Positions 1 to 64,000 of a stretch of DNA of 64,000 bases are shown one piece after another (position 1 is the first letter of the stretch; the number at the start of each line of letters is the position of its first letter). The notes under the pieces are model-generated. The model saw only the letters and a program-made list of their open reading frames with translations, did no database searches and was not told the origin of the DNA. Source of the DNA: Ruania albidiflava DSM 18029 (lineage in GTDB: Bacteria > Actinomycetota > Actinomycetes > Actinomycetales > Beutenbergiaceae); contig NZ_ATWL01000008.1 of assembly GCF_000421225.1 (NCBI RefSeq), forward strand, positions 62,001 to 126,000, in the 5' to 3' direction. A program made the position numbers and the translations under genes.

Positions 1-675
1 TCCGAGCTCCACCCGGGGACGCTCGCCGAGACCGTCTGGGTCCCGGCCCGCAACCTGGTGCCCAAGCCCGCCGAGCTGACCTTCGCCGAGGCGGCCTGCG
101 TGCCCACGGTCTACCTGACCGCCTACCGGATGCTCTTCCACGCGGCGGGCGTGCGGCCCGGGCAGCGGGTGCTGGTGCAGGGCGCCGGCGGGGGAGTAGC
201 CAGCGCCGCGATCCAGCTCGCCCGCGCCGCCGGCTGCTACGTGCTCGCCACCTCCCGCAGCGAGACCAGACGAGCTGCCGCCGTCGAGACGCTCGGTGCC
301 CACGAGGCGGTCCCTACCGGCACCCGGGTGGCCCCGGTGGACGTGGTGCTGGAGACCGTCGGCGAGGCCACCTGGGAGCACTCGCTGCGCTCGCTGCGCC
401 CCGGCGGGGTGGTCGTGGTCGCTGGCGCCACCAGCGGCCCGGCGCCCTCGGCAGACCTGAACCGGGTGTTCTTCCGCAGCCTGCGGGTGATCGGCACCAC
501 GATGGGCACCCTGGACCAGCTGCACGAAGTGGTCGCCATGCTGCTGACCACCGGGGTGCGGCCGGTGATCGACTCCCGCTTCGACCTGGACTCCCTCGAC
601 GACGTCCGGTCCGCATTCGCCCGTCTTGCCTCGGGCGAGGTGTTCGGCAAGGTGGTGCTCACCCGCGAGGGCTGA
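1..675 (+). CDS. Zinc-binding dehydrogenase / quinone oxidoreductase, 3' part
   Basis: This is the C-terminal 224 residues of a medium-chain dehydrogenase/reductase. The frame is open to the left edge of the window, so the start is missing. A nucleotide-binding Rossmann segment is visible (VQGAGGGVASAAIQLARAAG), followed by the usual 'D-V-V-L-E-T-V-G' and 'L-R-P-G-G-V-V-V-V-A-G' strands and the closing G-K-V-V-L-T of the family. Members reduce quinones or enones with NADPH or oxidise alcohols. The substrate cannot be read from this part, and no structural-zinc cysteine cluster lies in the visible portion. It ends about 140 bases before an unrelated transporter gene on the same strand. Confidence 0.85.
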   Translation, partial: SELHPGTLAETVWVPARNLVPKPAELTFAEAACVPTVYLTAYRMLFHAAGVRPGQRVLVQGAGGGVASAAIQLARAAGCYVLATSRSETRRAAAVETLGAHEAVPTGTRVAPVDVVLETVGEATWEHSLRSLRPGGVVVVAGATSGPAPSADLNRVFFRSLRVIGTTMGTLDQLHEVVAMLLTTGVRPVIDSRFDLDSLDDVRSAFARLASGEVFGKVVLTREG

Positions 676-714
676 GGTGTCCGGTACGCACTGGCACCAC
701 GAGGGGGCAGGTGC

Positions 715-743
715 GTGACTCGACGACGCGGAGTCGCTACGGT
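715..743 (+). promoter_or_regulatory. Candidate sigma-70-type promoter of the NSS transporter operon
   Basis: GTGACT (715-720) and TACGGT (738-743) are separated by 17 bases and lie about 70 bases before the transporter start. Both hexamers are near-consensus for the principal actinobacterial sigma factor. A 20-codon open frame (760-822) follows and overlaps the transporter start. The call rests on sequence match alone. Confidence 0.35.
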
Positions 744-814
744 GTGGGCAACCGAGCAGATGAGCGGGTGGACGAGGACGTCCGCACAGACATGTCGATC
801 TTGGAGGCTCAGAG

Positions 815-2335
815 ATGAGTGAACGACAACAGTTCAAGGGGCGGAGCGCATTCATCTTCGCGGCCATGGGCTCCGCCATCGGCCTGGGGAACATCTGGCG
901 CTTCCCCTACGTCGCCTACGAAGGTGGCGGCGGGGCATTCATCGTGCCCTACCTGGTAGCGCTGCTGACCGCAGGTATCCCGCTGCTGTTCATGTACTAC
1001 GCGATCGGGCACAAGTACCGCGGTTCGGCGCCGCTGAGCTTCCGCCGGCTCAGCCGGGGGACCGAGGCGATCGGCTGGTGGCAGGTCGGCATCTCGTTCG
1101 TGATCGCTGTCTACTACGCGGTGGTGATCGCCTGGGCGGTGCGCTACATCGGGTTCTCCATCAGCCAGGACTGGGGCGAGGACCCGGAGGGGTTCTTCGG
1201 CGGCGAGTTCCTGCAGCAGAGCGGTGACTTCAGCATCGGTGGCGGTTTCGTGGCCGGTGTGTTCGTTCCGCTCCTGCTCATCTGGCTGTTCACCCTGATC
1301 GTGCTGCGGATGGGCATCCAGTCCGGGATCGCCCGACTGGCCCAGGTGTTCATCCCGGTGCTCATCGTGATCTTCGTGATCTTCGTGATCCAGGCGCTGC
1401 GCCAGCCCGGTGCCCTGGACGGCCTGAACGCTCTGTTCACCCCGGACTGGGGCGCACTGGCCAGCTCCGATGTCTGGGTCAGCGCCTACGGGCAGATCTT
1501 CTTCTCCCTGTCCATCGCGTTCGGCATCATGATCACCTACGCCGCACACGTGAAGCGCAGGACCAACCTGACCGGCTCCGGCCTGGTGGTGGCGTTCTCC
1601 AACTCCGGGTTCGAGATCCTCGCCGGCATCGGCGTGTTCGCAGCGCTCGGGTTCATGGCACACGCCTCCGGGGTGCCGGTCGGCGAGGTCGTGGAGAGCG
1701 GCATCGGGCTGGCGTTCATCGCGTTCCCCGCGATCATCTCCACGATGCCCGGCGGGGCGCTGCTCGGTGTGCTGTTCTTCGCCTCCTTGGTGCTGGCTGG
1801 TATCACCTCGTTGGTGAGCATCGTGGAGGTGGTCATCGATGCTTTCGAGGACAAGTTCAACCTCGGCCGGACCGCCTCCGTGGCAGTCGTCGGCGGGCTG
1901 ATGGCAGTGGTGTCCCTGGTGCTGTTCCCCACCACCACCGGCCTGAACCTGCTGGACATCGTGGACAACTTCGCGAACAACTTCGGCATCGTCGGTGCCG
2001 GGCTCGTCTCGGTGATCACCCTCGGGTGGGGCCTGCGCAGGCTGCGCGACCTGTCCGGTCACCTGAACGCCATCTCCTCGTTCAAGCTGAACTGGGGCTG
2101 GCTGGTGATGCTGACGGTCGTGACGCCGATCGTGCTCGGGTTCATGTTCATCAGCGAGGTGGTGGACCGGATCCAGGAGGGCTACGGCGGGATGCCCAGC
2201 AGCTATGTGGGCATCTTCGGCTGGGGGGTGGCGATCGGGCTGATCGTGATCGCCATCATCCTGTCCTTCGTGCCCTGGCCCAAGGGAGTGGTCGAACGCG
2301 AACGCGAGCTGCTGACAACAGGAGGTGAGCGGTGA
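815..2335 (+). CDS. Sodium-dependent neurotransmitter-symporter (NSS/SNF) family transporter
   Basis: This is a 506-residue inner-membrane protein of the NSS (LeuT/MetP) family, which couples Na+ entry to uptake of amino acids or similar compounds. The signature is at the N-terminus: GSAIGLGNIWRFPY in helix 1, then a glycine-rich stretch before helix 2. About 12 hydrophobic helices can be traced to the C-terminus. The ATG is preceded by GGAGG at 803-807. Its stop overlaps the ATG of a 50-residue MetS-like protein. In Corynebacterium glutamicum, MetP needs MetS to import methionine and alanine, so a small-amino-acid importer is the likely role here. Substrate assignment is inference; family assignment is firm. 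Confidence 0.93.
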   Translation: MSERQQFKGRSAFIFAAMGSAIGLGNIWRFPYVAYEGGGGAFIVPYLVALLTAGIPLLFMYYAIGHKYRGSAPLSFRRLSRGTEAIGWWQVGISFVIAVYYAVVIAWAVRYIGFSISQDWGEDPEGFFGGEFLQQSGDFSIGGGFVAGVFVPLLLIWLFTLIVLRMGIQSGIARLAQVFIPVLIVIFVIFVIQALRQPGALDGLNALFTPDWGALASSDVWVSAYGQIFFSLSIAFGIMITYAAHVKRRTNLTGSGLVVAFSNSGFEILAGIGVFAALGFMAHASGVPVGEVVESGIGLAFIAFPAIISTMPGGALLGVLFFASLVLAGITSLVSIVEVVIDAFEDKFNLGRTASVAVVGGLMAVVSLVLFPTTTGLNLLDIVDNFANNFGIVGAGLVSVITLGWGLRRLRDLSGHLNAISSFKLNWGWLVMLTVVTPIVLGFMFISEVVDRIQEGYGGMPSSYVGIFGWGVAIGLIVIAIILSFVPWPKGVVERERELLTTGGER

Positions 2336-2487
2336 TGGATCTCTCGGCGATCATCATGATGATCATCGCGATCGTGCTGGTCTGGGGTGGCCTGGTGGCC
2401 GCACTGATCCATCTGCGCCGGAACCCGGACCCGGAGGATCCCGACGAGCCGGCCGGCACCGCACAGCCCGGACCGGGCTACCAGTAG
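2335..2487 (+). CDS. metS: MetS-like small subunit of the NSS transporter
   Basis: This tiny gene encodes 50 residues. It has one N-terminal membrane helix (residues 3-25, very rich in Ile and Met) followed by a short charged, proline-rich cytoplasmic tail ending in P-G-Y-Q. Its ATG overlaps the transporter stop (TGATG), and GGAGG lies at 2321-2325, so the two are translationally coupled. Size, single helix, basic LRRNP-type turn and position directly after an NSS gene match the MetS/NSS small-subunit family, which is needed for activity of the large subunit in C. glutamicum. A GTG three bases upstream is an alternative start. Confidence 0.85.
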   Translation: MDLSAIIMMIIAIVLVWGGLVAALIHLRRNPDPEDPDEPAGTAQPGPGYQ

Positions 2488-2515
2488 GTACGAGCAGCAC
2501 CGCACCTGGGGCCGG

Positions 2516-2565
2516 GGGTGGCCTCGACGTCGAAGACCTGCTGTGCAGCGGCGTCGAGGCCACCC
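2516..2565 (+). terminator. Inverted repeat downstream of metS, probable terminator
   Basis: A perfect 14-base inverted repeat (arms 2516-2529 and 2552-2565) encloses a 22-base loop that itself holds a small hairpin. It lies 28 bases after the metS stop and before the nrdJ control region. There is no U-tract, as is usual for actinobacterial terminators. Confidence 0.5.
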
Positions 2566-2712
2566 TCGCCGCTGTGCGGGTACCAGCCGATCCGACACCG
2601 ACCGTCAGGCCGCGCGCCCCGGTCGCGGAACGGTGTCTCCTCCCGCTCCGGTACCTCAGGGCCCGCTGCGCTCCAGTGGTCATCCGGCATCTGACACGAC
2701 GCCAGCAAAGGC

Positions 2713-2728
2713 ACAACATCTAGTAGTT
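2713..2728 (+). promoter_or_regulatory. NrdR box 1 upstream of nrdJ
   Basis: The 16-mer acaacatctagtagtt fits the palindromic NrdR-box pattern (acaC-W-A-T-A-T-W-T-W-G-T-G-T type). It is paired with a second box whose centre is exactly 32 bases downstream, or three helical turns, the arrangement expected for cooperative NrdR binding. NrdR represses ribonucleotide reductase genes when dATP is plentiful. Confidence 0.75.
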
Positions 2729-2744
2729 GCAAGCATGTAGTTCG

Positions 2745-2760
2745 ACAAGATATTGTGGTT
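2745..2760 (+). promoter_or_regulatory. NrdR box 2 upstream of nrdJ
   Basis: The 16-mer acaagatattgtggtt is the second NrdR-type palindrome and lies 24 bases before the nrdJ ATG. It shares the outer acaa...tt frame with box 1 and is phased with it. Its position between a probable promoter and the ribosome-binding site fits repression of nrdJ. Confidence 0.75.
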
Positions 2761-2783
2761 GTGACAACGGAGCGAGGAGTGTC

Positions 2784-5564
2784 ATGACGCAGACGGCGCC
2801 CGCCGAGACCAAGACCGAGCAGACACCCGCGGGCCTGACGATCGATCGGATCTTCACCACGCCCGGGGTGCACCCCTACGAACAGGTCACCTGGACCCGC
2901 CGGGACGTGGTGCAGCAGAACTGGCGCACCGGGGAGACGATCTTCACCCAGCGCGGGGTCGAGTTCCCGGACTTCTGGTCCGACAACGCAGCCACCATCG
3001 TGACCACCAAGTACTTCCGCGGTGCGCTCGACAGCCAGACCCGCGAGCACAGCCTGAAGCAGCTCATCGACCGCGTGGTGCTCACCTACACCCGCGCCGG
3101 ACGCGAGCACGGCTACTTCGCAGCAGAAGCGGACGCCGAGGTGTTCTCCCACGAGCTCACCTACCTGCTGCTGCACCAGGTGTTCGCCTTCAACTCCCCG
3201 GTGTGGTTCAACGTCGGCACAGACGGGCCGCAGCAGGTGTCCGCCTGCTTCATCCTGTCCGTGGACGACACGATGGAATCGATCCTGAACTGGTATCGGG
3301 AGGAGGGGCTGATCTTCAAGGGCGGCTCCGGTGCCGGGCTGAACCTGTCCCGGATCCGCTCCTCCAAGGAGCTGCTCTCCTCCGGGGGCACCGCCTCGGG
3401 ACCGGTGTCGTTCATGCGGGGCGCGGACGCCTCGGCCGGCACCATCAAGTCCGGCGGCGCCACCCGCCGCGCGGCGAAGATGGTGGTGCTGGACGTGGAC
3501 CACCCGGACATCGAGGAGTTCGTCGCCACCAAGGCCCGCGAGGAGGACAAGATCCGGGTGCTGCGCGAGGCCGGCTTCGACGTCGACCTCGGCGGGGCGG
3601 ACATCAGCTCGGTGCAGTACCAGAACGCGAACAACTCCGTGCGGGTGACCGACGAGTTCATGCGTGCGGTGGAGGCCGGCGGTGAGTTCGCCCTGCGTGC
3701 CCGCCAGGACCACTCCGTGGTGGAGACGGTGGACGCCCGGGCCCTGTTCGACTCGATCGCCCAGGCTGCCTGGGAGTGCGCCGACCCCGGGCTGCAGTAC
3801 GACGACACCATCAACGACTGGCACACCACGCCCGAGGACGGCCGGATCACGGCATCAAATCCTTGTTCGGAGTACATGTCCCTGGACAACTCCAGCTGCA
3901 ACCTGGCCTCGGTGAACCTGCTCGCGTTCCTCGACGAGGACGGCAGCTTCGACGTGGACCGCTACCGCGCCGTGGTGGAGCTGGTGATCATCGCGATGGA
4001 CATCTCCATCTGCTTCGCCGACTTCCCCACCGAGGCGATCGGGCGCACCACCCGGGACTTCCGCCAGCTCGGCATCGGCTACGCCAACCTCGGTGCCCTG
4101 CTGATGGCCACCGGTCGTGCGTACGACTCCGAGGAGGGCCGGGCGCTGGCCGGTGCGCTCACCTCGATGATGAGCGGTGTGGCCTACCGGCGCTCTGCCC
4201 AGATGGCCGAGGCGCTCGGCCCGTATACCGGGTACGCGCGCAACGCCGGTGCGCACCAGCGGGTGGTGCGCAAGCACCAGGCCGCCGACGACGACCTGCG
4301 CACCCACTGCACGATGGACACCGCGATCCACCGGGCCGCCGCCGAGGAGTGGCAGCAGGCGGTGCGGCTCGGCGCGGAGCACGGCTTCCGCAACGCTCAG
4401 GTCTCGTTGCTGGCGCCCACCGGAACCATCGGCTTCATGATGGACTGCGACACCACCGGGATCGAGCCGGACTTCTCCCTGGTGAAGTACAAGAAGCTCA
4501 GCGACGGTGGCTCGATGCAGATCGTCAACCAGACCGTACCGCGGGCGCTGCGGGCGCTCGGCTATGCGGAGGAGACCATCGAGGCGATCGAGGAGTCGAT
4601 CACCGAGACCGGACACGTGGTCGGTGCGCCCGGGCTGAAGACCGAGCACTACCCGGTCTTCGACACCGCAGTGGGCACCCGCTCGATCACCCCGATGGGG
4701 CACGTGCGGATGATGGCCGCCGTGCAGCCGTTCCTCTCCGGGGCGATCTCCAAGACCGTGAACATGCCCGCGGAGGCCACTGTGGCCGACGTCGCGGACA
4801 TCTACCAGCAGGGCTGGCACCTCGGTCTGAAGGCGATCGCCATCTACCGGGACAGCTGCAAGGTCGGCCAGCCGCTCTCCGACGGCAAGAAGAAGGCAGC
4901 GACGGGCTCCGGTGAGCCGGACACGCCGGCCGCGACCGCGTCCCTGGGGCCGGTACGTGAGCGGCTGCCCCGGCGACGTGCCTCGCAGACCACCTCGTTC
5001 GCCGTCGGCGGCGCGGAAGGATACCTGACCGCCGGCACCTACGCCGACGGCCGCCTCGGCGAGATCTTCCTGCGGTTCGGCAAGCAGGGCTCCACCCTGG
5101 GCGGGGTGATGGACGCGTTCTCCATCGCGGTCTCGATCGGGCTACAGCACGGCGTGCCGCTGGAGACGTTCGTGGAGAAGTTCACGAACATGCGCTTCGA
5201 GCCCTCGGGACTGACCGACGACGCCGACCTGCGGATGTCCACCTCGATCATGGACTACGTGTTCCGCCGGCTGGCGCTGGACTACCTGGACGCCGACACC
5301 CGCGGCGCACTCGGGGTGCGCAGCACGCAGGAGCGGGCCCGGGAGCTGGACACAGGTGAGCTCACCCAGCCCGACGACGGCGCAACCGTGGCGGGGGAGC
5401 AGGCCTCTCCTGCCGCTGGTGTCACCCCGTCCACCCCGGAGCCTGCCCAGGCTGCGGCTGCTCGGGCGGACGCCCCGCTGTGCCTGACCTGCGGGGCGAC
5501 GATGCGCCCCTCCGGCTCCTGCCACGTGTGCGAGGGGTGCGGGGCCACCAGCGGCTGCAGCTGA
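2784..5564 (+). CDS. nrdJ: Adenosylcobalamin-dependent (class II) ribonucleoside-diphosphate reductase
   Basis: The 926-residue enzyme reduces ribonucleotides to deoxyribonucleotides using adenosylcobalamin, without needing oxygen. The barrel motifs are clear: the conserved N-P-C-S-E segment with Cys361, the glycine-rich G-G-S-G-A-G-L-N-L-S stretch, and the L-A-P-T-G-T-I-G loop. The last 27 residues carry a cluster of six cysteines (CxxC, CxxCxxC, final C), the redox-active or zinc-binding tail typical of actinobacterial NrdJ. The chosen ATG has a GGAGCGAGGAG-type ribosome site, and an earlier in-frame start would lie inside the NrdR boxes. Five successive A/T-ending codons over Cys361 (3852-3866) are unlike the rest of the gene. 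Confidence 0.96.
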   Translation: MTQTAPAETKTEQTPAGLTIDRIFTTPGVHPYEQVTWTRRDVVQQNWRTGETIFTQRGVEFPDFWSDNAATIVTTKYFRGALDSQTREHSLKQLIDRVVLTYTRAGREHGYFAAEADAEVFSHELTYLLLHQVFAFNSPVWFNVGTDGPQQVSACFILSVDDTMESILNWYREEGLIFKGGSGAGLNLSRIRSSKELLSSGGTASGPVSFMRGADASAGTIKSGGATRRAAKMVVLDVDHPDIEEFVATKAREEDKIRVLREAGFDVDLGGADISSVQYQNANNSVRVTDEFMRAVEAGGEFALRARQDHSVVETVDARALFDSIAQAAWECADPGLQYDDTINDWHTTPEDGRITASNPCSEYMSLDNSSCNLASVNLLAFLDEDGSFDVDRYRAVVELVIIAMDISICFADFPTEAIGRTTRDFRQLGIGYANLGALLMATGRAYDSEEGRALAGALTSMMSGVAYRRSAQMAEALGPYTGYARNAGAHQRVVRKHQAADDDLRTHCTMDTAIHRAAAEEWQQAVRLGAEHGFRNAQVSLLAPTGTIGFMMDCDTTGIEPDFSLVKYKKLSDGGSMQIVNQTVPRALRALGYAEETIEAIEESITETGHVVGAPGLKTEHYPVFDTAVGTRSITPMGHVRMMAAVQPFLSGAISKTVNMPAEATVADVADIYQQGWHLGLKAIAIYRDSCKVGQPLSDGKKKAATGSGEPDTPAATASLGPVRERLPRRRASQTTSFAVGGAEGYLTAGTYADGRLGEIFLRFGKQGSTLGGVMDAFSIAVSIGLQHGVPLETFVEKFTNMRFEPSGLTDDADLRMSTSIMDYVFRRLALDYLDADTRGALGVRSTQERARELDTGELTQPDDGATVAGEQASPAAGVTPSTPEPAQAAAARADAPLCLTCGATMRPSGSCHVCEGCGATSGCS

Positions 5565-5579
5565 CCCGCTCGTTCCGCA

Positions 5580-5635
5580 CGAAGGTGTGGTTGTGGTCGT
5601 GATCGAGGCTCACAACGACCACAACCACACCTTCG
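5580..5635. terminator. Perfect 21-base inverted repeat between convergent genes
   Basis: Arms 5580-5600 and 5615-5635 are perfectly complementary over 21 bases with a 14-base loop, and sit exactly between the ends of nrdJ and the convergent GDSL-type gene. It probably acts as a bidirectional transcription terminator. The arms are a purine-pyrimidine-biased GTGTGGTTGTGG-type sequence of lower GC than the surroundings, which suggests a dispersed repeat family. Confidence 0.65.
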
Positions 5636-5652
5636 CGGTCAGGTGATGGTGG

Positions 5653-6267
5653 TCAGGTCTCCTGCGGGAGGCCGAGCCACTCGTGCCAGCCGTTGTGCAG
5701 CACCAGCCAGGCGAGCAGACCGTAGCCGGCCTGCTGCGGGTGGTGGCCGTCGGTCGAGGCCAGGTCGGCGACCCACTGCTCGTGGTCGCGTAGCGGCTGG
5801 TAGGTCTCCACGTAGGGGAGCCGGCGGCGTCCGCAGACGTCCGCGAACGCTGTGGACAGCTCTGCCAGCGCGTCGGCGTCCACGTCGTTGCGCGGTGCCG
5901 GGCCGACCACGAACACCGGGATGCGCCGGTTGGTGGCATCGTCCAGCACGTTCGCCAGGTTCAGCCGGCTGCGGGCCAGGGACACCCCATGGTTCAGGTC
6001 CGCGGCGCCGGGCGCCACGACCAGCCGGTTGTCCCCGGTGCCGAAGCGCCGGTTGCACTCCGACTCCCACCGCCCGGACAGGGCGGTGCTGGACTCTCCG
6101 GGCACGGCCAGCGGGTACCACTCGATCGGTTCCTCGCTGACCGTGCGGGCGGCGACCCGCCCGGTCCAGCCCAGTCCCCGGGCGTCACCGACCCCGGCTA
6201 CCAGCTCGTCCCCGACCACGCAGATGCGCCTGCGCGTCGGCTCCTCGTGCGTCGCCGCTGCGCTCAC
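5653..6267 (-). CDS. SGNH/GDSL-type protein with Glu at the nucleophile position
   Basis: This 204-residue cytoplasmic protein has the SGNH-hydrolase fold layout: block I near residue 18 (VVGDELVAG), a Gly-rich second strand (V-P-G-E-S), and a block V D-G-H-H-P close to the C-terminus. Block I reads G-D-E where esterases and lipases have G-D-S, so the catalytic serine is replaced by glutamate. It may have lost esterase activity or use another mechanism. The ATG overlaps the kgd stop by four bases (ATGA), so the two are co-transcribed and probably coupled. It converges on nrdJ. No secretion signal is visible. The physiological role is not known to me. Confidence 0.75.
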   Translation of the reverse strand: MSAAATHEEPTRRRICVVGDELVAGVGDARGLGWTGRVAARTVSEEPIEWYPLAVPGESSTALSGRWESECNRRFGTGDNRLVVAPGAADLNHGVSLARSRLNLANVLDDATNRRIPVFVVGPAPRNDVDADALAELSTAFADVCGRRRLPYVETYQPLRDHEQWVADLASTDGHHPQQAGYGLLAWLVLHNGWHEWLGLPQET

Positions 6268-9200
6268 CGGGCAAAGGCCTCACTGATCAGCACCTTCTGC
6301 TCGGCCTGGTGCTTCTTGCCGGTGCCGGCCGAGGGGGCAGCCGACTCCGGCCGGGAGACCAGCCGCAGACCCCGCTCAGCGATCGCGGGCACCGCCTTGG
6401 CCGCCCGTACCCGCAGGTACGTCCAGGCCCCCTGGTTCGCCGGCTCGTCCTGTGCCCACACCAGCTCGGCGTCCGGGAAGCGCTGCAGCTCGGCGTCCAG
6501 CGCCTCTGCCTCGAGCGGGTAGTACTGCTCCAGCCGGACCAGTGCGGTGCCGTCGTCCTCGCGCTTGCTGCGCTCGGCGAGCAGGTCGTAGTAGACCCGC
6601 CCGCTGCACAGCAGCACCCGGTTCACCTTCGCCGGGTCGGCAGTGGTGTCCCCGAGCACGGGCTGGAAGGTGCCGGAGGTGAAGTCCTCCACCGTCGAGG
6701 TGGCGGCCCGCAGCCGGAGCAGCTGCTTCGGGGTGAACACCACCAGGGGCCGGCGCGGGCGCTGGTAGGCCTGACGCCGCAGCAGGTGGAAGTAGTTCGC
6801 CGGCGTGGAGGGCTCGGCAACGATCATGTTGTCCTCGGCGGACAGCTGCAGGAACCGCTCCTTGCGTGCCGAGGAGTGGTCCGGTCCCTGCCCCTCGTAG
6901 CCGTGCGGCAGCAGCAGCACCACCGACGAGGTCTGCCCCCACTTCTGCTCTGCGGAGGAGATGAACTCGTCGATCACCGTCTGGGCACCGTTGACGAAGT
7001 CGCCGAACTGCGCCTCCCACGCCACCAGGGCGTCGGGCCGCTCCACCGAGTAGCCGTACTCGAAAGCCAGCGCCGCGTACTCGCTCAGCGAGGAGTCATA
7101 GACCCAGAACTTCGCCTGGTCCGGCGACAGGTACATCAGCGGTGTCCACTCCGCACCGTTGACCCGGTCGTGCAGCACGGCGTGGCGCTGCACGAACGTG
7201 CCCCGGCGGGAGTCCTGCCCGGCCAGCCGTACCGGCATCCCCTCCATCAGCAGGGAACCGAAGGCGAGCAGCTCACCGAAGGCCCAGTCGATGGCGCCGT
7301 CGGTGGCCATGTGCTCGCGCTTCTCCAGCAGCTGGGTCAGCTTCGGGTGCACGGTGAAGCCCTCTGGCGGGCGGGTGTGCGCGGCACCGATGTGCTCGAC
7401 CACCTTGGCCGGCACGGCGGTCTGCCAGCCGACCATCATCCCGGCGTCCTCCTGCTGAGACTCCGGCAGCTCTAGACCCTGGACCTGGGAGTCGGTGCGA
7501 GCACTGCCCTCCCGGGTCTCGGTGAACACCCGTTCCAGCTCGGACTTGTAGTGCTGCAGCGCCTCCTCGGCCTCCTCCTGGGTGAGGTCACCCCGGCCGA
7601 CCAGCGCCTCGGTGTACAGCTTGCGGACGCTGCGCTTCTTCTCGATCAGCGAGTACATCACCGGCTGCGTCATCGACGGGTCGTCGCCCTCGTTGTGCCC
7701 GCGGCGGCGGTAGCAGACCATGTCGATGATGACGTCCCGGTTGAACTCCTGCCGGTAGTCGAAGGCCAGCTCGGCCACGTGCGCCACCGCCTCCGGGTCG
7801 TCCCCGTTCACGTGGAACACCGGGATCTGCAGCCCCTTGGCGACATCGGTGGCGTACATCGTGGACCGCGAGGAGGCGGCACCGGTGGTGAACCCGACCT
7901 GGTTGTTGATCAGGATGTGCACTGTGCCACCGGTGCGGTAGCCACGCAGCTGGGACAGCTGCAGGGTCTCGGTGACCACACCCTGACCGGCGAACGCGGC
8001 GTCGCCGTGGATCAGCACCGGCAGCACCGAGTAGCCGGCGCCGCCGAGGTCGAGACGGTCCTGCTTGGCCCGGACGACGCCCTCGAGCACGCCGTTGACC
8101 GCCTCCAGGTGGGAGGGGTTGGCCGCCAGGTACACCTTCGTGGTGGCCCCGTTCAGGGCGGTGAACGTGCCCTCGGTGCCAAGGTGGTACTTCACGTCCC
8201 CGGAGCCCTGCACGGTGCGCGGGTCCTGGTTCCCCTCGAACTCGGCGAAGATCTGCGCGTAGGACTTGCCGGCCAGGTTGGCCAGCACGTTCAACCGGCC
8301 GCGGTGCGGCATCCCGATGCCGACCTCGTCCAGGCCCTCCTGGGCGGCACGGTCCAGCACCCGGTCCAGCAGCGGGATGAGCGCCTCGCCACCTTCCAGG
8401 CTGAACCGCTTCTGCCCGACGAACTTGGTCTGCAGGAAGGTCTCGAACGCCTCCGCCGCGTTCAGCGTGCGCAGGATGCGCTTCTGCTCGTCGGCCTCAG
8501 GCTTGGACCACCCCGACTCCAAGCGGTCCTGCAGCCACCGGCGCTGGGCCGGGTCGTGCAGGTGCATGTACTCCACACCGATGGTGCGGCAGTAGGAGTT
8601 GCGCAGCAGCCCGAGGATGTCCCGCAGCAGCATCTTCGGCTTGCCGCCGAACCCGCCGGTGGGGAACGTCCGGTCCAGGTCCCACAGGGTGAGCCGGTGC
8701 GTCTGCACGTCCAGGTCGGGGTGCTTGCGCTGTCGGTAGGCCAGCGGGTCGGTGTCGGCGAGCAGGTGGCCGCGGGACCGGTAGGCGTGGATGAGCTCGG
8801 CCACCCGGGCGGGCTTGCCGAAGTCCTCCTCCTCGCTGGGCGTGACGTCAGTGGTCCAGCGCACCGGCTCGTACGGCACCCGCAGTGCGGCGAACACGCG
8901 GTCGTAGAAGCCGTCCTCACCGAGCAGCTTGGCGTGCACGATCCGCAGGAAGTCCCCGGACTGGGCGCCCTGGATGATCCGGTGGTCGTAGGTGGAGGTG
9001 AGGGTGAGCACCTTGGAGATGCCCAGCCGCGAGACCGTCTCGAGCGAGGCCCCCTGGTACTCGGCCGGGTAGTTCATCGCTCCGACACCGATGATCGTGC
9101 CCTGCCCGGACATCAGCCGTGGCACCGAGTGCACTGTGCCGATGGTGCCGGGGTTGGTCAGCGAGATCGTGGTGCCAGCGAAGTCGTCCACGGTCAGCTT

Positions 9201-10121
9201 GTTCCCGCGGGCCTTGCGCACGACCTCCTCGTACGCGTGCCAGAACTCGGCGAAGTTCATCTCCTCGGCGCCCTTGATCGAGGGCACCAGCAGCTGACGG
9301 GTCCCGTCCGGCTTGGCCAGGTCGATCGCCAGCCCGAAGTTCACGTGTGCCGGGCGCACGATGCCCGGCTTGCCGTCCACCTCCCGGTAGCCGGCGTTCA
9401 TCTCCGGCATGTCACCGAGCGCCTCGACCACGGCGAAGCCGATCAGGTGGGTGAAGGACACCTTCCCGCCGCGGCTGCGGGCCAGGTGGTTGTTCAGCAC
9501 GATCCGGTTGTCCACCAGGAGCTTCGCCGGGATGGTGCGCACACTGGTGGCAGTGGGCACCTCCAAGGAGGTCTCCATGTTCGTGACCACCCGGGCAGCA
9601 GGACCACGCAGCCGGGTGGCCTCGCCTTCGCCGCCCGCATCTCGCGGACCGCCGCCGGTGACAGCCCGGGTGTAGGGGGCAGTGGGAGCCACCGCGGTAG
9701 CCACCGGAGCCTCCGGCGGCACGTCGGCGCGCACCTCGGCGGGCTCCGGGTTGGTGTCGCGCTGCTGGGCGGCAGTAGCACCAGAGGTCTGGCGAGCCGG
9801 TGCCGCCGGCTCCTCCTCGGGTGCGGTGGCCGGTTCCGAGGCAGGCTCGGAGGCGGCGCTCGCCGGCGGCTGCTGGGCCGGTGCGATGGCAGCGCTCGCC
9901 GCGGACTCGGCCTGCTCAGCCTGGCTCGGCGCGGACGCGGCCGTACTGCCGTTGCTGCCGGACAGATCGGCAGGGGAGTAGGTCTCGAAGAACTCCCACC
10001 AGGACTCGTCGACCAGGTTCTTGTCCTTCTTGTACTGGGAGTACAGCTCTTCGATGAGCCACTCGTTCCCACCGAAGATCTCCGCCGCGGATGTGGAGTC
10101 GTGGGGTGCCTGCTGGGACAC
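6264..10121 (-). CDS. kgd: Multifunctional 2-oxoglutarate decarboxylase / E2-E1 fusion (KGD)
   Basis: This 1285-residue actinobacterial fusion enzyme of the TCA cycle decarboxylates 2-oxoglutarate with thiamine diphosphate and can pass the product into the oxoglutarate dehydrogenase complex. The order is: a short E1-type N-terminal segment (F-G-G-N-E-W-L, about residues 16-50), an Ala/Pro/Glu linker (to about 180) with no lipoyl domain, an E2 succinyltransferase-like core with the D-H-R-I-I-Q-G histidine near residue 380, then the E1 dehydrogenase part with G-M-P-H-R-G-R-L-N and the ThDP motif G-D-A-A-F-A-G-Q-G. The GTG at 10121 was chosen because it follows GGAAGAGGG at suitable spacing and matches mycobacterial KGD length. 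It is followed by an overlapping GDSL-type gene. Confidence 0.96.
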   Translation of the reverse strand: MSQQAPHDSTSAAEIFGGNEWLIEELYSQYKKDKNLVDESWWEFFETYSPADLSGSNGSTAASAPSQAEQAESAASAAIAPAQQPPASAASEPASEPATAPEEEPAAPARQTSGATAAQQRDTNPEPAEVRADVPPEAPVATAVAPTAPYTRAVTGGGPRDAGGEGEATRLRGPAARVVTNMETSLEVPTATSVRTIPAKLLVDNRIVLNNHLARSRGGKVSFTHLIGFAVVEALGDMPEMNAGYREVDGKPGIVRPAHVNFGLAIDLAKPDGTRQLLVPSIKGAEEMNFAEFWHAYEEVVRKARGNKLTVDDFAGTTISLTNPGTIGTVHSVPRLMSGQGTIIGVGAMNYPAEYQGASLETVSRLGISKVLTLTSTYDHRIIQGAQSGDFLRIVHAKLLGEDGFYDRVFAALRVPYEPVRWTTDVTPSEEEDFGKPARVAELIHAYRSRGHLLADTDPLAYRQRKHPDLDVQTHRLTLWDLDRTFPTGGFGGKPKMLLRDILGLLRNSYCRTIGVEYMHLHDPAQRRWLQDRLESGWSKPEADEQKRILRTLNAAEAFETFLQTKFVGQKRFSLEGGEALIPLLDRVLDRAAQEGLDEVGIGMPHRGRLNVLANLAGKSYAQIFAEFEGNQDPRTVQGSGDVKYHLGTEGTFTALNGATTKVYLAANPSHLEAVNGVLEGVVRAKQDRLDLGGAGYSVLPVLIHGDAAFAGQGVVTETLQLSQLRGYRTGGTVHILINNQVGFTTGAASSRSTMYATDVAKGLQIPVFHVNGDDPEAVAHVAELAFDYRQEFNRDVIIDMVCYRRRGHNEGDDPSMTQPVMYSLIEKKRSVRKLYTEALVGRGDLTQEEAEEALQHYKSELERVFTETREGSARTDSQVQGLELPESQQEDAGMMVGWQTAVPAKVVEHIGAAHTRPPEGFTVHPKLTQLLEKREHMATDGAIDWAFGELLAFGSLLMEGMPVRLAGQDSRRGTFVQRHAVLHDRVNGAEWTPLMYLSPDQAKFWVYDSSLSEYAALAFEYGYSVERPDALVAWEAQFGDFVNGAQTVIDEFISSAEQKWGQTSSVVLLLPHGYEGQGPDHSSARKERFLQLSAEDNMIVAEPSTPANYFHLLRRQAYQRPRRPLVVFTPKQLLRLRAATSTVEDFTSGTFQPVLGDTTADPAKVNRVLLCSGRVYYDLLAERSKREDDGTALVRLEQYYPLEAEALDAELQRFPDAELVWAQDEPANQGAWTYLRVRAAKAVPAIAERGLRLVSRPESAAPSAGTGKKHQAEQKVLISEAFAR

Positions 10122-10474
10122 TCGGGGATCGCCCTCTTCCGAAAGATGTGCGTGCTGGATGCGTACTACCAGCCTAGGCGACCAGTGCCACAACAGCCTG
10201 AAGAACTGCGCGTTTCGAGTGATCGGTGTGGTCAAGGAGGCACTGCGGGGCGCACCGGTTCAAGCCTGGGCAAACAGCCGGTCAGCAGCGCCGCTGTGGA
10301 GCATGTGCCGCGGGTGTGCTCCCACCGCACGCGCAGGGGCGAGCAGCGACCTTCCTCCGGAGTCCGAGGCACGTGCGGCGGTCTGAGGTCGGTGCGCACC
10401 ACCCCAGTCCGCCGCGTGTACCTCCGATGGATGGCAGGCAGCGGTGCGGGGGTGGCAGGCAGCGGTGCGGGTGG
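10122..10474. other. 353-base gap: kgd upstream region and 3' flank of the histidine kinase gene
   Basis: No gene is supported here. On the minus strand, a TAGGCT hexamer (10171-10176 read in reverse) about 50 bases before the kgd start could be its -10 element. A direct repeat of 19 bases with a 21-base period (10432-10450 and 10453-10471) sits immediately before the stop of the histidine kinase gene. Open frames through this gap lack ribosome sites and are continuations of antisense frames from kgd. Confidence 0.5.
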
Positions 10475-11602
10475 TCAGCGGTCGCCCGCGGCCGGTCCGC
10501 GGGCGGGCAGCGTGACGCGGATCATCGCGCCGGTGCCATGGGTGGGGTCGACCACCTCGATCGTGCCGCCGTGCAGGCTCACCGCCCAGCGCGCGATCGC
10601 CAGGCCCAGCCCGGTGCCACCGGTGGACTGGCCACCGTGCTGACCGGGGGCGTTGCCGCGTTCGAACCGCTCGAACACCTTCTGCCGGTCCTGCACCGGG
10701 ATCCCCGGTCCCTCGTCCTGCACCTCGATCACCACAGTGTCGGGCACCGACTCGTACCGGCCACCCAGATAGATCTTGCCGCCGGCCGGGGAGTGCCGGG
10801 CAGCGTTGCCGAGCAGGTTGGCCACCACCTGGTGCAGCCGCTCGGAGTCAGCGACCACCCGCAGGTCCGCCGGTGTGGTGCTCACCTCCCAGTCCAGCTC
10901 CCGACCGGACTCGCTGACCGCGTGCCGGGACTGGGTCGCCGCCTCGGCCAGGAACGGGCCGACCTCGATCTCGGCGAGCTCCAGGTCGGCGGCCCCTGCC
11001 TCCAGCCGGGACAGGTCGAGCAGGTAGGCGATCAGGCGGGAGAGCCGCTCCACCTGACCGAGCGCAGACTCCAGCGCCTCCGGAGAAGGCGGGACCACGC
11101 CGTCGGCGAGGTTCTCCAGCTGCGCCCGCAGCGCGGCGACCGGGGTACGCAGCTCGTGCGAGACGTTCGCGACCATCTCGCGGCGCTGGGTGTCCTGCGT
11201 GTCCAGGTCCTGGGCCATGGAGTTGAACGCCGCCGCCAGCTCGCCCACCTCGTCCTGGCTGTTGGTGTGCACCTGCTGGCTGTAGTCGCCGCGGGCCATC
11301 GCCTGGGCGGCCGCGGTCATCTCCCGCAGCGGGCGGGTCATCCCGCGGGCGAGGATCTGGGTGAGTACCAGCGAGCAGACCAGCGCCACCGGGAACGTGC
11401 GCAGCACACCGACATCGAGCCGGTCCCCGGCCCAGGTGACCAAGGTGAACAGCGCGACCATCGCCCCGATGATCACGATCAGCTTCATCTTGATCGAGCG
11501 CAGCGGATCCAGCGGACGCAGGTCCCGGTAGAGCGCGTGCCGCGCTTCCTGCCACCCGCTCTCGGTACGGGCATGTCGGAACGGGCGCGGGGGAGTGCTC
11601 AT
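10475..11602 (-). CDS. Two-component sensor histidine kinase
   Basis: This is a 375-residue membrane kinase. Two closely spaced hydrophobic helices (about residues 40-60 and 68-90) leave almost no external loop, which suggests sensing within or near the membrane. A HAMP domain follows (about 91-140), then a HisKA box with the phospho-acceptor in V-S-H-E-L-R-T-P (His149). The ATPase domain has the N box (L-G-N-A-A-R-H-S), G1 (D-E-G-P-G-I-P) and G2 (G-T-G-L-G-L-A-I). It autophosphorylates and donates phosphate to the response regulator encoded four bases upstream. The signal is unknown. The ATG at 11602 is preferred over one nine codons upstream, which would overlap the regulator stop. Confidence 0.94.
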   Translation of the reverse strand: MSTPPRPFRHARTESGWQEARHALYRDLRPLDPLRSIKMKLIVIIGAMVALFTLVTWAGDRLDVGVLRTFPVALVCSLVLTQILARGMTRPLREMTAAAQAMARGDYSQQVHTNSQDEVGELAAAFNSMAQDLDTQDTQRREMVANVSHELRTPVAALRAQLENLADGVVPPSPEALESALGQVERLSRLIAYLLDLSRLEAGAADLELAEIEVGPFLAEAATQSRHAVSESGRELDWEVSTTPADLRVVADSERLHQVVANLLGNAARHSPAGGKIYLGGRYESVPDTVVIEVQDEGPGIPVQDRQKVFERFERGNAPGQHGGQSTGGTGLGLAIARWAVSLHGGTIEVVDPTHGTGAMIRVTLPARGPAAGDR

Positions 11603-11606
11603 CAGG

Positions 11607-12320
11607 CTATTGTGTGGGCTCCAGCGCATATCCGACCCCGTGCACGGTGCGGATCAGGTCCGAGCCGAGCTTGCGGCGCAGCGCCTTGATGTGCGAGTCC
11701 ACGGTGCGGGTGCCGGAGGCGTCCGCCCAGTCCCACACCTCCGCGAGCAGCCGCTCCCGGGAGAGGACGGTGCGCGGGCTGGAGGCCAGGCAGACCAGCA
11801 GGTCGAACTCGGTGGGGGTCAGGTGCGCCTCCTCCTCGGCCCGGCGGACCCGGCGCGCGGCCTTGTCGATGGTCAGGTCACCCAGCTGCAGCGGCGTCTC
11901 CCCGCTGCCTGCAGGTGCGGCCTGGGACCGCTCCACCCGGCGCAGCAGCACCTTCAGCCGGGCGAGCAGCTCGCGCATCGAGAACGGTTTGGTCATGTAG
12001 TCGTCGGCGCCCACGCCCAGACCCACCAGCATGTCGGTCTCGTCGTCGCGGGCGGTGAGCATCATGATCGGCGGCACGTGCCGGCCCGCACTGGTGGCCT
12101 CCGCCTGGATCCGCCGGCACGCCTCCAGCCCGTCGATCCCGGGAAGCATCACGTCCAGCACGATCAGGTCGGGAAGCAGGCGGGCCGCAGCGCTCACCCC
12201 CGCCAGACCGTCGCCGACAGTGTGCGCCTGCCAGCCCTCGGCCTCCAGCCGGCGGGCGATCTGGGTTGCGATCTCCGGTTCGTCCTCCACGACCAGGACC
12301 ACAGTGCTCGAGGTGTTCAT
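11607..12320 (-). CDS. OmpR/PhoB-family response regulator
   Basis: This 237-residue transcription factor has a receiver domain (about 6-120) with acidic pocket V-E-D-E-P, phospho-acceptor Asp56 in V-L-D-V-M-L-P-G, the conserved Thr in L-T-A-R and Lys in T-K-P-F. A winged-helix C-terminal domain follows (about 140-235) with the typical L-T-P-T-E-F-D-L-L and R-T-V-D-S-H-I-K-A-L-R-R-K-L sequences. It is the first gene of a two-gene operon with its kinase. The chosen start gives the normal family length; a longer upstream frame overlaps the divergent CNNM promoter region and has no family match. Confidence 0.95.
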   Translation of the reverse strand: MNTSSTVVLVVEDEPEIATQIARRLEAEGWQAHTVGDGLAGVSAAARLLPDLIVLDVMLPGIDGLEACRRIQAEATSAGRHVPPIMMLTARDDETDMLVGLGVGADDYMTKPFSMRELLARLKVLLRRVERSQAAPAGSGETPLQLGDLTIDKAARRVRRAEEEAHLTPTEFDLLVCLASSPRTVLSRERLLAEVWDWADASGTRTVDSHIKALRRKLGSDLIRTVHGVGYALEPTQ

Positions 12321-12458
12321 GCGGCAAAGCCTGGCACATCGGAGGCCAGACCCGGTGGCACTCGCCGGTGCGATTCGTTGTCGACAGCATGCGAGGGCGG
12401 TTACCCTTGCGACCATCATGTCTGGCCATACCAGCGCCTCGAGGTACAGACCGGCGCG

Positions 12459-13781
12459 ATGATCACCGATTGGCTCCTGGTTGCCCTCGGCGTGCTCCTC
12501 ACCGCCGGCACCGCTCTCTTTGTCGCCGCCGAGTTCTCCCTCGTGGCCCTGGACCCTGCCGCCGTGGACAAGCGCGCTGCCAACGGCAAGGACCGAACTG
12601 CTCAGCTGGTGCAACGTGCGCTGCGTCAGCTAGCCACCGAGCTCTCTGGGGCGCAGGTCGGTATCACGCTGACCACGGTGCTGCTCGGGTACACCATGCA
12701 GGCAGCACTGGCCAACCTGCTCGCTCGCGGGTTGGAGCTGACCACGTGGGCGCAGGCGGCCACGGGGGCGATCGCCGTCGTGCTCAGCCTGCTGATCGTG
12801 AACACCTTCTCCATGCTGTTCGGGGAGCTGGTGCCGAAGAACTGGGCGATCTCCGACCCGATGCGGGTGGCTCGGGTGGTGGTCCGGCCACAGCACGCGT
12901 TCACCACCGCGCTGCGGCCGATGATCGCCACGCTGAACGGGTCGGCGAACAAGATCCTGCACCTGTTCGGGGTGCAGCCGCGCGAGGAGCTCGGCGGGGG
13001 CCGGTCGGCCACCGAGCTGGCCGCGTTGGTGCGGCACTCGGCCAAGGCCGGCACCCTGGAGCGGTCCACGGCGCTGCTGCTCACCCGCTCGATCGGTTTC
13101 GGTGAGCTCACCGCCCTGGACGTGATGACCGACCGGATGCGCATGCAGACGGTGGCTCGGGACGCCAGCGCTGAGGAGCTGGTCGCGCTGGCGCGCAGCA
13201 CGGGGCACTCTCGGTTCCCGGTGATCGAGGACTCCCCGGACGAGGTGGTCGGCATCGTGCAGCTGCGCCGGGCGATCGGGGTGCCGCACGAACGCCGCGC
13301 AGAGGTGCCCGTCGGGGCGCTGATGGACGAGGCACCGCAGGTGCCCGAGACCGCCCGGCTGGCGCCGCTGCTGGTGAGTCTGCGCAACGGGCTGCAGATG
13401 GCGGTCGTGGTGGACGAGTTCGGCGGCACCTCCGGCGTGGTGACCTTGGAGGACGTGGTCGAGGAGCTGGTCGGTGAGGTGGCCGACGAGCACGACCGGC
13501 GGCGTCGGGACGTGCGCGCCGGGCCGGAGGAGTCCTGGCTGGTGCCCGGCACCGTGCGGCCGGACGAGCTGGTGCTGCGCACCGGTCTGCGGGTGCCGGA
13601 CGAGGCCGCCTACGAGACGCTCGGCGGGCTGGTGATGACCGCGCTCGGCCGGATGCCGCAGGTGGGGGACGAGGTCGAGGTGCCCGGGGTGCTGCTCCGG
13701 GTGGAGACCATGGACGGTCGCCGGGTGGACACGTTGCGGGTGCGGGTGCTGCCGCGCGTGGAGCCGGAGGAGGCGCAGTGA
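12459..13781 (+). CDS. CNNM/CorC-type (hemolysin C family) transporter, first of a tandem pair
   Basis: The 440-residue protein has an N-terminal CNNM (DUF21) membrane domain with about four helices (residues 1-190, opening W-L-L-V-A-L-G-V-L-L-T-A-G and containing F-G-E-L-V-P-K-N). It is followed by a CBS-pair domain with the F-G-G-T-S-G-V-V-T-L-E-D-V-V-E-E segment and a C-terminal CorC_HlyC domain (about 345-435). Family members take part in Mg2+/Co2+ efflux or homeostasis. The ATG begins directly at the first helix, and a long upstream open frame is antisense to the response regulator. The stop overlaps the GTG of a paralogue. It is divergent from the two-component operon. Confidence 0.92.
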   Translation: MITDWLLVALGVLLTAGTALFVAAEFSLVALDPAAVDKRAANGKDRTAQLVQRALRQLATELSGAQVGITLTTVLLGYTMQAALANLLARGLELTTWAQAATGAIAVVLSLLIVNTFSMLFGELVPKNWAISDPMRVARVVVRPQHAFTTALRPMIATLNGSANKILHLFGVQPREELGGGRSATELAALVRHSAKAGTLERSTALLLTRSIGFGELTALDVMTDRMRMQTVARDASAEELVALARSTGHSRFPVIEDSPDEVVGIVQLRRAIGVPHERRAEVPVGALMDEAPQVPETARLAPLLVSLRNGLQMAVVVDEFGGTSGVVTLEDVVEELVGEVADEHDRRRRDVRAGPEESWLVPGTVRPDELVLRTGLRVPDEAAYETLGGLVMTALGRMPQVGDEVEVPGVLLRVETMDGRRVDTLRVRVLPRVEPEEAQ

Positions 13782-14818
13782 GCTCGGGTATGGCGCTGCT
13801 GGTGGCCGCGCTGCTGCTGCTGGGCAACGCGTTCTTCGTCGGTGCCGAGTTCGCGATCATGTCGGTGCGGCGCGCGCAGGTCGAGCCGTTGGCCGAGGAG
13901 GGGTCCCGGTCCGCCAAGACCGTGCTCTGGGCGCTGGAGCACGTGTCCTTGATGCTCGCCTGCGCCCAGCTCGGGGTGACCATCTGCTCGGTGGGCCTGG
14001 GGGCGGTGGCCGAGCCCGCGATCGCGCACCTGCTCCAGGTGCCCCTGGGCGCGCTCGGGCTGCCTGCTGCAGCTAGTCACGCCGTCGCGCTGGTGATCGC
14101 GCTGGCGATCGTGGTCTACCTGCACGTGGTGCTCGGCGAGATGGTGCCGAAGAACTTGGCCGTCGCCGCTCCGGGCAGCGCCGCGATGTGGTTCGGACCA
14201 CCGCTGGTGTGGGTGTCCCGTGCAGTCTCCCCGGTGATCCGGTTCTTGAACTGGGTGGCCAACCTGCTGCTGCGGCTGGTGGGGATCGAGCCGAAGGACG
14301 AGGTCACCTCCACCTTCACCGCCGAAGAGGTCGCCGCGATCGTGGAACGCTCCCGCGCTGAGGGGCTGCTGCAGGACGAGCTGGGTCTGCTCACCGGGGC
14401 GATCGAGTTCTCCACCTCCGACGCCGGCAGCGTGATGGTCTCCGGCACTGCGCTGACCACGCTGCCGATCGGGTGCACCCCGGCGGATGTGGAGCATGCG
14501 GTGGCGCGCACCGGCTTCTCCCGGTTCCCGGTGATGGAGGGCGTGACCATCGTGGGCTATCTGCACGTCAAGGACGTGCTGTACGCCGAGACCGACGAGC
14601 AGCGGCAGGCGCCGGTCCCGCCGTGGCGGGTGCGCCCGCTCGCAGTGGCCCGCGTCGATGACGAGATCGAGACGGTGCTCGGGGCGATGCAGCGCACCGG
14701 TGCGCACGTGGCCGGGGTGAAGGGGCCGGCGGGAGAGTCTTTGGGGGTGGTGTTCCTGGAGGACATCCTCGAGGAGCTGGTCGGTGAGGTGCGCGACTCG
14801 ATGCAGCGCAGCCGGTGA
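13778..14818 (+). CDS. CNNM/CBS-domain membrane protein, second of a tandem pair
   Basis: This 346-residue paralogue of the preceding gene has a CNNM membrane domain (about residues 1-185, with N-A-F-F-V-G-A-E-F-A and L-G-E-M-V-P-K-N) and a CBS pair (about 200-340, ending L-E-D-I-L-E-E-L-V-G-E-V). It lacks the C-terminal CorC_HlyC domain of its partner, the usual asymmetry of these actinobacterial pairs. That suggests the two products form a heteromeric transporter. The GTG start overlaps the upstream stop (GTGA) and has GGAGG at a good distance. The likely role is divalent cation (Mg2+) handling, by family inference. Confidence 0.9.
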   Translation: MSSGMALLVAALLLLGNAFFVGAEFAIMSVRRAQVEPLAEEGSRSAKTVLWALEHVSLMLACAQLGVTICSVGLGAVAEPAIAHLLQVPLGALGLPAAASHAVALVIALAIVVYLHVVLGEMVPKNLAVAAPGSAAMWFGPPLVWVSRAVSPVIRFLNWVANLLLRLVGIEPKDEVTSTFTAEEVAAIVERSRAEGLLQDELGLLTGAIEFSTSDAGSVMVSGTALTTLPIGCTPADVEHAVARTGFSRFPVMEGVTIVGYLHVKDVLYAETDEQRQAPVPPWRVRPLAVARVDDEIETVLGAMQRTGAHVAGVKGPAGESLGVVFLEDILEELVGEVRDSMQRSR

Positions 14819-15113
14819 CGGCGCAGCCCGCCGGCCCGGCAGGTCCCGCACCTGGATGTCGCCGGTCCGGTAGGCGGAACTGCCGGTCTCTACCCTCGGG
14901 ATGTGAGGATGTCGTGAAAGATGCGGGTGGTGCCTCCCGCGATGCCGTCGTCTCGGCCTCTGCGGTGGTGGATCCACTGCTGGCGGTCCGTTATGATTCC
15001 GTAATCTGCTCGGTCGTCTACCGCTGCGTGGCGGCCTGATGCGGAACCTTCCCCGTGCAGTACCCGTGTGAACGTCCCTTTGCCCTGCCCTGTTTGTTGT
15101 GCCCGGAGGTTGT

Positions 15114-16328
15114 GTGAGTACGCAGCGTGAGTGGTCCGCTGACGGCTACGTGACCCGTCGCCAGCTCCGTGCAGCGGCCCGCGCTGCGCAGACCGCTGCC
15201 ACCCCGACCCCACCGGCCGGCTCCGCCAGCACCACCGGAACCCCGGTGAGTGCGACCTCGGCGGGAGAGGCTGCGCCGTCGGACGCCCCGGCCCCGCTCA
15301 CCCGACGCCAGATCCGCGAGCGAGAACGTGCCGAAGGAGCCCGCCGCCGGGCACGGTCCGCCGCTGTCGAACGCGATGCCGGAGCGGGCAGCCCGGGCAG
15401 TGCTGGTGCGCCGCCCGACGCACTGCAGCACCCGGGCGCGACCGGCGACGAGCCGGTGCTGCCGGAGCAGGTCGCGGCCCGTGCGGCTGACCAGCCGAAG
15501 CAGGAGCGGCGCAAGCCGGTGCAGAAGGCTCCGGCCCGTCGGTGGCTCCCGCGGCTGGCGGTGCTCGGCGCCCTCGCTGCGGTCACCACAGTGGTGCCGT
15601 TGACCGGTGCCGCACTGCCCGGCTCCTCCAGTGACGAGTCCACCGGCGCCCCCCTCGGTGCGACCAGCGCGCTGGAGGTGTTCTCCGCCGGCGGCACGCA
15701 GCTGTCCTCGGACACCTCGGCGGCGCTGGCGGCCGACCCGCTGGCCTCGTTGCGGTCGATGGTCGCCACCAGCCGCAGCAACGACCGCGACACCACCACC
15801 TGCGGGGCCGGGGCGATGGAGGCCAACGGGGTGCTCGCCAGCGAGGTGGAGATGGCCCCGCCGGAGATCGTCATGCCGCTGGCCGAGGGGTCCTTCCACT
15901 ACACCTCCCGGTACGGGCTGCGCAGCCACCCGATCTTCGGCGGCTATGGCGAGCACACCGGGTTGGACATGGCCGCTGCCGCCGGCACCCCGATCCACGC
16001 CGCGGCCGAGGGCACAGTGGTGCACGCCGGTGCCGGGATGGACGGGCGTTCCAGCATGCTGGTGATCATCGAGCACGAGGTGGACGGGCAGCTCTTCTGG
16101 ACCTGGTACGTGCACATGTACCCGGACGGGGTGTACGTCTCCGAGGGGCAGCAGGTCAACGCGGGCGACGTGATCGGCGCCGTCGGTTCCTACGGCAACT
16201 CCACCGGACCGCACCTGCACTTCGAGGTGCACCTGGACCAGGACCTGACCACGGTCGACCCGGAGAGCTGGCTCGCCGAGAACGCGGTGCCGTTGGACAG
16301 CGAGACGCTGCGCTGCACGCAGGGCTGA
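15114..16328 (+). CDS. Secreted/anchored M23 family metallopeptidase
   Basis: This 404-residue cell-wall hydrolase has a cytoplasmic basic region with two similar T-R-R-Q motifs (near residues 14 and 62), one membrane helix (about 142-165) and an external C-terminal LytM domain (about 255-390). The zinc and catalytic residues are visible: H-x-G-L-D near residue 282 and H-L-H-F-E near 370, with Y-V-H-M between. It probably cleaves peptidoglycan cross-bridges during growth. The GTG at 15114 follows GGAGG by four bases, and a GTG five codons earlier is possible. The 295-base leader (14819-15113) contains a possible TATGAT -10 element at 14992-14997 but no riboswitch I could recognise. Confidence 0.88.
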   Translation: MSTQREWSADGYVTRRQLRAAARAAQTAATPTPPAGSASTTGTPVSATSAGEAAPSDAPAPLTRRQIRERERAEGARRRARSAAVERDAGAGSPGSAGAPPDALQHPGATGDEPVLPEQVAARAADQPKQERRKPVQKAPARRWLPRLAVLGALAAVTTVVPLTGAALPGSSSDESTGAPLGATSALEVFSAGGTQLSSDTSAALAADPLASLRSMVATSRSNDRDTTTCGAGAMEANGVLASEVEMAPPEIVMPLAEGSFHYTSRYGLRSHPIFGGYGEHTGLDMAAAAGTPIHAAAEGTVVHAGAGMDGRSSMLVIIEHEVDGQLFWTWYVHMYPDGVYVSEGQQVNAGDVIGAVGSYGNSTGPHLHFEVHLDQDLTTVDPESWLAENAVPLDSETLRCTQG

Positions 16329-16365
16329 CCGCCCGCAGGCGCCCCTGAACCGTCGCCGCACGCCG

Positions 16366-16385
16366 CGGCGGCACACCTGCCGCCG
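16366..16385. terminator. Hairpin between convergent M23 peptidase and epimerase genes
   Basis: An 8-base perfect stem CGGCGGCA/TGCCGCCG with a four-base loop lies in the 72-base gap between the two convergent stops. It is flanked by a further complementary pair (16349-16355 with 16384-16390) that could form an alternative longer structure. It is probably a factor-independent terminator for both directions, although no U-tract follows. Confidence 0.5.
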
Positions 16386-16400
16386 ACGGTGCCGAGGCCC

Positions 16401-17309
16401 TCAGCGCAGCCGTAGCCCCCAGTGCACGGTGTACCGGTCGCCGGGGGACAGGCGCACCAGGTCGTCGCCGGTGCGGAAGGCGTCCGCGATGCAGCTCATC
16501 GGCTCGGCGGCCAGCCCGGTGCGCTGGGCGGCCGGGGCGCTGACGTGGTCCCCGGTGCACAGCTGCCAGGCGCGCAGCGAGGAGTCCATCCACACCTCGA
16601 CTGTGCGCCCGTCGCTGCCGTGCAGGCGGAGCCAAGAGCGGCCGTCGGCGTCGAAGGCGGGGTCGAGGAACGCATCGTCCAGGTCGGTGCTGCCCAGGGC
16701 GCGGCGGGCGCGGAAGTCGAACTGTTGCGGCAGCTCCTCTGCGCCGGTGGGTAGCAGCCGCTCGTCGGTGGTGACCCAGCGGGCCACGTCCAGCTCCAGC
16801 TCGGCATCGTCCAGTGCGCCGGGGCCGGGGGAGAGCCAGGGGTGGAAGCCGACGCCGTAGGGTGCGTCGGTCTGGCCGGTGTTCGTGCCGGTGGTGGTCA
16901 CCTCCAGACCGGCCTGGCTCAGCTCGTAGCGGGTGGAGACGGTCAGCGGGAACGGGTAGCCGGGCGTGGGTGGCAGGTCGACGGCTAGCTCTACGGCCGA
17001 GGCGGTGTGCGAGCGCACCCCCCAACGCAACCAGCTCACCAGCCCGTGCAGTGCCGTCCGCCGGGCGGGCTCGGTCAGCGGCACCTGGTAGTCGGTGCCG
17101 TCGAAGTGGTACTGCCCGTCCCGGAGCCGGTTCGGCCAGGGCGCGAGCACAGCGCCGTTGGACGCCGGTGGCAGCTCGTCCTCGGCGAACGGTACGACGA
17201 CGTCACGTGCGTCGGTCTGGAACAGGCGCAGGTGCGCGCCCACCTCGGTGATGACGGCGTAGGAGCTGCCGTGGCGGATCTCGAACTGTTGGCCGGTCAG
17301 TGGGTTCAC
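16401..17309 (-). CDS. Aldose 1-epimerase family protein
   Basis: The 302-residue protein has the galactose-mutarotase beta-supersandwich signature: N-G-A-V-L-A-P-W-P-N-R-L near residue 60, L-H-G-L-V near 92 (catalytic His), and G-V-G-F-H-P-W near 165. It interconverts alpha and beta anomers of hexoses. The GTG chosen begins at V-N-P-L-T-G-Q-Q; no strong ribosome site is present, and the gene follows a ThrE-type exporter by 23 bases, so it is probably translated from the same mRNA. The functional link between the two is not obvious. The start is uncertain by up to ten codons. Confidence 0.88.
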   Translation of the reverse strand: MNPLTGQQFEIRHGSSYAVITEVGAHLRLFQTDARDVVVPFAEDELPPASNGAVLAPWPNRLRDGQYHFDGTDYQVPLTEPARRTALHGLVSWLRWGVRSHTASAVELAVDLPPTPGYPFPLTVSTRYELSQAGLEVTTTGTNTGQTDAPYGVGFHPWLSPGPGALDDAELELDVARWVTTDERLLPTGAEELPQQFDFRARRALGSTDLDDAFLDPAFDADGRSWLRLHGSDGRTVEVWMDSSLRAWQLCTGDHVSAPAAQRTGLAAEPMSCIADAFRTGDDLVRLSPGDRYTVHWGLRLR

Positions 17310-17332
17310 AGCCAGTGAGCCTATCGCCTCGG

Positions 17333-18883
17333 TCAGGTGGCTTCCTGGGTGCGCCGGGAGGCCTTCTGAGAGGCGCGGTCCTGACCGAAAAAGCGGCGGG
17401 CGAGGTATCCGCCGATGGTCGAGCCGGCGGCCAGCCCCAGACCGGTGGCGAAGGCGAGCACGAGCGCAGGCAGCGCCTGGATCACCCCGTACTCGGTGCC
17501 CATCAGCGCGTACAGCGCCCGGTAGACGGCCAGCCCGGGGATCAGGCCGATCAGACCGGCCATGGTCATCGCCGCTTCGGGCACCTTGAACCACCGGTAG
17601 GTGAGGTAGCCCAGCACGCCGGCGACGACGCCAGCCATCCCGGGGACCAGCCCCGGCTGGTCGGTGATCGGGCGGAGCAGGTAGTAGGCGGCGAAGACGA
17701 GACCGGCCACGATCGCCAGCAGCGGGACCATCCGCAGCCGGATGTAGGAGGTGAGTGCGAAACCGATACCGATCAGGGCGGAGCCGAGGGTGCCCGCCGC
17801 CAGTCCGCCGTCCGGCCCCAGGGAGGTGCCCACCTGGATCGGGACACCGATCTTCAGCACGAGGCCGAGGGTGGCGGAGATGCCCACGGCCAGGGCGAGG
17901 GTGAGCATGATCACCTCGAGCATGCGGGCCGAGGCGGTCACATAGTACCCGTCGATCGCATCCCGTGCGGCCGAGGTGAGGCCGATCCCGGAGAGCAGCA
18001 TGATGATGCCGGAGATCACGATCACGGTGGGCCGGTTCGCGCCGGGGAGCTCGATGCCCTGGGACTGCAGCCAGTACATCACCGTGGCGATCCCAGTGGT
18101 GACGGCGGCCGCGCCCATCTGGGTGAAGAAGGTGGCGATGCCCCACCGGTCCATCAGCCGGGTGATCAGGTCCACCGCCACCGCGGCGAGGGCGGCGACC
18201 AGGATGAGCACGAAGCTCGCGTCGTACATCACCACCACCCCGCCGGCGAGGATGGCCTTGCCGAGGGTGACCACCCAGCGTCGGTAGGGGTGCGGTTGGG
18301 TGAGGATGCGGCGTAGGCGGTGGCGCGCTTCGGCGATGTCCACCGGTTCGGTCGCGTTGGTGAGCTCGGCGATGAGCTTGTACACCCCCTGGATCCGGGT
18401 GTAGTCGGTGGTGCGCGCCTTGACCACCCGCATCACGGAGATCGGGTCCTCGTCCAGGCCGCGGCGCACGGAGACAGTGATCGAGGTGAACGTGATGTCC
18501 ACCTGCATACCGGCCAGCTCGTAGGTCTCGCTGAGTCGGAGCACAGTGGCCACGACGTCCGCGGCGGAGGCGCCGGCGGCGAGCATCGCCTCGCCGGTGC
18601 GCAGGCACAGGTCGATCACGCTGCGGGCGTGCCGCTGGGAGATCTCCTCGTCCGGGTCGGTCACCATGATCCGCTGGGTGGGCTCCCGGACTGCGCGCAT
18701 GATCGCCCCGGCCCGCAGCTGCCAGGACCGCAGCAGCCCCACCGAGTCGTCCGCGTCGAGCGGATCGGCTGGCTCGTGCGCAGCGGACTGCTCGGGCAGC
18801 TCGGCGGTGTCGCCCGGGTCCAGGGGATCGTGGTCCAGGTCGTGGGCCATCGCGGGTGCGGAGGAGTCCTCGGTCACGCTCAT
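17333..18883 (-). CDS. Threonine/serine exporter family protein (ThrE type)
   Basis: This 516-residue protein joins the cytoplasmic-plus-membrane ThrE N-terminal domain (about residues 60-320, with L-R-T-G-E-A-M-L-A-A-G-A-S-A and F-T-S-I-T-V-S) to a second membrane domain (about 340-500), giving ten or so helices as in C. glutamicum ThrE. That protein exports L-threonine and L-serine using the membrane potential. An acidic disordered N-terminus precedes the domain. The ATG at 18883 follows GAGGAC. An alternative ATG lies seventeen codons further upstream. It leads an operon with the epimerase-like gene. Confidence 0.88.
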   Translation of the reverse strand: MSVTEDSSAPAMAHDLDHDPLDPGDTAELPEQSAAHEPADPLDADDSVGLLRSWQLRAGAIMRAVREPTQRIMVTDPDEEISQRHARSVIDLCLRTGEAMLAAGASAADVVATVLRLSETYELAGMQVDITFTSITVSVRRGLDEDPISVMRVVKARTTDYTRIQGVYKLIAELTNATEPVDIAEARHRLRRILTQPHPYRRWVVTLGKAILAGGVVVMYDASFVLILVAALAAVAVDLITRLMDRWGIATFFTQMGAAAVTTGIATVMYWLQSQGIELPGANRPTVIVISGIIMLLSGIGLTSAARDAIDGYYVTASARMLEVIMLTLALAVGISATLGLVLKIGVPIQVGTSLGPDGGLAAGTLGSALIGIGFALTSYIRLRMVPLLAIVAGLVFAAYYLLRPITDQPGLVPGMAGVVAGVLGYLTYRWFKVPEAAMTMAGLIGLIPGLAVYRALYALMGTEYGVIQALPALVLAFATGLGLAAGSTIGGYLARRFFGQDRASQKASRRTQEAT

Positions 18884-19039
18884 GTCCTCGCTCGTGGGCT
18901 GGTGGTCACCGTGTGCACAGGCGAGGTTGTACACCTGTCGCCCAGCACGCCACCAGCACGATAACCAAGGGGTGCAGCGGCTGACGAACTGCTGTGCTCG
19001 GGAACGCGCTGGCGGGGGCTCGACGTCACCCGGCCGAGG

Positions 19040-19657
19040 TCAGCGCGTTCCCCGGCTGGCGGCTGACCGGTCCGCAGCCGCGGCCGTCCCGCTGACCAGC
19101 GGCAGGAACACTGTGTCCACGATGTCCACGATGGCCTGGTCCGGCACGGTGCCGAGGTTCATGATCAGCTCGTGTCGGAACAGGTCGAAGGGCAGGTTCA
19201 CCACTCGGGCCGGTGGCAGCGTGGAGATCTCGCCCCGGTACACAGCGCGCTCGACGATGCGAGGCATGGCCAGCTCGCGGTCGCCGAGCAGGCGGGTGCG
19301 CAGCTGGGCCGGGGTGGCGCCGGTGTCGTCGAACAAGGACCCGAAGACCGTGCTGAGCACGGCCGGCGCGTCGTCGCCGAGCCGGTTGGCTGAGCGCAGC
19401 AGGGCGAGCACGTCGCCGCGCAGCTCACCGGTGTCCGGAACCTCGCGCGGTGCCCCGAGGTAGGAGTGGGTGAGCACAGCGCGCAGCAGCGACTCCTTGT
19501 CCGGCCAGCGTCGGTACAGGGCGGCCTTGCCGGTCTGGGCACGCTCGGCGATCGCTTCGAAGGTGAAGCCGCCGTAGCCGGCCTCGCGCAGCTGCTCCCA
19601 CCCGGCAGACAGGATCGCTGTCTCCAGCGCCGGGCCGCGTCGTCGGATGCTGGTCAT
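19040..19657 (-). CDS. TetR-family repressor of the adjacent MFS exporter
   Basis: The 205-residue protein has an N-terminal helix-turn-helix (about residues 12-58, F-T-F-E-A-I-A-E-R-A then K-A-A-L-Y-R-R-W) and a C-terminal ligand-binding region of the TetR_C type. It is divergent from a 14-helix MFS exporter, with 84 bases between the starts that hold two similar palindromes (operators listed separately). It therefore very likely represses both itself and the exporter until an exported compound binds. The ligand is unknown. Confidence 0.92.
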   Translation of the reverse strand: MTSIRRRGPALETAILSAGWEQLREAGYGGFTFEAIAERAQTGKAALYRRWPDKESLLRAVLTHSYLGAPREVPDTGELRGDVLALLRSANRLGDDAPAVLSTVFGSLFDDTGATPAQLRTRLLGDRELAMPRIVERAVYRGEISTLPPARVVNLPFDLFRHELIMNLGTVPDQAIVDIVDTVFLPLVSGTAAAADRSAASRGTR

Positions 19658-19670
19658 GCCCCTCCTCGTT

Positions 19671-19691
19671 AGGAACGCTTGCGTTCTCTAT
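19671..19691. promoter_or_regulatory. TetR operator O1 (repressor side)
   Basis: A palindrome of the form GAACGnnnnCGTTC (19673-19686), flanked by TAG/CTA-like bases, lies 16 bases before the repressor start. Read on the minus strand it matches operator O2 at 16 of the core 20 positions or so. Its position would block transcription of the repressor gene. Confidence 0.7.
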
Positions 19692-19708
19692 TGTAGCGGA
19701 CCTACTGT

Positions 19709-19730
19709 AGAGAACGGAGGCGTTCACTAT
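19709..19730. promoter_or_regulatory. TetR operator O2 (exporter side)
   Basis: The second GAACGnnnnCGTTC palindrome (19712-19725) lies within the flanking TAGA...CTA frame, its centre 39 bases from that of O1 and in opposite orientation. It lies just before the GGAGGAG ribosome site of the MFS gene, so bound repressor would block exporter expression. Confidence 0.7.
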
Positions 19731-19741
19731 TGGAGGAGAAG

Positions 19742-21193
19742 ATGACCGAGTCGCAGATCGCACCGCCGGCCTCCGCCCAGTCGACGGGCAGGTTGCTGGC
19801 TGCACTGATCGTCGGTGGTAGCACCGCCATCCTGGACACCACGATCGTGGCGATCGGGCTGCACACCCTCACCACGGCACTGCACGCCCCGATCTCGACG
19901 ATCCAGTGGGTGAGCACCGGTTACCTGCTCGCGCTGGCGGTGGCGATCCCGTTCGTCAGCTGGGCGCAGGGACGGTTCGGCGGCAAGCGGCTGTGGCTGT
20001 TCGCGCTCGGGCTGTTCGTGCTCGGGTCGGCGCTGTCGGCCTGTGCCTGGAACGCCGGGGCGCTGGTCGCCTTCCGGGTGCTGCAGGGGCTGGGCGGGGG
20101 CATCATGCTCCCGCTGCTGCAGACGTTGGCGATGCAGCACACGGTGCCGGAGTCGCGCACCCGGGTGATGGCCACTGCGAGCCTGCCGATCGCGCTGGGT
20201 CCGATCCTCGGTCCGCTGCTCGGCGGGATCGTGCTCAGCTGGCTGGACTGGCGCTGGATGTTCCTCATCAACGTCCCGGTCGGCATCGTCGGCCTGGTGC
20301 TGGCCGTGCGGTTCGTCGCCACAGATGCACCGGCGCCCGGTGCAGCCCGCGACCGGTTGGACGTGGGCGGGGCAGCGCTGATGATCCCGGGACTGGCCGG
20401 CCTGCTCTACGGCCTGTCCAACGCCTACGGCGCCGCCGGCTTCGCCAGCGCCGAGGTGCTGCTGCCCTGTCTGGGCGGTGCAGTGCTGCTGGGGGTGTTC
20501 GTGCTCAGGGCGGCCTGCCGGCGCGAGGCGTCGCTCGTGGACCTTCGCCTGCTGCGCGTGCCCTCGGTGCGCACGGCCACGGTGGCGCTGACCTTCGCCG
20601 GGGGAGTGCTGTTCGCAGGGAACTTCCTGCTGCCGCTGTTCTTCCAGTCGCTGCGCGGCTACAGCCCGTTGGGCGCCGCGCTGCTGCTGATCCCGCAGGG
20701 AGTGGGCACGCTACTCGTCCGGCTCGTGGTCGGTCGGCTGACCGACCGGTTCGGTGCCCGGACAATGGCGGTCACCGGGGCCCTGGTCATGGCCGGTGCA
20801 ACGGTGCCGTTCGCCCTGGCCGGTCCCGGTACGAGCCTGTGGCTGCTCGGGGCGGTGCTGTTCGTGCGCGGTCTGGGCAACGGGATCCTGCTCATCCCGA
20901 TCATGACGGTCGCCTACGTCGACCTGGAGCAGGAGAAGATGGCGCACGCCTCGGCGATCACCCGGATCGTGCAACAGCTTGGCGGCGCCTTCGGCACGGC
21001 CCTGGTAGCGGTGCTGCTCGCGGCGCACGCCTCGGTCGGTGCGTCCGCGGCAGGGTTCGACGCCGCGTTCTGGTGGACCGTGGCCATGACCATGGCGGCT
21101 GCGCTGGCCGGGCTGTTCCTCCCGAAGTCGGGGCAGGCCCAGGTCGACCCGGCCCACCCCGGGCCGACCGCGCCGTCTCCAGGGCTCAGATGA
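19742..21193 (+). CDS. DHA2-family MFS multidrug exporter
   Basis: This 483-residue protein has about 14 membrane helices and belongs to the EmrB/QacA drug:H+ antiporters. Visible motifs are motif D1 with L-D-T-T-I-V near residue 35, W-V-S-T-G-Y-L-L in helix 2, motif A-like G-R-F-G-G-K-R, and the antiporter motif C (G-P-I-L-G-P-L-L-G-G). The ATG follows GGAGGAG by a few bases. It is controlled by the divergent TetR protein through two operators. Its stop overlaps the stop of the convergent multicopper oxidase gene by eight bases. The exported substrate cannot be predicted. Confidence 0.92.
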   Translation: MTESQIAPPASAQSTGRLLAALIVGGSTAILDTTIVAIGLHTLTTALHAPISTIQWVSTGYLLALAVAIPFVSWAQGRFGGKRLWLFALGLFVLGSALSACAWNAGALVAFRVLQGLGGGIMLPLLQTLAMQHTVPESRTRVMATASLPIALGPILGPLLGGIVLSWLDWRWMFLINVPVGIVGLVLAVRFVATDAPAPGAARDRLDVGGAALMIPGLAGLLYGLSNAYGAAGFASAEVLLPCLGGAVLLGVFVLRAACRREASLVDLRLLRVPSVRTATVALTFAGGVLFAGNFLLPLFFQSLRGYSPLGAALLLIPQGVGTLLVRLVVGRLTDRFGARTMAVTGALVMAGATVPFALAGPGTSLWLLGAVLFVRGLGNGILLIPIMTVAYVDLEQEKMAHASAITRIVQQLGGAFGTALVAVLLAAHASVGASAAGFDAAFWWTVAMTMAAALAGLFLPKSGQAQVDPAHPGPTAPSPGLR

Positions 21194-22769
21194 CGTCGAA
21201 GTTGGCCATCATCATCATGTCCTCGTGCTCGAGGTTGTGGCAGTGGAAGACGTACCTGCCACGGTAGCCATCGAAGCGGGCGAGGATCCGGGCGCGTTCA
21301 GCCGGGCGCAGGTCGATGGTGTCCTTCCAGCCGTGATCGAAGGCGCCGGGCCCGCCGGTGCCACGACCGAGCACCTGGAAGTGGGCGAGATGGAGATGGA
21401 CCGGGTGGTGCAGGTCAGCAGTGAGCTCCCAGATCTCGGTGCTGCCCAGGGGGATGTGCGCCTGTGTCACATCGGGACTGAATGGTTCACCGTTGGTCAC
21501 CCAGCCGTGCTGGTCGCCGATGCTCTGAGAGCGGAACACCATGGAGCGTACCGTGGTGGCATCCGCCTCGCGGAGACGTTCGAAGGACGGGCTGAGCGTG
21601 TCCGGGACCGAACGGTCGTCGCGGGTCGAACCGGTGACATCGAAACGCATCACCAGACGGGTCTGTCCGTCGCCGAGGTCGTTGACCACCCGGACCCGGC
21701 TGCCGACGGTGAGATCGCGGAAGTCGACGAGCACGTCGAACCGTTCGGCGGAGGCGAGGGTGAGGTGGTCGTGCATGATCGGTGCGGGCAGAAGACCCTG
21801 GTCGGAGCCGATCTGGACGATCGGCAGGTCGGTGCCGCCCTCGACCTCGAAGCGAAGCTGGTAGCGCCGCGCGTTGGAGGCGTTCAGGATGCGTAACCGG
21901 TACAACGCCGTGTCCACCTCGTGGCGCGGCCAGCTGCGCCCGTTGACCAAGATGACGTCGCCGAGCACCCCACCTTCATACGGCGGTGTCACACCTGGTG
22001 TGTGCGTGAGCGTGGGGTCGAGGCTCGGGTAGAAGAGCTGTCCGCGTGCGTCGAAGGTGCGGTCCACGATCACCAGCGGGATGTCCCGGTCCCCGTCCGG
22101 GAGGTCGAGGGATGATTCCTCGTCATCGGTGACGAGATGCAGACCGGCCAGCCCCTTCCAGACGGCAGGCGCGGTGAAGTCCATCCGGTGGTCGTGGTAC
22201 CAGAGGGTCGCCGCGCGCTGGTCGTTCGGATACTCATAGACCCGGGTGCCGACGGTCACGTCCCCGTCGTGGTGACCGGGCCCGCGGTCCTCCCAGGGCT
22301 CGTCGGGCAGGATGAGGTCCGTCGGGTAGCCGTCGTGCTCGGGTGGGGTGACACCGCCGTGCAGATGAACCGCCACAGGTACGGGCAGCTCGTTGCGATG
22401 TGTCACGAGCACCTGTCGACCCCGCCGGGAGCGGATCGTCGGGCCGGGGAAGCTGCCACCGTAGGTCCAGACCTCGCTGCGCCATCCGGGAACGAGCTCA
22501 GCGCGGCTGACCTGCTGCACGAGCTCGAAGTGGTCGGCGTTCGCGCTCGACCGGACCGGCGCGAGCACCGGCGGGATGGTGAGCGGCCAACCGAACGGCT
22601 CGGGTAGCGGGATGCGGCTCGCCAGCACGGTCCCGGTAGAGCTCTGCCCTCGCCAGCCCGCCAGGACGGGTGTCCCGACCACACCCGCGGCAAGGACTGC
22701 CGCTCCGCCTGCGAGCAGTCCGCGCCGGCTGACCCCGCACCGGCCCCGCTCTGGTGGCGTCGCGCTCAT
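21186..22769 (-). CDS. Tat-exported multicopper oxidase (CotA/bilirubin-oxidase type)
   Basis: This 527-residue three-cupredoxin oxidase couples one-electron substrate oxidation to O2 reduction. The N-terminus has a twin-arginine signal (S-R-R-G-L-L-A-G-G then a hydrophobic stretch). All four copper-binding motifs are present: V-H-L-H-G, W-Y-H-D-H, H-P-V-H-L-H, and H-C-H-N-L-E-H-E-D-M-M-M near the C-terminus, with Met as the axial type-1 ligand. The tail is rich in Met. It follows a four-helix membrane protein gene with a 4-base overlap, in an operon facing a TetR regulator. The substrate could be metals, pigments or phenols; nothing in the sequence decides this. Confidence 0.93.
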   Translation of the reverse strand: MSATPPERGRCGVSRRGLLAGGAAVLAAGVVGTPVLAGWRGQSSTGTVLASRIPLPEPFGWPLTIPPVLAPVRSSANADHFELVQQVSRAELVPGWRSEVWTYGGSFPGPTIRSRRGRQVLVTHRNELPVPVAVHLHGGVTPPEHDGYPTDLILPDEPWEDRGPGHHDGDVTVGTRVYEYPNDQRAATLWYHDHRMDFTAPAVWKGLAGLHLVTDDEESSLDLPDGDRDIPLVIVDRTFDARGQLFYPSLDPTLTHTPGVTPPYEGGVLGDVILVNGRSWPRHEVDTALYRLRILNASNARRYQLRFEVEGGTDLPIVQIGSDQGLLPAPIMHDHLTLASAERFDVLVDFRDLTVGSRVRVVNDLGDGQTRLVMRFDVTGSTRDDRSVPDTLSPSFERLREADATTVRSMVFRSQSIGDQHGWVTNGEPFSPDVTQAHIPLGSTEIWELTADLHHPVHLHLAHFQVLGRGTGGPGAFDHGWKDTIDLRPAERARILARFDGYRGRYVFHCHNLEHEDMMMMANFDVI

Positions 22770-23179
22770 CGGGGCACCTCTCGCCACGCGGCAGAGGTCC
22801 ACGTACCCCAGGCCAGCGCCCACACCAGACCGATCAGCGCGACCCCGAGCGGCACGTGCAGCCAGAGGATCCGGCCCGCACCGGTCGCCGCCTGCGCCTG
22901 CGAGACGAGCATCGCGGCGAGGGTGATCAGAAACGGTGCACGGGGGCCACGGGCGATCCACTTCAGGCCCGCAGCCGAGACCAGGGCGAGGACCATCAGC
23001 AGGTCAGCGGTCGTCGTACCCAGCTGGTGCAGGCGCAAGAAGGCGTAGTCCCCGGCGAGGAACTGCCCGGCTGAGACGGCCTGGAACAGGTAGGCGACCG
23101 CCGCCACGGTCACCGCGACGCGGAGCGCCCACAACCAGGTCGAGTACCGGCGCAGGCGCGTCGATGGCGAAGACTCCAT
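22766..23179 (-). CDS. Four-helix integral membrane protein co-encoded with the multicopper oxidase
   Basis: The 137-residue protein has four membrane helices (about residues 15-36, 52-72, 79-97 and 107-127). Histidines lie at the start of helix 2 (F-L-R-L-H-Q-L-G) and in helix 4 (L-W-L-H-V-P-L-G-V). Two membrane histidines at these positions could bind haem b, which would make it an electron donor or quinol-linked partner for the exported oxidase; this is inference. I do not recognise a named family. Its start is divergent from a TetR gene across two near-identical operators, and it leads the two-gene operon. Confidence 0.75.
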   Translation of the reverse strand: MESSPSTRLRRYSTWLWALRVAVTVAAVAYLFQAVSAGQFLAGDYAFLRLHQLGTTTADLLMVLALVSAAGLKWIARGPRAPFLITLAAMLVSQAQAATGAGRILWLHVPLGVALIGLVWALAWGTWTSAAWREVPR

Positions 23180-23186
23180 CGGACGA

Positions 23187-23201
23187 GTCTACAGTGTAGA
23201 C
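23187..23201. promoter_or_regulatory. TetR operator A (GTCTACAgTGTAGAC)
   Basis: A perfect 7+1+7 palindrome lies eight bases before the start of the membrane protein/oxidase operon. Together with operator B, 22 bases away centre to centre, it lies in the 72-base divergent promoter region. This is a strong candidate binding site for the TetR protein encoded at 23252. Confidence 0.8.
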
Positions 23202-23208
23202 ATATTTC

Positions 23209-23223
23209 GTCTACACTGTAGCG
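23209..23223. promoter_or_regulatory. TetR operator B
   Basis: GTCTACACTGTAGCG matches the reverse complement of operator A at 13 of 15 positions. Its centre is 22 bases from that of A, two helical turns, so two repressor dimers could bind the same face. It lies on the TetR-gene side. Confidence 0.75.
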
Positions 23224-23251
23224 AGAGGGTGTAGGTGGGAGGATGGCCCCG

Positions 23252-23878
23252 ATGCCACGACGACGGACCGCGCTGACCCGGCGCGACATCGCTCGTGCTG
23301 CCGTTGAGCTGATCGACGCAGACGGGCTGGCCGCGTTCTCCATGCGCAGGCTCGGATCGCGGCTGGGTACCGATCCGATGACGATCTACCGACGGTTCGA
23401 GGACCAGGAGGACCTGTTCGACGAGGTCGCGGTGGAGTTGTTCCGTGGCGTGCCGGTCGACGGCCTGCCGTGGGACGCTGCCTGGCCAGATCTCCTGTAT
23501 GCCTACGGCACTGCCTTGCACGACGCCCTGCTGGCGCACCCGAACGCCCTTCCGCTCTACGGCACGCGGCCGGTCCGCTCCCAGGAGGTCACCCAGTGGG
23601 GTGTGCGCATGTTGCTGAAGATGGCCGACGAGGGGGTGCCCAGTGGCTCGGCGCTCCAGGTCGCGCTGTGTGTCAACGAGTACGTGATCGGCCACACCAT
23701 CGCCAGGAGCGCCGATCTGACCGCGTCCCACCGCAGCCGCGCCCCCGAACCCGGCTCGACCGGCTTCACCGTGCTCGCAGCGGCTGCCGCAGAGCTCCAG
23801 CCCGATGGGCACTTCCGTCTGGGCCTGCGCGCACTCATCGACGGCCTGCAGCGCGCTGTGTCCCCGCACGGCGGATGA
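23252..23878 (+). CDS. TetR-family regulator of the multicopper oxidase operon
   Basis: This 208-residue protein has an N-terminal helix-turn-helix (about residues 8-55, with S-M-R-R-L-G-S-R-L-G and M-T-I-Y-R-R-F) and a C-terminal half of the tetracycline-repressor type (TetR_C). Divergence from the oxidase operon and the shared operator pair make it the local repressor. The ATG at 23252 is preferred because GGGAGG ends nine bases upstream; an ATG three codons earlier abuts that site directly. Confidence 0.9.
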   Translation: MPRRRTALTRRDIARAAVELIDADGLAAFSMRRLGSRLGTDPMTIYRRFEDQEDLFDEVAVELFRGVPVDGLPWDAAWPDLLYAYGTALHDALLAHPNALPLYGTRPVRSQEVTQWGVRMLLKMADEGVPSGSALQVALCVNEYVIGHTIARSADLTASHRSRAPEPGSTGFTVLAAAAAELQPDGHFRLGLRALIDGLQRAVSPHGG

Positions 23879-23931
23879 CCATCGCCGCGATCGGCGCGCA
23901 GGCAGCTGGAACGAGCGGGCGAGCACACCGG

Positions 23932-24306
23932 TCACCGGAGGAAGCAGAACACGCTGACGGCGATACAGACGAGGAGCATGCCGGAGGCGTTCACGAAGAG
24001 GTTCCGGCCGAGGTCGTGGGCGCGCAGATGTGCTGCCACGGCCAGGAGGAAGTACAGCACCAGCGCCAGGGACGTCGTCGCGCCGAGGTAGGGGACCCAG
24101 ATCCCCGCGACGAGCCCGGCCACGGCGGCGAGCTTGATGATCGGCATCGTCCACCACAGCCGGCGCGGCCACCGGACGGCTTCGAAGCAGGCGGCGATGA
24201 AGGCGGCGGGCTTGAGGCACAGGACGGCGTCGATGGCAGTGAGGAGAGCCAAGGCGATCACGGGCCACACAGGGTGAGCATGGGTCTCCTCAGCGTTCGA
24301 GCGCAT
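23932..24306 (-). CDS. DoxX-like four-helix membrane protein
   Basis: The 124-residue protein has four hydrophobic helices in the DoxX-like arrangement (first helix with A-I-D-A-V-L-C-L-K-P, last ending V-S-V-F-C-F-L-R). The family includes quinone-linked or thiosulfate:quinone oxidoreductase subunits and many uncharacterised proteins. Its start lies 17 bases inside the end of the ten-helix membrane protein gene, so it is the third gene of the amidohydrolase operon. It converges on the TetR gene at 23252 across a 53-base gap. Confidence 0.7.
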   Translation of the reverse strand: MRSNAEETHAHPVWPVIALALLTAIDAVLCLKPAAFIAACFEAVRWPRRLWWTMPIIKLAAVAGLVAGIWVPYLGATTSLALVLYFLLAVAAHLRAHDLGRNLFVNASGMLLVCIAVSVFCFLR

Positions 24307-25504
24307 CGTCGGTCGTCCCCGCGGTGTGCCCCGTGGCCAGAGCGTCCGCAGGACGTGCTGCGGGCCTGGGACCGGGTGGCGTGCTGACCGCAGGTGCCAC
24401 GCCATCGACGTTCGTGCTTCGGAGCCAGTACCCCAGCACTGCCGCCGCCAACGCCGGACCCCACAGGTAGAACGGGAAGACGAGCTGCCACAGGAGTGCC
24501 GTGGCCAGACCGTCCCCGTGGATGAACGGCATGAGCAGCATCCCGGGTGCGGACATGGTGATCGCAGCAGCGACCGCCGCCCCCACTGTGGTGACCAGCC
24601 GGACCGGTACTCGCGCGCCGCCGACCACCGGCAGCCAGGAAGGAAACACCCTGCCCCACTCGCAGATCAGCCCGAGGACCAGGAGCACCGACGCGGCGCA
24701 GGGCAGCACGAACAGGGCGCCGGTGATGCGGGTGGTGGCGTCGAGCTCGTCGATGAAGATCTCCGCGTTGCCGCCGCCCATCGGCCAGGGCGTGAGCCAC
24801 GTCAGGCGGAGCAGATCGTAGGGGGCGGCGCCGAGCGCAGCGACGATGGTCACCGGACGCGCCCAACGCACCAGCTGCGGTGGCCTCGTCCACGCGGCTC
24901 GCTGCCTCAACGCTTCCCGCAGCTCCGCCACGGCCGCCCAGCACCAGCAGGCGGCGGTCGCCGCCATGGCCCACGACCATGCGATCGGGGACAGGTAGTG
25001 CCCGAGGCTGCCGATCGTGTTCGTGACATACGTGCCGTAGAGGGTGAGCAGGCTGGACAGCTGCCCGGACGCCCAGAGGACGACCGTGCCCACGACGGCG
25101 AGCAGCAGCACCGGTGCCCCGGTCCGTGGGCGGGCCTTGGTCAGGACCACCAGCAGCGTCAGGGCGACGAAGGGCAGGAGGAGGCCGACGAAGTAGCCGA
25201 GCGAGGAGAACAGGCTGGTGTCGCCGAGCACGATGGCGAAGCCGGCGGCCAGGAGCGCGGCGCCGATGGCGGCCCGGCCCCCCGCCCACTTCCACAGCAG
25301 CAGAGCGATCCCGAGCGCGCCGAGTACAAGCAGGGCCACCGCGCCGGCAGAGGCAGGCAGGAGCGCATTGAGCCCGGTCCGTACGGTGGCGTGCGGTCCG
25401 TAGGGATACGCCTCTGGTCGGAGCAGCCAGAGGACGCCGACCGCCGTCGCGGCGACGGACAGGGTGCCGGCGACGAGCCATGGCCGGGGCGGCAAGGTGA
25501 TCAC
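24290..25504 (-). CDS. Ten-helix integral membrane protein of unknown function
   Basis: The 404-residue protein has about ten membrane helices spread over residues 5-385 and a Pro/Ala/Thr-rich cytoplasmic tail. A distinctive T-P-W-P-M-G-G-G-N sequence lies near residue 225, between helices 7 and 8. It is not an MFS, ABC or APC protein that I recognise. The GTG start overlaps the amidohydrolase stop (GTGA), which argues for obligatory co-expression, and its own end overlaps the DoxX-like gene. A role in transport or sensing of the amidohydrolase substrate is only an inference from this layout. Confidence 0.7.
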   Translation of the reverse strand: MITLPPRPWLVAGTLSVAATAVGVLWLLRPEAYPYGPHATVRTGLNALLPASAGAVALLVLGALGIALLLWKWAGGRAAIGAALLAAGFAIVLGDTSLFSSLGYFVGLLLPFVALTLLVVLTKARPRTGAPVLLLAVVGTVVLWASGQLSSLLTLYGTYVTNTIGSLGHYLSPIAWSWAMAATAACWCWAAVAELREALRQRAAWTRPPQLVRWARPVTIVAALGAAPYDLLRLTWLTPWPMGGGNAEIFIDELDATTRITGALFVLPCAASVLLVLGLICEWGRVFPSWLPVVGGARVPVRLVTTVGAAVAAAITMSAPGMLLMPFIHGDGLATALLWQLVFPFYLWGPALAAAVLGYWLRSTNVDGVAPAVSTPPGPRPAARPADALATGHTAGTTDDALER

Positions 25505-27351
25505 CGGGTGCCTCCTGTTCGCTCGATGGTCTGGTTCTTCCTGCCACGGACCTGCTGTCGGACCGGGTCGCCGGTGTGGGCGTCGAAGATGATGCGTGCG
25601 CCCCAGAAGCGGCGCCACTGGGGCATGACGAGCTCGGCTTCGACCGTGCGGCCACCTGGACCGGTCGTGGTCACCTTCTTGGTGAGCTCGAAGTCGGTGA
25701 GCTGGAGTGCGCCGCGGCCGCTCGCGCCGATCGCCACCAGGGTGAGCTGGGCCTCGTCGGAGGTGATGAAGGTGGCCGGGTCGTAGAGCAGGAGCTGTAG
25801 CCACGTCCGGCCGCGCAGCGGGTGGCTACGGCTGACTGGCTCGCCGCCGAGCACTCCCGTCAGCGTGATGGTGTGCCCCTGCGCGACGGCGTGCAGGGTG
25901 GTCTGCTCGGCCGGGATCTCACACCGCCACTCCCGGGTGACCAGGTCCGGGCCGGAGCGAACGGTCTCGGACCGCAGAGTCTGCCCGGTGCGTGGGTCGT
26001 GGTAGGTGAGGGTACGGATGCCTTCCTGGACGAAGCGGCTGCGGTCGTAGCGCAGAAGTGCTTCGTGCGGGACAGCGCCTCTCGTCCGGTCGAGGTACTC
26101 CAGCACCGGTGGGCTCGGGCAGGTGTAGGTAGCCAGCGCAGGCGCGCGCGGGGGCGCAGGCGCCCGGTAGATGATCGTGCCGTCTTGCACGACCAGGTCG
26201 ATGTCGGCGAGGTTCTCGATCTGCACCAGCGGGTCCGAGCGAAGGAGCACCAGATCGGCTCTGCGTCCCGGCTCGACCACACCGCGGTCGGGCTGCCGGA
26301 GGAGCTCGGCGGCGTCGGCGGTGGCGGCCTGGATCGCAGCGGCCTCGCTCATCCCGGCCTCGACCATCCGGCGAAGCTCGTCGTGCAGCGAGCTCGCGGG
26401 CATCGCGCCGATCATGCTGTCTGTCCCGGCGGCGATCCGCACGCCGGCCTGGTACGCGCGGGTGAGGTTCCGGCGAGCAGTGTCGATGTACAGGGTGCCG
26501 TCGGGGTTCGGGAACACGGCGGCGATGGTCAGCGTCGGCACCAGCCAGCTGCCGGCGTGCGCCCATGCCCGGAGCGCGTCGTCGCCCTGGATCTCGTGCT
26601 CGATCACCCCGTGCTCGATGCTGTCGATGCCCAGCTCGAGCAGGTCGGCCACGTCGTCCTGGTAGTGGGTGTGTGCGCTGACCGGGAGGTTCCGGTGACG
26701 TGCTTCGTCGACGATGGCCCGCACGATCTCGCGGGACAGCTGGTGCAGCAGGACACGGTCCGGGCCGTACAGACCGCCCTGGTAGACCACCTTGATCAGG
26801 TCGGCACCCTTGCGGTGCAGGTCCCGGACCGCAGCCCGGGCGTCGGCAGCATCGTCCACGGTCCGTGCGATCTGTCGACGCAGCCATCTGTTGTCCTTCG
26901 CGAGCGTGACGTCGGGGTGCCCGCCGACAGCGGTGAGGGCAGGTCCGGCCGTGACGATGCTCGGGCTGGTGATGCGTCCTTGCTCCACCTTTCGGCGCAG
27001 CCGGGTGACGGGGGTCAGCGGATCGGCCATGCACCGGATCGTTGTCACGCCGTTGCGGGCGAGGCGGCCCAGCGCGCGCGGCAGCGTGCGCCGGGTCTGC
27101 AGCCAGCTGCGGAAGGGGCCGCGCACGGAGAGGAAGTCCAGGTGGACGTGGGCGTCGACCAGCCCCGGGACGACCGTCTTGCCCTCGCCCTCGACGACTG
27201 TCGCATCCTGGGCCGTCAGGCGCTCCTCGGTGACCGTGTGGATACGTCCGTCCCGGACCAGGACGTCGGCGTCGTGGATCTCGCGGCCGTCACCGGTGAC
27301 GACGTGTGCGCTGCGGATGAGGAGCGCTCCTCCAGGGTCGTGCGGTGCCAC
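25501..27351 (-). CDS. Imidazolonepropionase-like amidohydrolase with extra C-terminal domain
   Basis: In this 616-residue protein, the first 410 residues form an amidohydrolase-superfamily barrel with metal ligands in place: V-D-A-H-V-H-L-D near residue 68, V-S-A-H-T-H near 230, S-I-E-H-G near 250 and A-A-G-T-D-S near 305. Related enzymes hydrolyse cyclic amides, dipeptides or organophosphates. About 200 further residues with alternating beta-strand character follow and are not part of the superfamily core. No signal peptide is seen. The GTG at 27351 has GAGGAG upstream. It leads a three-gene operon with two membrane proteins and is divergent from a TetR gene. Confidence 0.85.
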   Translation of the reverse strand: MAPHDPGGALLIRSAHVVTGDGREIHDADVLVRDGRIHTVTEERLTAQDATVVEGEGKTVVPGLVDAHVHLDFLSVRGPFRSWLQTRRTLPRALGRLARNGVTTIRCMADPLTPVTRLRRKVEQGRITSPSIVTAGPALTAVGGHPDVTLAKDNRWLRRQIARTVDDAADARAAVRDLHRKGADLIKVVYQGGLYGPDRVLLHQLSREIVRAIVDEARHRNLPVSAHTHYQDDVADLLELGIDSIEHGVIEHEIQGDDALRAWAHAGSWLVPTLTIAAVFPNPDGTLYIDTARRNLTRAYQAGVRIAAGTDSMIGAMPASSLHDELRRMVEAGMSEAAAIQAATADAAELLRQPDRGVVEPGRRADLVLLRSDPLVQIENLADIDLVVQDGTIIYRAPAPPRAPALATYTCPSPPVLEYLDRTRGAVPHEALLRYDRSRFVQEGIRTLTYHDPRTGQTLRSETVRSGPDLVTREWRCEIPAEQTTLHAVAQGHTITLTGVLGGEPVSRSHPLRGRTWLQLLLYDPATFITSDEAQLTLVAIGASGRGALQLTDFELTKKVTTTGPGGRTVEAELVMPQWRRFWGARIIFDAHTGDPVRQQVRGRKNQTIERTGGTR

Positions 27352-27371
27352 GTGTCGAGCTCCTCATCTAG

Positions 27372-27389
27372 GTAGTAAGTAGTTACTGC
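27372..27389. promoter_or_regulatory. Candidate operator between amidohydrolase and TetR genes
   Basis: AGTAA-gtag-TTACT (27374-27387) is an imperfect palindrome in the 56-base divergent gap and the only A/T-rich stretch there. It is a plausible site for the TetR protein encoded at 27408. The arms are only five bases, so this is less secure than the other two TetR operators in the window. Confidence 0.45.
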
Positions 27390-27407
27390 ATACGGTAGCC
27401 TGGGCGT

Positions 27408-27953
27408 ATGGTTACCACAAGAGGGACGGCGGAGGCTCGTCGAGCACAGGCCGTGGACGCAGGGCTGCGCGCGTTCGGCGAGCACGGGTTGACGACGACT
27501 GCAGTGACCCAGGTGGCCAGAGAGGTAGGGCTCTCGCAGCCGTACATCTTTCGGCTGTTCGGCAGCAAGCGAGCCTTCTTCCTTGCCTGCATGGACGAGC
27601 TCGAGGCGCGCGAGCTCGCGGCATTCACTGGTGAGGGTCAGCGGACCGGGGAGTCGTTCGACGAGATGGGGGCGGTGTTCCGGTCGTTGGTCGGGGACGG
27701 GACGCTCGCCGGGTTCTCCATCCAGGCGCTGGCCATCGCACGTCGTGACCCGGAGGTAGCGCAGCGCTATCTGCGCATGCTCGCCACCACGCTGCGGGCG
27801 GTCGGCGAGCGGACCGGCGCCAGCACCGAGGAGCTCACCCTCTTCCTGGCCCGTGGTGTCCTGGTCGTGCAGCTGCAGGCCCTCGGCGTCGACGTGGCGA
27901 AGGTCTCCAGCACGCAGGCGGTCGAATCGCTGCTGGAGCGTGGTGAGGCGTGA
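27408..27953 (+). CDS. TetR-family regulator divergent from the amidohydrolase operon
   Basis: The 181-residue protein has a helix-turn-helix at about residues 15-55 (V-T-Q-V-A-R-E-V-G-L-S-Q-P-Y-I-F-R-L-F-G) and a short all-helical C-terminal domain. The ATG is not preceded by a recognisable ribosome site, and a TACGGT hexamer lies 12 bases before it, so the mRNA may be leaderless, which is common in actinobacteria. Its stop overlaps the start of a GDSL-type esterase (GTGA), so regulator and esterase are co-expressed. It probably controls the divergent amidohydrolase operon. Confidence 0.9.
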   Translation: MVTTRGTAEARRAQAVDAGLRAFGEHGLTTTAVTQVAREVGLSQPYIFRLFGSKRAFFLACMDELEARELAAFTGEGQRTGESFDEMGAVFRSLVGDGTLAGFSIQALAIARRDPEVAQRYLRMLATTLRAVGERTGASTEELTLFLARGVLVVQLQALGVDVAKVSSTQAVESLLERGEA

Positions 27954-28717
27954 ATCCCGTCGCGCTCCTCCTCGCCGCCGCCCAGGGCGCTCGGCTGCGC
28001 CGGGCCACCGAGATTCTCCCGCCGGCCGCTGGCCCGACCGGCGGAGTCGTTCCTGGTCCCGGCGACAGCGCCGCTGTGCGGCTCCTGGTGATCGGAGACT
28101 CCACGGCCGCGGGTGTCGGTGCCGCCAACCACGAGGAGGCCATCGCTGGCTCTCTCGCGCGGCTGGCCGCCGAGGACGTGAGAGCTGCGGTCCAGTGGCG
28201 CGTCATCGCCCAGAGCGGAGCGACCTCGCGCCGCGTGCGCCACTCGCTCCTACCAGAGCTGGAGGGCAGCGACCCCTTCGACCTGGCCGTCGTACTCGTC
28301 GGGGTCAATGACGTGCTGGCCCGCCGTCATCTGGACCAGTGGCAGGAGGACGTGGCCGCCGTGCTCGCCGGGGTCACCGCACGGGCCGGGCTGGTCGTCA
28401 TGACAGGGCTCCCGCCCTTTGACCGGTTCCCGTCGATGCCGCGCACGCTCGGCCGGTACCTGACCGGTCGGGGACGCCGCCTGGACGAGGTCGCAGAACG
28501 GCTCTGTCGGGACGAGGAACAAGTGCTGTGGATCGACTCGGCCGGGCTGCTGGCCGACGATGCAGAGTTCTTCGCCCGTGACGGATTTCACCCGTCGGCC
28601 ACCGGGTACCAGAGGTGGGCGCACGCGATCTGGCAGCGGACCGGCACCGAGCTGGTGCCCCCGGCGGGATTCGAACCCACGACCTTCTGCTCCGGAGGCA
28701 GACGCTCTATCCACTGA
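27950..28717 (+). CDS. SGNH/GDSL hydrolase whose 3' end runs through tRNA-Arg
   Basis: The 255-residue esterase-type protein has all catalytic blocks: G-D-S-T-A-A-G near residue 49 (Ser nucleophile), G-V-N-D near 123 (oxyanion Asn) and D-G-F-H-P near 208 (Asp and His). The GTG overlaps the stop of the upstream TetR gene. The last 20 or so residues (from V-P-P-A-G-F-E-P) are encoded by the reverse strand of the tRNA-Arg gene, and the stop lies inside the tRNA. The catalytic core is complete before that point, so the tail is probably functionally neutral. It suggests the natural end was lost when this DNA was joined to the tRNA. Confidence 0.82.
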   Translation: MNPVALLLAAAQGARLRRATEILPPAAGPTGGVVPGPGDSAAVRLLVIGDSTAAGVGAANHEEAIAGSLARLAAEDVRAAVQWRVIAQSGATSRRVRHSLLPELEGSDPFDLAVVLVGVNDVLARRHLDQWQEDVAAVLAGVTARAGLVVMTGLPPFDRFPSMPRTLGRYLTGRGRRLDEVAERLCRDEEQVLWIDSAGLLADDAEFFARDGFHPSATGYQRWAHAIWQRTGTELVPPAGFEPTTFCSGGRRSIH

Positions 28718-28728
28718 GCTACAGGGGC
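28653..28728 (-). tRNA. tRNA-Arg (anticodon CCG)
   Basis: A complete 76-base tRNA reads on the minus strand: a seven-pair acceptor stem (one G-U), D arm GCTC...GAGC, anticodon stem TCTGC/GCAGA with loop CTCCGGA, T arm GTGGG-TTCGAAT-CCCGC, discriminator A and encoded CCA (28653-28655). The anticodon CCG (28693-28695) reads CGG, a common arginine codon in this GC-rich genome. Its 3' end faces the accessory block at 19-28.6 kb. It lies beside an ArgRS-like gene lacking the catalytic domain. Confidence 0.97.
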
Positions 28729-28860
28729 TTTCGCCGCTGCGTGAGCCTACCAGGGGTCAGGCCCCGGATCGAAATCCGCTCTAGTCGTCGGTTGCGGGGG
28801 CGGCGCCGTAGCATGGCTGACCGTAGTTGCCGCAGCCGTTGTCGACCAGAGGAGGGCGTG

Positions 28861-29646
28861 GTGACGCAGAACCCACCGGAGCAGCCAGGAGGGCAGCAGC
28901 CCTATGGTGCGTCTCAACCGGCGTACGACCCGGCGCAGGGCGGACCGGGCGGTCAGCACGCCTACGGTTCCGGTGGCACCGGCCCGGCCGAGCCGGCAAG
29001 CCCGATGGGGTCCCCGCCCGGCGGGGGCCGCCAGCGCGGCAACGGACCGATCATCGCCGGGATCATCATCGGGGGGCTGGTGGTGCTGGCACTGCTCCTG
29101 TGGGGTGCGATCACCCTGATCGACGGCCGCGACGACACCATCCCGACGCCGACGCCCACCGCGACCGATCCGTCCGACCCGGCCAGTGAGGACTCGTCCG
29201 AGCAGCCCGGCGACCAGCCCGAACCAGAGGGTGGCGAGCTCTACGACCTGCTCACCACCGAGGCCGCCCAGGTGGACATCGACGGAAGCACCTGGACGGT
29301 GCAGGGCAGCTGGGCCGACGCCAGCGAGCTGAGTGCGGAGGCATCGGAGGCCTACACCGCCACCTACACCTCCGACGACGGTGAGCTCACCTTCACCGCT
29401 GTCTCCTTCCCGGACGTGGACGCGGCGGACAGCTACGTCGCCGGCGTCGAGGAGGAGCGGGGCGACCCGGACACCACCGGTCCGGTCTGGCAGGAGGACT
29501 ACGGTCAGGGCCGCGGCAGCCGGATCAGCTACGCCAGTGACGAGGGGTACAGCATCTACTGGTACGACGACACGGCGGTGGTCTACCAGGTGGACGCTGC
29601 CGACCAGGCCACCGCATCCGACTTCTACGGCTCGCTGAGCTTCTGA
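28861..29646 (+). CDS. Single-pass membrane protein with proline-rich N-terminus
   Basis: The 261-residue protein has a Gln/Pro/Gly-rich cytoplasmic N-terminus (1-60), one membrane helix (about 62-85), a Thr/Pro/Ser/Glu-rich stalk (about 90-130) and an external domain of about 130 residues rich in Asp, Tyr and Ser. The layout is typical of actinobacterial cell-envelope proteins of unknown function; I do not recognise the external domain. The GTG at 28861 follows GGAGGG by four bases, and the frame upstream runs into the tRNA and is not translated. It ends five bases before the ArgRS-like gene. Confidence 0.75.
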   Translation: MTQNPPEQPGGQQPYGASQPAYDPAQGGPGGQHAYGSGGTGPAEPASPMGSPPGGGRQRGNGPIIAGIIIGGLVVLALLLWGAITLIDGRDDTIPTPTPTATDPSDPASEDSSEQPGDQPEPEGGELYDLLTTEAAQVDIDGSTWTVQGSWADASELSAEASEAYTATYTSDDGELTFTAVSFPDVDAADSYVAGVEEERGDPDTTGPVWQEDYGQGRGSRISYASDEGYSIYWYDDTAVVYQVDAADQATASDFYGSLSF

Positions 29647-29650
29647 CCCG

Positions 29651-30430
29651 GTGCCCGAGGAGCTCACCGGTCTGCTGCGTGCGTGCGCGCAGGAGCTCGG
29701 CCTGACCCCACCCGAGCAGATCCCGCTGCGCCCGGTCGAACCCCGGTCACCCGGTGACTGGTCCACCGCCCTCGCCCACCAGGTCGCCCCGACCGGGCAG
29801 GGCGCGGCCCGGGTCGCAGCTGCGCTCGCCGACCGGCTCCGCCACCGCGAGGAGGTGGCCGGAGCGCACGCCGACAGTGGTCACCTCACGCTCACCCTGT
29901 CCCTGACCGGTCTGGCCGGCCCGGTGCGGCGCCTGCTACAGGTCCGTGCCGGTGCCACGATGGGGCCCCGGTCGGCGGCGCAGCCTGGTTCGGGCTGCGG
30001 CTGCCCAGCCGAGCTGCACCCGGTGGCCTTCGCCCACGCCCGCTCCCGGAACGTGGCCCGCACCGCCCGCGCGCACGGCGTACGACCGCTGCCAGGCGAC
30101 GAGCTGGAACCCGCCTTGACCGCCGTCGTCGAGGAGCGGACTGCCCGGTACCTGCTGGTGCTGCTCGGGGCCTTCGCCCCCGCCCGGCCCGAGCGGGCTG
30201 CCGGTGGAGCCCAGAGCACCGGTAGCGCGCAGCGCCTCGGACGCAGCATCCTGTTGCGCACGCTGGCCGCCACCTACCAGGACTTCTACACCCGCACCCG
30301 CTGCGCACCGCGCGGCACAGAGCCGGTAACCTCGACCCACCGCACCCATCTGACCCTGACCGAGGCGACGTCAGTGGCGCTGGCCACCGGGCTGTCCGCC
30401 CTCGGCGTCCCCGCCCCGGAGCACCTGTGA
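29651..30430 (+). CDS. ArgRS-like protein with N-terminal and DALR domains but no catalytic domain
   Basis: In this 259-residue protein, residues 1-95 resemble the arginyl-tRNA synthetase N-terminal additional domain (L-A-H-Q-V-A, A-A-A-L-A-D-R-L and H-L-T-L-T-L-S). Residues 120-259 resemble the DALR anticodon-binding domain, with A-F-A-H-A-R-S-R-N-V-A-R, Y-Q-D-F-Y and the ending A-T-G-L-S-A-L-G-V-P-A-P-E-H-L. The class I catalytic domain with HIGH and KMSKS is absent, so it cannot charge tRNA. It occupies the place of argS upstream of lysA in related genomes and lies beside tRNA-Arg. Its stop overlaps the lysA start (GTGA), so it is translated with lysA. It could bind tRNA-Arg; that is inference. 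Confidence 0.85.
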   Translation: MPEELTGLLRACAQELGLTPPEQIPLRPVEPRSPGDWSTALAHQVAPTGQGAARVAAALADRLRHREEVAGAHADSGHLTLTLSLTGLAGPVRRLLQVRAGATMGPRSAAQPGSGCGCPAELHPVAFAHARSRNVARTARAHGVRPLPGDELEPALTAVVEERTARYLLVLLGAFAPARPERAAGGAQSTGSAQRLGRSILLRTLAATYQDFYTRTRCAPRGTEPVTSTHRTHLTLTEATSVALATGLSALGVPAPEHL

Positions 30431-31761
30431 CCCATCCCGAGCAGAGCGGCCTGTGGCCGGAGAACCTCACCGTCGTCGACGGCGTCTGGCGCCTGGGCGG
30501 TGTTCCCCTCACCGAGCTCGCAGAGCAGTTCGGCACCCCGTCCTACCTGCTCGACGTGCCCGGGCTGCGCGCCCGCGCCGCGCGCTACCGTGCCGCGTTC
30601 ACCGAGGCGTTCGCTCCCGCGCCGGCCGAGGTGTACTACGCCGGCAAAGCGTTCCTGTCCATCGCCGTCGCCCGGTGGATGCACGCCGAAGGGCTGCGCA
30701 TCGACACCGCCTCCGGTGGTGAGCTGGCCACCGCACTGGCTGCGGGAGTCCCCGGGGCGGACATCGGTCTGCACGGCAACAACAAGTCCGACGCGGAGAT
30801 CGACCAGGCCCTCCAGGTCGGCGTCGGCCGGATCGTGATCGACTCCCTGGACGAGATCGACCGGGTGCAGGCGCTCGCAGTCGCGCGGGGAGTGCGTGCC
30901 CCGGTGATGGTCCGGGTGACCACCGGCGTGCACGCCGGCGGTCACGAGTTCATCGCCACAGCGCACGAGGACCAGAAGTTCGGCCTCTCCCTGGCCAGCG
31001 GGGCCGCTGCCGAGGCGCTGGCCCGGATCGAGGCGAGCGACCACCTCGACCTGCTCGGGCTGCACTCCCACATCGGCTCCCAGATCCTCGACCCGGCCGG
31101 CTTTGCCGCCGCGGCGCGCGCGCTGCTCGGCCTGCGCGCCGAGCACGCCGAGCGCAGCGGCACCCTGCTCGCCGAGCTGGACCTCGGTGGCGGGTACGGC
31201 ATCGCCTACCTGCCCGGGCAGCACGAGGTGGACATCACCACCCTGGCCCGGTCGCTGGCCCGCACCTGCACCGAGGAGTGCGCACGGCTGGGCACACCGA
31301 TGCCGGCGTTCTCCTTCGAACCGGGCCGGGCGATCATCGGCCCCAGCATGCTCACCCTGTACCGGGTCGGCACCGTGAAGCCGGTCCCGGTCTCGGCCGA
31401 GCTGACCCGCTGGTACGTGTCCGTGGACGGCGGGATGAGCGACAACATCCGACCGGCGCTCTACGACGCGGAGTACCACGCCGCCCTGGTCCGGCCCTCG
31501 GACGCAGGGCCGGTGCAGGCGCGGGTGGTCGGCAAGCACTGCGAGAGCGGAGACATCGTGGTGCACCAGGTCCAGCTGCCCGGCGACGTGCGCACCGGTG
31601 ACCTGCTCGCCGTGCCCGCCACCGGGGCCTACGGGCGCTCGATGGCCAGCCAGTACAACCTGCTGCCGCGACCCGGGGTCGTGGCCGTGGGCGACGGTGC
31701 GCCGCGCGAGATCGTCCGCCGGGAGACCGTCGCGGACATCCTCGCCCTCGACCTCGGCTGA
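30427..31761 (+). CDS. lysA: Diaminopimelate decarboxylase
   Basis: The 444-residue PLP enzyme converts meso-diaminopimelate to L-lysine and CO2, the last step of lysine biosynthesis. Visible features are the PLP lysine segment Y-Y-A-G-K-A-F near residue 72, H-S-H-I-G-S near 213, the glycine-rich phosphate site L-G-G-G-Y-G, E-P-G-R-A near 300 and the G-x-C-E-S-G-D active-site cysteine motif (K-H-C-E-S-G-D) near 372. The GTG start overlaps the upstream gene. The lysA-hom-thrC-thrB order groups aspartate-family amino acid genes. Confidence 0.96.
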   Translation: MTHPEQSGLWPENLTVVDGVWRLGGVPLTELAEQFGTPSYLLDVPGLRARAARYRAAFTEAFAPAPAEVYYAGKAFLSIAVARWMHAEGLRIDTASGGELATALAAGVPGADIGLHGNNKSDAEIDQALQVGVGRIVIDSLDEIDRVQALAVARGVRAPVMVRVTTGVHAGGHEFIATAHEDQKFGLSLASGAAAEALARIEASDHLDLLGLHSHIGSQILDPAGFAAAARALLGLRAEHAERSGTLLAELDLGGGYGIAYLPGQHEVDITTLARSLARTCTEECARLGTPMPAFSFEPGRAIIGPSMLTLYRVGTVKPVPVSAELTRWYVSVDGGMSDNIRPALYDAEYHAALVRPSDAGPVQARVVGKHCESGDIVVHQVQLPGDVRTGDLLAVPATGAYGRSMASQYNLLPRPGVVAVGDGAPREIVRRETVADILALDLG

Positions 31762-31904
31762 CCCTGCCCCAGTGCGCCCACCTGCCCGCGCGGGCGGCGG
31801 CGTCCACTTTGCGGCACAGCCCGAGACGACCAGGCGGCTGCGTCTATTGTGGAGCGGGCGTGGGTGGGACGGCCTGCGCCAGTCTCGACCCCGGAAGGAC
31901 GCCC

Positions 31905-33212
31905 ATGAACGAAGGTGCCCGCATGGCACGCGTAGCAGTGCTCGGCTGCGGCGTGGTCGGCACGGAGGTGGTTCGCTCGCTGGTCGAGCACGCCGACGAG
32001 CTGCACTCCCGCACCGGGACGCGCCTGGACCTGGTGGGCATCGGTGTACGCTCCACAGCCACCCCGCGGGACCCGGTGGTCCCCACCGAGCTGCTCACCG
32101 AGGACCTGCCGGGCCTGGTGCGCCGTGCCGACCTGGTGATCGAGCTGCTCGGCGGGATCGAGCCGGCCCGACAGCTGATCCTGGATGCCGTCGGCTCCGG
32201 CGCCAGCGTGGTCACGGCGAACAAGGCGCTGCTGGCCGCGCACGGACCGCAGCTCTACGAGGCCGCCGACGCCGCCCGCGCCGACCTGTTCTTCGAGGCT
32301 GCTGTCGCCGGTGCGGTGCCGGTGGTCCGCGGGCTGCGCGAGTCGCTCGCCGGCGACCGGATCACCCGCATCCTCGGGATCGTCAACGGCACCACCAACT
32401 ACATCCTTGACGAGATGACCACCTCCGGCCTCGACTTCGAGACCGCACTAGCCCAGGCCCAGCAGCTCGGTTATGCCGAGGCCGACCCCACCGCCGACGT
32501 CCAGGGCCTGGACGCCGCAGCCAAGGCCGCGATCCTCGCCTCGCTGGCGTTCCACTCCCGTACCGCGCTGGCCGATGTGCCGGTCCAGGGGATCCGGGAG
32601 ATCACCCCGGCCGACATCGCCTCGGCCGCCCAGACCGGGCACGTGATCAAGCTGCTCGCGATCGCCGAGGTCGGCCGGCACGGCACTGTGCCCGGCATCG
32701 CGGTGCGGGTGCACCCCGCACTGGTGCCCATCGACCATCCGCTGGCCAGCGTGCGCGGTCCGTACAACGCCGTGTTCGTGGAGGCGGCTGCTGCCGGCAC
32801 GCTCATGTTCTACGGCGCCGGCGCCGGGGGAGTGGCCACCTCCAGCGCCGTGCTCGGGGATGTGGTCGCCGCAGCCCGGAACTTCGTCAACGGTGGCAAG
32901 GCGCCGGCGGAGTCCGCCTACGCCGCGCTGCCCGCGATGCCCGCAGAGGCGGTGCGCACCCGGTACCAGATCCGCATCGAGGTGGCCGACCAGCCTGGTG
33001 TGCTGGCCGAGGTCGCCGCCCTGGTCGCCCGCCGCGGGGTCTCGATCGAGACCGTCCGGCAGGGCGCGCACGCCTCCGCTGACGACGTCGCCGAGCTGGT
33101 GATCGTCACGCACGAGGCGAGCGAGTCCGCTCTGGCTGCGACCGTCGTCGACCTCGATACCCTCGAGGTGATCAAGCGGATCACTTCGATCCTGCGCGTG
33201 GAAGGAAACTGA
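31905..33212 (+). CDS. hom: Homoserine dehydrogenase
   Basis: The 435-residue enzyme reduces aspartate semialdehyde to homoserine with NAD(P)H, the branch point to threonine and methionine. It has an N-terminal nucleotide-binding fold ([10 protein letters not shown]), the N-K-A-L-L-A catalytic segment and the homoserine-binding [10 protein letters not shown] motif. The C-terminal ACT domain (from about residue 350, D-Q-P-G-V-L-A-E-V) gives threonine feedback inhibition in this family. The ATG at 31905 follows GGAAGGA; a second ATG six codons later also has a weak site. A 143-base gap from lysA contains a TATTGT element at 31845-31850, so hom may have its own promoter. Confidence 0.96.
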
Positions 33213-34273
33213 TGGCCCAGCCCTGGCGCGGCGTGATCGCCGAGTACTTCGACCGCCTCCCGTTCACCGACGGCGACCCGGTGGTCACCCTCGGTGAGGG
33301 TGGCACCCCGCTGGTGGCGGCCCCCGCCCTGTCCGCAGCGACCGGCGCCGAGGTCTACCTGAAGGTGGAGGGTGCGAACCCGACCGGGTCGTTCAAGGAC
33401 CGCGGGATGACTGTGGCGATGAGCAAGGTGCTCGGCGAGGGGACCCAGGCTGTGGTCTGCGCCTCTACCGGGAACACCTCCGCCTCTGCCGCGGCCTACG
33501 CCGCCCACGCGGGACTGACCTGCGCGGTGGTGCTCCCGCACGGCAAGATCGCTGCCGGCAAGCTGGCCCAGGCGATCGTGCACGGCGCCCAGCTGCTCGC
33601 CGTGGACGGCAACTTCGACGACTGCCTGCGGATCGTGCGCGAGCTCGCCGAGGCCTACCCGGTCGCCCTGGTGAACTCGGTGAACCCGTTCCGGCTGCAG
33701 GGTCAGAAGACAGCAGCGTTCGAGGTGGTCGACACTCTCGGTGACGCCCCCGACCTGCACGTGCTGCCGGTGGGCAACGCCGGCAACATCTCCGCCTACT
33801 GGATGGGCTACCGAGAGTACGCCACCGACGGTCCGGCCACCCGTACCCCGACGATGTGGGGGGTGCAGGCCGACGGCGCCGCACCGTTGGTCAAGGGCGA
33901 ACCGGTGGAGCACCCGGAGACCGTGGCTACGGCGATCCGGATCGGTAACCCAGCCTCCTGGTCGCTGGCCGTGGCCGCCCGGGACGACTCCGGTGGCCGG
34001 ATCGACTCGGTCACCGACGCCCAGATCTTGGACGCCCAGGCCCTGGTCGCCCGCAGTGTCGGCGTGTTCGTGGAACCGGCATCGGCGGCCAGTGTGGCCG
34101 GTCTGCTCGCTCGCGCCGAGACCGGAGACGTCCCGGCCGGGGCGACGGTGGTGTGCACAGTCACCGGCAACGGGCTCAAGGACACGGCCACCGCGCTGGG
34201 CGACGCCCAGGTGGACCCGGACGTGATCGCCCCGACGACCGCTGACGCCGCCCGCGTGCTCGGTCTGGTCTGA
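33212..34273 (+). CDS. thrC: Threonine synthase
   Basis: The 353-residue PLP enzyme converts O-phosphohomoserine to threonine. It has the PLP-binding lysine segment [11 protein letters not shown] near residue 55, the S-T-G-N-T-S-A-S-A motif, and the glycine-rich phosphate-binding V-G-N-A-G-N-I. The ATG shares one base with the hom stop (TGATG) and has GAAGGA upstream, so it is coupled to hom. thrB follows after one base. Confidence 0.97.
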
Positions 34274-34274
34274 G

Positions 34275-35213
34275 ATGCGTCTGCAGCGGGACGAGGTGAC
34301 CGTCCAGGTCCCGGCCACCAGCGCCAACCTGGGGCCGGGGTTCGACGCGTTCGGGATCGCGCACGCTCTGCACGACGTGGTCACGGTGCGGGCCACCACC
34401 GGTGCCACGCAGGTGCAGGTCACCGGCGAGGGAGCCGGTGAGGTGCCCACCGGCGACGACCATCTGGTGGTGCAGGCGCTGCGGGCCGGGCTGGACCATG
34501 CCGGTGCACCGCAGGCTGGGTTCAGCCTGCACTGCCACAACGCGATCCCGCACGGGCGCGGCCTGGGCTCCAGCGCTGGGGCCGTGGTCGCCGGGCTGCT
34601 CGCCGCCCGTGGACTGATCAGCGAGCCGGAGGCGCTGGACGACGAGGTGGTGCTGGACCTGGCCACCTCGTTCGAGGGACATCCCGACAACGCCGCCCCG
34701 GCGCTCCTGGGCGGCGCCACGGTCGCCTGGATGGAGGGCACGCGGGCGCGTGCAGCCCAGGTCCCGCTGCACCCGGATATCCGCCCGACGGTTCTGGTGC
34801 CCGCCGAGCGGCTACCGACCAAGCGGGCCCGCGCCGCGCTGCCCGCCACGGTCGCGCACGCCGACGCCGCGTTCAATGCCGGGCGTGCCGGGCTGCTCGT
34901 GCTCGCCCTCAGCTCCCGGCCGGACCTGCTGCTGCCGGCGACCGAGGACCGGTTGCACCAGGCGCAGCGAGCGGACGCGATGATGGCCACCGCGGCGCTC
35001 GTGCAGCGACTGCGAGAGGTCGGGGCACCGGCGGTGATCTCCGGGGCGGGACCGACGGCGCTGGTGCTCGTCACACTCACCGAGGCCCAGCGCTCGGTGG
35101 TCGGCGAGACCTGGCACGTGCTCGACCTTGCGGTCGACCTCGACGGCGGACAGGTCAGCGTCCCCGAGCCGGCACAGGTGGTACGCGATGGTAGGCTTGC
35201 TGACGCGCCATGA
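34275..35213 (+). CDS. thrB: Homoserine kinase
   Basis: The 312-residue GHMP-family kinase phosphorylates homoserine for threonine synthase. It has P-A-T-S-A-N-L-G-P-G-F-D at the N-terminus, the ATP-binding glycine-rich H-G-R-G-L-G-S-S-A-G near residue 95, and the C-terminal G-A-G-P-T-A motif near 258. It completes the hom-thrC-thrB operon. A TAGGCT hexamer in its last codons (35192-35197) may be the -10 element of rho. Confidence 0.96.
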   Translation: MRLQRDEVTVQVPATSANLGPGFDAFGIAHALHDVVTVRATTGATQVQVTGEGAGEVPTGDDHLVVQALRAGLDHAGAPQAGFSLHCHNAIPHGRGLGSSAGAVVAGLLAARGLISEPEALDDEVVLDLATSFEGHPDNAAPALLGGATVAWMEGTRARAAQVPLHPDIRPTVLVPAERLPTKRARAALPATVAHADAAFNAGRAGLLVLALSSRPDLLLPATEDRLHQAQRADAMMATAALVQRLREVGAPAVISGAGPTALVLVTLTEAQRSVVGETWHVLDLAVDLDGGQVSVPEPAQVVRDGRLADAP

Positions 35214-35279
35214 CTCGTCGGTGACCTGATCGCCACGACGGCGCCTCCCACGCAGCATCCTCGTTGATGCGCCTGCGTG
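35192..35279 (+). promoter_or_regulatory. rho leader: candidate -10 element and hairpin
   Basis: TAGGCT (35192-35197), a typical actinobacterial -10 hexamer, lies near the thrB end. Downstream, 35249-35279 can fold into a stem of 7+4 pairs (CACGCAG/CTGCGTG outer, CATC/GATG inner) with a three-base bulge. rho genes are often autoregulated through their leaders, so the 148-base leader may be an attenuator. That function is inference. Confidence 0.4.
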
Positions 35280-35361
35280 ACCTATTCCACTCCGGCGTTC
35301 GATCCGGTGACATCTCCAGCCTGACGAATCTGGGTCGGGCTGTGTCGAGGGAAGGAACCTC

Positions 35362-37383
<2,022 letters not shown>

Positions 37384-37459
37384 CGCCGCCACCAACAGCA
37401 GCAGGTCGGCCTACCAGGCCGACCGGATCGAGGTGGACCAACAGGCGCAGGGAGTGGGC

Positions 37460-38542
37460 ATGACGGAGGAGTTCGAGGCGGTACAGCCGCTGCTGGCCGA
37501 GTACCAGGAGGTCGAGACCGCACTGGCCGACCCGGAGGTGCACGCCGACCAGGGCCGGGCGCGCACCCTGGGCCGCCGGTACGCCGAGCTGGGCCGGATC
37601 GTGACCGCCTATCGCGCCTGGCGCGCCGCGGTCGAGGACGCTGAGGCCGCGGTCGAGCTCGCTGCCGACGAACCCGCGTTCGCCGCCGAGGTGGAACCGC
37701 TGCAGCGGGCCGCCGAGTCCGCCGCCACCCACCTGCACGAGGTGCTCGTGCCCCGGGATCCGGACGACGGGCGGGACGTGATCCTGCAGGTCAAGGCCGG
37801 GGAGGGCGGGGAGGAGTCCGCGCTGTTCGCTGCCGACCTGGTGCGGATGTACCAGCGGTACGCCGAACGGCAGGGCTGGAGCGCACAGGTGCTCGACGAG
37901 ACCGCTTCAGACCTGGGCGGCTTCAAAGACGTCTCGGTCGCGATCAAGTCCCGCGCCACCGACCCCGCCGAGGGGGTGTGGGCGCACCTGAAGTACGAGG
38001 GCGGGGTGCACCGGGTGCAGCGAGTGCCGGTCACCGAGTCCCAGGGCCGGATCCACACCTCTGCTGCCGGTGTGCTGGTCTTCCCCGAGGTGGACGACCC
38101 CGGTGAGGTGGAGATCGAGGCAGGCGACCTGCGCATCGACGTGTACCGGTCCTCCGGACCCGGCGGGCAGAGCGTGAACACCACCGACTCCGCCGTGCGG
38201 ATCACCCACCTGCCCACCGGCATCGTGGTCTCGATGCAGAACGAGAAGTCCCAGCTGCAGAACCGGGAGCAGGCGATGCGGGTGCTGCGGGCCCGGCTGC
38301 TCGCCGCCCAGCAGGAGGCCGCGGAGGCGGAGGCCGCCGAGCTGCGCCGGTCCCAGGTGCGCACTGTGGACCGCAGCGAGCGGATCCGCACCTACAACTT
38401 CCCGGAGAACCGGATCGCTGACCACCGCACCGGGTACAAGGCCTACAACCTGGACCAGGTGCTGGACGGCGACCTGGGCCCGGTGATCGCCTCCGCGATC
38501 GAGCTGGACGAGGCCGAGCGTCTGGCCGCGGCCGGTGACTGA
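37460..38542 (+). CDS. prfA: Peptide chain release factor 1
   Basis: The 360-residue factor releases finished proteins at UAA and UAG codons. The stop-recognition P-x-T motif is present as P-V-T in [10 protein letters not shown] near residue 195, and the catalytic G-G-Q lies in [10 protein letters not shown] near 240. The ATG follows GGGAG; a GTG nine codons upstream is less likely. Its last eight bases overlap prmC, whose product methylates the GGQ glutamine. It is relevant that RF1, the factor that reads UAG, is intact in a genome with an in-frame amber codon at 58082. Confidence 0.97.
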
Positions 38543-39425
38543 GCCCGGTCCCGGCGACCTCCCACGCACTGCCGGGCTGCGCCAGCTCGTCCAGGCGGCG
38601 ACGGCGGTGCTCACCGGGGCGGGCGTGCCGTCCCCGGGCGTGGACGCCCGGGTGCTGGCGGCCCACCTGCTGGGCACCGAGCGGCTCGACCTGATCAACC
38701 CACCCGAGCCGGGCCCAGAGTTCATCGCCCGCTACGCCGAGCTCGTGGAGCGCCGCCGGCTGCGCGAACCGTTGCAGCACATCACCGGGCGGGCCCCGTT
38801 CCGCTACCTGGAGCTGTCCGTCTGGCCTGGGGTGTTCGTCCCTCGTCCGGAGACCGAGCTGGTCGCCGAGGCGGCGATCGAGGCCGCCCGCAGCAGTGGC
38901 CCGCAGCCGCTGGTGGTGGACCTGTGCAGCGGATCCGGGGCGATCGCCCTCGCCGTCGCCCAGGAGGTGCCCGGTGCTCAGGTGGTGGCCGTGGAGCTAG
39001 GGGAGGAGCCGGTGCACGCGATCGGCACGAACGCTGAGCGGCTCGGTCTGCCGGTGCAGGTGCTGCGGGCCGACGCCACTGCCGCGACCACGCTGGCCGA
39101 CCTGGGCGCCCAGGTGCACGTGGTGGCGGCCAACCCGCCGTACATCCCCCCGGACGCAGTGCCGCAGGAGCCGGAGGTGCGCGACCATGATCCAGACCTC
39201 GCCCTCTACGGCGGTGGCCCGGACGGGCTGGACGTCCCGCGCGGTGTGCTCGCCACCGCGACCCGGCTGCTGCGACCCGGCGGAGTGCTGGTGATGGAGC
39301 ACGCTGAGGTGCAGGCGGCCGCGCTGCGCGCGCTGGTCGGTGCCACCGGGGCGTACACCGACGTGCACACCCGGGTCGACCTCACCGGGCGGGACCGGAT
39401 GGTGGTGGCCACCCGGAGCGGATAG
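38535..39425 (+). CDS. prmC: Release factor glutamine N5-methyltransferase
   Basis: The 296-residue SAM-dependent enzyme methylates the glutamine of the GGQ motif in RF1 and RF2. It has an N-terminal helical domain (about 1-85), the SAM motif [13 protein letters not shown] near residue 130, and the diagnostic catalytic N-P-P-Y-I-P near 197. The GTG start lies within prfA, so the two are coupled. Its 3' end overlaps the convergent PAP2 gene by 44 bases. Confidence 0.95.
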
Positions 39426-40059
39426 CCCGGCGCAGCAAGAGCACCACGACCACGACCACCGCGGTGCCCAGCGCGAGCCCGGAGGCGACATCGTGCAGGT
39501 AGTGCACCCCGGCCGCGAGCCGGGCCAGACCGGCCAGCAGCGCAGCCGGCACTGCGAACCAGGCGGTGCGCGGCACGGCGATGATGCAGGCGGTGGCCAG
39601 TGCGGCCGCCACCAGCGAGTGGTTCGACGGCCAGGACCAGTCGCCGACCGCAGGGCAGGCCACCGTGGTGGGCACGTCCCACACCCGGCAGGGCCGCTCC
39701 TCGCCGACCAGCATCTTCACCACCGCGCTGAGCAGGTAGGCGATGATCACCCCCACCCCGCCGGCAACCAGCAACCAGAAGGCCGGTCGGTCCCGCAGGA
39801 GGGTGACGACGGCCAGGACGGCTGCGAGGGCGACCAGCAGCAACGGTCCGTAGCGGGCCGCAGCGCCGGCCACCGGCGCCCCGACCGGAGAACCGGCCAC
39901 CGCCGGAGCCACAGCACGGTAGACGACGGCCCGCAGCGGCCAGGTCGACGCGGCCAACCCGGCCAGCACGATGGCGGTGCCCAGACCCAGGGCGACCAGC
40001 TGTCGTCGTGGCTCTGGCGTCGCTGCGGCCGCGGCGGGCGGTGGGTGTGCGGAGGTCAT
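39382..40059 (-). CDS. PAP2-family membrane phosphatase
   Basis: The 225-residue protein has about five to six membrane helices and the three acid-phosphatase motifs: K-M-L-V-G-E-E-R-P near residue 115, P-S-N-H near 143 (PSGH in most members) and R-L-A-A-G-V-H-Y-L-H-D near 183. Such enzymes dephosphorylate lipids, for example undecaprenyl pyrophosphate or phosphatidic acid, on the outer membrane face. It overlaps prmC tail to tail by 44 bases and follows a VanZ-like gene by 35 bases on the minus strand. Confidence 0.88.
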   Translation of the reverse strand: MTSAHPPPAAAAATPEPRRQLVALGLGTAIVLAGLAASTWPLRAVVYRAVAPAVAGSPVGAPVAGAAARYGPLLLVALAAVLAVVTLLRDRPAFWLLVAGGVGVIIAYLLSAVVKMLVGEERPCRVWDVPTTVACPAVGDWSWPSNHSLVAAALATACIIAVPRTAWFAVPAALLAGLARLAAGVHYLHDVASGLALGTAVVVVVVLLLRRAIRSGWPPPSGPAR

Positions 40060-40094
40060 GGTCTGCAGGGTACGAGCCTGCCCGCTGCGCGGTG

Positions 40095-40490
40095 CTACCG
40101 GCGCTCAGCGCGACGCGCGGCTGCCGGTGCCCGGTGCCGGTCGAGCATGGACGCCAGGTACCACCCGAGTGCGATGCCACCGAGGTCGGCCACCGCGTCC
40201 AGCAGGTCCCCGGTACGGCCTGGCAGCAGCAGGTGCTGGACCAGCTCGCTGATCCCCGCGTGGGCCACCAGCACCACTGCGAGCCCTCTCGCGGGCAGTC
40301 CGGCGAGCACCCCGGTCAGCATCACGAGGGCGAAGACGGCCACGTGCAGCGCCTTGTCCGACCCGGGCACGTCCATCCCGCCGGGCACCTGTGCACGCGG
40401 CAGGTACAGCACCAGCAGCTGGAGGGCGACAGCAACGGCGAACGCGGCGCGGCGTGCCACAGCGGCGGCGCGGGCGGGCTCGGACCTCAC
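40095..40490 (-). CDS. VanZ-like membrane protein
   Basis: The 131-residue protein has four helices. It shows the VanZ-family pattern: acidic-Lys-x-x-His in S-D-K-A-L-H-V-A-V-F near residue 45, G-I-S-E-L-V-Q near 80 and G-R-T-G-D-L-L-D-A-V-A-D-L-G-G near 92. VanZ proteins modulate glycopeptide sensitivity or envelope lipids, and most are uncharacterised. The GTG start has only a weak ribosome site. It leads a two-gene operon with the PAP2 phosphatase and is divergent from sua5. Confidence 0.8.
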   Translation of the reverse strand: MRSEPARAAAVARRAAFAVAVALQLLVLYLPRAQVPGGMDVPGSDKALHVAVFALVMLTGVLAGLPARGLAVVLVAHAGISELVQHLLLPGRTGDLLDAVADLGGIALGWYLASMLDRHRAPAAARRAERR

Positions 40491-40544
40491 CTGGACACGA
40501 TCTCACGGGCGGACTGCTGCTGTGGTCGTGAGAGACTTCACCAC

Positions 40545-41399
40545 GTGCCTGATCTAGAACTCCTGGACTGTCGCGACGCCGCCGTACGGGCGGACCACCT
40601 GGCGGAGGCGGTGCGCCAGCTCGCCGAAGGCTGCCTGGTGGTGCTGCCCACCGACACGGTGTACGGGATCGCCGCGGACGCGTTCACCCCGCGTGCAGTG
40701 ACCGCGCTGCTCACCGCGAAGGGGCGCAGCCGGCAGATGCCGCCGCCGGTGCTCATCGGCGACGCGCTCACCCTCGACGGGCTCGCTACAGACGTGCCGG
40801 ACGCGGTGCGCGACCTGGTGGAAGAGTTCTGGCCCGGTCCGCTCACCGTCATCCTGCACGCCCACGGCAGCCTGCGCTGGGACCTGGGGGACACCCACGG
40901 CACAGTGGCGCTACGCATGCCCGACGAGGAGATCACCCTGGAGCTGCTCCGCCGCACCGGGCCGCTGGCGGTCTCCAGCGCGAACCGCAGCGGCGAGGCG
41001 CCGGCGCTCACCTGCGCTGACGCGGCCGCCCAGCTCGGCCGCTCGGTCCGGGTGTACCTCGACGGCGGAACTGTCTCCGGCGGGGTCGCCTCCACCATCG
41101 TGGACGCGACCGGGGACCAGCTGAGGATCGTCCGGGAGGGGGCGCTCACCGCCACCGAGCTCGGCTCGATCGCCCCGGAGCTGTTGCCGGTGCACGTCCC
41201 GGAGACGGTCGAGGAGCCGGCCCAGGACCAGGCTGGCGACACCGAGACCGAGGACCCGGGAGCCGAGCAGAGCCCGGTGAGCGACGCCGTCGCCGAGCAG
41301 CCGGAGACCGCGGCGAGCAGTCCGGACACGGCGAGCGACGCCGTCGCCGAGCAGAGCAGCCAGCAGTCCGACGACAGCCCCGGTGGCCGCTTGCCGTGA
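40545..41399 (+). CDS. L-threonylcarbamoyladenylate synthase (Sua5/YrdC/TsaC family)
   Basis: In this 284-residue protein, residues 1-210 form the YrdC domain with V-V-L-P-T-D-T-V-Y-G-I near residue 30, the basic K-G-R-S-R-Q and F-W-P-G-P-L-T near 94, and S-S-A-N-R-S-G near 145. It makes threonylcarbamoyl-AMP from threonine, bicarbonate and ATP for t6A37 of ANN-decoding tRNAs. The last 65 residues are an acidic Gln/Ser-rich tail with D-A-V-A-E-Q repeated twice, not part of the fold. The GTG was chosen because the upstream frame is antisense to the VanZ gene. Its stop overlaps wecA. Confidence 0.93.
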   Translation: MPDLELLDCRDAAVRADHLAEAVRQLAEGCLVVLPTDTVYGIAADAFTPRAVTALLTAKGRSRQMPPPVLIGDALTLDGLATDVPDAVRDLVEEFWPGPLTVILHAHGSLRWDLGDTHGTVALRMPDEEITLELLRRTGPLAVSSANRSGEAPALTCADAAAQLGRSVRVYLDGGTVSGGVASTIVDATGDQLRIVREGALTATELGSIAPELLPVHVPETVEEPAQDQAGDTETEDPGAEQSPVSDAVAEQPETAASSPDTASDAVAEQSSQQSDDSPGGRLP

Positions 41400-42514
41400 G
41401 GATCTACCTGCTGGTGCTGGCCATCGCCGCAGCAGTCACCTACCTGGTGACGCCGGTGGCGCGGCTCCTGGCCCAGCGCGTCGGAGCGGTGACCCCGGTG
41501 CGGCACCGGGACGTGCACCGCGTGCCCACCCCACGCCTGGGCGGGGTGGCGATGCTCATCGGGCTCGCCGTGGCCCTGGCGATCGCGTCCCAGATCGACT
41601 TCCTGCAACCGGTCTTCGACAACAACCTGCCCTGGGCGATCCTCGGCTGCGGGGCAGCGATCTGCCTGCTCGGTGTGGCCGACGACATCTGGGACCTGGA
41701 CTGGTTCACCAAGCTGGTCGGGCAGGTGATCGTCGCCGGTGCGATGGCCTGGCAGGGGGTGCAGATGATCAGCTTCCCGATCTTCGGGCTGACGATCGGC
41801 TCCCCGCGCATGTCCCTCGTGGTCACCGTGGTCGTGGTGGTGGTCGCGATCAACGCGGTGAACTGGGTGGACGGTCTGGACGGGCTGGCCGCCGGGGTGG
41901 TCGCGATCGGTGGCACCGCGTTCTTCGTCTACACCTATGTGCTCACCCGCACCAACAGCCCGGCCGACTACTCCGACCTGGCCACAGTGGTGATGGCCGC
42001 TCTGGTCGGGGTCTGCCTGGGCTTCCTGCCGCACAACTTCCACCCGGCGCGGATCTTCATGGGCGACTCCGGGGCGATGCTGCTCGGGCTGACCATCGCT
42101 GGTGCCTCCATCGCGGTCACGGGCCGGCTGGACCCGGCACAGATCACCACCCGGGTGGCCTTTCCCGCATTCGTCCCGTTCATCCTGCCGCTGGCCGTGC
42201 TGATCCTGCCGCTGGCGGACGTGACCATCACCATCCTGCGACGGCTGCTGTCCGGCAAGTCCCCGTTCCATGCCGACCGTACCCACCTGCACCACAAGCT
42301 CCTGGACCGTGGGCACTCGCACCGGCGGGCGGTGGCGATCATGTACGTGTGGACCTTCGTGGTCTCCTGCAGCGCCGCCGCCCTGGTGCTGTTCCCGGTG
42401 GGTCAGGTGCTGGTCGGAGCAGCGATTGGCACCGCTGTGGCGATCGTCATTACCGTGGTGCCCATCCCCACCCCACGCCTCGGCCGACGGCGTACCGCCG
42501 ACCACACCAGCTAA
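41396..42514 (+). CDS. wecA: Polyprenyl-phosphate GlcNAc-1-phosphate transferase (WecA/MraY family)
   Basis: The 372-residue protein has about eleven helices. Diagnostic motifs are H-R-V-P-T-P-R-L-G-G near residue 40, the catalytic pair in G-V-A-D-D-I-W-D-L-D near 95, N-A-V-N-W-V-D-G-L-D-G near 155, and the histidine-rich loop D-R-T-H-L-H-H near 297. It attaches a sugar phosphate to decaprenyl phosphate, starting arabinogalactan-like or teichoic-type wall polymer synthesis. The GTG overlaps the sua5 stop. In mycobacteria this gene (rfe) has the same place before the atp operon. Confidence 0.93.
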   Translation: MRIYLLVLAIAAAVTYLVTPVARLLAQRVGAVTPVRHRDVHRVPTPRLGGVAMLIGLAVALAIASQIDFLQPVFDNNLPWAILGCGAAICLLGVADDIWDLDWFTKLVGQVIVAGAMAWQGVQMISFPIFGLTIGSPRMSLVVTVVVVVVAINAVNWVDGLDGLAAGVVAIGGTAFFVYTYVLTRTNSPADYSDLATVVMAALVGVCLGFLPHNFHPARIFMGDSGAMLLGLTIAGASIAVTGRLDPAQITTRVAFPAFVPFILPLAVLILPLADVTITILRRLLSGKSPFHADRTHLHHKLLDRGHSHRRAVAIMYVWTFVVSCSAAALVLFPVGQVLVGAAIGTAVAIVITVVPIPTPRLGRRRTADHTS

Positions 42515-42524
42515 GGACACCCGC

Positions 42525-42974
42525 GTGCCCGAGAAACCCACCGACCGCCCGACGAGCACCGCTGCGGTGCTCACCATGATCCGCACCGCTGGTCTGCGGC
42601 TGCTGCTGGTCTCCGCTGTGATCGCCGCGCTGGCCAGCGGGGTCGGCTACCTGGTGGCCGGCGTGCCAGGGGTGTGGGCCGCACTGATCGGGGCCGGGTT
42701 GAGCCTGGCGTTCACCGGCGCGACGGTCGGCTGCCTGTACCTGGTGGTCGGCCGGTCAGCGGAGCTGCTGCAGATCGTGATGCTCGGCAGCTGGCTGGTG
42801 AAGATGGTCCTGGTGTTCGTCCTGCTGAGCTGGTTGCAGCACCAGACCTTCTACCATCGCGGTGTCCTGTTCGCCACGCTCGTGGTGGTCGTGGTGGCCG
42901 CCCTGGTGGTGGAGACGATCACCGTGCTGAAGGCGCGGATCCCGTATGTGGAACCCGGTGCCGGCGGACAGTGA
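42525..42974 (+). CDS. AtpI-like membrane protein preceding the ATP synthase operon
   Basis: The 149-residue protein has four membrane helices, the length and position of actinobacterial AtpI-like proteins, which assist assembly of the c-ring or Mg2+ supply. The second helix region G-V-P-G-V-W-A-A-L-I-G and the A-T-V-G-C-L-Y segment fit that group. The GTG start follows AAGGA at 42513-42517, and the gene lies ten bases after wecA. The 155-233 bases to atpB contain a TGTAGGCT element. Confidence 0.8.
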   Translation: MPEKPTDRPTSTAAVLTMIRTAGLRLLLVSAVIAALASGVGYLVAGVPGVWAALIGAGLSLAFTGATVGCLYLVVGRSAELLQIVMLGSWLVKMVLVFVLLSWLQHQTFYHRGVLFATLVVVVVAALVVETITVLKARIPYVEPGAGGQ

Positions 42975-43022
42975 TCTTGGCCACGGACGATCACAGGTTC
43001 GTCACTGGAGCCGCACACATCC

Positions 43023-43030
43023 TGTAGGCT
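43023..43030 (+). promoter_or_regulatory. Candidate extended -10 element of the atp operon
   Basis: TGTAGGCT, about 100 bases before the earliest possible atpB start, combines an extended -10 TG with the TAGGCT hexamer also seen before kgd and rho. No convincing -35 hexamer is present at the usual distance. Low confidence. Confidence 0.35.
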
Positions 43031-43207
43031 GATCGCGATCCGATCCGCACTTCGCACGTGTGGCCCGCATCGGTGCTACGTGGATGCAGCCGATGGCGAG
43101 GATCGACCGACGACACTGGGGAGTGAGCCCTGTTTACCACAGCGATCGCCGCGCCTGTTCTCGCCGACGGCGGGAGCGATGACGGCGGGGGATTCCACGT
43201 CCCTGGC

Positions 43208-43963
43208 TTGAGCGAGTTCTTCCCGGACGCGATCTTCGGCAGCGTGGCCGCCGACTCCTGGTTCGGCTTCGACCGGATCATCTTCGTGCGCATCGTCCTG
43301 ACCATCGTGGTGCTCGGCCTGCTCTGGCTCGGAGCGCGGAACGCGAAGCTGGTCCCCGGTCGGGGGCAGAGCGTGCTGGAGATGGGCCTGGACTTCATCC
43401 GCGTGCAGATCGCCGAGCAGGTGATGGGCAAGGAGCGGGCCAAGCCGTACGTCCCGCTGTTGGCCACGATCTTCATCACCGTGCTGGCGATGAACATCGG
43501 CGGGGTGATCCCTGGGCTGAACATCGCCGGGTCCGCGCGGCTCGGTGTGCCGCTGGTGCTCGCGGTCTGGCTGCTGCTGGTCTACCTGTCCGCCGGTGTG
43601 CGCAAGCAGGGATTCGTCGGCTACGTGAAGTCCCAGCTGTTCCCCCCAGGCGTGCCGAAGGTGATGTACCTCCTGCTCACGCCGATCGAGCTGCTGCAGG
43701 TGCTGATCATCCGGCCCGCCACGCTGGTCATCCGGCTGGTGGCGAACATGATGGCCGGGCACATCATGATGGTCCTGGCCATCGGTGCCACCCACTTCCT
43801 CATCCTGGAGGGTGCCGGGCTGCTCAAGCTCGCGGGGATCGCCACGTTCGCCGGCGGACTGTTCATCACCGGTTTCGAGATCTTCGTGGCCGCCCTGCAG
43901 GCCTACATCTTCGCCCTGCTGTCCGCCATCTACCTCAACTTCGCCCTCGAAGAGGAACACTGA
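43208..43963 (+). CDS. atpB: F1Fo ATP synthase subunit a
   Basis: The 251 residues counted here start from a TTG and form the membrane stator subunit of the proton channel, with about six helices. The essential arginine lies in helix 4 region V-I-R-L-V-A-N-M-M-A-G-H (near residue 180). The first codons (L-S-E-F-F-P-D) fall inside a stretch, G-F-H-V-P-G-L-S-E-F-F-P, whose upstream residues are usually conserved in related AtpB proteins. The frame stays open for 26 codons upstream to a CTG at 43130 preceded by GGGGAG. The true start is therefore probably earlier and unusual. Confidence 0.93.
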   Translation: MSEFFPDAIFGSVAADSWFGFDRIIFVRIVLTIVVLGLLWLGARNAKLVPGRGQSVLEMGLDFIRVQIAEQVMGKERAKPYVPLLATIFITVLAMNIGGVIPGLNIAGSARLGVPLVLAVWLLLVYLSAGVRKQGFVGYVKSQLFPPGVPKVMYLLLTPIELLQVLIIRPATLVIRLVANMMAGHIMMVLAIGATHFLILEGAGLLKLAGIATFAGGLFITGFEIFVAALQAYIFALLSAIYLNFALEEEH

Positions 43964-44052
43964 CCTCCCGAAGGCCCCAGGCCGTGACCCGCGGTCACTG
44001 ACACACCCAGAAAACCCCGACGCTCACCTGAGCGCCACAGGAAGGAATACAC

Positions 44053-44886
<834 letters not shown>

Positions 44887-44887
<1 letters not shown>

Positions 44888-45702
44888 TGCGGGCCAGCAG
44901 CCAGTCTTCAGCGCAGGCCGCGCGCAGCAGCTTCGACCCGGTGCTGCGCCAGGCCGGCGCCGGCGCCCACGAGCTGGGTGCCGAGCTGTTCGAGGTCGCC
45001 GACCTGCTCAGTGCGAACGGGAGCCTGCGTCGCTCGCTGACCGACCCGGCGCGGGACGGCAGCGACAAGGCGGAGCTGGTGGACCGGCTGCTGTCCGGGA
45101 GGGTCCGTCCGGACGTGCTCGACCTGCTCAGCGGGATGTGCAGGTCCCGCTGGTCCGGTGATGACGACCTGCGCGCAGCGGTGGAGCTCCTGGGGACCGA
45201 CGCAGTGCTGGCCAGTGCGGAGGCCGACGGCGTGCTGCTGGAGGTGGAGTCGCAGCTGTTCACCGTGCAGCGTCTGCTGGCGGACAACCGCCAGCTGCGG
45301 CTCGCACTGGCGGACAAGGACCGATCGGTCGCCGCCCGGGTGCGGCTGCTCACCTCCCTGATCGGTGAGCGGGTCACCGCACAGACGCTGCAGCTGACCG
45401 AACGCGCGCTCCGCTCTAGCCACGAGCCGTCCCTGGCGGCAGCGCTGACCCACCTGATCGAGGCCGCCGCCGAGCGGCGCCAGCAGCTGGTGGCCACCGT
45501 GACGGCGGCACGTCCGCTCAGCCAGGCCCAGACCGACCGCCTGGACGCCATCCTGGAGCGCGCCTACGGTCGTGCTGTCCACATCAACGTCGCCGTGGAC
45601 CCGAGCGTGGTCGGTGGCGTACGGATCCAGATCGGCGACGAGGTGGTCGATGCCACCATGCTCACCCGGCTCGACGAGGCCCGCCGGCGCCTGGCCGGCT
45701 GA
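44887..45702 (+). CDS. atpH: F1Fo ATP synthase subunit delta
   Basis: The 271-residue stator subunit joins F1 to the b stalk. It is longer than the 180-residue E. coli delta, as in other actinobacteria, and contains two related helical halves. The OSCP signature lies at the C-terminus ([14 protein letters not shown]). The ATG overlaps the atpF stop and lies four bases after GGAGG; a GTG one codon earlier is the alternative. Confidence 0.94.
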
Positions 45703-45760
45703 CAAGCCCCACACACATGCGAATCGATCGCTTCGGCGGTCTAAGGAGAAGGACGAACAG

Positions 45761-47389
45761 ATGGCTGAACTGACGATCAAGCCCGAGGAGATCCGGGCGG
45801 CGCTGGACAGCTTCGTGAACTCCTACGAGCCGGCGACCAGCGCGGCCGAGGAGGTCGGCACAGTCACCCTGGCCGCTGACGGCATCGCCGAGGTCGAGGG
45901 TCTGCCGGGCGTGATGGCCAACGAGCTGCTCCGGTTCGAGGACGACACGCTCGGCCTCGCGCTGAACCTGGACGTACGCTCCGTGGGTGTGGTGGTCCTC
46001 GGTGACTTCAGCGGGATCGAGCAGGGGCAGAGCGTGCGCCGCACCGGCGAGGTGCTCTCCGTCCCGGTGGGCGACGGCTACCTGGGCCGCGTCGTCGACC
46101 CGCTCGGCAACCCGGTCGACGGGCTCGGTGAGATCGAGACCGAGGGGCGACGCGCCCTGGAGCTGCAGGCTGCTGGTGTGATGCAGCGCAAGAGCGTGCA
46201 CGAGCCGCTGCAGACCGGGCAGAAGTCCATCGACGCGATGATCCCGATCGGTCGTGGCCAGCGGCAGCTGATCATCGGTGACCGACAGACCGGTAAGACC
46301 GCGATCGCGTTGGACACGATCATCAACCAGAAGGCGAACTGGGAGACCGGCGACCCGGACCAGCAGGTGCGCTGCATCTACGTGGCCGTCGGGCAGAAGG
46401 GCTCCACGATCGCCTCGGTGCGCGGCGCCCTGGAGGACGCCGGCGCGCTGGAGTACACCACCATCGTGGCCGCCCCGGCCTCGGACGCCGCCGGCTTCAA
46501 GTACATCGCCCCGTACACCGGCAGCGCTATCGGGCAGCACTGGATGTACCAGGGCAAGCATGTGCTGATCGTCTTCGACGACCTGTCCAAGCAGGCCGAG
46601 GCCTACCGTGCGGTCTCCCTGCTGCTGCGCCGCCCGCCGGGCCGTGAGGCCTACCCCGGTGACGTGTTCTACCTGCACTCCCGGTTGCTGGAGCGCTGCG
46701 CGAAGCTCTCCGACGACCTGGGTGCCGGCTCGATGACCGGTCTCCCGATCATCGAGACCAAGGCGAACGACGTGTCCGCCTACATCCCGACCAACGTCAT
46801 CTCCATCACCGACGGGCAGATCTTCCTGCAGTCGGACCTGTTCAACGCCGGCCAGCGGCCCGCCGTCGACGTGGGTATCTCGGTCTCCCGCGTGGGTGGC
46901 GACGCACAGATCAAGGCGATGAAGAAGGTCTCCGGCACACTGAAGATCGACCTGGCCCAGTACCGGTCGCTGGAGGCGTTCGCGATGTTCGCCTCCGACC
47001 TGGACCCGGCCTCCCGCCGCCAGCTCACCCGTGGTGCCCGGCTGATGGAGCTGCTCAAGCAGCCGCAGTACAGCCCGTACGACGTGGAGGACCAGGTGGT
47101 CTCCATCTGGGCCGGCACCAACGGCTACTTCGACGATGTCGACCTGTCCGACGTGCGCCGGTTCGAGCGCGAGCTGCTGGACTACGTGCGCCGGAACACC
47201 GACGTGGTCTCCCAGATCTCCTCGACCGGCAAGTTCGAGGACGAGACGGAGCAGGCACTGCGCTCCGCGGTGGAGAAGTTCCGGGAGACGTTCCTGGCCT
47301 CCGAGGGGGCGGAGCCGCCGAGCGACGTCGCCTCCGGTGAGGACGTCGACATCGAGCAGGAGCAGATCGTCCGGCAGAAGCGGGGCTGA
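45761..47389 (+). CDS. atpA: F1Fo ATP synthase subunit alpha
   Basis: This 542-residue regulatory nucleotide-binding F1 subunit has a beta-barrel domain (about 25-95), Walker A G-D-R-Q-T-G-K-T near residue 175, the arginine finger region (S-V-S-R-V-G-G-D) near 380 and an acidic C-terminal extension (about 515-542) typical of actinobacteria, where it suppresses ATP hydrolysis in mycobacteria. The ATG follows AAGGAGAAGGA. It lies 58 bases after atpH. Confidence 0.97.
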
Positions 47390-47392
47390 GGT

Positions 47393-49775
<2,383 letters not shown>

Positions 49776-49848
49776 GCCGACCAGGCTGCGCCGGGAGGTC
49801 CTGGCGCAGCCGGTCCGCACACTGAACGAGCAAGGAGAAGGAGGCGGC

Positions 49849-50133
49849 GTGCCGCTGAACGTGGAGATGGTCTCCGCCGACCGCACGGTCTGGTCCGGGG
49901 AGGCGCTGAGCGTCGCTGCGCCCGCTGCCGACGGCGACATGGGCGTGCTGCCCGGTCACCAGCCCGTGCTCGCCGTGCTGCGCCCCGGTGCCGTCCGGGT
50001 GCGTCCGCTCGAGGGAGGCCAGACCGTAGAGCTCGAGGTCAGCGGTGGCTTCCTCTCGGTCGACCAGGACGAGATCACCATCGTTGTCGACCCCACCACT
50101 GCGGAGGCCGCGGCCGACACGCAGGAGAGCTGA
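49849..50133 (+). CDS. atpC: F1Fo ATP synthase subunit epsilon
   Basis: The 94-residue protein is mostly the N-terminal beta-sandwich domain (G-D-M-G-V-L-P-G-H near residue 30, G-G-F-L-S-V near 68). The C-terminal helical hairpin that inhibits the enzyme in E. coli is nearly absent, as in several actinobacteria. The GTG start follows AAGGAGAAGGAGG. It closes the complete atpBEFHAGDC operon. Confidence 0.94.
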   Translation: MPLNVEMVSADRTVWSGEALSVAAPAADGDMGVLPGHQPVLAVLRPGAVRVRPLEGGQTVELEVSGGFLSVDQDEITIVVDPTTAEAAADTQES

Positions 50134-50141
50134 GGGCGCCG

Positions 50142-50552
50142 GTGCCGGGAGCGTGGAGCGTGCTCATCGTGGTGGCGGTCGTCGCCGTGGGACTCCTCGT
50201 GCTGTTCTTCTGGCGTCTGCGCACGCTCAGCCACCGGGTCGGCTCCTTCGAGTGCGCGCTGTTCGAGGGCAAGCGCTGGGCCTCCGGTATCGTCACCTAC
50301 ACCCGGGACCACCTCGACTTCTACGAGGTGGTCTCGCTGTCGTTGCGGCCCTCACGGCGGTGGGCCCGGCGGGAGATGGACATCCTCGCTCGGGAACGAC
50401 CGGTCGACGACGGTCCCGGAGCACTGGCCGAGGCCCGGTGCAGCTATGCGGGCACCGAGTTCCAGATCGCGGCCGAGGACGGTGCCTTGGACGGGTTGCG
50501 GTCCTGGCTGGAAGCAGCGCCACCAGACCCCAGCACCTCGCGGATCGTGTGA
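50142..50552 (+). CDS. DUF2550 family membrane-anchored protein
   Basis: The 136-residue protein has one N-terminal helix (about residues 4-25) followed by a basic, beta-rich cytoplasmic domain with F-E-C-A-L and W-A-S-G-I-V-T-Y near residues 36-52. This family of unknown function sits between atpC and nucS in mycobacteria (Rv1312) and many other actinobacteria, as here. The gene starts eight bases after atpC. Confidence 0.88.
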
Positions 50553-50604
50553 GCAGACCGCCGGCCGGGTACCGGGTCGGCCCTCCCAGCAGGAAGGAGC
50601 AGCG

Positions 50605-51300
50605 ATGCGGCTCGTCATCGCCGAGTGCGCCGTCGACTACAGCGGACGCCTCAGCGCGCACCTGCCACTGGCTCGGCGGGTGCTGATGCTCAAGTCCGAC
50701 GGCTCGGTGCTGGTGCACTCCGACGGCGGCTCCTACAAGCCGCTGAACTGGATGAGCCCACCGTGCGTGCTGAGGGAGAGCGAGCCAACCGACGCCCAGC
50801 GTGAGGTCGGGGTGCAGGCAGTATGGACCGTGGCCAGCACGAAGACCGATGACCAGCTGGTGGTGTCCATCTATGACCTGATCGACGACCACAGCTACGA
50901 GCTCGGCGTGGATCCTGGTCTGGTCAAGGACGGGGTGGAGGCACACCTGCAGAAGCTGCTCGCCGAGCAGATCGACCTGCTCGGGGACGGTCACTCGTTG
51001 GTCCGCCGCGAGTATCCCACGGCGATCGGGCCGGTGGACATCCTCGCCCGCACCGGCGAGGGAACGGCTGTGGCGGTGGAGATCAAGCGCCGTGGCGACA
51101 TCGACGGTGTGGAGCAGCTCACCCGGTACCTGGACCTGCTGAACCGCGACCCGCTGCTGGCACCGGTGAGCGGAGTGTTCGCTGCCCAGGAGATCAAACC
51201 ACAGGCCCGGGTGCTGGCCACCGACCGTGGGATCCGATGCCTGGTGCTGGACTACGACGCCATGCGCGGGCTCGATGATGTCGACTCCCGCCTGTTCTGA
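50605..51300 (+). CDS. nucS: Endonuclease NucS
   Basis: The 231-residue mismatch-specific endonuclease (EndoMS) performs non-canonical mismatch repair in actinobacteria and archaea. The N-terminal DNA-binding half starts M-R-L-V-I-A-E-C. The RecB-like nuclease core has G-P-V-D-I-L-A-R near residue 150 and V-A-V-E-I-K-R-R near 165, then Q-L-T-R-Y-L. The C-terminus ends D-D-V-D-S-R-L-F, resembling the clamp-interacting tail of the family. The ATG follows AGGAAGGAG. Confidence 0.96.
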
Positions 51301-51324
51301 CCCGCTGCAGGAGAGGATGCCCAG

Positions 51325-52536
51325 ATGCCTCAGCTCGTCCGTGGCCGCGTGATCACCCCGGAGGCGCAGATCGATGACGGGGTGGTGGTCTGTGACGAGG
51401 GGCTGATCGCCTGGGTCGGCTCAGCAGCGGCACTGCCCACCACCTGGTCCGGTGAGCTGCCGGAGCCGGCGCCGGAACAGCTCCTGCTGCCCGGGCTGGT
51501 GGACGTGCACAACCACGGTGGCGGGGGAGCGAGCTTCCCGGATGCCGACAACCGGGCGCAGGCCGAGCAGGCGGTCGCCGAGCACCGGCGGCACGGCACC
51601 ACCCGGATGCTCGCCTCCCTGGTCACCGCGTCCGAGGAGGTGCTGCTGGACCGGGCGCAGCTGCTCGCCGGACTCGTCGATGCCGGCGAGGTCGAGGGGG
51701 TGCACGCGGAGGGGCCGTTCCTGGCTGCGGCTCGGTGCGGTGCGCAGAACCCCGCATTCCTGCGCGACGGCGATCCCGCCTTGGTCTCCGCTCTCGCCGA
51801 GGTCCTCGGCGGGCGTCTGGTCACGATGACCGTGGCCCCGGACGTCCCCGGTGCGGCAGCGGTCATCGAGGCGCTCGTCGGCGCTGGTTCCCTACCGTCC
51901 TACGGGCACACGGACGCAGCTGCAGAGGTGATGCGCGGCGCGGTGCACCGTGGTCGGGACCTGATGGACGGTTCCGGGCGGCGGGCCACTGTGACGCACC
52001 TGTGCAACGGGATGCCTCCGATGCACCACCGCGCTCCCGGGCCCGTCCCGGTGGCCTTGGCGGCGGCCGCAGCCGGGGACGTGGTCATCGAGCTGGTGGC
52101 CGACGGGGTGCACCTGCACCCGGAGCTGGTGCGCGACATCTTCACCCTGGTGGGGGCACAGAACATCGCGCTGGTCACCGACGCGATGGCCGCCGCCGGG
52201 ATGAGCGATGGTCGCTACCGGTTGGGCAGCCTGGACGTGGAGGTCGCCGGTGGTGTCGCCCGGTTGGCCGACGGTGGCTCGATCGCCGGCGGTACTGCGC
52301 ACCTGGTGGACGTGGTGCGCACCACGGTCGCCGGTGGTGTGGACCTGGTGGCAGCGGTCCGGTCCGCCTCGCTCACTCCGGCCGAGGTGATCGCCCCGGT
52401 GGTCGACGGGGCACCGTTCGGGGCGCTGCGCACCGGCTACCGGGCGGACGTGCTGGTCACCGACGCCGACCTGCGGGTGCAGGCCGTGTGGCGGGACGGG
52501 CAGCCGGTCGAGGGTGCCGGCCAGCCGGTCGCCTGA
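51325..52536 (+). CDS. nagA: N-acetylglucosamine-6-phosphate deacetylase
   Basis: The 403-residue amidohydrolase-superfamily enzyme removes acetate from GlcNAc-6-phosphate during amino-sugar recycling. Metal and catalytic residues are present: D-V-H-N-H-G-G near residue 58, H-A-E-G-P-F near 128, G-H-T-D-A near 195, H-L-C-N-G-M near 217 and the catalytic Asp in V-T-D-A-M-A-A near 285. It follows nucS by 24 bases and converges on the enolase-family gene with only four bases between stops. No nagB lies beside it. Confidence 0.93.
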   Translation: MPQLVRGRVITPEAQIDDGVVVCDEGLIAWVGSAAALPTTWSGELPEPAPEQLLLPGLVDVHNHGGGGASFPDADNRAQAEQAVAEHRRHGTTRMLASLVTASEEVLLDRAQLLAGLVDAGEVEGVHAEGPFLAAARCGAQNPAFLRDGDPALVSALAEVLGGRLVTMTVAPDVPGAAAVIEALVGAGSLPSYGHTDAAAEVMRGAVHRGRDLMDGSGRRATVTHLCNGMPPMHHRAPGPVPVALAAAAAGDVVIELVADGVHLHPELVRDIFTLVGAQNIALVTDAMAAAGMSDGRYRLGSLDVEVAGGVARLADGGSIAGGTAHLVDVVRTTVAGGVDLVAAVRSASLTPAEVIAPVVDGAPFGALRTGYRADVLVTDADLRVQAVWRDGQPVEGAGQPVA

Positions 52537-52540
52537 GCAG

Positions 52541-53668
52541 TCAGCGCACCCGGTAGGTCTCCAGGTCCGCCGCCCGGAGCGTGAGCCCGTGCCCCGGGGC
52601 GGTCCGGTCCGGAGTGATCGCACCACCGCCCGGATCCAGCACTCCGTCGAAGGCGAGGTTCTCGATCCGGACATGGTCGTGGAACCACTCCAGGTGCCGC
52701 AGGTTCGGGGTGGCCGCGGCCACCGGGGCGTGCAGGTGCGGGGCGCAGTGGCCGGAGACGGTCAGCTCGTGCGCCTGCGCCACGGCCGCAGCACGGAGCC
52801 ACTCGGTGTACCCGCCGCACCGGGTGGCGTCCACCTGCAGGCAGTCCACCGCCCGGGCGGCACACATGCGCTGGAAGTAGCCCACGTCGCTGCCGTACTC
52901 CCCGGCGGTCACGTCCGCGGTCACCTGCTCGCGCACCAGGTGCAGACCGGGCAGGTCGCCGGAGCTGACCGGTTCCTCCAGCCAGGTCACGTTGGCTTCG
53001 GCCGCTGCGTGGGCCAGGCGGATCGCGTGCTTGGCGGAGTAGGCACCGTTGGCGTCGGTGAACAGCTCCGCCTGTGGGCCGATAGCCTCCCGGGCCCGGT
53101 GGATGCGCTGCAGGTCCCGGTCGGTCCGGGTGCCGCGGTCCTGGCCGATCTTGATCTTCACCCGCGGGATCTGCTGACCTGCCACCCAGGAGGTCAGCTG
53201 CTGGACCATCCGCGCGTCGTCATAGCTGGTGAAGCCGCCGCTGCCGTAGACCTGGACCTGCTCACCCGCGGCGCCGAACAGGTCGACCAGGCTCAGCCCG
53301 AGCAGGCGGGCCTTGAGGTCCCACAGCGCCACGTCCACAGCGGAGATCGCATACCCGGCCACCCCAGCGCGGGTGGCGTTCCGCACCGCGCGCACCATCT
53401 GCTCCCAGGTGCCCGGTACCGCCAGCGCGTCGCGACCTTCCACCACGGCGCGCAGCGTGCCGGAGACCAGGTCCGCGCAGGCCGGCGGGCCGTAGGTCCA
53501 GCCCAGGCCGACCCGACCGGCGGCCTCGGCCTGGACCACCACCATCGTGGTCGCCTGCCAGGCGAGGGTGCCGTCCGCCTCCGGTGCATCGGTCGGGATG
53601 GTGTAGGCGCGGGCGGACAGCGCCTCGATCACCGGACCACCGGCCGGGCCGTCGACCGGGGCGCTCAC
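52541..53668 (-). CDS. Enolase-superfamily (mandelate racemase/muconate lactonising) enzyme
   Basis: In this 375-residue protein the barrel carries K-I-K-I-G near residue 168, the first metal Asp in F-T-D-A-N-G-A near 198, Glu in L-E-E-P near 225, Glu in T-A-G-E-Y-G near 249, and a histidine in S-G-H-C-A-P near 300, the arrangement of acid-sugar dehydratases and racemases that remove the alpha proton of a carboxylate. The substrate is not predictable by eye. The GTG overlaps the stop of the TPP enzyme gene (GTGA), so it is the last gene of the operon. Confidence 0.87.
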   Translation of the reverse strand: MSAPVDGPAGGPVIEALSARAYTIPTDAPEADGTLAWQATTMVVVQAEAAGRVGLGWTYGPPACADLVSGTLRAVVEGRDALAVPGTWEQMVRAVRNATRAGVAGYAISAVDVALWDLKARLLGLSLVDLFGAAGEQVQVYGSGGFTSYDDARMVQQLTSWVAGQQIPRVKIKIGQDRGTRTDRDLQRIHRAREAIGPQAELFTDANGAYSAKHAIRLAHAAAEANVTWLEEPVSSGDLPGLHLVREQVTADVTAGEYGSDVGYFQRMCAARAVDCLQVDATRCGGYTEWLRAAAVAQAHELTVSGHCAPHLHAPVAAATPNLRHLEWFHDHVRIENLAFDGVLDPGGGAITPDRTAPGHGLTLRAADLETYRVR

Positions 53669-55461
53669 TTGTCGGAGCCGAGCCCGGGGATGAACTCCTG
53701 GGCCTTGGTCTTCACTCCCTGCTTGATCACACCCCACCGGTCCGGGTCCCCTGCGATCATGGACTTGGCCGACTTCACCGCCTGGTCCAGGGTGGCGTGC
53801 GGCGGGATCGGCGGGAAGTTCGGGTCGCAGTGCACGTCCAGCACCACCGGCCTGTCCGCCGACAGCGCAAAGTCCCAGGCTTCGCCCAGCTCCTCCGCAC
53901 TGGTCACCGTGCGGGCACCGAGGCCCAGGCTCTGTGCCCAGCCCGCATAGTCCACATCCGGCAGCTGCTGGGACTCCAGGAACTTCGGCGAGCCGGACAT
54001 CGCGCGCATCTCCCAGGTGACCTGGTTCAGGTCGTTGTTGTGCAGCACGCAGACCACCAGGCGCGGGTCGGTCCACTCCCGCTGGTAGCGCTTGATCGTG
54101 ATCAGCTCGGCGAGGCCGTTCATCTGCATCGCCCCGTCGCCGACCATCGCGATCGCCGGGCGGTCCGGGTGGGCGAACTTCGCGCCGATCGCGTAAGGCA
54201 CCCCCGGGCCCATCGTGGCCAGCGTGCCGGAGAGCGAGCCGCGCATCCCGGTCCTGAAGCGCAGGTGCCGGGCGTACCAGTTCGCCGAGGACCCGGAGTC
54301 GGCCGAGACGATCACGTCCTCGGGCAGCCGGGCGGAGAGCTCGGTGAAGATCCGCATCGGGTTCACCGGGTCACCCTCGACGTGCGCCTGCTCGTCCATC
54401 GTGTGCCACCAGTCGGCCACGTCCTTCTCGATCTTCTCCCGCCACGAGCTGTCCTCGCGGGCCTCCAGGTGGCCGACCAGGGCCCGCAGCGTGGTCGCCG
54501 CATCGCCGACCAGGTTCACCTCAGTGGGGTAGCGCATCCCGATGAACTTGGCGTCGATGTCGATCTCCACCGCCCGTGCCTGGTCGAACTCGGGCAGGAA
54601 CTGCGAGTACGGGAAGCTCGACCCGACGATCAGCAGCGTGTCGGCCTCGCGCATCATCTCGTAGCTGGGCCAGGTGCCGAGCAGCCCGATCGCCCCGGTG
54701 ACGAACGGCAGGTCGTCGGGCAGCACATCCTTGCCGAGCAGCGCCTTGGCGACCCCGGCACCGAGCCGGTCGGCCACCTCGATGACCTCCTGGCGCGCAT
54801 CGCGGGCCCCCTGACCGACGAGCATCGCCACCTTCTCCCCAGCGTTCAGCACCTCGGCAGCGCGGCGGATCGCCTCGTCGTCCGGCACGGTGGTCGGCCA
54901 CTCCGCCCCCATCGAGGAGGGCACCATCTTGAACGCGTGCTGCGGCGGGCTGTACTCCAGCTCCTGCACGTCTGCCGGAACGATCAGCGCCGTCACGGTC
55001 CGTTCGGACATCGCCACCCGCATCGCGCGGTCCAGTACGTTCGGCAGCTGCTCCGGGGTGTTCACCGTCTGCACGTAGGCACTGGCGACGTCCTTGTACA
55101 AGGTGTGCAGGTCCACCTCCTGCTGGTAGGAGCCACCCATCGCCGTCCGGTTCGTCTGACCGACGATCGCCACCACCGGCTGATGGTCCAGCTTGGCGTC
55201 GTAGAGGCCGTTCAGCAGGTGGATCGCTCCCGGACCGGAGGTGGCCACGCACACCCCGGGCCGACCGCTGAACTTGGCGTACCCGCAGGCCTCGAAAGCA
55301 GCCATCTCCTCGTGCCGCGCCTCGATGAACCTCGGGTCGTTGCCGGCCTGGTACCAGGAGGCCATCAGGGGGTTGATCCCGTCACCGGAGTACCCGAAGA
55401 CCTTCTGCACCCCCCACTCGCGCAGCCGGTGCAGCAGGTAGTCGCCTACGTTCTGTGCCAT
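53665..55461 (-). CDS. PoxB-like thiamine diphosphate-dependent enzyme
   Basis: This 598-residue protein has the three TPP-enzyme domains: Pyr domain with catalytic Glu in A-R-H-E-E-M-A-A-F near residue 50, central domain, and PP domain with M-V-G-D-G-A-M-Q-M-N-G ... H-N-N-D near 425-470. Similarity is closest in pattern to pyruvate oxidases/dehydrogenases (PoxB) rather than acetolactate synthase, suggesting oxidative decarboxylation of pyruvate or a related 2-oxo acid. The ATG follows GGAAGGA. It lies 52 bases after the interrupted FAD/Fe-S oxidase, whose product could be a 2-oxo acid. Confidence 0.85.
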   Translation of the reverse strand: MAQNVGDYLLHRLREWGVQKVFGYSGDGINPLMASWYQAGNDPRFIEARHEEMAAFEACGYAKFSGRPGVCVATSGPGAIHLLNGLYDAKLDHQPVVAIVGQTNRTAMGGSYQQEVDLHTLYKDVASAYVQTVNTPEQLPNVLDRAMRVAMSERTVTALIVPADVQELEYSPPQHAFKMVPSSMGAEWPTTVPDDEAIRRAAEVLNAGEKVAMLVGQGARDARQEVIEVADRLGAGVAKALLGKDVLPDDLPFVTGAIGLLGTWPSYEMMREADTLLIVGSSFPYSQFLPEFDQARAVEIDIDAKFIGMRYPTEVNLVGDAATTLRALVGHLEAREDSSWREKIEKDVADWWHTMDEQAHVEGDPVNPMRIFTELSARLPEDVIVSADSGSSANWYARHLRFRTGMRGSLSGTLATMGPGVPYAIGAKFAHPDRPAIAMVGDGAMQMNGLAELITIKRYQREWTDPRLVVCVLHNNDLNQVTWEMRAMSGSPKFLESQQLPDVDYAGWAQSLGLGARTVTSAEELGEAWDFALSADRPVVLDVHCDPNFPPIPPHATLDQAVKSAKSMIAGDPDRWGVIKQGVKTKAQEFIPGLGSDK

Positions 55462-55513
55462 CGTCCGTTCCTTCCAGCTCGTGTGCCTGTCGGTCCCTGG
55501 AGTGCTCTGTCGA

Positions 55514-58500
55514 TCAGCTGCGGCCACGCAGCAGGCTGCGGGTCGCTCCCGCGATCCCCAGCAGCGTCCCGGCAGCCAGCAGCCCTGCCCCGGCCAGGGC
55601 GGCGTACCGGGCCGGCGCCCCCGGTACCGGCGGCCGGCTCGGCAGGTGCCCCCCTGCGGCAGGTGCGCTGCTGCTAGCCGGGGAGGTCCCGCCGTCGAGA
55701 CGGGCCGCGAGCAGCTCGGCCAGGTGCAGCCCCTCCCGACCGCCGCTGTCGAGCTCGTGGATCTGGGTGCGGCAGGAGAACCCGTCAGCGAGCACAGCGG
55801 TGTCCGGGTCCGCCGCCCGCAGCCGGGGCAGCAGCACCTGCTCGGCGCACGCCTCGCTCACCTCACCGTGCCCGGCGGTGAACCCGAAGTTCCCGGCCAG
55901 CCCGCAGCAGCCGGAGTCCAGCGCCTCGGCGTCCACCCCGGCGGCCTGCAGGAGGCGGGTGTCGGCGTCGAAGCCCATGATCGCGTGCTGGTGGCAGTGC
56001 ACCTGCGCCAGCGCACGGGTGGTGCCGGCGTCGTCGAGACGAGGGGGCCGCCAGCCGGGGGAGTGGTCCATCAGCAGCTCGGCGAGCGTGACGGTCGCCT
56101 GCTGCAGCCGGAGCACGTCCTGGTCACCGGCGAGCAGGTCCGGTGCGTCGCTGCGGAACACGGCGGTACAGCTCGGCTCCAGACCGACCACGTACCCGCC
56201 GCGCTGCACGTGCTCGGCAAGCATCTGGGTGGTGCGGGACAGCACCCGGCGCGCGGTGGTCAGCTGCCCGGTGGAGATCCAGGTCAGACCGCAGCACAGC
56301 GGCTCGGTCGGGATGCGCACCTGCCAGCCGGCGTCCTCCAGCAGCTCCACCGCCGCCTGGCCGACGCTGGGGTGGAAGGTGTTGGTGAACGTGTCCGGCC
56401 AGAGCAGCACCTCACCACGCTCACCGCTGCCAAGGGGGCCGCGGCCGGCCCACCACTGCTGCAACGTGGGGCGTGCGAACACCGGGATCTCCCGGCGCTC
56501 CAGCCCGGCCGCTGCCGGGATCACCTCCCGCAGCACCGGTGCGTGGCTGATCGCGTTCACCACCGGTGCGGCACGCAGCCGGGAGACCGCCCGGGCGGCC
56601 ACCGGCAACCAGCCGAGCGCGTAGTCCGCACGCGGGCGCAGCCGGCCGGCGTAGTGGTGGGCGAGGAACTCGGCCTTGTAGGTGGCCATGTCCACGTCCG
56701 CCGGGCAGTCGGTCTTGCACCCCTTGCAGGCCAGGCACAGGTCCAGGGCGTCGCGCACCTCCGTGGAGCGCCAGCCGTCCGTGATCCTGCCGTCGGAGTG
56801 CCCGTTCATCATCTCGAACAGCAGCCGGGCACGTCCCCGGGTGGAGTGCTCCTCCTCCCCGGTGACCTGGTAGGAGGGGCACATCACCTGCCCGCCCTGA
56901 GGGGTCGAGACGCGGCAGTTGCCCACCCCCACGCACCGGGAGGCGGCGCTGACGAACGAGCCGCCGTCCTCCGGGTAGGCGAAGAACAGGTCCTGCGGTG
57001 CCCGCGGTGACCAGTGCGCACCGAGCCGGAGGTTCTCGTCCAGGTGGTAGGGGTGGACCACCTTGCCCGGGTTCATCAGGTTCTGCGGGTCGAAGATGTG
57101 CTTCAGCTCGCCGAAGGCGGCCATGATCGTCTCCCCGAACATCCGGGGGAGCAGCTCGCCGCGGCTCTGCCCGTCACCGTGCTCACCGGAGAACGAGCCG
57201 CCGTAGGAGGCCACCAGGTCGGCGGCCCGCTCCATGAACCGGCGGTAGGTGGCCACCCCGTCGGCGGTGAACAGGTCGAACGGGATCCGGGTGTGCACGC
57301 ACCCTTGGCCGAAGTGCCCGTACAGGCTGGGACCCGCCTCGGAGGCGTAGCCGAACTCCTCGTACAGCGCTCGCAGGTCGCGCAGGTAGTCGCCGAGCCG
57401 CTCCGGCGGCACTGCCGAGTCCTCCCAGCCCTCGAACGTGTCCCGGTGGCCCGGCTGGTGCGCGGTGGCGCCCAGACCGGCCTCGCGCACCGCCCAGAGC
57501 TCGTCCTCGCGCTCTGGGTCGTCGAAGGTCTTCGCATACGGCTCGTGCTCGGTGCCGTCCAGGTCCGCCAGCAGCTCCTGGGCGGCCCGGTCAGCCTCCT
57601 CGGTGCTCTCCCCACCGAACTGCACCAGCAGGTAGCCGGTGCCGCGGGGGAGCTCGCTGAGCGCTTCGGCGTTCATGTCCTTGACCTGCTCGTCGTGCAC
57701 CAGGTAGTGGTCCACACCCTCCAGCGCCACCGGCTCGTGCCGCAGGATCGTCGGGACGGCGTCCGCGGCCGTGGCGATGTCCGGGTACCCCAGGATGACC
57801 AGGGAGCGGGCCTGCAGCACCGGCACCAGCGTGAGCTCGGCGTGCAGCACGGTCACCAGGGTGGACTCGCTGCCCACCAGCGCACCGGCTACGTCGAAGC
57901 CGTGCTCGGGCAGCAGCGAGTCCAGGTTGTAGCCGGAGACCCGGCGCGGGATGTCCGGGTAGCGGGTGCGGATCTCCTCGGCGTAGTCGTCCCGCAGCCG
58001 GCGCAGCGAGCGGTAGATGGTGGCCCGCCGGTCGCCGTGCCGTTCGATCTCCCGGTACTCGGAGTCGCTGGTGCGCCCGCACTAGAACTGGGCGCCGTCG
58101 TAGGTGAGCACCTCCAGCGCCGCGATGTTGTCCACCACCTTGCCGGTGCGCTGGGCAGAAGCGCCGCAGGAGTTGTTGCCGATCATCCCACCGAGCGTGC
58201 AGCTGCGGTGCGTCGAGGGCTGCGGCCCGTACCGCAGGCCGGTGGAGGCGAGCTGCCGGTTCAGGTCGTCCAGCACGATCCCCGGCTCCACCACACAGGT
58301 CCGGTTCTCCTCGTCCACGCTGAGCAGCCGGTGGCAGTACTTCGTCCAGTCCAGCACCACGGCGGTGTTCGTGCACTGGCCGGCCAGGCTGGTCCCACCA
58401 CCGCGGGAGAGCACCGGTACCTGGTGCTCCCGGCAGACGGCGATGGCCTCGGCCGCCGCGGCCACGGTGCGCGGGACGACCACTGCGATCGGCACCTGCC

Positions 58501-58636
58501 GAAAGTTCGAGGCGTCGGTGGAGTACGCCGCTCGACTGCCGTCGTCGAACCGCACCTCACCATCGACCCGCTGGCGCAGGTCGCGCTCCAGGTCCTCCTG
58601 CGTCGTCCTTGTTGTGACACCGAGCGTGTCCGTCAA
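55514..58636 (-). pseudogene. FAD/Fe-S oxidase (D-lactate/glycolate dehydrogenase type) split by one amber codon
   Basis: This is a 1041-codon frame with a single in-frame TAG at codon 185 (58082-58084). Before it lies the start of an FAD-binding (PP-loop) domain (R-G-G-G-T-S-L-A-G-Q near residue 77, G-G-M-I-G-N-N-S-C-G near 150). After it, the same frame continues without another stop through the rest of the FAD domain, a 4Fe-4S region (C-L-A-C-K-G-C-K-T-D-C-P) and two C-C-G domains (C-C-G-L-T, C-C-G-L-A-G-N-F-G-F). Homologues oxidise D-lactate or 2-hydroxyglutarate. The expected residue at the TAG is probably Trp (TGG to TAG). The TTG start follows GGAGGTGG. A GTG at 57877 could restart a 787-residue piece lacking the nucleotide-binding loop. 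The C-terminus has an unusual Pro/Ser linker and a membrane helix. Confidence 0.85.
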
Positions 58637-58914
58637 CTGGCCACCTCCACGGCACGACCTCCACGGTCGCGCGATCGGGATGTGCGCGGCGCAGGCTCCC
58701 CCCTGAACCGTGCGTCAGGGTGCCCACGCTAGACGCGTCCGGCACGTCCCGCAGGTCGTGGGCCCCGGTGAGCACGTGCTGTCGAGCGGTGTGGCCCCCT
58801 GCCTCGTTCCTGCGGTGGTGCCGCCGCCGCTCTCGCGTTGCCGGTCCTGCTGGTCGGTGCTTCCATGGCCCCAGGCGAGCCGGTCAAGCCGTCGGCCCTC
58901 GTGTCCCGCCACAG

Positions 58915-59739
58915 ATGGGGCGAAGCCTGACGACTCGTGCGCGACGACCTGCTGGAACTCCTCGTCCCGCCGGCGAACGGGAGCGTGCTCACCCTCGCGC
59001 GGCGGAGGACCTGCTGGTGCAGCTGCGCGCGGAGACCGACGCCGTCCGGCGAGCTCCCTTGTACGCGGCGCTGGTGGCCGACCACCTGCACCTGGTCGAC
59101 GCCATCGCCGCGCGGTACCGCAGCCGGGGGGTGGACTGGGACGACCTGGTCCAGGTGGGCCGACTCGGGCTGTGCAAGGCCATCTGCGGGTACGAACCGG
59201 CGCGGGGGCGGCCGTTCGTCGCCTACGCGGTGCCGACGATCTCCGGAGAGATCAAACGTCACTTCCGGGACACCGTCTGGGCGGTCCGCCCACCACGCCG
59301 GCTGCAGGAGATCCAGCTGGAGCTGCGGGAACGGGAGGTCGAGCTCGAGCAGGACCTCGGACGTGCCCCCTCGGACAGCGAGCTGGCCGCGGCCGCCGGG
59401 GTCGAGGAGACAGAGCTGCGCGAGGCGCAGGTGGCGCAGCATGCCGCGCGGAAGGTGTCCATCGATGCACCAGGTGATTCCGGGGTGGCGTGGTCGGAGC
59501 GCCTCGATACGCAGCGTGACGACTACGCCGTCGTGGAGGCCAGGCTCGTGCTGCGCCCTGCTGTGCGTGAGCTGTCCCGTCGGGAGCGCCGGGTGGTCTA
59601 CCTGCGGTTCGTGCGAGGCTGGACGCAGCAGGAGATCGGCGACGAGCTCGGCGTGAGCCAGATGCAGGTCTCGCGTCTGCTCAGCCAGATCCTGGCCAAG
59701 CTCCGGCAGCGCATCGCGCCGCTGGACCAGGCGAGCTGA
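58915..59739 (+). CDS. SigB/SigF-type alternative RNA polymerase sigma factor
   Basis: The 274-residue sigma-70 group 3 protein has region 2 (L-V-D-A-I-A-A-R-Y ... D-D-L-V-Q-V-G-R-L-G-L with P-F-V-A-Y-A-V-P-T-I-S-G-E-I-K-R near residues 65-110), region 3 (about 130-190) and region 4 with the helix-turn-helix W-T-Q-Q-E-I-G-D-E-L-G-V-S-Q-M-Q-V-S-R near 235-255. This class controls general stress, osmotic or sporulation-like responses. No anti-sigma (RsbW-like) gene is adjacent. The ATG at 58915 gives normal length but has no clear ribosome site, so the start is uncertain. A catalase gene lies downstream. Confidence 0.88.
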   Translation: MGRSLTTRARRPAGTPRPAGERERAHPRAAEDLLVQLRAETDAVRRAPLYAALVADHLHLVDAIAARYRSRGVDWDDLVQVGRLGLCKAICGYEPARGRPFVAYAVPTISGEIKRHFRDTVWAVRPPRRLQEIQLELREREVELEQDLGRAPSDSELAAAAGVEETELREAQVAQHAARKVSIDAPGDSGVAWSERLDTQRDDYAVVEARLVLRPAVRELSRRERRVVYLRFVRGWTQQEIGDELGVSQMQVSRLLSQILAKLRQRIAPLDQAS

Positions 59740-59743
59740 GCGG

Positions 59744-60114
59744 TCACGACGGTTCCAGCCGCTGCAGCGCCGCATACCCGAACTGCAGCGCATCGGCGCC
59801 GGCTGCGGTTGCACCTCCTCGTCGACCTCCGACGGCAGAGCAGGGCTCTGATACCTGGTCAGCGGTGCTCGCAGCGGGCTGGTGACCGAGTCCTTCGCCA
59901 GGGTCCGGCTCAGCCGGTGCGTGGCCACCGTCAGGAGGACCAGGTCGCCTGGGCGGATGGGTGCCGGCCGCTTCCGCCAGACGATCGTGGCCAGGGCGGC
60001 CGTACCCAGGCCATACGCAGCCAGCAGCGCCAGGTACCCGCCTAGCGGGCGGTGCTCATCCGGGGAGTAGTCGGCCTGCAGCTCGTCCAGTCGGCTCGTG
60101 TCGTCGCTCTCCAT
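59744..60114 (-). pseudogene. DUF1360 membrane protein gene with internal deletion and frameshift
   Basis: From the ATG at 60114 the first about 100 codons encode a DUF1360-type N-terminal half: a membrane helix (G-G-Y-L-A-L-L-A-A-Y-G-L-G-T), V-A-T-H-R-L-S-R and T-S-P-L-R-A-P-L-T-R-Y, ending at S-E-V-D-E-E-V. The family's next segment, with a T-C-P-F-C-L-type motif, is missing. The ending A-D-A-L-Q-F-G-Y-A-A-L-Q-R-L-E-P-S follows immediately but in another frame, with its stop at 59744-59746. The in-phase reading runs on antisense through the sigma factor gene and is not meaningful. An internal deletion with frameshift is the simplest explanation. Confidence 0.75.
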
Positions 60115-60404
60115 GATGGGGACCTACCCGTCCGAGCGCAGCGCATGCGCCAGGACCGGGAGGCGTGGTCGGCAGCCGAGCGGGTAGGACACCCAGCATG
60201 GCCGGTCGTCATCGGCGTCCCCGACCGAGCGGAGGCAGGAACGATGGATCGTCTCGTACCCGCTGTCCCTCGACGAGGCTGCGCACGGGTACGACCAGTT
60301 CGACCGCCGCCTCGAGGGCTGGACGAAGGTCCTGCTCAAGCCGTGATCCTCACCTCCGGCGAGCGCCGATGCATGCTCTGTGCCGGACCGGGTAGGCCGA
60401 GACC
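60115..60404. other. Gap between decayed genes upstream of catalase
   Basis: This 290-base stretch holds no complete gene. It contains the alcohol dehydrogenase tail described separately and the leader of katE. GGGTAG sequences occur at 60179-60184 and 60390-60395 and resemble the -10 of SigB-type promoters, but no GTTT-like -35 lies at the right distance, so I do not call a promoter. Confidence 0.4.
60245..60346 (+). pseudogene. Remnant C-terminus of a zinc-dependent alcohol dehydrogenase
   Basis: Thirty-three codons read W-I-V-S-Y-P-L-S-L-D-E-A-A-H-G-Y-D-Q-F and end E-G-W-T-K-V-L-L-K-P before a TGA. This is the characteristic ending of medium-chain zinc alcohol/formaldehyde dehydrogenases. 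Nothing upstream in any frame continues the family, and there is no start codon with a ribosome site, so only the tail survives. It marks a gene lost from the space before katE. Confidence 0.65.
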
Positions 60405-62648
60405 ATGAGCAGTGACGAGCAGAACCGCAAAGATGACCCGGTGGTGCAGGTGACCATCCCGGGTGCGCCAGGCGCGATCGCGCCGTCTGCCGAGCCGACC
60501 GCAGCACGGGAGCCCCCACCCGCCAAACCGGACCAGCAGCCGCCACGACCGGTGTCCGCGACCGGCCGACCACCCGGCGATGGTGAGCCGCGGGCCCAGG
60601 CTGGAAGGCGGCTCACCTCCGCACAGGGGCTGCCGCTGCGGGACACCGACCACTCGCTGAAGGCGGGACCACGGGGCCCGATCCTGCTGCAGGACCACCA
60701 CCTGCGCGAGAAGATCATGCACTTCGACCACGAGCGCATCCCGGAGCGGGTCGTGCACGCTCGAGGAGCGGGAGCGCACGGGGTGTTCCGTTCCTACGGC
60801 ACCGCTGCGCACATCACCCGCGCGAGGTTCCTCACCGCAGAGCAGGAGACCCCTGTCTTCACCCGGTTCTCCACAGTGGTGGGCAGCCGTGGCTCAGCCG
60901 ATGCCGTGCGGGACACCCGCGGGTTCGCCACCAAGTTCTACACCGACGAAGGTGTCTTCGACCTGGTCGCCAACAACATGCCGGTGTTCTTCATCCAGGA
61001 CGGCATCAAGTTCCCCGACATCGTGCATGCCGCGAAACCGCACCCGGACCGGGAGATCCCGCAGGCGCAGAGCGCCCACGACACCTTCTGGGACTTCGTC
61101 TCCCTGCACACCGAGGCGCAGCACCACGTGATGTGGCAGATGTCCGACCGGGGCATCCCGCGCTCGTTCCGGATGATGGAGGGGTTCGGTGTGCACACCT
61201 TCCGCATGGTCGATGCCGACGGCGGGACGACGTTGGTGAAGTTCCACTGGAAGCCGCGCCTGGGTGCGCACTCCCTGGTCTGGGAGGAGGCGCAGCTGGT
61301 CAACGGTGCCGACCCGGACTTCCACCGTCGCGACCTCTATGACGCCATCGAGGCCGGTGCCTACCCACAGTGGGAGCTGGGCGTGCAGGTCTTTGCCGAC
61401 ACCCCCGAGCAGACGTTCGAGGGTATCGATCTGCTCGACCCGACCAAGATCGTGCCGGAGGAGCTGGCGCCGGTACAGCCGATCGGCGCGCTGACCCTGA
61501 CTGCTGCACCGGAGAACTTCTTCGCCGAGGTGGAGCAGGTGGCCTTCCACCCCGGGCACCTGGTACCCGGGATCGACGTCACCGACGACCCGCTGCTGCA
61601 GGCCCGGTTGTTCTCCTACCTGGACACCCAGATCACCCGGCTCGGCGGGCCGAACTTCGCCCAGATCCCGGTGAACCGGACGCATGCGCCGGTGGACGAC
61701 ATGCTCCGGGACGGCTTCCACCAGGACGCGGTCCACCGCGGTGTGGCGCCCTACCAGCCGAACTCGCTCGATGCCGGCTGCCCGTTCGTGGCCGGGCAGG
61801 AGGCTGCGTTCATCGACGTCCCGCAGGAAGTAGCCGCTGGTCGTAAGGAGCGCGCTGCACCTGCCTCGTTCGACGACCACCACAGCCAGCCGCGTCTCTT
61901 CTGGCACAGCCTGTCCCCGGTGGAGCAGGACCACCTGGTCGCCGGGTACACCTTCGAGCTGGGACGGTGCTACGAGGAGGTGGTCAAGCAGCGGCAGCTG
62001 GAGTCGTTGGCGCGGATCGACACCGGCCTCTGCCAGCGGGTCGCCGCAGGGCTGGGTCTGCCTGTTCCGAGCGTTCCCGCTGACCAGCACGCCCTGCCGG
62101 TGCAGACCAGCCCAGCCTTGTCTCAGGTGGGGCAACGCTGGCCGGTGGATGGTCGCGTGGTCGGCATCGTGATCGACGCAGGCACCGACCTAGGAGCAGC
62201 CGCCCGTGCCCAGGCATCGTTGGACGAGCAGGGCGTGCTCGCGCTGCTTGTCGGCCCGCACGGTGGTCGGCTGAGCGACGGGAACTACGAGGTGGTGCTG
62301 CAACGCAGCTATCTGACCGCCCGCTCGGTGGAGTTCGATGCGCTGCTCGTCGCGGCTGGTGGAGCGCCCGCGGCCGACGCTGCGCCACCGCTCGACGCCA
62401 AGGCGGGCGGCCTGGCCCCGGCTGGGGTGGAGCCACGCCTGGGCCTGCTGGTCGGCGAGTGCTGGCGGCACTGCAAGCCGATCGGAGCCTGGGGTGCGGG
62501 CCGCAGCGTGCTCACCGACCTGGTCCCGGGGACGGAACGCCCCGGGGTGGTGCTCGAGGAAGCAGCGGACCGGGTGCTGCCGCAGGTGCTGGAGCTGCTC
62601 GCCGAGCACCGCGTCTGGCAGCGGTTCGACGCCCGGTCGGAAGCGTGA
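60405..62648 (+). CDS. katE: Large-subunit monofunctional catalase (HPII/KatE type)
   Basis: The 747-residue haem catalase decomposes hydrogen peroxide. A disordered Pro-rich N-terminus (1-75) precedes the core. The active-site His lies in R-V-V-H-A-R-G near residue 120, the distal Asn in L-V-A-N-N-M-P near 193, and the haem-ligand Tyr in F-S-Y-L-D-T-Q-I-T-R near 405. An extra C-terminal flavodoxin/GATase1-like domain (about 580-747) marks the large-subunit clade. No strong ribosome site precedes the ATG. It sits downstream of a stress-type sigma factor and next to a GH15 gene, a common stress-locus combination. Confidence 0.96.
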   Translation: MSSDEQNRKDDPVVQVTIPGAPGAIAPSAEPTAAREPPPAKPDQQPPRPVSATGRPPGDGEPRAQAGRRLTSAQGLPLRDTDHSLKAGPRGPILLQDHHLREKIMHFDHERIPERVVHARGAGAHGVFRSYGTAAHITRARFLTAEQETPVFTRFSTVVGSRGSADAVRDTRGFATKFYTDEGVFDLVANNMPVFFIQDGIKFPDIVHAAKPHPDREIPQAQSAHDTFWDFVSLHTEAQHHVMWQMSDRGIPRSFRMMEGFGVHTFRMVDADGGTTLVKFHWKPRLGAHSLVWEEAQLVNGADPDFHRRDLYDAIEAGAYPQWELGVQVFADTPEQTFEGIDLLDPTKIVPEELAPVQPIGALTLTAAPENFFAEVEQVAFHPGHLVPGIDVTDDPLLQARLFSYLDTQITRLGGPNFAQIPVNRTHAPVDDMLRDGFHQDAVHRGVAPYQPNSLDAGCPFVAGQEAAFIDVPQEVAAGRKERAAPASFDDHHSQPRLFWHSLSPVEQDHLVAGYTFELGRCYEEVVKQRQLESLARIDTGLCQRVAAGLGLPVPSVPADQHALPVQTSPALSQVGQRWPVDGRVVGIVIDAGTDLGAAARAQASLDEQGVLALLVGPHGGRLSDGNYEVVLQRSYLTARSVEFDALLVAAGGAPAADAAPPLDAKAGGLAPAGVEPRLGLLVGECWRHCKPIGAWGAGRSVLTDLVPGTERPGVVLEEAADRVLPQVLELLAEHRVWQRFDARSEA

Positions 62649-62658
62649 CGAGGAGTAC

Positions 62659-64000
62659 ATGCCCGACCAGGGACCAGCCGACCAACCGGCGCAGAGCCAA
62701 CCGCACGTGCTGCGAGAGTACGCGCTGCTGGCCGACGGGGAACGCGGGGCGCTGATCGGACCCCGCGGTGAGATCGGCTGGTTGTGCGCCCCACGTTGGG
62801 ACTCTGCCGCACTGTTCTCCTCGTTCGTCGGCGGCGCCGGGCTGTATGCCCTCACCCCCGAGGACCGGTGGTTCGTCTGGGGCGGATACTACGAGGAAGG
62901 CACACTGGTCTGGCGTTCGCGGTGGATGACTGCCGACGGTGTGATCGAGTGCCGGGAGGCGCTGGCGTTCCCCGGCGAGGAGCACCGGGCCGTGCTGATG
63001 CGCCAGGTGCTGGCCGTCGACCGGGACGCAGAGGTGCTCCTCCGGCTGGACCCACGAGCGGACTTCGGCCGCTGCCCGGTGCAGGACAGCCGGCTCGAGG
63101 CGGGCACCTGGACCGCACGTAGCGGCCCCCTGCACCTGAGGCTGACCGGGGTCGAGGGGGCCCGGCTCGGTCAGCGTGGGCTGCAGCTGGAGCTGAGCGT
63201 CCCGGCCGGGAGCAGCCACGACCTGGTCCTGGAGGTCGCGGACCAGCCGCTCACCGAGCCGGCAGCAGATGCCGCCCGGGCCTGGTCAGCCACGGTGGAA
63301 CGCTGGCACCAGGAGGTTCCCGCGATGGTGACCTCGCTCACGCCCCGGGACGCCCGGCACGCCTACGCTGTGCTGCGCGGGCTGACGAGCGACCACGGTG
63401 GCATGGTCGCAGCAGCCACCACCTCGCTGCCGGAGCGCAGCGAAGCAGGACGCAACTATGACTACCGGTTCAGCTGGATCCGAGACCAGAGCCTTGCCGG
63501 GCAGGCAGCCGCAGTCGCCGGCGGATGGCCGGTGCTCGACCAGGCGGTCCGGTTCGTCACCGAGCGGTTGCTCACCGACGGACCGCAGCTGATGCCGGCC
63601 TACACGGTCGACGGCGGGCCGGTGCCCCGGGAGGAACCGCTCGATCATCTGGTCGGTTACCCCGGCGCCGGGGTGGTCGTGGGCAACCAGATCCACGACC
63701 AGTTCCAGCTGGACATCTTCGGTGAGGCGCTGCTGCTGCTGGGCACGGCCGCGCGGCACGACCGGTTGGACCTGCCAGGCTGGCGCGCCGTGGACGTGGC
63801 GGTCAGCGCCATCCGGGACCACGACGGGCAGAAGGATGCCGGCATCTGGGAGCTCGAACCGCAGCACTGGGCGCACTCGCGGCTGATCTGTGCCGCCGGG
63901 TTGCGGGCAGTCGCTGCGGTAGCGCCAGCAGCAAAGGCTGCCCAGTGGACCAGGCTGGCCGAGTCGATCGTCGTGGACACGGCCGCGGACTGTCTGCACC
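62659..64000 (+). CDS. Glycoside hydrolase family 15 protein, 3' end cut by window
   Basis: The 447 visible residues are open to the right edge. The N-terminal beta-sandwich domain (about 1-210, starting L-R-E-Y-A-L-L-A-D-G-E-R-G-A-L-I-G) is followed by the (alpha/alpha)6 barrel, with the GH15 signatures Y-D-Y-R-F-S-W-I-R-D near residue 270, N-Q-I-H-D-Q-F-Q-L-D near 345, and G-I-W-E-L-E near 395, where the Glu is the expected general acid. Actinobacterial members are mostly trehalases or glucoamylase-like, so trehalose breakdown in stress is plausible. The ATG has GACGAGGAG upstream, 11 bases after katE. Confidence 0.9.
   Translation, partial: MPDQGPADQPAQSQPHVLREYALLADGERGALIGPRGEIGWLCAPRWDSAALFSSFVGGAGLYALTPEDRWFVWGGYYEEGTLVWRSRWMTADGVIECREALAFPGEEHRAVLMRQVLAVDRDAEVLLRLDPRADFGRCPVQDSRLEAGTWTARSGPLHLRLTGVEGARLGQRGLQLELSVPAGSSHDLVLEVADQPLTEPAADAARAWSATVERWHQEVPAMVTSLTPRDARHAYAVLRGLTSDHGGMVAAATTSLPERSEAGRNYDYRFSWIRDQSLAGQAAAVAGGWPVLDQAVRFVTERLLTDGPQLMPAYTVDGGPVPREEPLDHLVGYPGAGVVVGNQIHDQFQLDIFGEALLLLGTAARHDRLDLPGWRAVDVAVSAIRDHDGQKDAGIWELEPQHWAHSRLICAAGLRAVAAVAPAAKAAQWTRLAESIVVDTAADCLH

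Follow-up and report, generated by a model that had tools for sequence, protein, structure and literature searches.

Organization of the locus

The window, a stretch of 64,000 nucleotides from Ruania albidiflava DSM 18029, carries directly upstream of lysA a short gene encoding a derivative of arginyl-tRNA synthetase (ArgRS) devoid of the catalytic domain. Its product resembles the Streptomyces protein NrtL and the gene is designated here NrtL-like. The region comprises the following features.

28653..28728, minus strand: tRNA-Arg(CCG) gene, conserved divergent neighbour of the slot before lysA
28858..29646, plus strand: small membrane/lipoprotein-like gene ending 4 bases upstream of the NrtL-like start
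29651..30430, plus strand: NrtL-like gene (catalysis-free ArgRS derivative), GTG start, 259 amino acids, stop included
29651..29962, plus strand: ArgRS-type N-terminal (Add1) domain, residues ~1-104, assigned from PRK01611, domain 1 of 2zue and 3gdz
30032..30427, plus strand: DALR anticodon-binding domain, residues 128-259, assigned from PF05746, 2zue and the fold search
30418..30421, plus strand: GGAG, likely Shine-Dalgarno of lysA as read from the sequence, 5 bases from the GTG at 30427
30427..31761, plus strand: lysA (diaminopimelate decarboxylase), overlapping the NrtL-like gene by 4 bases
31809..35213, plus strand: hom, thrC and thrB, downstream in the same operon as lysA as read from the sequence
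35362-37383: rho, after thrB

The NrtL-like frame (29651..30430, plus strand) has no internal stop. The lysA GTG at 30427 shares 4 bases with its 3' end, as the earlier note had it, and the lysA GGAG is embedded in its C-terminal codons (PEHL). Orthologues of lysA were found in 39/39 genomes compared. The small gene at 28858-29646, between tRNA-Arg and the NrtL-like gene, is lysine-free and has no Pfam match; in sister genera without the NrtL-like gene, its relatives directly adjoin lysA. A GDSL-lipase-like ORF (27950-28717) runs antisense over most of the tRNA-Arg(CCG) gene, whose complement encodes the last ~20 residues of the ORF.

The proximity of tRNA-Arg(CCG) had been put forward as a clue to function. 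The tRNA gene does lie 922 bases away, but on the opposite strand and not specifically next to the window protein. Almost every locus examined has this tRNA gene ahead of the lysA slot, usually with its orientation unchanged; where the slot is empty (L105, L106, L118, L127), the distance from the tRNA to lysA is 140-300 bases. Since the tRNA precedes the lysA slot in relatives, empty slots included, its closeness is uninformative: the arrangement is ancestral synteny without functional weight, and was rejected as evidence for a function.

Domain composition of the protein

Profile searches identify both tRNA-binding regions of ArgRS. DALR_1 (PF05746) covers residues 128-259 with 27.9 bits, above the Pfam cut-off of 22.3. 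The N-terminal domain PF03485 stays under the Pfam threshold in the window protein and passes it in relatives from families f7, f24, f25 and f26. The NCBIfam ArgRS model PRK01611 matches residues 5-87 (E 1.3e-6 for the protein), and a profile built from 13 sequences of the family aligns both domains to Pyrococcus ArgRS 2zue in the PDB (whole-sequence E 8.9e-15). AlphaFold models the protein with confidence (pLDDT 91.0, pTM 0.88). The top 19 PDB matches of this model are all ArgRS (19/19), for the most part by way of DALR; the remaining half is matched by the ArgRS N-domain 3gdz with a TM of 0.68 on the target. The fold search gives weak E-values (best 1.8e-3), which probably reflects that the modelled two-domain arrangement is found in no ArgRS.

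The class I catalytic domain PF00750 has no Pfam match in the window protein, whereas full ArgRS controls match. HxGH is absent and a KMSK signature is impossible because the protein contains no lysine. These results confirm an ArgRS derivative without catalytic domain, the architecture that the earlier note had read from motifs.

In the AlphaFold model the N-domain packs directly on DALR, and PDB matches spanning both domains have a high rmsd; a hold on tRNA identical to that of ArgRS is therefore improbable, and the tRNA is probably not gripped exactly as in the synthetase. The family of the window protein has lost several residues conserved in ArgRS, among them the H of HGD[WY] and, at core column 48, a near-invariant lysine; at the C-terminus, Leu takes the place of Met. 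These replacements also speak against an exact ArgRS-like grip.

Lysine is scarce beyond the window protein, with 0-2 residues in the 13 family members. Over all catalysis-free forms it amounts to 0.27%; the corresponding domains of slot ArgRS contain 1.84%. In f7 the lysine content drops from 3.4% to 0, with other residues of AT-rich codons nearly unchanged, and in f25 most lysines became arginine. Lysine depletion was discarded as a functional signal: it is partly GC drift, and other genes of the window are lysine-free.

Two ArgRS types and descent from the slot enzyme

Actinobacterial ArgRS fall into two types, mutually 25-29% identical. The slot type directly precedes lysA in many families, among them families related to that of Ruania, and the NrtL-like gene does occupy the argS position, as the earlier note had it; type 2 is located elsewhere. 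An argS-lysA cluster was reported in 1993 from Brevibacterium lactofermentum, as cited in PMC7923171 and PMC2744654. The only complete ArgRS of the window genome (L001) is of type 2 and lies away from the slot. The DALR domain of the window protein has 43% identity (81 bits) to slot-type ArgRS, and no BLAST match at 1e-3 links the window protein to L001. Sequence comparison thus supports descent from a displaced operonic slot ArgRS rather than duplication of the resident enzyme. The term paralogue used in the earlier note holds for the kinship with ArgRS, not for a copy of the resident gene.

Among 297 actinobacterial genomes, with ArgRS matches counted at ~E 1e-80 or better, a slot-type catalytic domain was found in 219 and type 2 in 92; both occur in 24 and type 2 only in 68. 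Neither type was found in 10/297, several of these genomes being incomplete. Distribution and sequence similarity of the two types show that type 2 took over tRNA-Arg charging in the window's lineage. In the 24 genomes with both types (G007, G031, G059, G075, G084, G102 and 18 others), these are complete or nearly so; such genomes are likely intermediates preceding loss of the slot catalytic domain. Genome G172, which also has a catalysis-free slot protein, encodes on contig C48 (24105-25079) a full-length-looking ArgRS with only ~24% identity to type 2 and weak similarity to the slot type, possibly a third type.

A full-length argS split by a sequencing or assembly error would also give a short ORF at this place. 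The probability of such an artefact is practically nil, and it was ruled out, nothing having been found in its favour: the same short architecture recurs in 13 genomes of the family, the complete ArgRS is located elsewhere in the genome, and no missing catalytic piece lies nearby in any frame.

Repeated loss of the catalytic domain

The AU test rejects a tree that unites all catalysis-free proteins in one clade (p-AU 6.4e-5). The clearest cases are outside the window's family. In genus g12 of f7 some species have the short form and others a full slot ArgRS, and the short forms group with the ArgRS of their congeners. Protein L024 shares 81% identity over 351 amino acids with L167, a congener's complete ArgRS, but ArgRS residues ~170-387 are missing from L024. 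Within f25, catalysis-free proteins branch from among full-length ArgRS at two or more points. The deletion boundaries differ in other cases, always inside the catalytic region. From these trees and alignments we conclude that the catalysis-free cut-down of slot ArgRS arose several times independently in actinobacteria.

Long branches make the placement of the window's family less certain than that of the f7 and f25 cases. A first tree grouped its proteins with the forms of Streptomyces, f24 and f47; this grouping, with its long branches, was not kept, as constraining NrtL-like proteins with slot ArgRS of the same order gave a tree (p-AU 0.977) better by 45 log-likelihood units than the free search, which was a quick one. 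As far as trees with such long branches go, the window protein probably arose separately from Streptomyces NrtL.

Retention and selection

A catalysis-free protein stands directly before lysA in 57/67 type-2-only genomes in which lysA was located, a count that is not made of independent cases, with Streptomyces and family f24 contributing most. Four more of the 67 have a catalysis-free relative at 10 kb or less from lysA. Where the protein is retained, the gap to lysA is mostly 90-330 bases. In the Streptomyces genus group it is present in 27/27 sampled genomes. In the window's family the gene is present in 8/8 sampled Ruania genomes, in Occultella and in one further genus, and the frame is open in 13/13 members, window included, which extends to the family the intact frame first noticed in the window. 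A contig scan with the window protein alone as query gave no match; the family alignment succeeded. Seven other genera of the family are without the gene (L104-L114); there either the small membrane gene directly adjoins lysA or the interval from the tRNA to lysA is empty. The NrtL-like gene is thus dispensable in the sister genera that lost it altogether. At L117 (G128) a slot ORF of 300 amino acids before lysA is hardly recognisable as ArgRS-derived.

A strong third-position excess marks most close pairs of NrtL-like genes, with dN/dS (NG86) of 0.12-0.40 in frame; frame-shifted and antisense readings give 1.4-4.1. For LysA the value in the closest pairs is 0.06-0.17. Codon patterns show that the NrtL-like gene is still selected as a translated protein, under weaker constraint than LysA. 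For the pair nearest to the window (L033/L034) dN/dS is 0.61, with 0.81 in the N-domain and 0.44 in DALR; the window's own copy is therefore, on the evidence of this pair, under weak constraint, chiefly in DALR. In the congener L036 the usual start codon is absent at the conserved N-terminus, and two other congeners would need CTG as start.

This relaxation within the window's subclade gives weight to the strongest rival of a selected protein, namely an inert, decaying remnant within an essential operon. Its frame would be kept free of stops solely because a stop ahead of lysA would bring polarity or undo translational coupling, and in-frame deletions would be tolerated. The 4-base overlap, the lysA Shine-Dalgarno lying within NrtL-like codons and the equally short gap to the upstream gene are what such a remnant would need, and the loss of the gene in sister genera and of the usual start in L036 fit as well. 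Against decay stand the third-position excess, the low in-frame dN/dS of most close pairs, set beside values far exceeding 1 in shifted frames, and the keeping of both tRNA-binding domains in several independent lineages. So does retention in 57/67 genomes, where the usual gap to lysA leaves no coupling overlap to preserve. We regard the remnant as unlikely overall; its fit is closest for the subclade of the window and poorest for the Streptomyces forms.

Putative function

Parallel cut-downs and their usual retention suggest that the leftover tRNA-binding protein serves a purpose other than tRNA charging. We privilege the hypothesis that the window protein, a displaced slot ArgRS stripped of catalysis and kept under selection, most probably acts as an adaptor or chaperone of tRNA-Arg. 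A complete ArgRS occupied the slot before lysA ancestrally, until a second ArgRS of the other type took over the charging of tRNA-Arg. An in-frame deletion then removed the catalytic domain from the slot gene and spared the domains that in ArgRS contact tRNA, the N-terminal one at the D-loop and DALR at the anticodon. The free-standing product may bind tRNA-Arg and pass it to another protein or shield it from one, having itself no aminoacylation chemistry. A precedent is vertebrate DALRD3, a DALR protein without synthetase motif that binds particular tRNA-Arg species and delivers them to METTL2 for m3C32 (PMC7237682). No domain can be recognised N-terminally in DALRD3, and the likeness is taken as one of mode of action. 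A bolder extension, held tentatively, is that the slot ArgRS has a second, charging-free function in its tRNA-binding domains, so that at every takeover by a second ArgRS selection would strip the core and preserve this function, giving rise in parallel to catalysis-free adaptors at the same operon position.

Yeast Arc1p assists its synthetases in tRNA delivery. By analogy, the window protein could be a trans helper of the resident type-2 ArgRS that improves delivery of tRNA-Arg. The class-wide sample does show the catalysis-free protein co-occurring with a second ArgRS in the absence of a complete slot ArgRS, a pattern already expected from displacement alone, and the second ArgRS does without such a protein in f8, f46 and the sister genera. 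This role is very improbable.

The earlier note had also proposed a regulator of lysine/threonine synthesis. Such a protein would sense tRNA-Arg or bind LysA or Hom and tune the operon in the manner of HisZ with HisG, HisZ being a synthetase paralogue that controls an amino-acid pathway enzyme (PMC9734150). The gene does adjoin lysA-hom-thrC-thrB, and arginine regulation of the argS-lysA cluster is on record for B. lactofermentum as that work is cited (Oguiza 1993). Yet the operon position, which alone was behind the claim, is inherited from argS and tells nothing of a new role, the gene is missing from sister genera that have the same operon, and no binding motif or regulatory site came to light. 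We do not retain this proposal, which has little chance of being correct.

Relation to known proteins and significance

The kind of protein described here already has a name, NrtL (NCBIfam NF045898), and is typical of Streptomyces. NrtL likewise combines an ArgRS N-domain with DALR, lacks the catalytic domain and is encoded before lysA in genomes with a second ArgRS elsewhere. The window protein is shorter and reaches 79.7 bits with the NF045898 model, whose curated cut-off is 340; its gene overlaps lysA, whereas Streptomyces forms end ~110-250 bases before it. It represents a divergent and shorter form, with a probably separate origin. With slot-type ArgRS of the same order it shares descent, the slot and ~40-48% DALR identity, but it lacks PF00750 and the class I signature motifs. 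The resident L001 has both types of tRNA-binding domain in common with it; sequence similarity sets the two apart, as described above.

In the open literature, which leaves most subscription journals outside, neither the repeated origin nor its tie to a second ArgRS was found described. Open-literature searches likewise gave no description of ArgRS replacement in actinobacteria and no paper on the NrtL protein, the matches being the NRTL thermodynamic model and unrelated items.

If the hypothesis is correct, actinobacteria would offer a natural repeated experiment in which a replaced essential enzyme, instead of simply disappearing, is retained in a form trimmed to the parts that bind RNA. An unrecognised role of the tRNA-binding domains of ArgRS would be indicated in these bacteria, Streptomyces included, and Streptomyces would be a genetic system suited to finding that role.
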